Assembly: GCF_902769175.1 (NCBI RefSeq)
Contig: NZ_CACXNW010000019.1
Coordinates: 1-43,892, forward strand
Origin: an uncultured Methanobrevibacter sp.
Lineage (GTDB): Archaea; Methanobacteriota; Methanobacteria; Methanobacteriales; Methanobacteriaceae
Direction: 5' to 3'
Length of the DNA stretch: 43,892 nucleotides
The position numbers and the translations under genes were made by a program. Below the pieces are notes generated by a model that saw nothing but the letters and a program-made list of their open reading frames with translations, had not been told where the DNA came from and searched no databases. Of this stretch, positions 1 to 43,892 are shown piece by piece (positions within the stretch are counted from its first letter, which is position 1; the number at the start of each line of letters is the position of its first letter).

Positions 1-2
1 AG

Positions 3-1271
3 CGTTTTGCTATGTTAGGTGCTTCTGCTGCTTTGATAGGTTTTATGTTTTCTCAGACTATTAAATCCATTAGGGAATATAAGAAGATAGCTGCGGAAAA
101 GGCTAATTTCTTTGAGAAGGGTAAAGCAGAAGGCAATATTATGAATGATGGTGGAAATAATATTATGAATGATGGTGGAAATAATATTATGAATGATGGT
201 GGAAATAATATTATGAATGATGGTGGAAATAATATTAAGATTGAGAGTACAAATGATATTGTGAATGATTTTGGTGGTAATGAGCCGAATTTGTTAATAG
301 AAGAAAATGAGATTAGTGATAATTTCAACGATATGAATAATTATTATAATGATATTATCGGGGAAAAGTCTGATGCTAGTATCATATCTGATGTTCAAAG
401 TGAAGGTGGGGATCTTGTACGGCCTGTTGGAAAACCAAAGCCATCTTTTGGAAAATATACTGACTATGATATATCCAATAATAACATTGGGCAGATTGCT
501 GTAGGACCAGAATCTACTAAAATATATACTATAGATGGAAAGGTTATCGACCAGGTTAAGTTTGAAGATGCAAAATTTAATGCTTATACAGCAGATGGTG
601 AAAAAATTTATGACGGGATGACCCTATATGATGCTGATGGAGCTCCAATAAAATTTAATGAGAAAAACTTTTGTTCTCAAGAAAGAAGTGATATTGTCTC
701 TCATATATTTACTGATAAAAACAATGTTCTTTATGATAGCTGTGGTAATCCATTTTATGCACATAGAAGCAATGTAAAAATTAAATATGTGGAAGGCAAT
801 GACTATTTTACTCAAACTGGAAAAAAAGTTGATCCTAAAGAGATTGTGCTTAATGATGATGGTGTCCCTTATGATATGAAGGGTAATCCACTCTATAGGG
901 TTCGTATTGGAACAAAAAATTATGATGTTGGTAGATTAAGAAGTATAGAGTTAATTAATTATAAGGGTGAAACTGTACAATCTTTTAAAAGCGACGTTCA
1001 TGGCTATGTGCATGATAATGCAGGTAATCTTCTCTTAGATCCTAATGAAATTAATCGTCTCTTAAAGGTTATTGATAGTAAATATAAGCCAACATTTAAG
1101 GATATATTTTGGCCTTGGTATCTTCCAGATGTGTCTTCAAATCCGGATGATAATTATAAAGGTAATTATAGTGGAGATTTAGGTTTGGATATTGATTTGG
1201 AGGATGGTGCTTTTGCAAAGTATGTTTCTCCAAATGATGAGCAAGAAGCAATTGTATATCCAATATTATAG
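3..1271 (+). CDS. Hypothetical membrane-anchored or secreted protein, 5' end outside window
   Basis: I do not recognise the family. The frame stays open to the left edge (an Arg-Phe-Ala precedes the first visible Met at base 12), so the true start is probably outside the window. The visible N-terminus is a hydrophobic stretch of about 16 residues, which could be a membrane segment, followed by a basic patch. Next come four perfect copies of the 8-residue unit NIMNDGGN (about residues 42-73 counted from base 12). The rest, about 330 residues, is acidic and rich in Asn and Asp. It contains loosely repeated short blocks of the type 'YDxxGxPxY' (for example near residues 207-212, 240-245 and 288-296), which suggests a repetitive extracellular fold. 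It ends in a strong hairpin terminator. No catalytic motif is visible. A surface-exposed structural protein is the most reasonable guess. Confidence 0.6.
   Translation, partial: RFAMLGASAALIGFMFSQTIKSIREYKKIAAEKANFFEKGKAEGNIMNDGGNNIMNDGGNNIMNDGGNNIMNDGGNNIKIESTNDIVNDFGGNEPNLLIEENEISDNFNDMNNYYNDIIGEKSDASIISDVQSEGGDLVRPVGKPKPSFGKYTDYDISNNNIGQIAVGPESTKIYTIDGKVIDQVKFEDAKFNAYTADGEKIYDGMTLYDADGAPIKFNEKNFCSQERSDIVSHIFTDKNNVLYDSCGNPFYAHRSNVKIKYVEGNDYFTQTGKKVDPKEIVLNDDGVPYDMKGNPLYRVRIGTKNYDVGRLRSIELINYKGETVQSFKSDVHGYVHDNAGNLLLDPNEINRLLKVIDSKYKPTFKDIFWPWYLPDVSSNPDDNYKGNYSGDLGLDIDLEDGAFAKYVSPNDEQEAIVYPIL
135..230 (+). repeat. In-frame 24-bp tandem repeat, 4 identical copies
   Basis: Four perfect copies of a 24-bp unit (starts at 135, 159, 183 and 207) encode four NIMNDGGN octapeptides, and the first bases of a fifth copy follow. 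The unit is a multiple of three, so copy-number change keeps the frame. Perfect identity at DNA level, including third codon positions, points to recent expansion by slippage or unequal recombination. Confidence 0.95.
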
Positions 1272-1287
1272 GATGTAAGTATCCTAT
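1268..1287 (+). terminator. Hairpin terminator after the first gene
   Basis: A 7-bp perfect inverted repeat (ATAGGAT / ATCCTAT) with a 6-nt loop starts within the stop codon of the upstream gene and is followed by a short T run. It fits a hairpin-plus-U-tract terminator. Confidence 0.6.
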
Positions 1288-1328
1288 TTTATCATCTCCT
1301 TATCATCCTATAATCCTATTTCATTAAG

Positions 1329-1480
1329 TTTTGTTAATATTTTAGTTTACTGCCTTATTTTTTTTTTTTTTTTTTTTTATTTTGTTTTGGTTTTGTTAAT
1401 ATTTTTAGTGCATTGTCTTTTTTTTTTTATTTTGTTTTGGTTTTGTTAATATTTTTAGTTTATTGCCTTTTTTTATTCTT
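1329..1480. repeat. Intergenic tandem repeat, about 50-bp unit, 3 copies
   Basis: Three degenerate copies of a T-rich unit carrying the core TTTTGTTAATATTTTTAGT begin near 1329, 1391 and 1441. Copies differ mainly in the length of poly-T runs. The array lies between two converging genes, so it could act as a bidirectional terminator region. No coding potential is seen. Confidence 0.8.
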
Positions 1481-1501
1481 TTTTATAGTTTTGATAATAT
1501 T

Positions 1502-2014
1502 CTATTTTATTTCTATCTCATCACCTATTTTCAAACAGTCATCGAATTCCTTCTTGTCAAATTCCACTATATATTTAGCTGGTCTTTTAGGTACATAATA
1601 ATTCCAAGGCTTTAAATCTGCTATTTCATAGACAATATTGTTCTTATCAATAAAAACAATAACTATCTCAAATCTCATAAAGAAGCTATGAATCGAAGAT
1701 CTTTCCTTTTTGCTAAGTTTATTGGGAATTTCAAGCAATAAGGGATTTTTTGCATTTTTTCTAAACATAAGTCCCATTAAACGACTGAAATAATCATTGG
1801 CTATTTTTATCTCTACAATTTTTTCATTTGATTTTTTAATATGCAGTGAATACAAATTTTTATTCTTTTTATTTTTCCTATTTTTCAATTTAATATCCAT
1901 AACTATCTTATTTTCTATATATTTTTGATATTTATAAATATTTTTATTTTTAAAAACTTTTTTACACTTTAAAATCAATTTAACAAGCAAATTATAATTT
2001 TTTAATTTCCTCAT
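1502..2014 (-). CDS. DUF192 family protein
   Basis: This 170-residue protein ends in a DUF192 domain (COG1430), about residues 65-170. Recognisable features are the 'RLMGLMFRK' block after the first strand, the 'SIHSFFMRFEIVIVFID' block and the 'KPAKYIVEF'-like block (here RPAKYIVEFDKKEFD). DUF192 is a small beta-rich domain of unknown function, often found secreted or near membranes in bacteria and common in archaea. The first 60 residues are very basic (Lys/Asn-rich) with no clear membrane helix. They may be a true extension, or the real start may lie further inside; no strong ribosome-binding site decides this. It converges with the upstream gene and diverges from ileS, so it is probably transcribed alone. 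Confidence 0.75.
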   Translation of the reverse strand: MRKLKNYNLLVKLILKCKKVFKNKNIYKYQKYIENKIVMDIKLKNRKNKKNKNLYSLHIKKSNEKIVEIKIANDYFSRLMGLMFRKNAKNPLLLEIPNKLSKKERSSIHSFFMRFEIVIVFIDKNNIVYEIADLKPWNYYVPKRPAKYIVEFDKKEFDDCLKIGDEIEIK

Positions 2015-2262
2015 AATATTATATTTATATAAAAATATTATCGTTATAAAGATTAATAATAATAAAGTTTATTTATATTCAAAATAAGAAATATAAATCA
2101 TAATAATTTATATTTTCTATTTTGTTTCAATTCATTAAAATCAAATTATTTTCATTCATCTCTATGAATCTATAATTTATTTAATGCATTTATCTAAAAT
2201 ATTGAAGATAATTTTTATTTAATCATTAAAGATTTTAAATCACATTTATTAGGAGAATCGAT

Positions 2263-5200
2263 ATGCCGTTAATAGAGGCAGAGAAAAGCTATGACTTTAA
2301 GAAAATAGAGGAAAAGGTTCAAAATTTTTGGGCTGATTCTGACATTTATGAAAAAACAAATAAATTGCGAGCTAATGGTCCACAATATTCATTTTTAGAC
2401 GGACCGCCATATTGTAGTGGAAAAATCCATTTAGGTACTACCTGGAATAAGGTCATTAAAGATACCTTGCTCCGTTATAAGTCTATGAATGGGTTTAAGT
2501 TAAGAAGACAAGCTGGTTGGGATACTCATGGATTGCCTATTGAACATAAGGTAGAGCAATTGTTGGGAATTGAATCCAAACAGGAAATTGAAGAGAAGTA
2601 TGGTATAGACAACTTTATCAAGCAATGTAAAGAATTTGCTATGGAAAATAAGGTTGCCATGACTGAACAATTCAAAAGCTTAGGGGTTTGGTTTGATTGG
2701 GATAACCCTTACATGACCTTAGACCCTAAATATATGGAATCAGCTTGGTGGACATTGAAGAGAACTCATGAAAAGAATTTGCTTACCCGTGACCAAAGGG
2801 TAATCAGCTGGTGTCCACATTGTCAAACTGCACTTGCTGCAGCTGAAATTGATTATACTGATGGAGATGACCCTTCAATTTATGTACGTTTCCCATTGAA
2901 GGAAAAATTGATTACCGATGGGGATTACGCTGATTTGAAACAGTCTTTCCTTGTATGGACAACCACACCTTGGACCCTACCTGGAAACTTAGCCATTTGT
3001 TTAAATGAGGATTTCGACTATTCCTTTGTAAAGGTAGATGAAAGATTGAATGATGGCGAAGATGAAATCCTTATCATTGCAAAAGAGTTGTTGGAAACTG
3101 TTTTAGGTCCAATTGAAGTCATTCACAAAAACAAATTGCCAAATCCTAAATATGATCCTGAAGATGAAGAGTCAAAGGAAAAGAAATACATCATAGAGGA
3201 AGAAAAGGAAGTGATGTATGAAATCATCAAAACCGTAAAGGGATCTGAACTTTTAGGTTTGTCTTATGTTTATCCTTTAGCTGAACAAGTTCCTAAGCAA
3301 ATGGAAATCGAAGCTGAAAATGAATTGGTTCACACCACTTTCCATGGAGACCATGTAGAATTAGGTGAAGGTACCGGTTTTGTACACACAGCTCCTGGAC
3401 ATGGTCCTGAGGATTTTGAAATCGGTCAAAAAGTGGGACTTCCTATACATTGCCCGGTAGATGAAGTAGGATGTTTCACTGAAGATGGTGGAATCTATGC
3501 GGAAGGGTTCACCAAAGACATGAATGACACCATTATTGCTGATTTAATTGCTCAACATTTAATGTATAAACATGATACAATTAATCACAGATATGGTGTA
3601 TGTTGGAGATGTAAAACTCCTATCATCTACTTAGCTACAGAACAATGGTTTATCAAAGTACCTGAAATCAAAGATAAAATGCTTTCTGAAATTGATAGAG
3701 TTGAATGGGTACCTAAATGGGCTGGTGAAGGAAGATTCCATGATTGGGTAGCTAATGCTAAGGATTGGACCATTTCAAGACAAAGATACTGGGGTATTCC
3801 TATACCTATTTGGATCTGTCCGGACTGTGGTGAAATCAAGGTAATCGGTTCAGTTGAAGAGCTTAAAAATGAATCAATCAATGAAATCACTGCAAGTGAT
3901 GAGGATTTGGTTCACAGACCTTATGTTGATGACGTATTGATTAAATGTGATTGCGGAGGCTCAATGGAACGTATTCCTGATGTATTGGATGTATGGATTG
4001 ACTCAGGAGTTGCAGGTTGGGCAGCACTTTACTATCCTCGTGAAGAGGAAATGTTTAATGAATGGTATCCTTATGACTTTATTTGTGAAGGGCATGACCA
4101 AACAAGAGGATGGTTCTATTCTCAATTAGGTACTGGTGTAATTGCTTTAGACCAAGCTCCATACAATAAGGTTTTAATGCACGGATTTGTATTGGATGAA
4201 GAGGGCAAAAAGATGAGTAAGTCTTTAGGCAATGTAGTCCAGCCTGAAGAGGTCATTGAAAAATATGGTGCAGATGTACTTAGATTTTACCTCTTATGGG
4301 CTTGCAAGCCATGGGATGACCTTAAGTTCGTTTGGGATGAATTGAACAATGTCAAAAAGATGTTCAATATCCTTTGGAATGTATATGTATTCTCAACAAC
4401 CTATATGGTTCTTGATGAATTTGACCCTGCAAAATGCGTATTGGATGGCCCTGATGCAAATGTGACATTGCGTAATGAGGATAAATGGATATTGTCCCGT
4501 GTAAATTCACTTGCTAAGGAAGCAGGAGATGCAATCAACGATGTGCATTTCCACTTGGCTACAAGGGCAATCAATAATTTCATCCTTGAAGACTTAAGCA
4601 GATGGTATGTAAGATTAATCAGAGGAAGAACCTGGGTGGAAAGCGATGACCCAGATAAGTTAGGTGCATACTATTCACTTTACACAACACTCAATACCTT
4701 AATTCATTTGATGGCTCCAATCACTCCTCATTTATCTGAAGAGATATATGAAAACCTTGTCAAAAACTTAGATGATAATGCTGTTGAAAGTATTCATATG
4801 GACGATTGGATGTATGATGAAGCTTTAATCGATGAAGAGCTTGAGGCAAAAATGGATAATGTAAGGGAAATCATCGAAGCAGTTGCAAGGGCAAGGGATA
4901 TAGCAAGATACAAGCTCAGATGGCCTGTAAGTGACATCACTGTTGTATCTCAAGATGATGAGGTATTGGAAAGTGTATCATCTCTTACAGATGTAATTAA
5001 AGATCAATCCAATACTAAAGAGGTTCTTACAGCTACTGAATTTGAAAACCTTACCTTTATTGCAAAACCTAATCTTAAGACTTTAGGTCCAAGGCTTAAA
5101 GGAGATATGGGCATTGTGCAAAAGTTCTTTGGACAGGCAAAAGCAGAAGGATTAGGTAATTCCATTAAGGAAGAGCTTGATTCCAATGGCAAATACATTG

Positions 5201-5664
5201 TCATAGGTGAAGACAGAGAAGGAAATAAAAAGGAAATTGAACTTTCTCAAGATGATGTCCTTTATGAAACTGAACTTCCAGATGATGTTGTAAGTGCAGA
5301 ATTTGCTGGAGGAAACGTATTTGTAAATACTAAAATAACTCCAGAAATCTTATCTGAAGCTATGGCTCGTGAACTTATCAGAAGAATCCAAGAAATGAGA
5401 AAAGAGATGGACTTGGATGTTGAAGCCAATATTGGCGCTATGGTCAATACTGACGGTGAATTCAAAGAGCTTGTAGAAAAGCAATCTGATGTGATAAGTG
5501 AAGAGGTCAGAGCAAATTCACTTGTAATATTTGATGGTGATGCTTGTGAAGTTTGTACCGATAAAGGTTTAGGCAGAGAGTATGAGGACATTTCTGTAGA
5601 ATACTCTAAAGAATGGGAAATTGAAGATCATAAAGTGATTATTTCTGTAGTGAAACTTGAATAA
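2263..5664 (+). CDS. ileS: Isoleucyl-tRNA synthetase
   Basis: A class I aminoacyl-tRNA synthetase of 1133 residues that charges tRNA-Ile in the cytoplasm. The HIGH signature is in '[12 protein letters not shown]' (residues 48-59) and the KMSKS loop is at residues 650-654. Between them lies the CP1 editing insertion, roughly residues 180-420, with the typical '[14 protein letters not shown]' entry. The '[17 protein letters not shown]' and '[17 protein letters not shown]' blocks before KMSKS are typical of IleRS rather than ValRS or LeuRS. Cys pairs (CPHC, CWRC, CPDC, CDC) may bind zinc. The long C-terminal anticodon-binding and extension region is that of the archaeal/eukaryotic-type enzyme. 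The start is supported by an AGGAGA ribosome-binding site a few bases upstream of the ATG. No disruption is seen over 3.4 kb. purL follows after 93 bp. Confidence 0.98.
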
Positions 5665-5757
5665 TCTATGGATTTAAGATTGTTTGAAAAGATGTGAATA
5701 ATCATTTAAAATTAAAAAAATTATATATTTATGTTAAATCTATGCTAAGGTGTTAAA

Positions 5758-7968
5758 ATGACTTTAACAGATTCTGAAGTAAAATATATTGAAGGAATTC
5801 TTGGTAGAGAAATGAACGAACTGGAGGAGGGCATGTTGGATGTAATGTTCTCTGAGCATTGTTCATATAAGAGTAGTAGGCCAATCTTAAGATTGTTCCC
5901 TACTGAAGGTGAAAATATTGTTTTAGGGCCTGGAGATGATGCAGGTTTAGTATCCATTACAGATGAATATGCTCTTGCTGTTGGTATGGAAAGTCATAAT
6001 CACCCTTCAGCGATTGAACCTTACGGAGGAGCAGGTACCGGTATTGGAGGAATTCTAAGAGACATTATCTCTATGGGTGCAATGCCAATTGCTCTTCTTG
6101 ACAGTCTTCGTTTTTGTCCACTTGAAGACCAGAAATCAAGATACTTGTTTGAGCATGTTGTAGAAGGTATCTCTGACTATGGTAACAGAGTAGGAGTTCC
6201 TACCGTTGGTGGGGAAATCGAGTTTGATGAGTCATTCAGGGCAAACCCTCTTGTAAATGTATTATGTGCAGGGCTTGTTAAAAAGGATGAAATCGTTATG
6301 GCTGTTGCTCCAAACATTGGGGATGTTTTCCTCCTTATGGGTGGAACAACTGGACGTGACGGAATTCATGGAGTAACCTTTGCATCTGAAGAATTGACTT
6401 CCGATTCTGAAAAGGAAGACCGTCCTGCTGTACAGGTAGCTGATCCATTTACCAAAAAGAGAGTTCTTGAAGCTTCACTTGAAATCCTTGAGAAAATCGA
6501 TTGTTCCGGTGTAAAGGATTTAGGTGGGGGAGGCCTTACCTGTTGTATATCTGAACTTGTAGACAAGTCAGGAAATGGTGCAGTTGTAGACCTTAGGTCC
6601 ATTCCTTTAAGAGAAGAAGGTATGACTCCTTATGAAATTATGCTTTCAGAATCCCAGGAACGTATGGTTTTTGTCATCAATCCAAAAGATGTGGAATTGG
6701 CACAGGCTATTTGTGACAAGCACGAAATTCCATCTGCGGTTATCGGTGAAGTCACTGATGGAAATCATATGGTAGTTAAAGACTTTGATGCTGAAGTGGA
6801 ATTGCAGACATTATGTGATGTTCCAACCATTCTATTGGCAGATCCTCCTTCACTCAACAGAGAAATGAGAGAACCTGCTAAATCAGATGATTTAGTTGAA
6901 GTGGAAGATGGACCAATTGACGAATCATTAATTAAGGTATTGTCATCACCTAATATTGCAAGCAAATCTTGGGTTTACAAGCAATATGACCATGAAGTTC
7001 AAACCAGAACTGTTGTAAAACCTGGTGACGATGCTGCAGTATTGCAAATAGATGATGAAACAGCTGTTGCCTTAACTGCTGACTCAAATACAATCCACAC
7101 TAAACTCTCTCCATATGATGGTGGAGCAGGAAGTGTAGCTGAAGCCATTCGTAATGTGGTTTCAATGGGTGCAAAACCTTATGCAGTTGTAGACTGTCTT
7201 AACTTCGGTAATCCGGAAATTCCTGAAATCCTCTGGCAATTCAAGGAGTGCATTAAAGGAATGTCTGATATTGCAGAGAAATTCGAATCTCCAGTCATCA
7301 GTGGAAATGTAAGTTTCTATAATGAGACTGAAGGTATCAAAATCAACCCAACTCCTGCTGTAGGTGTCATTGGGGTTGAAAAGTTAGGAAATATCAGGAC
7401 ACTTCCATTTAAGAAAGAGGGAGATAAGATTATTATCATCGGTAAGACCTATGATGAGGTTGAAGGTTCCGAATATCACAGAGCAGTTCATAACTTGGAG
7501 CAAGGTGACGCTCCTAAGATTAGAATTGATGATGAATTGGCTGTTGCAAACACAATTCTTGACTTGATTGAAAATGATGGAGACTACACTAAATTCCTCG
7601 AAGGAGAAGAAGAACTTGGCATAACCGCTACCCATGACATATCTGCTGGAGGTATAGCTATTGCATTATCTGAAATGGCTATGTCTGGTAAAATAGGTTG
7701 TGAAGTGGACATTAGCAAAGTTCCTGCTGAAGATGGAATCAGTGACAATAACTTATTGTTCTCTGAATCTCATGCAAGATTCATAATAACTGTAAAAGCT
7801 GATAAGGCAGATGAAATCATAAATGCCATTGATGTGGATGCTGCAATTATTGGTGAAGTCAAAGGGGATTCATTAGTCATTAAGAATGCAGATGAAACCA
7901 TCGTAGATTTAGCTGTAGCAGACTTAGATGATGCTTATCATGGCGTTATTGAGAAATATATGGCTTAA
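5758..7968 (+). CDS. purL: Phosphoribosylformylglycinamidine synthase subunit PurL
   Basis: The 736-residue stand-alone PurL subunit catalyses the ATP-dependent conversion of FGAR to FGAM in purine synthesis, working with the glutaminase PurQ and the small subunit PurS (neither is in this window). Signature features are '[11 protein letters not shown]' with the conserved His at residue 34, 'GPGDDAG' shortly after, '[20 protein letters not shown]' for nucleotide and metal binding, and a second AIRS-type half starting near residue 420 ('[10 protein letters not shown]', '[13 protein letters not shown]'). Length matches the short PurL type, not the large eukaryotic or proteobacterial fusion. A GGTG-type ribosome-binding site precedes the ATG. 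It lies 93 bp after ileS and could be co-transcribed, although the gap is AT-rich enough to hold its own promoter. Confidence 0.97.
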
Positions 7969-8317
7969 TCACGTTAATATAAGAATTTAAGTAAGAAAAT
8001 AAATATTAGAGTTTTTCTCTATATTTTATTTTCAAATTTTTATTTAATCTAATTTAATTATTCTTTCTTATTTTTAGTTAATTATTTAATAAATTGTTGG
8101 AGTAATTTATTAAATAATTAATTGATTTTGTTGATTAATTATTGATTGATTGATTATTGATTAATTTATATGATGATTTATGTAGATAATTTGTTGATTG
8201 ATTATTGATTAATTTATATGATGATTTATTAGATAATTTATTGATTATTTTGATTATCTTAATTGATTTATTAAAATTTATTAAATATTTATGGTATGAG
8301 ATAATAAGGACGATAAT
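7969..8317. repeat. AT-rich intergenic region with a 48-bp tandem duplication (8146-8241)
   Basis: No gene is seen between purL and moeA. Bases 8146-8193 and 8194-8241 are near-identical 48-bp units made mostly of TGATT and TTAAT words, preceded by further TGATTGAT simple repeats. The segment separates the two genes and probably contains the moeA promoter, but the AT richness prevents a confident TATA assignment. Confidence 0.75.
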
Positions 8318-9544
8318 ATGAAGTTTATATCAAATTTAATTCCATTGGAAGACGCTTTAGCTAAAATTGATGAGAATCAAAAGATTATGGATATAGAAAA
8401 GATACATGTAAGAGATTCTCAAGGAAGAGTTTTAGCTCATTCTATCTCTTCTTATCATAACTCTCCTCCATTTGACAAGTCTGCTATGGATGGATATGCA
8501 GTTATTGCAGAAGATACCTTTGGCGCTTCCAATAATGTTATAAAAGAATTAAAGATCATTGATAGAATTGGAGCAGGTGACTTTTCAGATAAAACCTTAT
8601 CAAATGGCGAAGCTATTGTAATAGCAACTGGTGCACCGATTCCAAATGGTGCAAATGCAGTTTTAATGAAGGAATTCACATATGAGGAAGGAGACAATTT
8701 AGAGATTCATTCACAAGTGACTCCTGGTGAAAACATTTCACCAAAGGCTGAAGACATAGCTGAAGGAGATGAAATATTAGGTGCAAATGTTTTAATAAGG
8801 CCTCAGGAAATGGGTTTGATTGCTTCAGCAGGTCATAGTGAAGTTGAAGTCTATAAAATACCAAGAGTCAAGTTGATTATCACTGGTAATGAACTTGTTG
8901 AACCTTCTCCAAAGCTTGATAAGGCTAAAATAATCAATTCTAATCAATACACCATTGCAGCATTGATTAGAAGTGCTGGTGCCATTGTAGATATAGATCA
9001 TGGTCCAGATGACTTTGAATCTGTAAAAGATGCAATAGATAAGGCAACAAAGGAATATGATGTTGTAATAACAACTGGAGGGACAGCTATCAGTAAAGGG
9101 GATGTAGTTGTTGATGCAGTTGAGGAATTAGGGGATGTATTATTCCATGGTGTAGCAATGAGACCTGGAAAACCTGTTGGTGCAGGAATTGTAAATGGCA
9201 CTGCCGTATTCATGCTTACAGGTCAGCCTGTAGCTGCGATGGGTCAGTTTGATATAATTGCAAGACGCTACATCTTTAGGATGCAGGGAATCGATTATAC
9301 CCACAATGTAATTAAAAGGGGTTCCGATACAAAGATTCCATCATCTCTTGGAAGAACTGACTATATTAGAGCAGTAGCAGATGATGAAAAGGTGCATCAT
9401 GTATTGAATAGAGGTTCTGGAATCATACGTTCTATGGTTGAAGCTAATTGCTATATAATTATTGATGAAAACCATGAAGGTATTGAAAAGGGAGATGAAG
9501 TTGATTTAATCTTCTTTAATGATATGGCATGGCCTACACTTTAA
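8318..9544 (+). CDS. moeA: Molybdopterin molybdenumtransferase MoeA
   Basis: The 408-residue MoeA inserts molybdate or tungstate into adenylylated molybdopterin, the last step in making the cofactor needed by formylmethanofuran dehydrogenase and formate dehydrogenase. Visible features are the N-terminal 'SPPFDKSAMDGYAV' block (about residues 48-61), the MPT-binding MoCF domain with 'TGNELVEPSPKL' and 'VVITTGGTAISKGDVV' (about 190-260), 'GVAMRPGKPVGAG' and the C-terminal beta-barrel domain IV ending 'HEGIEKGDEVDLIFF'. Length is normal for the family. An AAGGACGAT ribosome-binding site precedes the ATG. It is transcribed alone as far as the sequence shows, flanked by repeat-rich intergenic regions on both sides. 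Confidence 0.95.
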   Translation: MKFISNLIPLEDALAKIDENQKIMDIEKIHVRDSQGRVLAHSISSYHNSPPFDKSAMDGYAVIAEDTFGASNNVIKELKIIDRIGAGDFSDKTLSNGEAIVIATGAPIPNGANAVLMKEFTYEEGDNLEIHSQVTPGENISPKAEDIAEGDEILGANVLIRPQEMGLIASAGHSEVEVYKIPRVKLIITGNELVEPSPKLDKAKIINSNQYTIAALIRSAGAIVDIDHGPDDFESVKDAIDKATKEYDVVITTGGTAISKGDVVVDAVEELGDVLFHGVAMRPGKPVGAGIVNGTAVFMLTGQPVAAMGQFDIIARRYIFRMQGIDYTHNVIKRGSDTKIPSSLGRTDYIRAVADDEKVHHVLNRGSGIIRSMVEANCYIIIDENHEGIEKGDEVDLIFFNDMAWPTL

Positions 9545-9675
9545 ATATTTTTTTAAAACAGCTTTTTTTTATATTTAAAAATTTTATAATATTATTATAT
9601 TTTTTTTTAAAACATCTTTTTTTTATATTTAAAAATTTTATAATATTATTATATTTTTTTTAAAACATCTTTTTT
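9545..9675. repeat. Intergenic tandem repeat, about 54-bp unit, 2.3 copies
   Basis: Units with the core TTTTAAAACA(G/T)CTTTTTTT followed by ATATTTAAAAATTTTATAAT start near 9551, 9605 and 9658. They directly follow the moeA stop codon and are rich in T runs, so they may provide repeated termination signals for moeA. Confidence 0.85.
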
Positions 9676-9747
9676 GGCTTTGTTGAAATCATATAAATTT
9701 GTATAAAAATTTTTAAAGATAACTGTAAAAAAGCTTTTCAACAGACC
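9676..9747. repeat. Short imperfect inverted-repeat segment, possible remnant
   Basis: GGCTTTGTTGAAA at 9676-9688 faces TTTTCAACAGACC at 9735-9747. The arms share TGTTGAAA and begin with GG, and they enclose about 46 bp of AT-rich DNA. It could be a chance hairpin, a terminator-like structure or a scar of a small mobile element. No transposase sequence is present. Confidence 0.25.
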
Positions 9748-10184
9748 TTTTTTTTTAAATTTAAAAAGTTTATAACAATATTATATTTTTTTCAAAATGA
9801 GTGTCTGCCAAAACTATAAAAATTATTTCAAAATCATTCTTAAAATCCTTTTATTTAAAAATAAAGAAACAAATTTTTAAAAAAATCTATTTTTAGTGAA
9901 TACTCAATTAAAAATAGTACATAAAAATTTATCATTTTATAAATTTTGTGTAGTTTATATAATATGTAAATATAAAACTTAATATATAATAATAAATATA
10001 TTTAAATACACAATAATATGGGGAAAATGAATAATTAGGCAAAACATAGAAATGATATAAAGAAGTAATTTGGGGATTATAAAAAACTTATATATCATAT
10101 CCAATTAATCACTTGCTTATTTTAAAATATTATTGGAATTAATAATTATAGGATTATATACAAATAATCTGGGGGACTTGTTAA
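9748..10184 (+). promoter_or_regulatory. Long AT-rich leader and promoter region of the first adhesin-like gene
   Basis: No gene is seen here. A TATA-like TTATATAT at 10088-10095 lies about 90 bp before the ATG at 10185, which would give a 5' leader of roughly 65 nt. A second TATA-rich block lies near 9950-10005. GGGGGAC at 10171-10177, eight bases before the ATG, is the ribosome-binding site. The G-run form recurs before other secreted genes in this window. Confidence 0.45.
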
Positions 10185-13100
10185 ATGAAATTAAAAATAC
10201 CTGTTGCGCTGGTATTTTTATTGGTTTTATTCTCCATCAGTTTTGTTGGAGCATCTGATTTAAATAGCGATTTTAGGGGTATCGATTCTGATCAAATTCA
10301 AATATCAGACAGCAGCAATATAGAAGAATCTATTGATGATGGCATAATTGGTTCTCAGGAGCATTTAGATGACCTTAACAATCAGGAATCTGTGGATGAG
10401 GTTTATTCTGATGGCGCTCCATCTACTTTTTTAGACCTTGAAAATCAAGTGAATGCTACTGAAGAAGGAGGAGTATTATGTTTAACCAGTGACTATGTAG
10501 CCACTGGCAAAAATTTTGTAGCGGTAAATAAGGTCATTACCATTGACGGGCAAGGTCATACAATTGACTGTGCTAATAACAATGCTTATGCCTTTTGTTC
10601 TGAAAAAGGTGAAGTCACATTAAAGAATCTGATTATTAAAAATTCGGCAAACAATTTTACAAAAAATGGAGGGGCTCTATTTATTGCATGGACTGCTGAA
10701 TGGACATTAATTAATTGTACTTTTGAAAACAATTTAGCTCAGGAGTATGATGGGGCAATTTATCATATGTCCTCTGGAACACTTACCATTATAAATTCTA
10801 CTTTTAAAAATAACAAGGCTCAAGAAGAGGATGGAGGTGCTATTTTCTCTAAAGGGGACCTTGTTATAGAGGGGTCTTATTTTGAAGGCAACAGTGCTCT
10901 TGTTGATGGAGGTGCTATTTATTGTACAAAAACTCTTGAAGTAACTGACACTGAGTTTGTTAACAATAAGGCTTTCGGTGCAAAAGTGCATAAATGTTAT
11001 GGTGGTGCCATTTGCGCTAAAGATTATATAATGGTGGATTCTTGCAATTTCTCAAATAATATTGCTGAAAACTATGGTGGAGCGATCTATGCTCATAAGG
11101 AATTGAATCTTATTGCTTCTAATTTCACCCAAAATTCCGCTAAAGAGGGTGGAGCCATTTATGGAGGTGGCTCTCGTGTAATCGTCGAGGGTTGCAGTTT
11201 TATAAAAAACTCTGCAAATTCCAGTCGTGCTGGAGCAATTTATGCTAACGAGTGGTTATATGTAGGCAGGTCTATCTTTGAGAACAACACTTCTCAAGGT
11301 AAATGTGGTGCCATTTATTCAGATTATATTCAATTTGATGGTGAGAGTAAGTTTATTGCTAATTCTGCTAAAAGCCATGGTGGTGCCATTTACACTTGTA
11401 AAATTGCAAATAAAGTAACTAACTTAATATTCGATGGCAATCATGCCAATGATGATTTTGGTGGTGCCATTTACATTAATGATGTGTGCCATAATGTAAG
11501 TTTCCATTCATGTGTATTTAAGAATAATTATGCACAAGCTGGAGATGGTGGTGCTATTCATAGTGACAGCAGTTCCACTGATTTAACTTTATATGATTGT
11601 ACTTTTATTAATAATCATGCTACTGGAGGAGTTAAAAAGAGATATGGTGGTGCGATTTGTTCCTTTGGAACTGTTAATGTTAACAATTGTACTTTTAATG
11701 ATAATTGGGCTCAAAATTATGGTGGAGCAATATATTCCTATAATACAGTAAACTGTTATAACTCTCATTTCAAGGCTAATAAGGTCTATGTCGATGGTGG
11801 AGGATCAATTTACACAGAAAAGTTAGGTGTAGTTAAAGATTCAACATTTGAGTCTGGATATTCAGAAGGTGATGGTGGAGCTATTTATGTTAATGGTTAT
11901 GCAGACAAGCATTTCCAAATTCATCATTCCTATTTTAAGAATAATCATGCCAAAGGTCGTGGAGGGGCCATTTATACTGATCAATCTGCATCCCATTTAG
12001 ATTTATATAATAATGCTTTCATAGGTAATATTGCTGATGATCAAGGAGATGATGTTTTTGTTTCAGGGGAATATTCCAAATTGCAAAACAATTGGTGGGG
12101 AACTAACAATCCTTCATTTAATAGTCAAAAATTAATGGAATATAAAGTCTTTGGAAGCAATAAAAAGCATTCTGACAGCAATTATATATCAAGCAGTTTG
12201 TCTGGTAAAAGTGATGGTGTCAATTATCTTCCTGTCCATTTAAAAATTAGTTTCACATATGATGTGCCTAGTTATTTGGCTAATGATGTTTTATTTAGCA
12301 GTGATAAGGATGGAGCTTTCAGTATCACTGCAGTAAACAGCAAATCATTTGAATTTGATTATATTCCTAATGATGCAGGTTCTCATAAGATTACTGTAAA
12401 GATTAACTCTCAAGTCTTAACTTATAATTTAAATATTCAAAAGACCAGTGTTTTTGGTGAGGATTTTGTTAAGATATATGGAAAAGGGGATGTTTATTCT
12501 GCGGTATTTTTAGATTCTGAAGATAATTTCTTGCCGATTGGAACAATTGTCCAGTTCGATTTGAATGGCACAAAATACTTATCTCATGTTAAGGATAATG
12601 GTGTTGCTAAGTTGTATGCTAATTTAGAACCTGGAGAATACACGGTTAAAGCAATTAACACTGTCACAGGTGAATCCTTTAGCAATCAGATAACCGTACT
12701 TTCAGCTGTGTCAAATGCTACTTTTAATATCAATGACACTTATAAAATCAAATTTTTAGTCAGTGATAATGAATCTGCAAAGGGCATAGTCACTTTCAGT
12801 ATCGATGGCAAAAATCACACCTCTAATATTACTGAACATGGATGGGCTTTATTAAGACTTGATGTGGCTCCTGGAAATTATACTGTCACTGCAAGTTATC
12901 AAAATATAAGCGTCAAGGATAAAATTACTGTAATCAATCAATATTCAAAACTGATAGATCATCTAAATGGTACCAGTTATGGTTCATTATTGCCTATTTA
13001 TAATAATGAGTCATTTATGGAATTAGAAAATGTCACTTATAGTGTTATAGGTGAAAATACTTATCGTTATATTTTGCCTTCCCTTCAATCATTTATTTTA

Positions 13101-14159
13101 TATAATGTAACAGTTTCCAATAGCACTGAACTTACAAATGTTTTAAGGAAAATGTCAAAAAGGGATTATAATGTTGATGTCACTGTCATAAATCTTAAAA
13201 AGGGAACTTATACAATTTCTGAAAGCTTTTGGCATGATAGGGATTGGGATTACCTTATCCATTTAAGCCATGGTAAATTATTCATAAATGGTAATGGAGC
13301 TACAATTGATGATGGGTATAAGCATAACTTTATTTATGGCAATCCGAATACCGTGATTTCAATTAGTAACCTCACTTTAAAGAAATTCGCACGTTGTTTT
13401 GTAAACTATGGTGAGTTGTATTGTGCCAATTCAACATTTGTTAGCAATAATGCTAAGAAATGGTCTACTGAAACTTTAGGTGCTGTGGCTTATAACTTAA
13501 ACAAGGCTACATTTGATCATTGTATTTTTGACAATAATGATAATTTCCAAGCATATGTCTCTGCATTTGGCTATCAAAGTGAAGAGGGTACAAAGGCTGG
13601 TGTTTTATATGCTGAAACCAATTCATTAACTAATTTCATACTTTGTAAATTTTTATCAAAAACCGATAACATTTATGCTTCCAACAAGTCTATGGTTGTT
13701 TTCTATGATGATGATTTTCAACTTTATCAGTCCATTGTAAAGAACAGTTTCTTAAGCATTGAATCATCAGTTAGCATGAGGGGCATCAATAGCTTAAATG
13801 GGAATAACACATTCGTTTTGTATTATCCTGATGCCAAATCCTTTTCAACTGTCTTTAATGATATTCATATGATTAATGATGCTTCAGGATATATTATTAA
13901 ATTAGAAAACAAGGTTTATAATTTCAGTGAAAGCGATTATAAGCAAATGACTACTAATCTTAATGAATGGCGTACTCCACTTATTGATCCTGGAATTTAT
14001 TATGTTGCACATAAGGATAAGGGAATGTTGGATATGGATTCTAGAGCCATTGTAGTTAATGGAAATGGTGCTACCATTGACCTTAGTGGAAATAGTCTGG
14101 ACAATGATTATCATTTTGCCATTGTTCCTAAGCACGGCAGTTTGACTTTAGTGAATTGA
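10185..14159 (+). CDS. Adhesin-like protein 1, N-terminal part (beta-helix and Ig-like), frame broken at its 3' end
   Basis: This 1324-residue ORF is the first and largest part of a secreted adhesin-like protein. It starts with a signal peptide (about residues 1-24, ending VGAS) and an acidic linker. From about residue 80 to 630 it carries many right-handed parallel beta-helix rungs of the type 'GGAIY...NCTFxNNxA', ending in the 'NNWWGTNNP' motif often seen in such proteins. Ig-like domains follow (about 680-920, with 'GEYTVKA' and 'GNYTVTAS'), then a second beta-helix region. The reading stops at TGA 14157-14159, but the same fold continues in the -1 frame from base 14156 ('LTLSGFNSAILNYGTLF...NCTFVNN'). 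One missing T in GAATT explains the break. The product is expected at the cell surface, binding other cells or polysaccharide; this is inferred from the family. Confidence 0.85.
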   Translation: MKLKIPVALVFLLVLFSISFVGASDLNSDFRGIDSDQIQISDSSNIEESIDDGIIGSQEHLDDLNNQESVDEVYSDGAPSTFLDLENQVNATEEGGVLCLTSDYVATGKNFVAVNKVITIDGQGHTIDCANNNAYAFCSEKGEVTLKNLIIKNSANNFTKNGGALFIAWTAEWTLINCTFENNLAQEYDGAIYHMSSGTLTIINSTFKNNKAQEEDGGAIFSKGDLVIEGSYFEGNSALVDGGAIYCTKTLEVTDTEFVNNKAFGAKVHKCYGGAICAKDYIMVDSCNFSNNIAENYGGAIYAHKELNLIASNFTQNSAKEGGAIYGGGSRVIVEGCSFIKNSANSSRAGAIYANEWLYVGRSIFENNTSQGKCGAIYSDYIQFDGESKFIANSAKSHGGAIYTCKIANKVTNLIFDGNHANDDFGGAIYINDVCHNVSFHSCVFKNNYAQAGDGGAIHSDSSSTDLTLYDCTFINNHATGGVKKRYGGAICSFGTVNVNNCTFNDNWAQNYGGAIYSYNTVNCYNSHFKANKVYVDGGGSIYTEKLGVVKDSTFESGYSEGDGGAIYVNGYADKHFQIHHSYFKNNHAKGRGGAIYTDQSASHLDLYNNAFIGNIADDQGDDVFVSGEYSKLQNNWWGTNNPSFNSQKLMEYKVFGSNKKHSDSNYISSSLSGKSDGVNYLPVHLKISFTYDVPSYLANDVLFSSDKDGAFSITAVNSKSFEFDYIPNDAGSHKITVKINSQVLTYNLNIQKTSVFGEDFVKIYGKGDVYSAVFLDSEDNFLPIGTIVQFDLNGTKYLSHVKDNGVAKLYANLEPGEYTVKAINTVTGESFSNQITVLSAVSNATFNINDTYKIKFLVSDNESAKGIVTFSIDGKNHTSNITEHGWALLRLDVAPGNYTVTASYQNISVKDKITVINQYSKLIDHLNGTSYGSLLPIYNNESFMELENVTYSVIGENTYRYILPSLQSFILYNVTVSNSTELTNVLRKMSKRDYNVDVTVINLKKGTYTISESFWHDRDWDYLIHLSHGKLFINGNGATIDDGYKHNFIYGNPNTVISISNLTLKKFARCFVNYGELYCANSTFVSNNAKKWSTETLGAVAYNLNKATFDHCIFDNNDNFQAYVSAFGYQSEEGTKAGVLYAETNSLTNFILCKFLSKTDNIYASNKSMVVFYDDDFQLYQSIVKNSFLSIESSVSMRGINSLNGNNTFVLYYPDAKSFSTVFNDIHMINDASGYIIKLENKVYNFSESDYKQMTTNLNEWRTPLIDPGIYYVAHKDKGMLDMDSRAIVVNGNGATIDLSGNSLDNDYHFAIVPKHGSLTLVN

Positions 14160-15636
14160 CCTTATCTGGTTTCAATAGTGCAATTTTAAATTATGGTACT
14201 CTTTTCATTATCAATTGTACATTTGTAAACAATTGCTATCACACTCTTATGGATGTTGATTATGGTGGAGCCATAAAGAATTATGGTGGTGTATATTGTT
14301 ATAACTCAACTTTCACTTCAAATAAGGCCTCTAAAGGTGCAGCAATCTATAGTGAAGGTGTTTCTGCACAGGGATTATTTGTCAACTGTGATTTTTCAAA
14401 AAATCAGCGTATAGATGTGATGGGGAAGATGATTTATTTAGAGAGCAACTTCCATATAACTCGAAATTCTGTTATAAAATTAGTTAATTGCAGTGGTGTT
14501 TATGCATCTACTATCCATACGGAAAAGGATGGCTTATGCTTGATAAGGGATACAGTAAGTCCTACCATTTATAATGTGGTTATTGATAGTGTCAGCTCTT
14601 TAATGAGGCTTTCTAATTTAGTTAATAATAATGATGAGTATGATATTATAAATGTCACATTTGAAAAGGGAGATTATATGGTTTTCCCTGATTCAAAGGT
14701 TTTGTTTGAAATGGATTACGGTAAATTGATCATTAATGGTAATGATGCTCGTGTGTTTGTTCTCAATCCAAATTGTAAGGATGAGACTCAATTTTTAACT
14801 ACAACTCTTCGTTCTTATGTTGTTATTAATGGTTTGGTCATTGAAGGTTTCAATATTGCAATTGAGAATTCTGGATATTTGGAGATATATAACTCAATTT
14901 TTTACAAGAATGAGGTTGATTATCTTGTTAAGGATGATTATGGTGGCGCTATTGTTAATGATGGTTCTTTATATGTTTTCAATTCAACTTTTAAGAGTAA
15001 TTGGGCTAAATATGGTGGTGCGATTTATAATACTGGCTATGCTTGTATCATAGATTCCAGTTTCATTAGTAATGTTGGCTATAATAACTATTCTGATACC
15101 CATCTTGATATTTATAATCATGAAGGTAATATTGAAATCATTTCTTTAGGTGGAGCATATCCTAAAACCATTGAACACTTCCCTATTGCTCAATGGAAAG
15201 AGAATTTGTACCTGTCAATTACTTATGCAGTTTCTTCAGCGATTCTTACAGCAACAGGTGCTGGTTTGAAAGTATATGGAGTTCCGCACTGGGCTATAAG
15301 CATAATTGGAGGTATAATTGGCGGATCCTTTGGTACCGTTACTGGTGCAATCTACTCTGAAGATCATCAGGATTATAGTAGCTTTTGGACTTCAGTATTT
15401 GCAGGTGTTACACAAGGTATGGATATGACTGCATTTGGTGAGGATTATGTTGATTATCGTAGAGTTTAGCACATTGGGACATCAATCAAAGAGAGGATTG
15501 GAAGGAAGTTTATGACTGGTTTGTTCGTGTCTCATTCCTTGGTAATTTATATGAGTTGTCTTCAGATTGGATTAAGGAGAATATTTTTGGTGATACTGTA
15601 TTTGGTTCAAATGATGAGGATATTAATGTAATCTAA
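14156..15636 (+). pseudogene. Adhesin-like protein 1, C-terminal part (two frames)
   Basis: This is the continuation of the previous ORF in the -1 frame. Residues encoded by 14156-15469 carry more beta-helix rungs ('YGGAIKNYGGVYCYNSTFTSNKA', 'GGAIVNDGSLYVFNSTF'). A hydrophobic, Gly-rich segment follows (about 15210-15350, 'ISIIGGIIGGSFGTVTGAIY') that could insert in or pass the membrane. The frame ends at TAG 15467-15469, but a further -1 shift (one base missing in GTTTAG) opens 57 more codons to TAA 15634-15636. These read 'AHWDINQREDWKEVYDWFV...' with a coding-like, Trp- and acid-rich composition. With both bases restored, 10185-15636 would be a single protein of about 1817 residues. The apparent TTG start at 14156 is unlikely to be a real start. 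Confidence 0.75.
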
Positions 15637-15720
15637 TGTTCCTAATATAATTTAGATAATTTTTGCAAGATAATATAATGGGGTTAATTAAGGATACTTG
15701 AAATTTGGGGAAGTGAGAAA

Positions 15721-15954
15721 ATGAAATTCAAATATATTTTTTTGGTTCTAATATTTTTATTCCTATTAGGTTCAATCGCTTCTGTCTCAGCGAGTTGTTA
15801 TGAGGATATTAGTACTGTAAGTATTGATGATTCTGTTTTGAATGATGTGGATGCTGTTGGTACATTTGATGAGGATTTGTATGATGTGTCAGATAGTTCC
15901 AATTCTAAATTAAAAGATGATGGTGATGCGGAAAAACTTTCGCTGATTTGGTAA
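15721..15954 (+). pseudogene. Adhesin-like protein 2, signal peptide fragment
   Basis: The 77-residue ORF is the start of a second adhesin-like protein. It has a signal peptide (about residues 1-26, 'FLFLLGSIASVSAS') and an acidic Ser/Asp linker like those of the other adhesins here. The frame breaks after an A5 run at 15932-15936. Reading -1 from there gives 'TFADLVNEIENANEGDEINITHDYY', the usual start of the beta-helix region, whereas the annotated frame ends abruptly in 'LSLIW'. The start has a TTGGGGAAGTGAG ribosome-binding region. It begins 84 bp after the reconstructed end of adhesin 1, in the same orientation. Confidence 0.75.
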
Positions 15955-16160
15955 ATGAAATAGAAAATGCTAATGAGGGGGATGAAATTAATATAACTCA
16001 TGATTATTATATTGAGAATGAAACATTTGGTATAAATGTTTATGCAAATAATCTAACCATAAATGGTAATAATTATGCATTTTATGGTGGCGAAAATCTC
16101 ATTAACTTCAATTTAATCACTGTGTATGGCTCAAATCTTGTCTTAAAGACTCTCATTTAA
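15948..16160 (+). pseudogene. Adhesin-like protein 2, linking fragment in a shifted frame
   Basis: This 70-residue open stretch overlaps the end of the signal-peptide fragment and carries the first beta-helix turns ('NLTINGNNYAFYGG', 'VYGSNLVLKTL'). It ends at TAA 16158-16160. The following frame (+1 relative to it) resumes with 'FNSMVFNESHNAIQCYGGKG'. It is therefore bounded by a -1 and then a +1 shift, which compensate each other. It is unlikely to be a separate gene. Confidence 0.7.
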
Positions 16161-16164
16161 TTCT

Positions 16165-18018
16165 ATGGTGTTCAATGAGTCTCACAATGCAATTCAGTGT
16201 TATGGAGGGAAAGGAACAATGTCTTCCTGTATCTTCTCCAATAACGCTGCCTATAATGGGGGTGCTATTGATTGGTCCGGTTCAGATGGATTAATAGAAA
16301 AAAGTGAATTTTCATATAATTATGCCCTTTTTGATGCTGGTGCCATATATGTTAGTGGAAGGAATTTAACTATCAATGAGACCTATTTTGGAGTCAATTT
16401 AGCTGAAAATAATGGTGGGGCTCTTTATATGGATAATAGGGACTATATAATAGACTCCTGTACATTTGAATACAATATCGCTAAGGAAGGTGGAGCCGTT
16501 TATGCTTCCGATAACGATGGTACTGTCATCAACAGCTTTTTCTCATATAATAATGCTAATGAGGGAGGAGCCATTAAATGGACAGGTAACTATGGTAAAA
16601 TATCCAGTAGCCTATTTGAAAACAATAATGCTACTGAAGCAGGTGCCATCTCCATATTAGGTTCTGATGTGATAGTGGATAATGTCATATTTATCAACAA
16701 CACCGCTGATGATGGAGGAGCCATCTCAAGTAGGGACAATCATAATTTAACTATCATGAATTCAAGTTTTAATGATAATCGCGCTCAGCTTGGTGGTGCA
16801 ATTTCCAGTGATTCAGATATTATTCTCTTTTCAGTTTTCGACAACAATCAAGCTGATTTTGGTGGCGCTGTCTATTCAACAGAGGAATTCCAAGCTGCAA
16901 ATTCCACATTTAAAAACAATAATGCAAGCACATATGGGGGAGCACTTTACCTTGATGAATGCGGTGAAATTCTTTTATGTGAGTTTTTCAACAATTCTGC
17001 AGATCTTGCCGGTGCAATTTTTGTTGTTAGAGACCTAAATGTAACAGATTCAGTATTTAAGGATAATGTTGGAAAATTATACTCTTCAAATAATGTTATT
17101 TCCTATGATGGTACCGTTACATTAGATAATGTAAGTTCTGATACTCCAATTTCTTTAAAACTAGTTCAAATGAGTTTCATATCCATTAAAAACAACACTT
17201 ATGGCTATAATACTGTCATTAGTTTTAATGTAACCGATTCACAGGGATTATCTGCAAACCCTAATGCTACTGTATTGCTTACAATCAATGGCAAAACATA
17301 CTCTGCTAATGCAAGCAGTGGAATTGCAGTTTTCAAAATTTCCAATTTAAATGCAGGTAAGTATAAGTATACCGCTATTTATAAGTGCAATGGCTTTATG
17401 GAATATTGCGAGAATGGAAACTTTACTATCAATCCTTTAAGTGCAAGCATAAGCGCTAAAGCAGCTAGATATGTCATAAATTATGGAGGCAATTATAGAA
17501 TTACTCTAAAAGATAAAAATGGCAAATTAGTTCCATCTCAAAAGGTAACCTTCATTTTAAATGGCAAAACCATTGGTTCTGCAAAAACCAATTCTAAAGG
17601 TGTTGCAACTATTAAATTAACTGCAAAAATTTTAAGAGTTGCAAAAGCAGGTACTAAAAAGCTTGTTATTAAAGTAAATAGCAATAATTATAAGGTCAGC
17701 AGCAAAACTGTGAAAATAAAGATTTATAAGGAAAAAACAAAAATAATTGCTAAAAAGAAAACATTTAAAAGATCTACAAAAGTTAAAAAATACACAGTAA
17801 CTTTTAGAAACAGTAAAAACAAAGCAATCAGAAATGTTAAACTTACTTTAAGGGTTTATGGTAAAACTTACAGGGCCAAAACCAATAGAAAAGGTCAAGC
17901 AACCTTTAAAATCAAAAACTTGAAGAAAAAAGGAAAATACACAGCAGCAATCAAATTTGCAGGAAGCAGGTACTATATAAAATCAACTAGAAAAGTAAGA
18001 ATAACTGTAAAAAGGTAG
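16165..18018 (+). CDS. Adhesin-like protein 2, main part: beta-helix plus basic Ig-like domains
   Basis: The 617-residue ORF holds the body of adhesin 2. Residues 1 to about 310 are parallel beta-helix rungs ('GGAIDWSGSDGLIEKSEFSYN', 'GGALYMDNRDYIIDSCTF' and so on). Ig-like domains follow. The last, about residues 420-617, is strongly basic and Lys-rich, with 'YRITLKDKNGKLVPSQKVTFILNGK', 'TNSKGVATIKL' and 'VKLTLRVYGKTYRAKTNRKGQ'. These cationic Ig-like repeats also end adhesin 3 and may hold the protein to the anionic cell wall, since no C-terminal membrane helix is present. The ATG at 16165 is internal; the natural protein would start at 15721 (765 residues if both shifts are corrected). Confidence 0.8.
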   Translation: MVFNESHNAIQCYGGKGTMSSCIFSNNAAYNGGAIDWSGSDGLIEKSEFSYNYALFDAGAIYVSGRNLTINETYFGVNLAENNGGALYMDNRDYIIDSCTFEYNIAKEGGAVYASDNDGTVINSFFSYNNANEGGAIKWTGNYGKISSSLFENNNATEAGAISILGSDVIVDNVIFINNTADDGGAISSRDNHNLTIMNSSFNDNRAQLGGAISSDSDIILFSVFDNNQADFGGAVYSTEEFQAANSTFKNNNASTYGGALYLDECGEILLCEFFNNSADLAGAIFVVRDLNVTDSVFKDNVGKLYSSNNVISYDGTVTLDNVSSDTPISLKLVQMSFISIKNNTYGYNTVISFNVTDSQGLSANPNATVLLTINGKTYSANASSGIAVFKISNLNAGKYKYTAIYKCNGFMEYCENGNFTINPLSASISAKAARYVINYGGNYRITLKDKNGKLVPSQKVTFILNGKTIGSAKTNSKGVATIKLTAKILRVAKAGTKKLVIKVNSNNYKVSSKTVKIKIYKEKTKIIAKKKTFKRSTKVKKYTVTFRNSKNKAIRNVKLTLRVYGKTYRAKTNRKGQATFKIKNLKKKGKYTAAIKFAGSRYYIKSTRKVRITVKR

Positions 18019-18130
18019 GATATTTAATCTACTTTTTCTTTGTTTTATTTTATCTATTTTATTTTTATATTTTTTTCCTTTTTTTTATTTCATTTTTTTT
18101 TATTTAGAACTTTTCTATTATATTCTTTTT

Positions 18131-18796
18131 TTAACGACTTCTTCTACCTAATCTATAGAACATATAGTATGCAAAGTAGTCATCATGATTGTTTCTGCTG
18201 TTTATGCTTCCTTGAGTGTATCCATTGTTATACCCTCTATCATAGGCATAATCTTCTTCATATTCTTTTTGCTCTTCAATATAGTCCTCTTGCATCTTAT
18301 TTAATTTTTTATCAAATTTTTCCTTTGAAAATTTGGATTTAGGACTGTATGAAACAATCTTTTTAATTGTATCGTTAACATCATTTCCATCATAGGACAA
18401 TGCATATATTGTCTTGTTTGATTCAAAGTAGAGATAGGTTACATCATGTTCACAAATTGATCTATGGCTATAGTATGCAACTGCATGATGTCCGTCAATT
18501 TCCATCTCTTCAGCATCGTAATTTTCATCCAATGTAGACTCATAGCCATAATTGTGTTTAAGTGACTTGTCATCTTCCAAAGCTACAAGTCCGAAGGTAA
18601 ATACATTTGTCTTAACGTAATTTCCTCCTGAGTCACTTCCCCCTCCATGCTCTGGCGGAATCTGGAAATTGGTGTTATATACAGTTATATTCACCCAATC
18701 TGAAGTGTCCACATCACTTCCTGCGCTTGCTATGCTAATTGATATAAGTGCTATAATCCCCATTGCACATGCTAAAAAAATTATTTTTTTATTCAT
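18131..18796 (-). CDS. Hypothetical secreted protein
   Basis: The 221-residue protein starts with a clear signal peptide (MNKKIIFLACAMGIIALISI..., cleavage probably after the Ala-Ser-Ala-Gly at about residue 26). The mature part has a Gly/Ser-rich stretch (PEHGGGSDSGG), then an alpha/beta-like region with 'DGHHAVAYYSHRSICEHDVTYLYFESNKTIYALSYDGND'. This resembles the small substrate-like domains that recur in secreted Methanobrevibacter proteins, where a user-value variable appears to be tested. From about residue 150 it is a charged helix, possibly coiled coil, and it ends in a Tyr/Asn/Asp-rich tail. I do not recognise a family. It converges with adhesin 2 and diverges from the site-2 protease gene. 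Confidence 0.65.
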   Translation of the reverse strand: MNKKIIFLACAMGIIALISISIASAGSDVDTSDWVNITVYNTNFQIPPEHGGGSDSGGNYVKTNVFTFGLVALEDDKSLKHNYGYESTLDENYDAEEMEIDGHHAVAYYSHRSICEHDVTYLYFESNKTIYALSYDGNDVNDTIKKIVSYSPKSKFSKEKFDKKLNKMQEDYIEEQKEYEEDYAYDRGYNNGYTQGSINSRNNHDDYFAYYMFYRLGRRSR

Positions 18797-19129
18797 GATT
18801 TATTCTATTTTCTTAATCTTTTTTAAAAATTTCTTTTTTTATTTTAAAATTTTATTAAATCATCATCAAATAAAATTATCAATCAACTTTAAAATGGCGG
18901 TCATGACTTAAAATACTTTATATATAAATTAAATAATTAGTTTTTTATACTATAAAAACTTAATAATATTATTCATTACTTAATGTATTTTTTTCAACTA
19001 AATGTTTTATTTTAAAGGATAATTCATTGGTTGATGGTATTTTCCTATTATGTTTTATTTTAAAGGATAATTCATTGGTTGATGGTATTTTCCTATTATG
19101 TTTTATTTAAAAAAGAATAATGTGTTATT
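18797..19129 (+). promoter_or_regulatory. Promoter and repeat-containing leader of the site-2 protease gene
   Basis: A good TATA element (TTTATATATAA, 18917-18927) lies about 200 bp upstream of the protease ATG. Any transcript from it would carry a long 5' leader that includes the 48-bp tandem repeat. No ORF of note is seen. Confidence 0.4.
19002..19108. repeat. 48-bp tandem repeat, 2 perfect copies plus a partial third
   Basis: Bases 19002-19049 and 19050-19097 are identical 48-bp units starting ATGTTTTATTTTAAAGG. A third begins at 19098 and diverges after about 11 bases. The last copy ends about 20 bp before the protease start codon, so the array would be transcribed as leader if the upstream TATA is used. 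Confidence 0.95.
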
Positions 19130-20287
19130 ATGAATGGTATATGGTATTATGTAATAACCTTCTTTATTATTTGGACTATTGCACTTGTATTTAAGGATAA
19201 GCTTACAGAATATGGAGTTCAAGTGAACTTTCCTCTTTTGATGTGGAAAACTCAAAGATTAAGAGGTTTCATTGATAGAATCGCAAAAAGGGCTCCTAGA
19301 TTTTGGAAATGGTATATGAATGTGGGAATTGTAATATCCACTGGATTTATGATTCTTATGGCGGTTGCCCTAATCTATTCCCTAAAGACACTTATGGATG
19401 CTCCTTCAGTAAGTTTGGTAGTTCCAGGAGTTGAAGTTCCAGGGTCTCCAATATTCATTCCATTCTTAAGCGGTCTGATTGCACTTGCAACAGTTTTGAT
19501 TGTTCACGAATTCAGTCACGGAATATTGGCTAGAGTTGAAAACATAAGCTTAAAGTCTATAGGGCTTCTCTTGTTTGCAATTCTACCAGGTGCTTTTGTA
19601 GAGCCTGATGAAGAGGAAATGAATGAATTGAATCGTCCTGCTAAAATGAGGATTTATGTTGCAGGGTCTATGGCCAATTTGACATTGGCCGTTATTGCAC
19701 TGATTCTTATGATGCTCATATCATCCTTTGTCATGCCTGCTGTATTTCATGAAGATGGTGTTCAAGTCAGCAGATTGACTGAAGATGGAAATGCCATAAA
19801 GTACTTGTCACCGGGAATGATCATTAAGGAAATAAATAATGTAAGTTTAAATGACTCTAAAGCCTATCAAAAAGTGGTCACTACCTTAAAGCCAAATGAA
19901 ACGGTTGATATTAAGACGGATAAGGGGGACTATAGTTTCAAATTGAAAACAAATCCTCAAAACAAGTCTTTAGGTTATATGGGAATACAAGCAAAATCAA
20001 ACAATGTCATTGCAGAGCCTTTTGACAATCAGTTCTACACTCCATTATTGTGGATTTTCATGCCATTAAGTGAATTGCTGTTTTGGATATATTTCCTTAA
20101 CTTTGCAATAGGAACCTTTAACCTGCTTCCTATGAAGCCATTGGATGGTGGCCATCTCCTTGAAAACTTATTGTCTTATGTAATGCCTGAAAGTGCTTAT
20201 AGGCCAATAGTATTGTTCTTGTCATTCTTTATGGCAATAATTATTGTAGTTAGTCTTGTTGTTGGATTACTCGGCTTTCCCGCTTAA
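19130..20287 (+). CDS. Site-2 protease family membrane metalloprotease (M50, RseP/S2P type)
   Basis: The 385-residue integral membrane zinc protease cleaves substrates inside the membrane. It shows the HExxH motif as HEFSH (residues 126-130) in a membrane helix, and the second family motif NLLPMKPLDGGH with the metal-binding Asp at residue 339. A PDZ-like region lies between (about 215-285, 'VQVSRLTEDGNAIKYLSPGMIIKEINN'). Hydrophobic segments are at the N-terminus (4-22), around 60-85, 110-155, 175-205 and 305-385. S2P enzymes usually release membrane-bound regulators or clear signal-peptide remnants; the substrate here is unknown. The start lacks a strong ribosome-binding site. Confidence 0.9.
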   Translation: MNGIWYYVITFFIIWTIALVFKDKLTEYGVQVNFPLLMWKTQRLRGFIDRIAKRAPRFWKWYMNVGIVISTGFMILMAVALIYSLKTLMDAPSVSLVVPGVEVPGSPIFIPFLSGLIALATVLIVHEFSHGILARVENISLKSIGLLLFAILPGAFVEPDEEEMNELNRPAKMRIYVAGSMANLTLAVIALILMMLISSFVMPAVFHEDGVQVSRLTEDGNAIKYLSPGMIIKEINNVSLNDSKAYQKVVTTLKPNETVDIKTDKGDYSFKLKTNPQNKSLGYMGIQAKSNNVIAEPFDNQFYTPLLWIFMPLSELLFWIYFLNFAIGTFNLLPMKPLDGGHLLENLLSYVMPESAYRPIVLFLSFFMAIIIVVSLVVGLLGFPA

Positions 20288-20323
20288 ATAATTATTTCCT
20301 ATATTTTTTTCACAATAAAATTT

Positions 20324-20440
20324 GTTCGTATTTCATAAAACCAAAACTTTATATATATTAAAAACCATATACATAAATGTTTAAGCATTTACGAACTAAT
20401 AATACTATTATTGGGAAAGATGCTAAAATGCAATACGAAA
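20324..20440 (+). promoter_or_regulatory. fprA promoter with TTCGTA/TACGAA elements, candidate MsvR sites
   Basis: TTCGTA at 20325-20330 and TACGAA at 20390-20395 flank a TATA element (TTTATATATAT, about 20348-20358). A third copy, TACGAA, is at 20434-20439. An inverted repeat AAATG-N6-CATTT lies at 20375-20390. The same TTCGTA word occurs twice upstream of the MsvR-like regulator. Known MsvR proteins bind TTCG/CGAA-type inverted repeats and respond to redox state. Binding here is inferred. Confidence 0.6.
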
Positions 20441-20491
20441 AATACTGATTTTTTTAAAATTGATGTATTTAAAATATTTAGAGGTTATAAA

Positions 20492-21718
20492 ATGAAAGCA
20501 AAAGCTGAAAAAATAGGTGATGGAGTATACTGGATTGGTGTACTTGACTGGGACTTAAGATCTTACCACGGTTACACTTTAGATGGAACCACTTATAATG
20601 CATACATTGTATTTGGTGAAAAGGTAGCTATTATCGATAACGCTTATCCTGGAAAAACTGAAGAAATGATGGCTCGTATCGAAGATGCATTTGAACAAGA
20701 AGGCAGAGAAGTAAAAGTTGACTACATTGTTCAAAACCACGTAGAAAAAGACCACAGTGGTGTTTTATACGACTTATGGAAAAGATTCGATGCACCAATC
20801 TACTGCAGTAAAATCGCTCAAGGCGGATTAGTCAGACACTACCCTAAATTAGAAGGTGCAGACTTTAATATCGTTGGAACTGGCGACGCTCTTGACTTAG
20901 GTGGAAAAACCTTAGCATTCTTAGATGCATTCTTGCTTCACTGGCCTGACAGCATGTTCACCTTACTTGCAGAAGATGGAATCCTATTCCCTAACGACGC
21001 ATTCGGTCAACACTTATGTTACGCAAAAAGATTAGACACTGACATTCCAGAATACGTTCTTATGGATGCAGCACAAAAGTTCTACGGTAACTTAATCACC
21101 CCATTATCCAAAAAGGTACTTAATAAATTTGATGAAATCATTGAATTAGGCTTATTGGAACAAGTTAAAATGATTGCTCCTTCCCACGGTCAAATCTGGA
21201 CTGACCCAATGAAAATCATTGGCGCTTACAGTGACTGGGCAACCGGTAAAAGAGCTGAAGACAAAGTGACCATTGTTTACGATACTATGCACTACTCTAC
21301 CCAAAAAATGGCTCACGAAGTTGCTGAAGGAATCATTGCAGAAGGATACGATGTGGAAATGTACTTCTTGCACGAAGATGAAAGAAGTGAAATCGTAAAA
21401 AGCATATTGACCAGTAAGGCTGTTGCTTTCGGTATTCCTACAATCAACGACTTCCCATTCCCAAGCATTGGTGACCTCATCTACTACTTAAAAGGTCTCC
21501 ATTTCAACAGAACTGGATTCAAAAGACCTGCTGTTACCTTTGGTTCCATGGGTGGAAGAGGTGGAGCTGTCGAATTCATTGCAAATGAACTTGCTGATTG
21601 TGGATTCGAAGTTCTTGACCAACAAGAAATCTACTATGTACCTGCAGATGAAGACGATGACACCAGCTTCAAGTTAGGTCAAAAATTAGTAGAAGAAGCT
21701 AAAAAATTAGAACTTTAA
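20492..21718 (+). CDS. fprA: Coenzyme F420H2 oxidase (flavodiiron protein FprA)
   Basis: The 408-residue flavodiiron protein reduces O2 to water with F420H2, protecting the strict anaerobe. The N-terminal metallo-beta-lactamase-like domain carries the di-iron ligands in NHVEKDHSG (H83, E85, D87, H88) and later '[10 protein letters not shown]' and 'SHGQIW'. A flavodoxin (FMN) domain begins near residue 258 ('[16 protein letters not shown]') and ends with '[13 protein letters not shown]'. I chose the ATG at 20492 because an AGAGGTTATAA ribosome-binding region precedes it and the product then matches the length of known methanogen FprA. The frame extends upstream to an ATG at 20411, but that part is not family-like. 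Its codon choice (many CAC, AAC, TAC and ATC) suggests high expression. A terminator overlaps its stop codon. Confidence 0.95.
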
Positions 21719-21736
21719 GTTTTTAAAGTTCTTTTT
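21709..21736 (+). terminator. fprA terminator hairpin overlapping the stop codon
   Basis: A perfect 10-bp inverted repeat (AGAACTTTAA / TTAAAGTTCT) with a 4-nt loop spans 21709-21732 and includes the TAA stop. A T-rich run follows. This is a clear hairpin plus U-tract signal. Confidence 0.8.
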
Positions 21737-22092
21737 CTTTTCTTTTTTTTTTTTTTAATTTATTGTCTCTAATTCTTTTTTTTAATATTTTTATAATTGT
21801 TTAAGCTATATTTTTTTTATTTTTTAAGAGATTTTTAAGTTTTTTTTTTAAAAGGTTTGTATATTTTTTTTATTATTTAAGAGTTTTTTAAGATTTTATT
21901 TTTTTTTAAAAAAGATCGGAAATTGTTTTTTTTTAAAGAGCTCTAAAATTTTATTATTTTAAAAAAGATTTAGAAAATTCATTTTTAATAAAAAAAGTAA
22001 AAAAAAGTAAAAAAAGAGTAAAAAAGAGTAAAAATACTCTTTTTTTAAACAATTTTTAATTTATCAGCTATTTTATTACTATTCCTAAATTT
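21737..22092. terminator. Poly-T/poly-A convergent intergenic region with minus-strand terminator hairpin (22020-22046)
   Basis: No gene is seen between fprA and adhesin 3, which converge. The left half is runs of T broken by TTTTAAGA words. At 22025-22040 AGAGTA pairs with TACTCT around an AAAA loop, flanked by A and T runs that extend the stem; read on the minus strand it would terminate adhesin 3. Short AAAAAGTA/AAAAGAGTA repeats precede it. Confidence 0.6.
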
Positions 22093-24018
22093 CTATTTAG
22101 TTACTTTTAGTTTTTTAGCTGTTGTATAGTCTACTTTTCCAGTTACTTTTAATTTTCTTGATTTTTGGAATTGTTTTACTCCTCTTTCTGTGTGTACTCC
22201 AAAAATACCATCGACTTTCAAGTATCTGCCTTTGTAGCTAAGATAGTATCCGTTATTTTTCAAGGCTCTTTGGATTTTTTTGACTGTTGCCTTGTCTTTG
22301 CTACCTCTTGCTACAGTTTTCCATGCAGGTGCTTTGACTATTATTTTTACCTTTTTGTTTAGTTTTTTGTAGTATTTGTCTCCTGCATAGGTGATTGCTG
22401 CTGTGAATTTGCCTTTTTTGGTCAGTTTGGTTAGTTTGAATGTTGCTACGCCTTTGCTGTTGGTTTTTGCGGTGTAGGTTTTTCCATGGACCTTCAAGGT
22501 GACCTTTTTGTTTTTCATTACTTTGTTCTTGTTGTCCTTTAAAGTAATTGTGTACTTTTTGGTCTTGTCCTCAAATTTAAAGGTTTTTGCTTTTGCAGTA
22601 ATCTTAGGAGTTGCCTTTTTAACAACCACTTTGGCAGTTGCAGAGGAAGCCTCATATACACTGTTTCCAGCAAAGCTGATTTTAGCGGTATAAGTTTTAG
22701 GCACTAATTTGCCAATAGCCACTTTTACTTGACCGTTCTTGTCGGTTGTGTATTTCTTGTTGCTTCCTAAGTTAACTGTTACTTGCACTCCACTTATTGG
22801 TTTTCCTTTGTTGTCCTTAAGTGTTTTTACAAGGTTTTTGGCAACGTTGTATGTTGTAGTAACTGAAGCAGCAGTGATTTTTGTATCTTTTTTGCTAACT
22901 GTAACTGTTACTGTTGCATTAGGAGCTTCATAGTTGATGCTTGATAATGCAAGTGTTATTGTTGCTGTACCTATAGCCATTGCATTCATTGCACCAGTTG
23001 AATCAACGGTAGCTACACTTTCATTGCTGCTTGTAAAGACAATGTCTCCTACAGCATCTTCTGGATCAAGACTGTATCCGATATTGGATGTGTCCCCTAT
23101 ATTTATATTGATTGTATCTTTTGTAGGGATGATTTCGGTTTGGATTTTTTTGACAGTCAGTGTTCCTGTTGCATTTGCCTCAATATAGTTTTCATCTCCT
23201 AGATATTCTACAGTTACTGTGTATGTGTCACTGTTGATGTCTCCAAGGGAGAGTACAGTGTTCAACTCCAAATCCCTTAATGTGTAGTTGAATTGTTCAC
23301 CTTCAAGTTTCACATTCACTTTTCCGGTAGCTTCCTCTTTGTATTGGATATTGATTGTTGCAGATTTGTTGTATGTGGTTTCCTGATCTTCAAAGCTTAA
23401 ATCAGGGTTTTGTCGTATGATTTCCAGTTCAATGGTCTGTTCAACATTCTCAATCATTGCAGTTACGCTACCTGATCCAAGGGCATTTGGAGTATATGTA
23501 ATGATTTCATCTAATCCTATATTCTCCTTGTCAATTGTTCCTTTTGTTGAGCTTAGTGTTAGGTTGATTGCAGGCAATAGTGTGTGGTCATATTCTGTTA
23601 TTTTTTCTTCTGCAGTTTCATTGTATAGATATAGCTTGAAACTGATTTCTGATGTGCTTATGAGTTCCATTGGGTTTGGGTCTGCAGTTGCATTTAAGAA
23701 CAGCCAATTATCACAGTACTCGTTTGGTTTGTCTGCATAATTTGAAGCATTATTGCCCCACCAATTACAATCAATATTATTGCTTGATACTTGAGAACTG
23801 ATAGTATTTATGTTGTTTAAGAAAATGTTGTTGTTAATCTTTGAACCTTCACTATCCAAGTGGATTGCCCCTCCTAGATTCTTTGCAGTGTTAGCTATGA
23901 ATTTGGAGTTGCTTACAATACCATTGTCTCCCAATAACTCCATAGCTCCTCCATCGGTTGCGGTGTTTTCTGTGAAGTTGGAGTTGTTTACGGCACCGTT
24001 AATAGCAGTTTCATTCCA
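22093..24018 (-). CDS. Adhesin-like protein 3, C-terminal part: Ig-like domains and peptidoglycan-binding-like domain
   Basis: This segment follows the amber codon in the same frame as the central part; the first Met is at 23943. It begins with the last beta-helix rungs ('SNSKFIANTAKNLGGAIHLD') and the 'CNWWGNNASNY' motif. Several Ig-like domains follow, including a Big_2-like one ('YSLDPEDAVGDIVFTSSNESVATVDSTGAM', split across about residues 285-325 counted from that Met) and two basic repeats ('TNSKGVATFKLTKL'). The C-terminus (about 540-616) is a peptidoglycan-binding type 1 domain: 'VKKIQRALKNNGYY', 'VDGIFGVHTERGVKQFQ' and 'VTGKVDYTTAKKL'. This domain usually binds cell-wall polymer, so it may anchor the adhesin to pseudomurein. 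It could be translated alone only if an internal start exists. Confidence 0.8.
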   Translation of the reverse strand, partial: WNETAINGAVNNSNFTENTATDGGAMELLGDNGIVSNSKFIANTAKNLGGAIHLDSEGSKINNNIFLNNINTISSQVSSNNIDCNWWGNNASNYADKPNEYCDNWLFLNATADPNPMELISTSEISFKLYLYNETAEEKITEYDHTLLPAINLTLSSTKGTIDKENIGLDEIITYTPNALGSGSVTAMIENVEQTIELEIIRQNPDLSFEDQETTYNKSATINIQYKEEATGKVNVKLEGEQFNYTLRDLELNTVLSLGDINSDTYTVTVEYLGDENYIEANATGTLTVKKIQTEIIPTKDTININIGDTSNIGYSLDPEDAVGDIVFTSSNESVATVDSTGAMNAMAIGTATITLALSSINYEAPNATVTVTVSKKDTKITAASVTTTYNVAKNLVKTLKDNKGKPISGVQVTVNLGSNKKYTTDKNGQVKVAIGKLVPKTYTAKISFAGNSVYEASSATAKVVVKKATPKITAKAKTFKFEDKTKKYTITLKDNKNKVMKNKKVTLKVHGKTYTAKTNSKGVATFKLTKLTKKGKFTAAITYAGDKYYKKLNKKVKIIVKAPAWKTVARGSKDKATVKKIQRALKNNGYYLSYKGRYLKVDGIFGVHTERGVKQFQKSRKLKVTGKVDYTTAKKLKVTK

Positions 24019-25612
24019 CTATATCGCTCCTCCAGTTTTGCTTGCATTGTTGTTGTTGAAGTTAGAGTATTCCACTTTACCATTTTCACCAATCCAGCAT
24101 ATTGCTCCTCCTTCGTTTGCTGTGTTGTTTGTGAAGTTAGACTTGTTTAGGGTTCCGTTTTCACCCCACCAGCGGATTGCTCCTCCAAATAATGCTCTGT
24201 TGTTGTTGAAGTTGGAGTTGCTTACAGTGATATTATCTCCATTAAATACTGCTGCTCCTCCAGATTTATCTTCTGTTGTGTTGTCTGTGAAGTTGGAGTT
24301 GCCTACACTGCTATTATCACCCCATAAGAATATTGCTCCTCCATCACTTTTTGCTGTGTTGTTGTTGAAGTGGGAGTTGCTTATCATAAAATTCATGGCT
24401 TGACTGTAGTTTGCTCCTCCAAAATCGATTTCTGCTGTGTTGCTTGTGAAGTTGGAGTTATTTATTTGTCCATTAACAGCACCTACATCCCATCTTATTG
24501 CACCGCCAATTCCTCTTTCTGTTGTATTGTTTTCGAAAGTAGAGTAGTTTATTTGTCCATCAAATCCGTCCCATTGGATTGCTCCTCCATCTTCTGTTGC
24601 TGTGTTGTCTGTGAGGTTGGAGTTGTTTATGGTACCATCATTTCCAGTCCATTGGATTGCTCCTCCTTCGTTTGCTGTGTTGCCTATGAAGTTGGATTGG
24701 CTTATTTGTCCACCATTACCAATCCAGAGGATTGCTCCTCCCTTATTTATTGCTGTGTTGTCTGTGAAGTTGGATTGGCTTATTAATCCATTATCTTTAC
24801 TCCAGTATATTGCTCCACCATAACTAGCGTTGTTGTTTGTGAAGGTAGAACTGACCAATTGGCTGTCGTCACCAGCCCAGTAGATTGCCCCTCCCCTTTC
24901 TGTTGCTGTGTTGCCTGTGAGGTTGGAGTTTTCTAATTTACCATCATAACCATTCCAATATACTGCTCCTCCATCCTTTTCTGCTTTGTTGCCTGTGAAA
25001 TTGGACTTTTCTACTTTACCGTTTTCTATTCTCCAGTAGATTGCCCCTCCACTTTTTGCATCGTTTTCGATGAAGTTGGAGTTGTATACTTTACCATTTT
25101 CACCATTCCAATATACTGCTCCTCCTTCCTCATCGGCATGGTTTTGTGTGAAAGTGTTTTCTTCAACGTTTGCATAAATAACAGACAACTGGATTGCTCC
25201 TCCATTGCCACTTGCGGTGTTTTTGTTGAAGTTGTTGTTTGTGATTGTTGGGTTCCTAGCCCACCAGTAGACTGCTCCTCCATAGTCTGCAGTGTTGTTT
25301 GTGAAGTTGTTTCCTATGAGTTGTCCATTTGCACCGCTCCATTGGATAGCTCCACCGTTTTGAGCATGGGTTCCGTTAACGAAGTTGATGTTCATTATTG
25401 TTACGCCACCAGAATTTACATCGAATATTCTTGCCAAGTTTGATCCGCTTATGGTGTGGTATTGACCATCAATTGTCACTTTACGGTTGATTTCAATACC
25501 ATTTATAAATGCCCCATCTGTTGAGCTGTCGAAGGCATAATCATCGTTTAAGGTGATTGTATCTATAAAATCATAAGCATTGATTTTAGTATTTAAATCA
25601 GTAAAGCTAGCG
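24019..25612 (-). pseudogene. Adhesin-like protein 3, central beta-helix part ending in an amber codon
   Basis: From about 25606 down to 24019 this frame encodes about 25 parallel beta-helix rungs of a very regular type: 'GGAIYW.G.NGK...SNFTxNTA'. It starts with 'SFTDLNTKINAYDFIDTIT', the usual N-terminal cap region; the first Met at 25479 (MTIDGQYHTISG) is internal. The frame ends at TAG (24021-24019 on the minus strand) in 'GGAI-stop-WNETAINGAV', where the other rungs have Tyr, Gln, Leu or Cys. The frame continues without a shift after the stop, so one substitution (such as TAT to TAG) explains it. Its 5' side is separated from the signal peptide by a frameshift. Confidence 0.8.
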
Positions 25613-25853
25613 GTCTTGCACTTAGTGGTGTTTGATCATCGCTTTCGTCTAAAACTACTTCTTCATTGCTTTCCAATATGTCCTTATTGCTGTCGTCTAA
25701 TATTATTTCCTCATTTGCACTATCGATGATAGTGTCGTCTATACTTGTGCTGAACGTATCTCCTATGACATCATCAGCAGCGCTTGCTGCAGAAATGCTA
25801 ATTATGAAGATGAGAAATATCAGCATAATATAAAAGTAGTTATTTAATTTCAT
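25593..25853 (-). pseudogene. Adhesin-like protein 3, signal peptide fragment
   Basis: The 86-residue ORF starts with a signal peptide (about residues 1-26, 'MLIFLIFIISISAASAADD') followed by an Asp/Glu-rich linker, as in the other adhesins of this window. It ends in 'SARPLALLI', which is unlike the family. In the -1 frame from about 25608 the expected beta-helix start appears. Either one base is lost or about eight bases (AGACCGCT) are gained near 25606-25617. A GAGG ribosome-binding site precedes the ATG on the minus strand. A corrected gene would span 25853-22093 (about 1253 residues). Confidence 0.75.
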
Positions 25854-25917
25854 AGTTTTTCCTCATTCTTTAATAACTGATTATACTATTTATTATATAT
25901 ATTATAAATATTCCTAA

Positions 25918-26063
25918 ATTTTTTCAGGTATTGTCTTTTTGCATTTTTTTATGAATTTTTTTCAGTTATTGTCTTTTTGCATTTTTTTATGAATTTTTTT
26001 CTATCATTATCTTTTACATTTTTTTTAGAAATTTTTTCAGCTATTCTCTTTTTACATTTGTTA
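25918..26063. repeat. Intergenic tandem repeat, about 38-bp unit, 4 copies
   Basis: Units with the core TTTTTTCAG(G/T)TATTGTCTTTT and GCATTTTTTTATGAA start near 25918, 25956, 25994 and 26032. The first two are almost identical; the last two are degenerate. It sits between two divergent promoters and has no coding potential. Confidence 0.85.
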
Positions 26064-26140
26064 TAAAATTTTTAAAAACTAATAATAATTTATATTTTTT
26101 TAAATTTGTTGTATTTTTTCCCTATTTAGGATGTTTTATA

Positions 26141-26249
26141 ACGAATGTTCGTATTTTTTTCTAAAAATTCATATTAATTTTATAAACTGTTCGTACTAAA
26201 ATTTAAAATAATAAAACATTTTGTCAATATAAGAACAAGTATATAAATA
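26141..26249 (+). promoter_or_regulatory. msvR promoter with TTCGTA elements and palindrome ACGAATGTTCGT
   Basis: ACGAA-TG-TTCGT at 26141-26152 is an inverted repeat that ends in a TTCGTA (26148-26153). A second TTCGTA is at 26190-26195. A TATA element (GTATATAAATA, 26239-26249) follows, about 117 bp before the ATG. The same hexamer lies upstream of fprA, which supports a shared regulator and autoregulation by the MsvR-like protein. Confidence 0.6.
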
Positions 26250-26365
26250 ATAAGATTCATACTATAAGTATAAAACAATTTTTGTTTTAATTATGTTCAA
26301 AATTTTTATGAGATTTTTTATTAAATTATACAATTTTAAAATTTTTTTATTTTTGAGGGTTTAAA

Positions 26366-27163
26366 ATGGAAAATGAAGAAAAAACTATTCAACCAAAGGC
26401 AATTCAAATTTTTGCAAAGGCTCCTGGTGAGCTAGGTGTAAATGTAGTTAAAAGCCCAGTAAAATTAACCATTCTTTCCATGTTAAAGGATACCGATATG
26501 GAATTTGATGAAATTGTTAAAAACACTGGAAAATCCAAATCAACTATTTCTGTTCATTTAAAATCATTAAGAGAAGATGGAATCGTTAGCTACAGATTCG
26601 ATGCAAACGATCACAGAAAGAAAATCTTCTATATCAATTCTAAATTCTTAGGAGAAGTCCAATCTGGAGATGAAAAGGAATTGGAAGAAAGACAAGCTGA
26701 GTTCTTGGTTAAAAACATTATGGATGTAGACAACTTCAAGTTCTCATTCCTTTTATTCCACACTTTAAGATCTAACCTAATCCAAGAAGGAATCAACATC
26801 AACCCTGTATTGAACCAATCTGGTAAGAATATTGGAGCAGCAATGTATGAAAAGCTTTATGATGATGATATAAACAAGTTCTGTGACAATATCATTCAAT
26901 TCTGGGAAGACAATGGTTTAGGCAAACTCGAAATTGCATTAGGAGATATCATTAACATTACTGCTTATGAATGTTTCGAATGCAGTCTTCTTCCTAAAAA
27001 AGGAAAACCAACCTGTTACTTAGATGCAGGTATTTTTGAAGCATTGTTTGCAAACTATCTTAAAAAGGATGTTGAAGTAACTGAAGTAAAATGTTTCACC
27101 ATGGGTGATGACTGCTGCAATTTCTTGGTAGAATCCCCAGATGGAGAAGCTTTTGCTTATTAA
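26366..27163 (+). CDS. msvR: MsvR-like redox-responsive transcriptional regulator (HTH plus V4R domain)
   Basis: The 265-residue protein has an ArsR-like winged helix at about residues 25-95 ('PVKLTILSMLKDTDMEFDEIVKNTGKSKSTISVHLKSL', split here by its helices) and a C-terminal V4R (4-vinyl reductase) domain at about 160-263. The C-terminus carries Cys residues typical of redox or metal sensing: a CFEC pair, a Cys in 'KPTCYLDAG', and 'KCFTMGDDCCNFLVE'. This architecture is that of MsvR, the methanogen regulator that in Methanothermobacter controls its own gene and the neighbouring F420H2 oxidase operon. Here fprA is about 4.6 kb away, with adhesin 3 in between. TTCGTA elements precede both genes. 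A GAGGG ribosome-binding site supports the ATG at 26366. A 69-nt hairpin element follows the stop codon directly. Confidence 0.85.
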   Translation: MENEEKTIQPKAIQIFAKAPGELGVNVVKSPVKLTILSMLKDTDMEFDEIVKNTGKSKSTISVHLKSLREDGIVSYRFDANDHRKKIFYINSKFLGEVQSGDEKELEERQAEFLVKNIMDVDNFKFSFLLFHTLRSNLIQEGININPVLNQSGKNIGAAMYEKLYDDDINKFCDNIIQFWEDNGLGKLEIALGDIINITAYECFECSLLPKKGKPTCYLDAGIFEALFANYLKKDVEVTEVKCFTMGDDCCNFLVESPDGEAFAY

Positions 27164-27232
27164 CCAAACTTTTACACCAAACTTTTACTCGCCTTCGGCT
27201 CGCAAAAGTTTGATCAAAATTATTTTCACTGG
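27164..27232 (+). other. 69-nt structured element directly after the msvR stop codon (copy 1)
   Basis: The element starts with the first base after TAA. It has a partial duplication (CCAAACTTTTAC twice), then a hairpin: CAAACTTTT pairs with AAAAGTTTG, with GCC-TTC-GGC at the tip. It ends with the tail ATCAAAATTATTTTCACTGG. A second element of the same length and order follows the helicase gene (33866-33934). It may be a terminator, a 3'-end processing signal or a repeated RNA motif. Confidence 0.7.
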
Positions 27233-28355
27233 GTTGGAGTGTTACTCTTAATCTATTTCTTTTTTTATTTTTTTATTTTTTTACTTTTCTTACTTCTTTT
27301 GCTCTTTTGATATTTTATTTTATTTTTTTTAACTTCTTCCCACTCTTCATCTTCTTTTTTGATTTTTAATTTTAAAATTCCTTTTTTTATTTTTCCTTCT
27401 TTTTAAGTGTAGTTCTTTTAAGCATTTTGAAAATTTATCATAATAATAATTATTTATCATCAAGATAATTATTTATCCTCAACATAGTTTTTTCTTATTT
27501 TCATTAGTTTTGATTATTCTTATCATATTTTCTTCCATTTTTGGGTATTTTCCATCAAAATTCATTTTTCCTTATTTCCATTAGTTTTCATTGTTCTCAT
27601 TATTTTTTATTCTACTGATTAATTTTTCATTCTCTTTATCATTATTTCATCATCATTTTTATTTTTTTCTCATTATTTGTCATCATTTATCATGATAATA
27701 ATTAATTTTCTTCAATTTTTTCTTCAATTTTCAAATCTTCTTTAAATTACTTATTTAATTCAATAAATAATTTAATAATTATTAAATATTATTTATCCAA
27801 TAATTAATTCTTTTTTAATTATTTACACTTTATTTAAATCTTAAAATTATTCAATCTCAATAATTATTCATTTATTTTTTTGGATTGATTTTCATTTATA
27901 ATGAATAATCGTGATAAATTATAGAAAAGTTTTTTAATAAGAAATTAAATATTCATATTTAGGTAGGACTTGGATAATTTTTAATATTGATGATATTAAT
28001 TAACTTTATTAATGAATTGTCAGATATTCTATATTTCTAAAGCCCTTTGGATTTTTTGAATTTTTGACATTTATTAAATATTATGTCATGTCGCAATTTT
28101 TTATTTTTTTTCATGTCGCCTCTTATTAATGATTCTCAATATTTATTAAATCTTTGCGGCTCTTTAATGACTATTGCCTATACTATTAATATTTATTGAT
28201 ATTTTAAATTATCTAACCTATTAGTAACTAAATTCTCCTTTTTTTTTCAAGCTGAGATGTTTATGTTATTAATTAGTCTCAAAGCCCTATCTCAAATGTG
28301 TCAACTTCTTATTTAAATCGGTTAATCCGATTAAAAAAATTTTTGGAGATTGAAA
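27233..28355. other. 1.1-kb pyrimidine-rich intergenic region, no gene seen
   Basis: The plus strand is almost only T, A and C up to about 27720, with repeated ATAATTATTTATCATCAA-like words near 27440-27480. After that it is AT-rich. I see no ORF with coding-like composition on either strand; one short Lys-rich minus-strand stretch near 27270-27400 has no start codon. TGACAT-N12-ATGTCA (28065-28088) is an inverted repeat of unknown role. The region should hold the promoter of the FdhA-like operon. Confidence 0.5.
28316..28332 (+). promoter_or_regulatory. Palindrome AATCGG-N5-CCGATT before the FdhA-like gene
   Basis: This perfect 6-bp inverted repeat ends 23 bp before the ATG at 28356, close to where a transcript would start or just inside the leader. 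It is GC-rich compared with its surroundings, so it stands out as an operator candidate. The ribosome-binding site GGAG (28345-28348) follows. Confidence 0.45.
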
Positions 28356-29502
28356 ATGCTAAAAATTAAACATACTATTTGTCCTTCTTGTTCTGTAGGT
28401 TGTGGGATAAATATTGTTTCAGGTGAGGGTAAAGTCTTGGGAACTTATCCTTACAAGAGACATCCGATTAATGAAGGAAAGAATTGTTTAAACGGTCGTG
28501 GTTCTGTTGAACAATTTGAAAATAGAATCTGCTCTCCTTCATTGGTTAAAAACAATGAATTAGTTGAATCAGATAATGAAACAGTTATAAATCTCATTAA
28601 AGAGAAATTAGGTTCCATTAATCCCTTGGATGAAGATGCAATGGATGATGTAATTGAAACGGATTAAAGAGAAATTAGGTTCCATTAATCCTGATGAACT
28701 TTGCATTCTTTGTTCTGGAAAAAACACAATCGAGGAATTAGAAGCTATAAAACAATTTGCTGAAGGTTATGGAACTGATAAAATAGGATTTTATGGATAT
28801 AATTTCCCTAATGATGATGTGGAAGTGGCATCCTATGATGATGTTTCCAATGCAAAAACAATTTTAGCTATTGGAGATATTTTAAGAGACAATCCTTTAA
28901 TTGGTAGAAGAGTAATCATTTTCAAGGAAAATGGCGGTACTCTTATTTCAGTAGACACTGTTGAAAAATCCAATACCCTATTAAATGCTACTGAATCTGT
29001 TAAAGTCGATTCAATCAGCGATTTTATTAGTGATATGGGAGATATAAAGGGTAAATTAGATGGTGACGCTGTAATATTAATCAATAAAATGGAAAATAAG
29101 GATGATTTTAATAGCTTAAAAGAATTGGCTGTTGAAACTGGTGCAAAATTACTTCCAGCATATAAACAAGCTAATATAAAAGGAGCTATGGGAATATTAA
29201 GCTCTTTGGATGCAGAAGAAATTAAGGAATTCCTTTCAGATTCTCAAGCACTTATCACTGTCAATGCAGATCCATTGGATTTCTTGTCTAAAGGTGATGT
29301 GAAAGGAAAATTCATAGTGAACATCTCTAACTTTGATAATGATTTCACAAAACTTTCCGACGTGGTGCTTCCAGGAAAACCATGGACTGAAAAATGCGGC
29401 AGCTTTATAAATGCAGAAGGCTTAAAACAAGAATTCATTTCCTCAGTATTTTCCGATGATGAAAATTTAAGTGAAATAGAAATATTTGAGAAACTTGCTT
29501 AA
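28356..29502 (+). pseudogene. Compact FdhA-like molybdopterin oxidoreductase family protein, frame broken between direct repeats
   Basis: The N-terminus is a textbook [4Fe-4S] motif of the formate dehydrogenase alpha family: C9-x2-C12-x3-C16-x27-C44. The C-terminal half has the Rossmann-like end of the domain ('KLSDVVLPGKPWTEKCGSFINAEG'). Most of the Mo/W catalytic region of a true FdhA (about 680 residues) is absent, so the protein is more like the short formate-dehydrogenase-like (Flp) proteins known next to mvh genes in Methanothermobacter. The first frame ends at TAA 28665-28667. A second frame runs from about 28654 to 29502. Removing the 67 bp between two 29-bp direct repeats would give one protein of 359 residues. 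An FdhB-like gene follows after 19 bp. Function: probable electron transfer, substrate unknown. Confidence 0.7.
28596..28691 (+). repeat. 29-bp direct repeats 67 bp apart inside the FdhA-like gene
   Basis: Bases 28596-28624 and 28663-28691 are identical (starting ATTAAAGAGAAATTAGG) and both encode KEKLGSINP. The 38 bp between them encode LDEDAMDDVIET. The offset of 67 bp is not a multiple of three, so the second copy is out of frame; deletion of one repeat plus the spacer restores the frame. Confidence 0.95.
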
Positions 29503-29521
29503 TTGAATTTTAGGTGATTTT

Positions 29522-30676
29522 ATGAGTGAAAATTATGTTCTTGCAAAAAGTAGTGAAGCTGCAATAACTGAAAATGGGGCTTGTGGTGGTGCAGTAAGTT
29601 CTATTTTCCAATATTTGCTGGCTAATGATATTGTAGATGGTGTCTTGACCCTTTCAAAAGGAGAGGATGTCTATGACGGTATCCCTAGATTTGTCACTGA
29701 CCCTGCTGAAATTCTTGAAACCTGCGGTTCACTTCACTGTGCTCCAACTATGGTTGCAGACTTGGTTTCCAAGTATCTTTCAGATAAAAGAGTTGCTGTT
29801 GCAACAAAGCCATGTGATGCTAAGGGAATCAATGAGCTTGTAAAAAGACACAGAATAGATCCTGAAAAGATTATCACTGTTGGATTGAACTGTGGTGGTA
29901 CTGTTATTCCTGAAACAGCACAGCAAATGATAGAAAAATTCTATGATGTGGATCCTTCCAAAGTAGTTAAAGAGGAAATTGATAAAGGTCAATTCATCAT
30001 TGAACTTGAAGATGGAAGCGAAAAAGGCATTAAGATAGATGATTTAGAGGAACAAGGTTACGGTCGTCGTACCAATTGTCAAAGATGTAACTTAAAGGTC
30101 CCTCGTAATGCAGATATTGCTTGTGGTAAATGGGGTTCAGAACCTGGATGGACATTTATAGAAATCAATTCAGAAAAAGGTCAGGAAATTGTCGATGGTG
30201 CTAAATCCGAAGGATTCATTGAAACAAAAGGTCCTTCTGAAAAAGCTATTGAAATCAGATCAAAAGTTGAAGGCATCATGATTAAAATGGGTAAGAGATT
30301 CCAGAATACTCAGTTTGAAGACAATTACCTAAGTGCGGAAGAATGGAAAGAGCAATGGAATAAATGTATTAAATGCTTTGCCTGTAGAGATGTTTGTCCT
30401 ATTTGCTGGTGTAATGAATGTGAACTTGAAAAGGAATACTTCAAAGACAGTGAAGATTCAGCACCTGACCCATTAGGATTCCAAGGGGTAAGATTATCTC
30501 ACATGAGCTTTAGCTGTATTAATTGTGGTCAATGTGAAGATGTATGTCCTATGGAGATACCTGTCTCAAAGATTTACCATAAATTGCAATGTGTTTATAA
30601 CGATTTAACTGGATATGAAGCAGGTCTTGGTGATGAAAAGCCTCCATTATACAGTCCACAGAAAGAAAACTTTTAA
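29522..30676 (+). CDS. Coenzyme F420 hydrogenase/dehydrogenase beta subunit family protein (FdhB-like)
   Basis: The 384-residue protein belongs to the FrhB/FdhB family, which binds FAD and exchanges electrons with coenzyme F420. The N-terminal half has 'ACGGAVSSIFQYLL', 'CGSLHCAPTM', 'KPCDAKGINELVKRH' and 'GLNCGGT', all typical of FrhB/FdhB. A Cys cluster, 'GRRTNCQRCNLKVPRNADIACGKWG', follows. The C-terminus holds two ferredoxin-like [4Fe-4S] motifs (about residues 282-300 'CIKCFACRDVCPICWC' and about 336-345 'CINCGQCEDVCP'). Length is that of a full FdhB. It lies between the FdhA-like and MvhD-like genes with gaps of 19 and 15 bp, which indicates one operon. It could be the F420-facing part of an electron-transfer complex. 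Confidence 0.9.
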   Translation: MSENYVLAKSSEAAITENGACGGAVSSIFQYLLANDIVDGVLTLSKGEDVYDGIPRFVTDPAEILETCGSLHCAPTMVADLVSKYLSDKRVAVATKPCDAKGINELVKRHRIDPEKIITVGLNCGGTVIPETAQQMIEKFYDVDPSKVVKEEIDKGQFIIELEDGSEKGIKIDDLEEQGYGRRTNCQRCNLKVPRNADIACGKWGSEPGWTFIEINSEKGQEIVDGAKSEGFIETKGPSEKAIEIRSKVEGIMIKMGKRFQNTQFEDNYLSAEEWKEQWNKCIKCFACRDVCPICWCNECELEKEYFKDSEDSAPDPLGFQGVRLSHMSFSCINCGQCEDVCPMEIPVSKIYHKLQCVYNDLTGYEAGLGDEKPPLYSPQKENF

Positions 30677-30691
30677 TTGGAGTTGAATATT

Positions 30692-31045
30692 ATGGCAGAA
30701 GATGTTAAAATAGTAGGTTTTTGTTGTAATTGGTGTTGTTATGGTGGTGCAGATACTGCAGGTACCGCACGTATGCAATATCCTCCAAATGTCCGGATCA
30801 TAAGGGTTATGTGCTCTGGAAGAATCAATCCTTCCTTGATTTTCAAGGCATTTAGGGAAGGTGCTGATGGAGTATTTGTAGGAGGTTGCCATATTGGAGA
30901 TTGCCATTATGATGCTGGAAACTATAAATGGAATAGGAGGGCTTTAATAACTAAAGCAATCATAAAGGAATTTGGAATTGATGAAGAAAGATTCCGTTTT
31001 GAGTGGATATCTGCTTCTGAAGGTGAAAATTCCAAAGAACAATGA
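30692..31045 (+). CDS. Hydrogenase iron-sulfur subunit, MvhD/FlpD family
   Basis: The 117-residue protein is a small [2Fe-2S] MvhD-type subunit. Cys residues are at 11, 12, 15 and 16 ('[12 protein letters not shown]'), then 'RVMCSGR' and '[11 protein letters not shown]'. MvhD links hydrogenase or formate dehydrogenase to HdrA of heterodisulfide reductase in methanogens without cytochromes. The ATG at 30692 is preceded by GGAG and gives the normal start ([12 protein letters not shown]); a TTG at 30677 would add five residues and is less likely. It is the last gene of the FdhA-like/FdhB-like operon. No catalytic hydrogenase subunit is nearby. Confidence 0.9.
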
Positions 31046-31172
31046 AAGAGTTCCATAAGACAATTTCAGACTTAGGACCTCTGGAATATTAGGATGATTT
31101 CATTGGAATATCTGTAAAATGCTGTTGAATTATAAAAATTATTAAAAAAAAAATAGATTTTAAATCATGTTT

Positions 31173-31303
31173 TTTTCACTTATCTTTTAGGATAATTGTT
31201 AGATAAAACATTCTAGGTTTTCACTTATCTTTTAGGATAATTGTTAGATAAAACATTCTAGGTTTTCACTTATCTTCTAAGATAATAGTAAAGACAAAAC
31301 ATT
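31173..31303. repeat. 45-bp tandem repeat, about 2.9 copies
   Basis: Units begin at 31173, 31218 and 31263 with TTTTCACTTATCTTTTAGG. The first two are identical; the third has several substitutions and decays at its end. Each unit contains TTATCT...AGATAA, so each can form a small hairpin. It lies downstream of the MvhD-like gene. Confidence 0.95.
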
Positions 31304-31845
31304 TCGAGTATTTTCTTCAAAAACAAATCGCCAATAAGGCCTCCAAATCAAAAGAAGTTTTAAGTTTAATTTAGCTCATAAATGATTAGGAATTATCCAA
31401 TCATGATTAAAGTTAGCAAATCAAATTCACTAACTTCAATCAATTTCACAAAAATAATTATTTATAAGTAGACTTTAATAAAACTTTCTTTAGGTCTTAT
31501 TTTTCATTTTTTTTAAGTTTTTTTCTAATTTTTTTTGTTGTTTTCAGTTTTTCGTTTTTTTTTTTAAGTTTTTTTTTTCTAATTTTTTTTGTAGGTTTTG
31601 GTTTTTGGTTTTTTTTTAAGTTTTTTTCTTGTTGTTTTTGTATGGTTTGGTTTTTTATACGTAAATCCTCTATTCTCATTTTTTAATTTTTTTAACTATT
31701 TTTTATCATTCCATTTCATTAGATTTATTCTATTTCTCTTCATTTTTCTATTGTGATTATAATTTAACGACTGAATTATAGTTTAACTGATAAAAATCAA
31801 TATTTTAATGAATTTATTACCTTTCAAGTGCTCTTTCTAAAACCT

Positions 31846-31876
31846 TTTTATATAACTAATTTCTAATATAATTGTA
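31846..31876 (+). promoter_or_regulatory. TATA element placing the helicase transcript start at its ATG
   Basis: TTTTTATATAA (31846-31855) is centred about 25 bp before the ATG at 31877, the usual distance to an archaeal transcription start. No ribosome-binding site is present in between. The mRNA is therefore probably leaderless. Confidence 0.55.
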
Positions 31877-33865
31877 ATGTCAGATTCAATATTTTGTCCC
31901 AACTGTGGGATGCTTAAGAAAAATTGCGTATGCGGAACATACGTTGCAGAAAGAACTAAAAAGCCTTATGTAAAGAAGGAAGACAGAAATAAGGATTCTT
32001 CTAAAAAAAAGGAAAGGAAAACATATACATCATCTAAACGGTCTAAAGGTAATTATTTTACAAGAAATAACAATTCAAAAGGCTCTTCTTCAAGTGGCAA
32101 TGGTGCAAAAGGTCTTTATCAATATGAAAACCGCAAGCCTATAACTGTCACTGAAGAATTGGATGTTCCAAATGCTGAAGTTTATGACATTGCTGAACAT
32201 GATTTGCCTAAAGAAGTGATAGACAGATTAAAAGAGGAATATCCGGAAATTCCAGAACAGATTATAGAGAATTTCCCTTTTGAAAATCCAAGAGAAGGTC
32301 AATTGGAGATTATAGCAGACATTGAAGAAGCTATTTCCAAAGGATATAAATACATTATATTGGAAGCAGGTACAGGTACCGGTAAATCTGCTGTAGCTAC
32401 TACATTGGCGAGAATGTACGAATCTGCATACATTTTAACAATGACCAAGCAGCTTCAAAAGCAGTATGCAGATGAATTTGATTTCCCTCTTGTAAAGGGA
32501 AGAGGAAACTTTGACTGCCTAAAGGATGGATTTGAAGTTACCTGTGATATGGGAGCATGTAAGACTGCACCTAAATCTGCCAAATTCTTCTGTCCATATG
32601 GAATAAGCAAAAATCCAACTTTAACTGGAGATTTAGCTTTCCAAGATTCCTTTGGTGGAGACATATTCTTCCAAACCACTGACCACTGTAAATATTGGCA
32701 GCAAAAGGCAAATGCCATCAATTCACCCATCACTTTAATGAATTATGATTATGCCATTTTAGAGTTGAATCATGTAAAGCACTTTGGAAAAAGGACCTTG
32801 TTGATTCTTGACGAAGCCCATAACATTGAAGACAAGCTGATGAGAACAATGGAAATCAACTTATACAACAGACAGCTTGAAAGGGACATTAAGAAAGTCA
32901 TAAGTCCTCAAACCCTTCAAAGTGCTGAAAAAGGCGAATGGATAATGGAAATAGATGCAATTCAAGGCCATTACTCTGATATTGAAATAAAGGATTTGCC
33001 TACAAATAAGGCAGACAGAATCAACTCTACAATTTCAAGATTAAAGGTTCTTAAGACTAATCTTGAAAAAGAACCTGGAAATTGGGTTATTGATGCAGAT
33101 GAGAATGGAGTATCCTTTAAGCCTCTTAGGGTTAACCATTATGCTGAAGACTATCTCTTTAAGCATGGAGATGTAGTAATATTTTTAAGTGCAACAATCC
33201 TATCCCATAAGATGTTTTCAAAATGGCTTGGATTGGATCCTCGTGAGGTTTATCACATTCAAGTGGACAGTCCATTTTCAGTTGAAAAAAGGCCTATTGA
33301 ATTAAGCTTAGCTGGAAAGATGTCTAAAAGCAGAGTTAAGCAGTCTGCCCCTAAATCCATTGAGATTTTACAGAAAATCCTTAAAAGACATGAGGGAGAG
33401 AAGGGACTCATTCATACAAACAGCTATAAGTGTCAAAAGTACATCACTGACCATTTATACAATTCCAGACTGATTTCCCATGGTTCCAACAATAGGGAAA
33501 GAGTTTTAAAGTTCTTTGAAGATGATGACAATCCATTGGTCCTTGTAAGCCCATCCATGAGTGAAGGTGTGGATTTGCCTTATGACAAGTGCAGATTCCA
33601 AGTGATCTATAAGATACCTTTCCCATATCTTGGGGATAAGCAAATAAATATGAGGAGAAAAAAGGATCAGCGTTGGTATGCTTATAAAACTGCAATGACT
33701 CTTGTCCAAACTTATGGTAGAGGAATGAGGGCAGAGGATGACTCTTGTGTCACTTATATCATTGATTCAGATATAAAGATGATTCTTAACAGTCCATTGT
33801 ACAAGTCATTGATTCCAGAGTTCTTTAAGGAAGCTATTGTAATTAATGATGACCGTATAATTTAA
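31877..33865 (+). CDS. XPD/DinG-like superfamily 2 DNA helicase with N-terminal zinc ribbon
   Basis: The 662-residue protein is an ATP-dependent DNA helicase of the Rad3/XPD/DinG group. Walker A is EAGTGTGKS (163-171) and Walker B is the DEAH box ILDEAHN (Asp312-His315). Cys214, 223, 228 and 239 (with Cys271 nearby) sit where XPD-type enzymes bind a [4Fe-4S] cluster. The helicase C-terminal motifs 'LVSPSMSEGVDLP' and 'QTYGRGMRAEDDSCVTYIID' are present. The N-terminus has a short zinc-ribbon-like motif, CPNCGMLKKNCVCG (residues 6-19), followed by about 70 Lys/Ser-rich, probably disordered residues; this extension is not part of the helicase core. Role: DNA repair or removal of structured or stalled DNA, inferred from the family. 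It has its own promoter and a 69-nt hairpin element after the stop. Confidence 0.9.
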   Translation: MSDSIFCPNCGMLKKNCVCGTYVAERTKKPYVKKEDRNKDSSKKKERKTYTSSKRSKGNYFTRNNNSKGSSSSGNGAKGLYQYENRKPITVTEELDVPNAEVYDIAEHDLPKEVIDRLKEEYPEIPEQIIENFPFENPREGQLEIIADIEEAISKGYKYIILEAGTGTGKSAVATTLARMYESAYILTMTKQLQKQYADEFDFPLVKGRGNFDCLKDGFEVTCDMGACKTAPKSAKFFCPYGISKNPTLTGDLAFQDSFGGDIFFQTTDHCKYWQQKANAINSPITLMNYDYAILELNHVKHFGKRTLLILDEAHNIEDKLMRTMEINLYNRQLERDIKKVISPQTLQSAEKGEWIMEIDAIQGHYSDIEIKDLPTNKADRINSTISRLKVLKTNLEKEPGNWVIDADENGVSFKPLRVNHYAEDYLFKHGDVVIFLSATILSHKMFSKWLGLDPREVYHIQVDSPFSVEKRPIELSLAGKMSKSRVKQSAPKSIEILQKILKRHEGEKGLIHTNSYKCQKYITDHLYNSRLISHGSNNRERVLKFFEDDDNPLVLVSPSMSEGVDLPYDKCRFQVIYKIPFPYLGDKQINMRRKKDQRWYAYKTAMTLVQTYGRGMRAEDDSCVTYIIDSDIKMILNSPLYKSLIPEFFKEAIVINDDRII

Positions 33866-33934
33866 CTCAAGCTTTTCGCCCAAGCTTTTCCGCCCCTTCG
33901 GGGCGCAAAACCTTGACCAAAATATTTTCACTGG
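33866..33934 (+). other. 69-nt structured element directly after the helicase stop codon (copy 2)
   Basis: Same length and order as the element after msvR: a partial duplication (CAAGCTTTTC twice), a hairpin with tip GCCCC-TTC-GGGGC, and the tail ACCAAAATATTTTCACTGG. Outer stem bases differ from copy 1 on both sides (CAAGCTTTT against AAAACCTTG), pairing except at one position. In addition CCTTGACC (33911-33918) is a perfect inverted repeat of GGTCAAGG (33943-33950), so an alternative fold is possible. Confidence 0.7.
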
Positions 33935-34043
33935 ATAACTAGGGTCAAGGGCTGTAAATTATTTGGGTTGTTAGTAAGGGGAATATTTTTTATTTTAATT
34001 TTATTTTTTATAATTTTAATTAATTTTTTCTTATTGTGATAAT

Positions 34044-34739
34044 ATGGTAGTGAGAGAAGAAATTGAAATAGAAGGAATTTCAATAATTCTGGAAAGGAAA
34101 AACATAAAGAATCTATACCTTCGGATTAAGCCTGATGGTACTGTAAAGGTTTCTTCTCCTATGAGATTATCAGATGAGGTTATAAATGACTTTGTTTTAT
34201 CAAGAATAGATTGGATTAGGGATACAAGAGCTAAAATGCTTGAAAAGCCACTTAAACCTCAATTAAAATATGTGAATGGAGAAACCCATTATATTTGGGG
34301 AGAACCTTACACTCTTCAATTAATCACCAATGAAATTGTAAAAAAAGCTATTTATGATAGTGATGAGCATGTAATTTACCTTCCAGTTCCTAAAAGGTCT
34401 AATATAAAGCAAAGGGAAAAAATCTTATTTGAACTTTATAGAGATGAAATGAATAAGAATTTAAGCTATTTCTTAGAAAAGTGCACATATTTTGTTGGTA
34501 AGGAACCGAAGGAAGTTAAAATAAGAAACATGAAGAATTGGGGAAACTGCAGAAAGGATAAAAGAATCACCTTAAATTTGAAGCTTGCTAAAAAACCACC
34601 AGTATGCACAGAATATGTTTTGATTCATGAATTGTGCCACTTGATTGAATTCAATCATGGTCCAAGATTTAAAGCTCTTATGGATAATTTCTGTCATAAT
34701 TGGAGAGAAATAAAAAGAGTATTGAATGAAGAGCAATAA
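34044..34739 (+). CDS. YgjP-type metallopeptidase domain protein (M48/SprT-like)
   Basis: The 231-residue protein is a YgjP-like (DUF45) predicted zinc metallopeptidase. The metal motif is HELCH (His195-His199) followed by 'LIEFNHGPRF', in which His205 may be the third ligand. 'MKNWGNCRKDKRITLNLKL' upstream is the other conserved block (in relatives, 'WGSCS..G.I.LN'). There is no signal peptide or membrane helix, so it should be cytoplasmic. The substrate is unknown; related SprT/WLM proteins act on DNA-protein crosslinks, but this cannot be assumed here. It follows the helicase by 178 bp in the same direction. Confidence 0.85.
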   Translation: MVVREEIEIEGISIILERKNIKNLYLRIKPDGTVKVSSPMRLSDEVINDFVLSRIDWIRDTRAKMLEKPLKPQLKYVNGETHYIWGEPYTLQLITNEIVKKAIYDSDEHVIYLPVPKRSNIKQREKILFELYRDEMNKNLSYFLEKCTYFVGKEPKEVKIRNMKNWGNCRKDKRITLNLKLAKKPPVCTEYVLIHELCHLIEFNHGPRFKALMDNFCHNWREIKRVLNEEQ

Positions 34740-34851
34740 TCCTATGGACTTCATTATTTTAATTTTTTTGCTGAATATTTTTTGTATTTATGCTTGCTGT
34801 TGTGTTTGAAAATGTCGTTTTTGTTTCATTGAAAAAGATGAAAAGGTGATT

Positions 34852-35322
34852 TTAGAAGAATCCAAAAGTCAACCCTGCTTTTTTGCAAACACAGTATCTG
34901 CAAAGGGAATTTTCATCCTTAAGATATTTTATCCTATCCTTGCAGAAGTACTCTTCATTTAAAAGATACATGTTATCTTTATTAGGATTGTTTCCAAAAG
35001 GATGCAATGGCTTCTTTGCAATTAAGGAAAGATATAAACATAAATTTCTTGTAAAATCCCTGTTTTCATCATCATATGGATCATAGATGCTGAAATAATA
35101 ATTTACATCATCCTCTATTTTTTTAACCAATGAGTCCTTTATATCAAAGTCATCTTCAATTTCCTTATCAAAGATCTCATCATAAATAGAGGAATTATAA
35201 ATTGCCAATCGTTTTGTAATGCTGTCAGGATACCTGTCATCTTGGGCTTTGTTTTTTAAATATTCTATAGGGTAATCCTTTAGGTTTTCTCTAATATATA
35301 AAATCAGTTCTGAAGCTTTCAT
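34852..35322 (-). CDS. DUF2115 (UPF0305)-like protein
   Basis: The 156-residue protein is acidic and likely mostly helical, with no signal peptide. The C-terminal block 'YLLNEEYFCKDRIKYLKDENSLCRYCVCKKAG' resembles the end of the methanogen family DUF2115/UPF0305, in which a late Cys-rich block follows a conserved '...YFC.. R.KYL' segment. The four Cys there could bind a metal. The match is by eye and moderate. Function is unknown in that family. It converges with the YgjP gene. Confidence 0.6.
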   Translation of the reverse strand: MKASELILYIRENLKDYPIEYLKNKAQDDRYPDSITKRLAIYNSSIYDEIFDKEIEDDFDIKDSLVKKIEDDVNYYFSIYDPYDDENRDFTRNLCLYLSLIAKKPLHPFGNNPNKDNMYLLNEEYFCKDRIKYLKDENSLCRYCVCKKAGLTFGFF

Positions 35323-35472
35323 ATTATCACAACATAAAATGAGAAATAGATATCAAAAGATAGAAAAAAATTAACTCTGATTTAAATCATAATATTATTT
35401 ATTGATTAAAGTATAAATAATTAAAATGCTTATTTAATAAGTTTTTTTTAAATAAAAATTTGGGGGATATTT

Positions 35473-35640
35473 ATGGAATTATTAGGTTACCAATTAATAA
35501 AAATAGATGCAACTCACTATGATGCAAGTGTACTCGCCAGATATGAGGAGTTAGGAGATATTTTATCTGCATGTGCAGAAAATGGATTGGATATAGTATT
35601 TTATAATGATGGACAATTAATTTTACAAGTAATTGAATAA
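35473..35640 (+). CDS. Small 55-residue hypothetical protein
   Basis: A short ORF starts MELLGYQLIKIDATHYDAS, and the product ends 'DIVFYNDGQLILQVIE'. Support for being real comes from a strong GGGGGAT ribosome-binding site (35462-35468) at proper distance, an upstream AT-rich promoter zone, and a balanced coding-like composition in a region that is otherwise almost only A and T. It is probably a small alpha/beta domain (strand-helix-strand-strand). It is not recognised. The stop lies 38 bp before the tRNA gene, which is on the other strand. Confidence 0.65.
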   Translation: MELLGYQLIKIDATHYDASVLARYEELGDILSACAENGLDIVFYNDGQLILQVIE

Positions 35641-35678
35641 AAAAAGTTCATTTATTTAATATTTAATTTTTTTAAAAG

Positions 35679-35754
<76 letters not shown>

Positions 35755-36078
35755 AAAATTTTTTTTTTAAAAAATTAGTGTTATACTTACTATACTTTAT
35801 TTCTTATCTTTTTTAAAATTTTAGTTTTTTTTTTTCATGATTATTTTTTAGTTAAAGATATTAATTATATAAAATAAAAATACAATTAGTTTATGAATCG
35901 CTTAAATTTCATTTAAATTTAAAAAGATAAAATTATTTAAAATGCTAAAATATTTTAAAATAATTAAAATAATTTAAAATAATTAAAAAATTTAAAAAAT
36001 TTAAAAGATTTAAAAGATTTAAAATAATTAAAATCATTTTTAAGATTTAAAATATATAAAATATTTTTTGTGATTATC
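35755..36078. promoter_or_regulatory. Low-complexity AT region with hisF and tRNA promoters
   Basis: This region is nearly pure A/T, with repeated TTAAAATAATT and TTTAAAAGA words (35930-36050), probably slippage-prone. AATATATAAA (36051-36060) is centred about 25 bp before the hisF ATG, so hisF may have a very short or no leader. The tRNA promoter must lie at its left side on the minus strand, but I cannot place it with confidence. Confidence 0.4.
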
Positions 36079-36912
36079 ATGCTTACTAAAAGAATTATTC
36101 CTTGTTTAGATTGTGATTTGCAGGTTCCAGAAGGCAGAGTAGTAAAGGGAGTTGAATTCAAGCAGATTCGTTATGCTGGAAATCCTGTTGAACTTGCTAC
36201 AAAATATTATGAAGATGGAGCAGATGAAATTGTAATATTGGATATCACTGCTTCCCATGAACGAAGAGGAACTATGGTGGAGGTTATAGAAAGGCTTACA
36301 GAAAATGTATTCATCCCAATATGTGTAGGCGGCGGAATAAGAAAGGTAGAGGATTACACTCGCATGCTTAAGGCAGGAGCAGACAAATGTTCTACAAATA
36401 CTGCTGCTATCCACAATCCACAACTTCTCACAGATGCATCTAAAGTTGTAGGCTCACAAGCTGTAGTTATAGGAATAGATGCAAAAAGAAGATATGTGGA
36501 AGAGGATAAGGAAGCTGCAAAAGGAAAAACAATTGTTGATACAGACAAAGGAGAAGTATGGTTTGACTGCAGTATCTATGGAGGCAGAGAATTCACTGGA
36601 ATGGATGCCATTGCTTGGGCACAGGAATGCCAGGACAGAGGTGCTGGAGAAGTTCTTCTCACATCTATGGATGGAGATGGAACAAAGGATGGCTATGATC
36701 TTGTTTTAACAAAGGCCATCAACGATAATGTAGACATTCCAGTCATTGCTTCTGGTGGTGTAGGAAACCCAGAACATATTCTTGAAGCTTTTGAAGTAGC
36801 TGATGCAAGTGCAGCCCTTGCAGCAAGCATTTTCCACTTTGATGAATACCCAGTTCCAGTAGTTAAAAAGTACTTAAAGGAGAAAGGAGTTCTAATTAGA
36901 GAAACTTTCTAA
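36079..36912 (+). CDS. hisF: Imidazole glycerol phosphate synthase cyclase subunit HisF
   Basis: The 277-residue (beta/alpha)8 barrel, together with HisH, closes the imidazole ring in histidine synthesis and releases AICAR to the purine pathway. With the ATG at 36079 the catalytic Asp is Asp11 in '[13 protein letters not shown]', exactly the canonical number, which favours this start over a GTG nine bases earlier. The other barrel blocks are '[11 protein letters not shown]', '[14 protein letters not shown]', 'VIGIDAKR', '[20 protein letters not shown]' and '[15 protein letters not shown]'. A segment with '[19 protein letters not shown]' is an insertion seen in methanogen forms. HisH and other his genes are not in the window, as expected for dispersed his genes. 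Confidence 0.97.
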
Positions 36913-37034
36913 TAATCTGAACCGTTATTGATTTTAAAATTAATTTTTATTATAATTTTTATTATAATTTTTATTCGAATATTAATTGATTTTTTATTTA
37001 ACTTTTATTTTCATTTAATATGCAATGTGATTTC

Positions 37035-38114
37035 ATGTCAAATTCAAAATTTAATTCATTAATCAATCTTAACTTGACTCAAGAATCAGGTCAAACTTCA
37101 CAGGCTCCATGGAGGCATAATTCAATTGGAAATATTGATGAGTTTAGTGAATTAATTTACTTAAAAGTTCCTTCAATTATTGAAGAACTTAATGATGAAA
37201 CTATCAATTTAAACAGTCTTCCAATTCTTTTAAAGCTATCACAAGATAAATCTAATTATAATGAATTCGCATACCTATATAAGTTTCCTAAAAAAATAGG
37301 AAATAATCAATTTTCCAATATTATGGATGTTGAAAACCTGTCAAAGAATGATATCAAAACAATTGAAAATGAAATTAGGGATGAGCTGACAAAAATCTAT
37401 GACTTGGATTTTGATTTGGAAAAATTCTATAAGTTTCTGTTGGATGATGAGAAATTAGCACCTTCAGTTGAATTCTGCAATGGATTAAGATTATTCATTG
37501 CAAAGGATCCATTCGAATGCATAATATCTTCAATTTGTTCTGCCAACAATTCAATCAAGCGCTGGACCCAGTCAATTGATAAGATAAAGCATAATTGGGG
37601 TGAAAGGATAGAGTTTGATTCAGGTGCTTTTTATGGATTTCCACGACCTGAACAGTTTTTAGACTTTTTTGAAACTCCAATTGAAGAGGCAGATTATGAT
37701 GGGCACTGCTATGAAATTGGCTGCTATAAGAAAAACCTAAAGTCATGTGGTGTTGGCTATAGGGCTCCTTATATGAAAAAGGCAAGCCAAATGTTGATTG
37801 AGGATATTAATATTGATGATATATTTTCTATGGATTATGATGAGGCATTTAATCTGATTTTAGGATTGCCTGGAGTAGGTCCAAAGGTAGCTGATTGCAT
37901 CTTACTCTATGGATTTGGCTTTGAAGAGGCATTTCCATCTGATGTTTGGATAAAAAGAATAGTGTCCCATTTGTATTTTGATGGAGAGGAGATTTCTGCT
38001 GACAAGACAAGGGACTTTGGCATAGAGCAATTTGGTGATTATGCAGGTTATGCTCAACTTTATTTATTCCATTATGCACGTAAGTCAGGTTTAATGGAGA
38101 CTATTAAGAAATGA
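37035..38114 (+). CDS. OGG1-like 8-oxoguanine DNA glycosylase/lyase (HhH-GPD family)
   Basis: The 359-residue enzyme is a helix-hairpin-helix DNA glycosylase. 'LPGVGPKVADCILLYGF' carries the catalytic Lys (Lys284) and 'AFPSDVWIKRIV' the Asp (Asp303). Their spacing of 19 residues equals that of Lys249 and Asp268 in human OGG1. The N-terminal region also follows the OGG type: 'LNLTQESGQTSQAPWRH' resembles the 'L..TL..GQ.FRW' block and 'DPFECIISSICSANNSIKRW' resembles the 'dp.EclisFicSsNNni.ri' block. It removes oxidised guanine and nicks the strand. The ATG at 37035 is preferred because a GTGAT-type site precedes it; an ATG at 37020 is possible. It fits with fprA as part of the oxidative-damage response. 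Confidence 0.88.
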   Translation: MSNSKFNSLINLNLTQESGQTSQAPWRHNSIGNIDEFSELIYLKVPSIIEELNDETINLNSLPILLKLSQDKSNYNEFAYLYKFPKKIGNNQFSNIMDVENLSKNDIKTIENEIRDELTKIYDLDFDLEKFYKFLLDDEKLAPSVEFCNGLRLFIAKDPFECIISSICSANNSIKRWTQSIDKIKHNWGERIEFDSGAFYGFPRPEQFLDFFETPIEEADYDGHCYEIGCYKKNLKSCGVGYRAPYMKKASQMLIEDINIDDIFSMDYDEAFNLILGLPGVGPKVADCILLYGFGFEEAFPSDVWIKRIVSHLYFDGEEISADKTRDFGIEQFGDYAGYAQLYLFHYARKSGLMETIKK

Positions 38115-38142
38115 TTGTAAATTAGTGTTATGGGGGGATTTT

Positions 38143-39453
38143 ATGAGAAAAAGATTTTTTATATTGATTTTATTAAGTTTATTTTTAATAATTTCAACTT
38201 CAAGCGCTGAAGAGATTGTTTCAGATGGTTCTGATTCAGCTATTGGTGTTCTTAGTGATGTGTCTGTAGATGATTCAGCTATCAATGATGGGTGGAATGA
38301 TTCAAATAATATTGATATTGGTTCTGATTCAGCTATTCTCAGTGATGGGTTGGATGATTCAAATAATGATGATATTAGTTCAGATACTGATGCTTCTGGT
38401 GATTCTCATGACGTTTCTCTTGATTCTAATTTATCAAACAGTTCTGATGCTAATTCAAGCCTTCAAGTTAACAAGACCCCTTATAAATGCACCCAATCAA
38501 AAAACATTACTTCCACTTATGGAAAAAAGGTTAAATTTTCTGTTAAGGTGCTTGACAAAGATGGAAAAGCCATTAATAATACATTGGTAAAGTTTAAGAT
38601 CAGAGGAAAAATATACAATCGCTATACAAACGCAAGTGGAATAGTATTCCTCACCCTTAACCGCAATGCAGGAAAATACGGCATTTACTATTATGCTGGA
38701 AATGTCTCTGGAAAGATGGTATACACTGTAAGGAATTATCATAAGATTACATATTACAAGTGGAAATCTGGTGCTAATGTATTGAGGAACAAGAGAATCA
38801 AGGCAAATGTTCCAAATTCTGCAATTGTAAGAAAGATGATCAAATATGCCAAATATGGAACTCCATTGATAAAATTTAAGGGAGGAAATGGAAAGGTTGT
38901 TTTCATCACCGCGGGAGTTCATGGAAATGAGATTCCTTCTCAAGTTGCTGCAATGCATTTGATAAAATATTTAGAGACTCATCCAATCAATGGAACTGTT
39001 TATGTAATGCCATTTATGAATCCTAAAGGAACTGCAGCAAATGTAAGGGATTATAATGGCGTTCACTTAAATAAGATTGCCCATAAGAAAGGCACAATTT
39101 CATATAATGTAGTTCAGATGATTAAAAGCTTCAAATGCAATTCCTATGGCGATTTCCATGCTACAAGGCCTGGTGGAAAGCCTGGAAAGGATGTGGCTAT
39201 GGGAACTTCCAAGCCTACTAAAGAAAGTGCAGAAATTGCAAAATACATTTCCAAAAATGCTAAGGTAAAATGCATAATCTATAAAAAAGTGGGATCAGAG
39301 TATCCTGGAGCTTTAGAAGATGTTGTTAGCGTGAAAGGAATTCCTGCAGTCACTTGTGAAGTCATCAGCCCTCACGGCAAGATAAAAAAAGGAGCTGTTT
39401 CAAAATCATTATTGATGATGAAAACACTTTTAAAATATAATTCTCTTTTTTAA
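38143..39453 (+). CDS. Secreted protein with Ig-like domain and M14-type (AspA/AstE-like) metallohydrolase domain
   Basis: The 436-residue protein has a signal peptide (about 1-22, ending STSSAEE) and an acidic Asp/Ser-rich linker (about 25-105) with repeated 'DSAI..DG..DSNN' words. One Ig-like domain (about 115-195) is of the type found in the adhesins here. The C-terminal half (about 245-436) is a succinylglutamate desuccinylase/aspartoacylase-like member of the M14 fold. Zinc ligands are His260 and Glu263 in 'GVHGNE' and His339 in 'GDFHAT'; Glu406 in 'VTCEVISPHG' fits the catalytic Glu. It is probably a cell-surface hydrolase cutting an amide or peptide bond, perhaps in pseudomurein (inference). 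GGGGGGATT before the ATG at 38143 is the ribosome-binding site. A terminator follows. Confidence 0.8.
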   Translation: MRKRFFILILLSLFLIISTSSAEEIVSDGSDSAIGVLSDVSVDDSAINDGWNDSNNIDIGSDSAILSDGLDDSNNDDISSDTDASGDSHDVSLDSNLSNSSDANSSLQVNKTPYKCTQSKNITSTYGKKVKFSVKVLDKDGKAINNTLVKFKIRGKIYNRYTNASGIVFLTLNRNAGKYGIYYYAGNVSGKMVYTVRNYHKITYYKWKSGANVLRNKRIKANVPNSAIVRKMIKYAKYGTPLIKFKGGNGKVVFITAGVHGNEIPSQVAAMHLIKYLETHPINGTVYVMPFMNPKGTAANVRDYNGVHLNKIAHKKGTISYNVVQMIKSFKCNSYGDFHATRPGGKPGKDVAMGTSKPTKESAEIAKYISKNAKVKCIIYKKVGSEYPGALEDVVSVKGIPAVTCEVISPHGKIKKGAVSKSLLMMKTLLKYNSLF

Positions 39454-39463
39454 AAATAGATTT

Positions 39464-39490
39464 ATAAGGTCTTTAAGACCTTATTTTTTC
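39464..39490 (+). terminator. Hairpin terminator after the M14-like gene
   Basis: A perfect 10-bp inverted repeat ATAAGGTCTT / AAGACCTTAT with one base at the centre (39464-39484) is followed by TTTTTT. It serves the M14-like gene. The dtd gene converges from the right and may use it as well. Confidence 0.8.
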
Positions 39491-39560
39491 TTTACTTTTT
39501 TTATTTCTTTTATTTGAATTAAAATTTTAGTTTGATAAGCATTGCCTTGTTTTTTCTTTT

Positions 39561-40007
39561 TTATTCCTCATCAAACTCTTTTTCAAGAAGTATTGTTACA
39601 GGACCATCGTTTAGCAAACTTACCTTCATGTATGCTCCAAAGATTCCTGTTTCAGTTTCCACAGTTTCACTGCATTTTTCAACAAAATAATCAAATAGTT
39701 TAGTTGCTTGATCTGGAGCTAATGCCTTATGGAAGGAAGGTCTGTACTTTTTTGTTTGCCCATATAATGTAAATTGTGGAACAAGGAGAAGTTTTCCACC
39801 AATATCCTGTACAGAACGATTCATTTTTCCTTCATCATCTTGGAATACTCTAAGTTTGGTCACTTTTCTTGTTAAGTAGTCAACTTCCTTTTCAGTGTCA
39901 TTCTGGCCAAATCCTACTAAAACCATTAACCCTTCTTCAATTTGGCCTGTAATTTCTCCTTCAACTTCTACACTTGCATTTGTTACTCTTTGAACGACTA
40001 GTTTCAT
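39561..40007 (-). CDS. dtd: D-aminoacyl-tRNA deacylase, bacterial/eukaryotic DTD1 type
   Basis: The 148-residue dimeric enzyme removes D-amino acids (and glycine mischarged on tRNA-Ala) from tRNAs. Both family motifs are visible: 'PQFTLYG' (residues 77-83), normally SQFTL, and 'NDGPVT' (133-138) with the cross-subunit Gly-Pro. The length is exactly that of DTD1. Many archaea use the unrelated DTD2 instead, so a DTD1 gene may have come from bacteria. The Ser-to-Pro change in the first motif is unusual. It diverges from the MarR gene, with 224 bp between. Confidence 0.93.
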   Translation of the reverse strand: MKLVVQRVTNASVEVEGEITGQIEEGLMVLVGFGQNDTEKEVDYLTRKVTKLRVFQDDEGKMNRSVQDIGGKLLLVPQFTLYGQTKKYRPSFHKALAPDQATKLFDYFVEKCSETVETETGIFGAYMKVSLLNDGPVTILLEKEFDEE

Positions 40008-40130
40008 TATGATTCTCCAAAATTTTCTTATATATTTATTTAATTTTTACTAATTTAAAATTTTACTTTAGCCTTTTTTCTTTTTTAATTTTTACTATTT
40101 AAAATTATACTTTAGTCATTTTTTAAACGC

Positions 40131-40170
40131 ATTGTTTCATTTATAACTGTTTCAAAAGAAACAATTATAT
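40131..40170 (+). promoter_or_regulatory. Operator-like inverted repeats at the MarR gene promoter
   Basis: TGTTTC-AAAA-GAAACA (40148-40163) is a perfect palindrome. ATTGTTTC (40131-40138) is in addition the inverse of GAAACAAT (40158-40165). They abut the TATA element (ATTATATATC, about 40164-40173), where a bound repressor would block TBP/TFB. This is a good candidate for autoregulation by the MarR protein. No copy is seen before either MFS gene. Confidence 0.65.
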
Positions 40171-40231
40171 ATCAAAACTAACCAATTATTAATTATCTAG
40201 AAAAATTTTTATAAATTGTTTAGGTGAAAAT

Positions 40232-40681
40232 ATGGAAAGTGAAAGCTTTCAAGGAATAATGGATAGTTCCCCTTTAATCGCTTGGATTCATAATCTATCT
40301 AAAAATCATTTTAAATATCTCAAATCAAAGATTGCTGAATTTGATTTAGGCCATGAAGTAAGGTATATCATGATGATTTATGATAATCCTTGCATTTCAC
40401 AGGATGATTTGGTGACAATGTCTGGCCAGAGCAAAGGAAACATTGCCAAATTCTTAAAGAAATTAGAGGATGAAGGATTTATTAAAAGGGAAGTCAATCC
40501 AGAAAATAGAAGAAAATACATGTTAAGGACAACTTCCAAAGGTGATGAGTTGGTTCCTAAGGTTAGGCAAATCTCTAAGGATTGGGAAAAAGAAGTTGGA
40601 ATAACAGAAGATGACCGTGAGGTAATTGAAAGGATTAAAGAGATAACTATCAATGGGATGAAATTAGTTGAAGACTTATGA
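40232..40681 (+). CDS. MarR family transcriptional regulator
   Basis: The 149-residue protein is a MarR-type winged helix. It shows 'ISQDDLVTMSGQSKGNIAKFLKKLEDEGFIKREVNPENRRKYMLRTT' in pieces at about residues 55-105: the recognition helix SKGNIAKFLKKLE and the wing NPENRRKYML. Helices at both ends should form the dimer and ligand pocket. It precedes two MFS exporter genes in the same direction (57 bp to the first), so it probably represses them and itself until a toxic compound binds. A palindrome overlaps its promoter. Confidence 0.92.
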   Translation: MESESFQGIMDSSPLIAWIHNLSKNHFKYLKSKIAEFDLGHEVRYIMMIYDNPCISQDDLVTMSGQSKGNIAKFLKKLEDEGFIKREVNPENRRKYMLRTTSKGDELVPKVRQISKDWEKEVGITEDDREVIERIKEITINGMKLVEDL

Positions 40682-40738
40682 ATTAAAGATTTTTCACTAA
40701 TTTGATTTTTGAATTAATGTTTATTAAAGGGCGATAAT

Positions 40739-42130
40739 ATGAAATTAGATTCAGAAACATCTGTAGTGCTTGTATCATTTCTTACATCATTTTTTGCAGT
40801 GTTTTTATCTGCAGGGATACTTATAGGGGTTCCTGCCATTGCAATCGATTTTGGAATGAACAATGTTGTACAGAATTGGATAATTACAATTGCCTTGCTT
40901 GTCGTGGCAATATTCACCCTTCCAGCAGGACAGATATCCGGTAAGTTTGGTGTTAAGAAGGCTTTAATAGCAGGGGTTCTCATTTTCCTGTTTGCTTCAA
41001 TTGGGGCATGTTTGGCATTTTCTGCTGAATCATTTTTATTCTTTAGAGTAGTTCAAGGCATCGGAGGAGCATTTTCAAATGTTGCAGCTATGGCTATGGT
41101 TGTACAGGCCATTAACCCTAAAAATAGGGGAAAGGCTTTAGGACTTACTGTAACTGGAGTTTATTTGGCAGGTTCCCTATCTCCTGTAATATGTGGATTT
41201 TTGGTTTATAACTTTGGATGGAGATCCATGTTTTACTTTACAATTCCATTTTTCGTGCTTTGTATTGCACTTATGGTCTTAAAGATTCCAGGGGATTGGA
41301 AAACATATGAAAACGATAAGATTGATACACTCGGCTATATCATATATGGAATAGGCATTTTATTATTCATTTATGGATTTACAAGTCTAATGAATATGAC
41401 AGGAAAGCTTTGTGTAGTGATAGGATTTATTCTCCTCATTGTATTCGCATATTATGAGACAAGAGTGGACACTCCAGCCTTCAATATGAGATTATTTAAA
41501 AACAGGAAGTTCTCTTCATCTAATATTACTGCCTTATGTAGTTATCTTGCAGTTGCAGCACTTACCACAATATTGAATTACCATTTCCAATATGTTAGGG
41601 GGTGGAATGCTCAAATGGCAGGACTTATCTTAATAGTCACCCCTATCATCATGGCATTTATGGCTCCTAATTCTGGAAAATTGTCAGATAGGATACATCC
41701 TCAAAAATTGGCAGCTATTGGAATGGCTATTGCAACATTGTCACTTTTGATTTTAATATTCTTAGATGCAAACACTCCAATTTGGCTTATAGTCATTGCA
41801 ATGATCTTGCAGGGTGTTGGTATGGGATTGTTCACAAGTCCAAATACAAATGCAATCATGAGTTCTGTACCTCCTAATGAAACTCCAAATGCCTCTGCAG
41901 CACAGTCTGCAATGCGAACAATTGGTCAAACCATGAGTTTAGGTTTGCTCACCCTTGTATTCGCATGGATTATGGGAAGCTTGCCACTTGCAACCAAGTA
42001 TGCTGGCATGGTGGTTCAGGCATCTCAAATTGTTTGTATAATCTGTACATTCTTATGTGTAATTGCAATTTTTGCTTCATTGGTAGGTGTTAAGTCAAAA
42101 GATGAGTTTAATATAGAAAGTTCAAGTTAA
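40739..42130 (+). CDS. MFS transporter, DHA2-like drug exporter (copy 1)
   Basis: The 463-residue, very hydrophobic protein has the size and helix pattern of the 14-helix DHA2 (EmrB/QacA) group. The motif A-like loop between helices 2 and 3 is GQISGKFGVKKA, and the motif C-like helix 5 is 'VTGVYLAGSLSPVICGFLV'. A central loop, 'PGDWKTYENDKIDTLGY', marks the two halves. It exports small molecules with the proton gradient; the substrate is unknown. It has an AAAGGGCGAT ribosome-binding site and follows the MarR gene by 57 bp, probably as one transcript. It is a close paralogue of the next gene. Confidence 0.92.
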   Translation: MKLDSETSVVLVSFLTSFFAVFLSAGILIGVPAIAIDFGMNNVVQNWIITIALLVVAIFTLPAGQISGKFGVKKALIAGVLIFLFASIGACLAFSAESFLFFRVVQGIGGAFSNVAAMAMVVQAINPKNRGKALGLTVTGVYLAGSLSPVICGFLVYNFGWRSMFYFTIPFFVLCIALMVLKIPGDWKTYENDKIDTLGYIIYGIGILLFIYGFTSLMNMTGKLCVVIGFILLIVFAYYETRVDTPAFNMRLFKNRKFSSSNITALCSYLAVAALTTILNYHFQYVRGWNAQMAGLILIVTPIIMAFMAPNSGKLSDRIHPQKLAAIGMAIATLSLLILIFLDANTPIWLIVIAMILQGVGMGLFTSPNTNAIMSSVPPNETPNASAAQSAMRTIGQTMSLGLLTLVFAWIMGSLPLATKYAGMVVQASQIVCIICTFLCVIAIFASLVGVKSKDEFNIESSS

Positions 42131-42229
42131 TATTTGTTTTTTTAATTTTGGGATTGTGTATGTTTAATAATTTAAAAAAAAATAAAGTCATGATTTAAAA
42201 AATATTTTAGTACAATAAGAGGGATTGTT

Positions 42230-43621
42230 ATGAAATTTGATTTAGAAACTGTTGTAGTAGCGGTATCATTTATTACTTCATTTTTTGCAGTATTCTTATC
42301 CAATGGGATTATCATTGGTGTTCCAGCTATTGCACAAGAGTTTGCAATGAATAATGTTATTCAAAATTGGGTTCCTACCATATTTTTCCTTGTGGTTGCT
42401 GTGTTTACAGTTCCTGCAGGGCAGATATCAGGTAAGTTTGGTGTTAAGAAGTCTTTGCTTGCAGGAGTATTGGTCTATTTATTCGCTTCAATAGGTGCTG
42501 TGCTTTCATTTTCAACAGAATCATTCCTGATTTTCCGTATTCTTCAAGGTGCAGGTGTAGCATTCTTGAATGTATCTGCAATGGCTATGGTTGTACAAGC
42601 TGTCAAACCTCAAAACAGAGGTAAGGCATTAGGATTCACCGTAACTGGGGTTTACTTGGCAACCTCCTTGTCTCCTGTAATCTGTGGGTTCCTGGTACAC
42701 AACTTAGGCTGGAGATCCATGTTTTACTTTGTGATTCCATTACTAGTACTTTGTATCGCACTTATGGTTTGGAAAATTACAGATGAATGGAAAACATATG
42801 AAAATGATAAGATTGATACAATTGGGTCTGTTTTATATGGTATTGGTATTTTAGCGTTTATTTATGGATTTACAACATTGGCAACAAGCACAGGTCTTAT
42901 ATTGACCATTGCAGGTCTAATCGTTCTTGCAATATTTGGTGCATATGAGCTTAGGCAAAAGTCACCGGTATTCAATATGAAGCTATTCAAAAACAAGAAG
43001 TTCACTTCCTCTAATATTGCTGCATTATGCAGTTATATTGCAGTTATGGTAGTGACAACCATTCTAAATTACCACTTCCAGTACGTTAGAGGATGGGATG
43101 CACAAATGGCTGGTATGATTTTGATTATCACACCTATAATCATGGCTATTATGGCTCCTAATTCAGGTAAGCTTTCAGATAGGATACATCCTCAAAAATT
43201 GGCAGCTATTGGAATGGCTATTGCAGCTGTAACTCTCCTTATCCTAACATTCTTGAATGGAGACACTCCAATTTACATAGTTATTTTAGCTATGGTCTTG
43301 CAGGGTATTGGTATGGGACTTTTCTCAAGCCCAAACATGAATGCAATAATGAGTTCTGTTCCTCCAAAGGATGCTCCAACAGCTTCCGCTTCTCAAGCGA
43401 CTATGAGAACAATTGGTCAGACCATGAGTTTGGGTCTTCTCACACTTGTATTTGCATGGGTCATGGGAAGCTTGCCGCTTGCAACCAAATATGCTGGTAT
43501 GGTGGTTCAAACATCTCAAATCATTTGTGGAATCTGTACAGTTGCTTGCATCCTCGCTGTATTTGCTTCATTGGTAGGTGTAAGATCCAAAGATAAGTTC
43601 AATACAGATAGACCAACTTAA
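42230..43621 (+). CDS. MFS transporter, DHA2-like drug exporter (copy 2)
   Basis: This copy has the same length (463 residues) as the previous gene and is highly similar along its whole length, so it arose by tandem duplication. Motif A is 'GQISGKFGVKKS' and the helix 5 motif is 'VTGVYLATSLSPVICGFLV'. Differences concentrate in the middle (about residues 205-245) and the very C-terminus. A 51-bp stretch (43175-43225) is identical to 41684-41734 in copy 1. It may be co-transcribed with copy 1, but a 99-bp AT-rich gap and an own GAGGGATT ribosome-binding site leave room for a separate promoter. Confidence 0.92.
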   Translation: MKFDLETVVVAVSFITSFFAVFLSNGIIIGVPAIAQEFAMNNVIQNWVPTIFFLVVAVFTVPAGQISGKFGVKKSLLAGVLVYLFASIGAVLSFSTESFLIFRILQGAGVAFLNVSAMAMVVQAVKPQNRGKALGFTVTGVYLATSLSPVICGFLVHNLGWRSMFYFVIPLLVLCIALMVWKITDEWKTYENDKIDTIGSVLYGIGILAFIYGFTTLATSTGLILTIAGLIVLAIFGAYELRQKSPVFNMKLFKNKKFTSSNIAALCSYIAVMVVTTILNYHFQYVRGWDAQMAGMILIITPIIMAIMAPNSGKLSDRIHPQKLAAIGMAIAAVTLLILTFLNGDTPIYIVILAMVLQGIGMGLFSSPNMNAIMSSVPPKDAPTASASQATMRTIGQTMSLGLLTLVFAWVMGSLPLATKYAGMVVQTSQIICGICTVACILAVFASLVGVRSKDKFNTDRPT

Positions 43622-43663
43622 TTAGGAATATGATTTTTTAAATTATATTCTTTTTTTCTTTTT

Positions 43664-43792
43664 TTAAATCAGGATAAATAGTTTTTTTTTTTTTTTAAGA
43701 GTTTTTCCTTTTTTTTTAAATCAGGATAAATAGTTTTTTTTTTTAAGAGTTTTTCCTTTTTTTTAAATCAAGATAAAATAGTTTTTTTTTAA
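43664..43792. repeat. Tandem repeat, about 50-bp unit, 3 copies, after the last MFS gene
   Basis: Units containing AAATCAGGATAAATAG, a T run, AAGAGTTTTTCC and another T run begin near 43666, 43718 and 43765. The copies vary in T-run length (spacings 52 and 47 bp). The array lies downstream of the last MFS gene and is probably a termination zone. Confidence 0.85.
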
Positions 43793-43892
43793 GAATTTGA
43801 GGGTGTGTCACGATTATGACCATCAGTCACTTTTTTTCTTAACTTATTTTCCTTTAAATTTATATACAATGAAGTACAATCTATTATTATAG
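43793..43892 (+). promoter_or_regulatory. Possible promoter of a gene beyond the window
   Basis: A less T-biased stretch (GTGTGTCACGATTATGACC) with two GTCAC words (43806-43810 and 43826-43830) is followed by a TATA-like AAATTTATATACAA (about 43856-43869). If used, transcription would start at the right edge of the window. No coding sequence is visible yet. Confidence 0.3.

Follow-up and report, generated by a model that had tools for sequence, protein, structure and literature searches.

An FdhA-like gene of an uncultured Methanobrevibacter very probably broken by off-target spacer integration of its own type I-B CRISPR-Cas system

An FdhA-like gene at positions 28356 to 29502 of the window (the whole stretch of 43,892 nucleotides that was analysed) is interrupted by 67 bp. 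It was very probably broken by recent, large-scale integration of spacers off target, carried out by the type I-B Cas1-Cas2 of the organism itself. In the mechanism that we propose, the integrase would put a spacer-sized piece of DNA in the wrong place. One end of the piece would be joined to one strand and the other end to the opposite strand, on either side of a stretch of about 29-30 bp, and fill-in would then duplicate this stretch, just as the 30-bp CRISPR repeat is normally duplicated. Where the stretch lies within the FdhA-like coding sequence, the result would be a gain of 67 bp, a frameshift and a broken gene; within the 40% of the genome that was sampled, some two dozen sites would have been hit likewise. 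The evidence consists of an insertion with target duplication, a unit length equal to that of the CRISPR array, many dispersed units of the same build, their absence in relatives, and one detected cas1 beside the array.

The interrupted FdhA-like gene and its relatives

Two identical 29-bp copies (28596-28624 and 28663-28691, forward strand) are offset by 67 bp and enclose 38 unique bp (28625-28662). Allowing up to 3 mismatches, the 29-mer was found at two sites in the window, compared with 0 matches in 100 shuffles, and these two are its only sites in the entire genome assembly (3.12 Mb in 65 contigs, 88% complete). The first frame, starting at ATG 28356, encodes 103 residues with the C-terminal end ...INPLDEDAMDDVIETD and stops at TAA 28665-28667, within the second copy. 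When the 67 bp are removed, a frame of 359 residues from ATG 28356 (counted from coordinates), or of 361 residues from TTG 28350, is obtained. The first-pass annotation of this DNA had described the repeat structure, the offset, the frameshift and the restored 359-residue form, all of which we located as it claimed. Both gene pieces resemble molybdopterin oxidoreductases in Pfam, one matching the Fe4S4 domain and the other the C-terminal part. The N-terminal piece (28356-28624, forward strand; iron-sulphur/molybdopterin domain) ends with the first target copy and matches Molybdop_Fe4S4 (E 1.4e-16 on 28356-28622), and the C-terminal piece (28663-29502, forward strand; frame 28654-29502 from TTG) matches Molybdopterin (E 2.4e-10) and is out of frame with the former. 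As the 67 bp were added within coding sequence, the frame is shifted and the gene is broken. The next gene (29522-30676, forward strand), encoding an FdhB/FrhB-type F420 beta subunit, is intact (FrhB_FdhB_C, E 9.8e-42; FrhB_FdhB_N, E 2.9e-20).

The additional 67 bp are composed of 29 bp of the gene that were copied and 38 new bases. A plain 67-bp tandem duplication was ruled out by the low identity of the 38 bp to the two flanks (0.29 and 0.24). The earlier suggestion of a recent duplication that inactivated the gene thus holds for a recent inactivating event, in view of an intact paralogue and single-copy relatives, but not for a plain duplication. With up to 3 mismatches allowed, the 38-bp insert has no second copy in the genome assembly, which rules out at this threshold that it was copied from elsewhere in the genome, and a search of 137 further genomes of the family gave no match. 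Elsewhere in the window two stretches, of 48 and 45 bp, are duplicated exactly and in tandem with no insert (19002-19097 and 31173-31262), and similar pairs are frequent in the genome.

An intact paralogue of 358 residues is located on another contig of the same genome (C5), and a search of the genus with the FdhA-like gene gave matches in 10 of 19 genomes, its own included. For the paralogue, and for homologues in G001 (two), G005, G009, G018, G002 and G006, the alignment fell into two blocks whose coordinates in these sequences overlap by 22-40 bases; these sequences hence carry one target copy and no insert at this place. In G003, G007 and G013 the alignment blocks stop short of the insertion site, and the FdhA-like frames are intact. 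Frames were then compared for 62 records, of which 5 gave no hit and 57 were assessed, some of these being one gene from two collections. The frame reaches at least 320 residues in 54 of the 57; the shorter ones are those of the window (282), L203 (170) and L227 (282). The L203 homologue (L203:6001-7044) has 170 residues in the matched frame though the match covers the whole query, and no repeat is involved. An internal repeat of at least 18 bp was found in the window alone and in 0 of the 56 other homologous frames. The comparison with related genomes, which had been suggested as a check on a reversible switch, therefore revealed an interrupted FdhA-like form in none of the relatives examined, nearly all of them being intact. 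All three loci that were compared with relatives show empty sites, the uvrA site in five genomes (G001, G003, G013, G014 and G018) and the FtsX site in three (G005, G015 and G017).

Spacer-sized units and the CRISPR-Cas system

An insert with a target duplication of this size has the outline of one CRISPR repeat-spacer unit; an array was sought after this had been raised as a hypothesis. One cas1 was detected in the genome, within a full type I-B operon whose proteins match Cas6, Cas8b, Cas7b, Cas5b, Cas3b, Cas4b, Cas1b and Cas2b. The operon is adjoined by an array (C4:81973-100654) of 283 repeats of 30 nt, all of which (up to 3 mismatches) lie on a single strand. Start-to-start distances are 64-69 bp in 281 of 282 cases, most commonly 66, with 67 in 82 of 282. 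The unit at the FdhA-like site, 67 bp with a 29-bp duplication, fits both the array unit and the 30-nt repeat, and its 38-bp insert has the length of a spacer (10 of the 282 spacers in the main array measure 38-39 bp). The site itself does not qualify as a CRISPR array: its 29-mer has just two occurrences in the genome and no notable likeness to the repeat, so processing by Cas6 would not be expected. Judged by eye, the leader end of the main array resembles that of G013; a broken leader is thus not evident. The genome holds a second array (C20:44355-45100; L100:4355-5100) with a 37-nt repeat, for which no second cas1 was detected, and its units of 71-72 bp do not fit the dispersed ones.

Dispersed units were surveyed in 1.257 Mb, or 40% of the genome, in stretches that were mostly contig starts and not a random sample. 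The survey was planned as a background check with the array spacing already known; units were already visible in the first 457 kb, surveyed with the array masked, and the filters, which asked for an exact run, no more than two copies and a gap that differs from its flanks and which discarded low complexity, were chosen following this first look. Isolated pairs of 27-34 identical bp numbered 23 at spacings of 64-69 bp and 7 at the 65 remaining spacings between 40 and 110 taken together (p 2e-19 on the assumption of even spacings), which means 22 further units built like that in the FdhA-like gene. The mode of the duplication length over the 23 units is 30 bp, chance matches being able to lengthen runs. 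The mean unit length was 66.3 (22 units) versus 66.2 in the array (KS p 0.72), for units preselected from spacings 63-70 and with one 57-bp array unit left out. A relaxed scan (two mismatches in 28, stricter flanks) counted 16 pairs at spacings of 63-69 and 4 over the rest of the range between 40 and 110; only two of the 16 were new, at 63-66 bp. Most duplications are therefore free of mismatches, which points to recent events. Of the 23 units, two or three are open to doubt, namely C15:32738 with an insert that is mostly T, C12:50129 with a 34-bp repeat and a 31-bp gap in adhesin repeats, and C3:26509 with a 27-bp repeat; the first of these was excluded from the motif, target and length comparisons, for which 22 units were used. 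Three spacer-like units are found in about 540 bp at C5:21525-22065 (L069:1525-2065), a possible hot spot, and one unit lies about 420 bp past the leader end of the main array (C4:101072-101166; L037:2072-2166).

At spacings of 64-69 bp the same scan yielded no unit in the 1.575 Mb taken from relatives, in regular steps or from the starts of contigs, versus 28.8 expected at the rate of the interrupted genome. None was found in 400 kb of G003 (cas1 present), in 347 kb of G013 (cas1 present, near-identical repeat), in 396 kb of G016 (no cas1 match), or in 431 kb comprising 45 loci from related genomes, which are surroundings of FdhA-like genes and in part belong to the same species as the other genomes compared. 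The burst thus appears specific to this lineage rather than general among cells that have such a system, and the two relatives that bear cas1 but no units indicate that the system alone is insufficient.

The junction of cas3 and cas4 offers a lead. In the interrupted genome 193 bp separate the end of cas3 from the first conserved cas4 codon, two degenerate CRISPR repeats lie 67 bp apart between the two genes (C4:79992-80132; L034:845-985), and cas4 lacks its usual start codon. The cas4 of G013 overlaps the preceding long frame, which is cas3 by position; that of G003 and of G010 overlaps a preceding open frame to which no family was assigned. Translation from the next in-frame TTG of cas4 would leave out about 18 residues, among them a cysteine that we take to be a ligand of the iron-sulphur cluster. 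With the usual start missing and a TTG start of this kind, Cas4 may be weak or lost, a lead only, as a non-standard start is possible. The degenerate repeats could be a crRNA-like regulatory element of the CreA/CreR type, or a cause of weak Cas4; the spacer-like stretch between them gave only 10-11-base matches in the cas region. According to PMC13034035, cas4 of F. novicida is similarly annotated from a TTG 21 residues in.

Inserts, target sites and genes hit

All inserts but one (22 of 23) have no 20-mer in common with the rest of the sample, the remaining one being mostly T; the same applies to the array spacers (0 of 282 with a shared 20-mer), and no 14-mer is common to any insert and array spacer. 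The GC content was 0.307 for inserts, 0.369 for array spacers and 0.310 for the genome stretches, so composition does not mark the inserts as foreign. We infer that the inserts derive from viruses or plasmids, that Cas1-Cas2 was the agent and that a recent burst of loose integration took place. Exact and degenerate scans of viral contigs gave no protospacer for the insert at the FdhA-like site, and viral contigs gave none for one other insert. Compared with a phage collection, the former insert gave weak matches (best E 0.1 among the matches listed) and the array (17,028 of about 18,682 bases) no match. One contig, L265, agrees with that insert over 20 bases and diverges beyond them; the match, which lies in a reading frame encoding a repetitive protein, was taken as chance. 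The 5.6-kb contig C58 of the genome carries a Peptidase_C71-like gene (L180:1060-1869) that is 87% identical to one on an IMG/VR virus contig (L236/L237); this 34-kb contig has a terminase-like gene and is possibly from a virus of the organism's own group. Within the 18,232 of its 34,306 bases that were compared, inserts and array spacers match over at most 20 bases, mostly AT-rich, and a terminase search of the organism's genome found none.

Repeat-likeness was scored for the FdhA-like target only, and it was not notable: 13-18% of window sites score as well, or 4% for the two ends. In E. coli, off-target sites reportedly resemble the CRISPR repeat or the leader end; likeness of the target to the repeat is not treated here as defining off-target integration. 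A central TA step is present in 18 of 22 targets versus 35% of random sites, a pattern noticed after looking and the best, here stressed, of five short patterns tried at the target centres. The targets share a weak motif (information 10.95 versus 9.61, sd 0.37, in random sets, with equal starts for observed and random sets); 0 of 100 random sets were as high, the nearest reaching 10.90. There was no excess of dyads (z 0.5) and no clear excess of folding (z -1.7) at the targets.

Reading frames were compared with and without each unit for the 23 sites. At 14 of them, leaving out the unit either creates or lengthens a frame across the site, which then has 211-1523 residues; two of the 14, C5:9147 and C5:11094, are within a single frame. 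Three units stay open in frame (C9:241, C12:41985 and C15:32738), two (C5:21525 and C5:21972) lie in short frames beside a third unit, C5:21695, and four sites, the latter included, have no clear frame. Adhesin-like domains (Chlam_PMP, Big_3_5, DUF11) were found at seven sites, one weakly; the other families at broken sites are an FtsX permease, an MFS transporter, UvrA and the FdhA-like gene, and those at in-frame units are a KH-domain ATPase and a ClC channel. The family search gave no match at C5:9147/11094 (one piece searched), C1:116971 and C9:241. In our judgement the broken genes that can be named look dispensable, as is expected for mutations kept by living cells.

Other explanations, known systems and significance

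The repeat pair had initially been read as a possible reversible phase-variation switch, in which the loss of 67 bp, by slippage or by recombination of one 29-bp copy with the other, switches the gene on and the opposite step switches it off. The copies are perfect, direct, out of frame and closely spaced, direct repeats of this kind can be lost by slippage, and precise reversion of the pair is possible. Slippage, however, cannot regain a lost 38-bp insert, the short form is on no contig of the assembly, the other homologous frames have no such repeat, and the same build recurs at unrelated genes with unrelated targets and different inserts; a switch is accordingly very unlikely. An artefact of assembly or library, the other doubt raised at the outset, is just as unlikely. 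The genome is known from a 65-contig assembly and the repeat is close to common k-mer sizes, so that k-mer joins or chimeric reads come to mind, but the repeats vary from 27 to 34 bp while the unit length follows the array, and the inserts are not found elsewhere in the sample, nor the one at the FdhA-like site anywhere else in the assembly. Artefacts should moreover fall anywhere, whereas the broken genes that could be named look dispensable, and the relatives' assemblies, scanned over 1.575 Mb, have no units.

End-joining repair of staggered breaks that captured filler DNA, with no part for Cas1-Cas2, would likewise leave a short foreign insert between two copies of its target. It does not explain, however, why the unit should keep so closely to 64-69 bp, the length seen in the array, and there is very little chance that it accounts for the units. 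A small mobile element with target duplications of about 30 bp would explain the look of transposition that insertion and target duplication give, but the inserts have, bar one run of T, no 20-mer in common and hence no common element sequence, which makes such an element extremely improbable. Off-target integration by Cas1-Cas2 is the reading we prefer. It could be extended, tentatively and with less than even confidence, to a loosened type I-B adaptation complex that acts as a genome-wide insertional mutator. A possible cause would be loss of the usual cas4 start behind the extra ~190 bp with two degenerate CRISPR repeats; the genome would hold perhaps 50-60 dead 'spacers', as extrapolated from 23 in 40%; and surface, transport and repair genes, uvrA among them, may be knocked out, and slippage may revert each hit precisely.

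To our knowledge, spacers integrated off target have been described mostly under over-expression, with a small number of natural examples. Nivala, Shipman and Church (2018, Nat Microbiol) reportedly described non-canonical spacer integration and 'neo-CRISPR' loci, in which Cas1-Cas2 duplicates a repeat-sized target outside the array, mostly upon over-expression of the E. coli type I-E system and in a few putative natural cases (Yersinia pestis, Sulfolobus islandicus). The units described here share with these loci a probable Cas1-Cas2 spacer outside the array and the duplication of a repeat-sized target. They differ in that the system is type I-B, the host a natural archaeon with 23 units in 40% of its genome, coding genes are broken and the FdhA-like target is not clearly like the array repeat. 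PMC9456107 and PMC11788318 cite off-target integration by Nivala et al. 2018, and PMC8047081 describes ectopic spacer acquisition inside arrays, likewise a spacer at a wrong site; its sites are real CRISPR repeats in an array, whereas ordinary genes are hit here. Two papers report that Csa3a controls off-array integration in the type I-A system of Sulfolobus islandicus (PMC9456107) and that off-target integration is frequent for type V-C Cas1 (PMC13034035). According to both, Cas1 needs help to avoid off-array integration, and both concern subtypes other than I-B; the genome studied here would be a natural failure of this control. Stem-loop targets, proposed for Sulfolobus, are not clearly seen at our targets. 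Casposons, Cas1-driven transposons, resemble the units by a Cas1-type integrase and target duplication but are whole elements with terminal repeats, and here only short unrelated inserts are present. Off-target integration is thus already known; for this density in one natural genome no report was found in the literature covered by title and start of abstract, a scope outside which most subscription papers fall.

The immune system appears to act here as a natural mutagen that breaks the FdhA-like and other genes, and 23 units in 40% of a natural genome would show a real mutational cost of CRISPR adaptation. The units would provide a natural set of target sites from which to learn how Cas1-Cas2 chooses DNA without a leader, and make it testable how frequently gene knockouts or new CRISPR loci arise by misplaced spacers. 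For annotators, some pseudogenes with 64-69-bp insertions may be misplaced spacers. If a loosened adaptation complex is indeed a genome-wide mutator, the machinery that records immune memory would itself give rise to natural gene loss and to surface variation.
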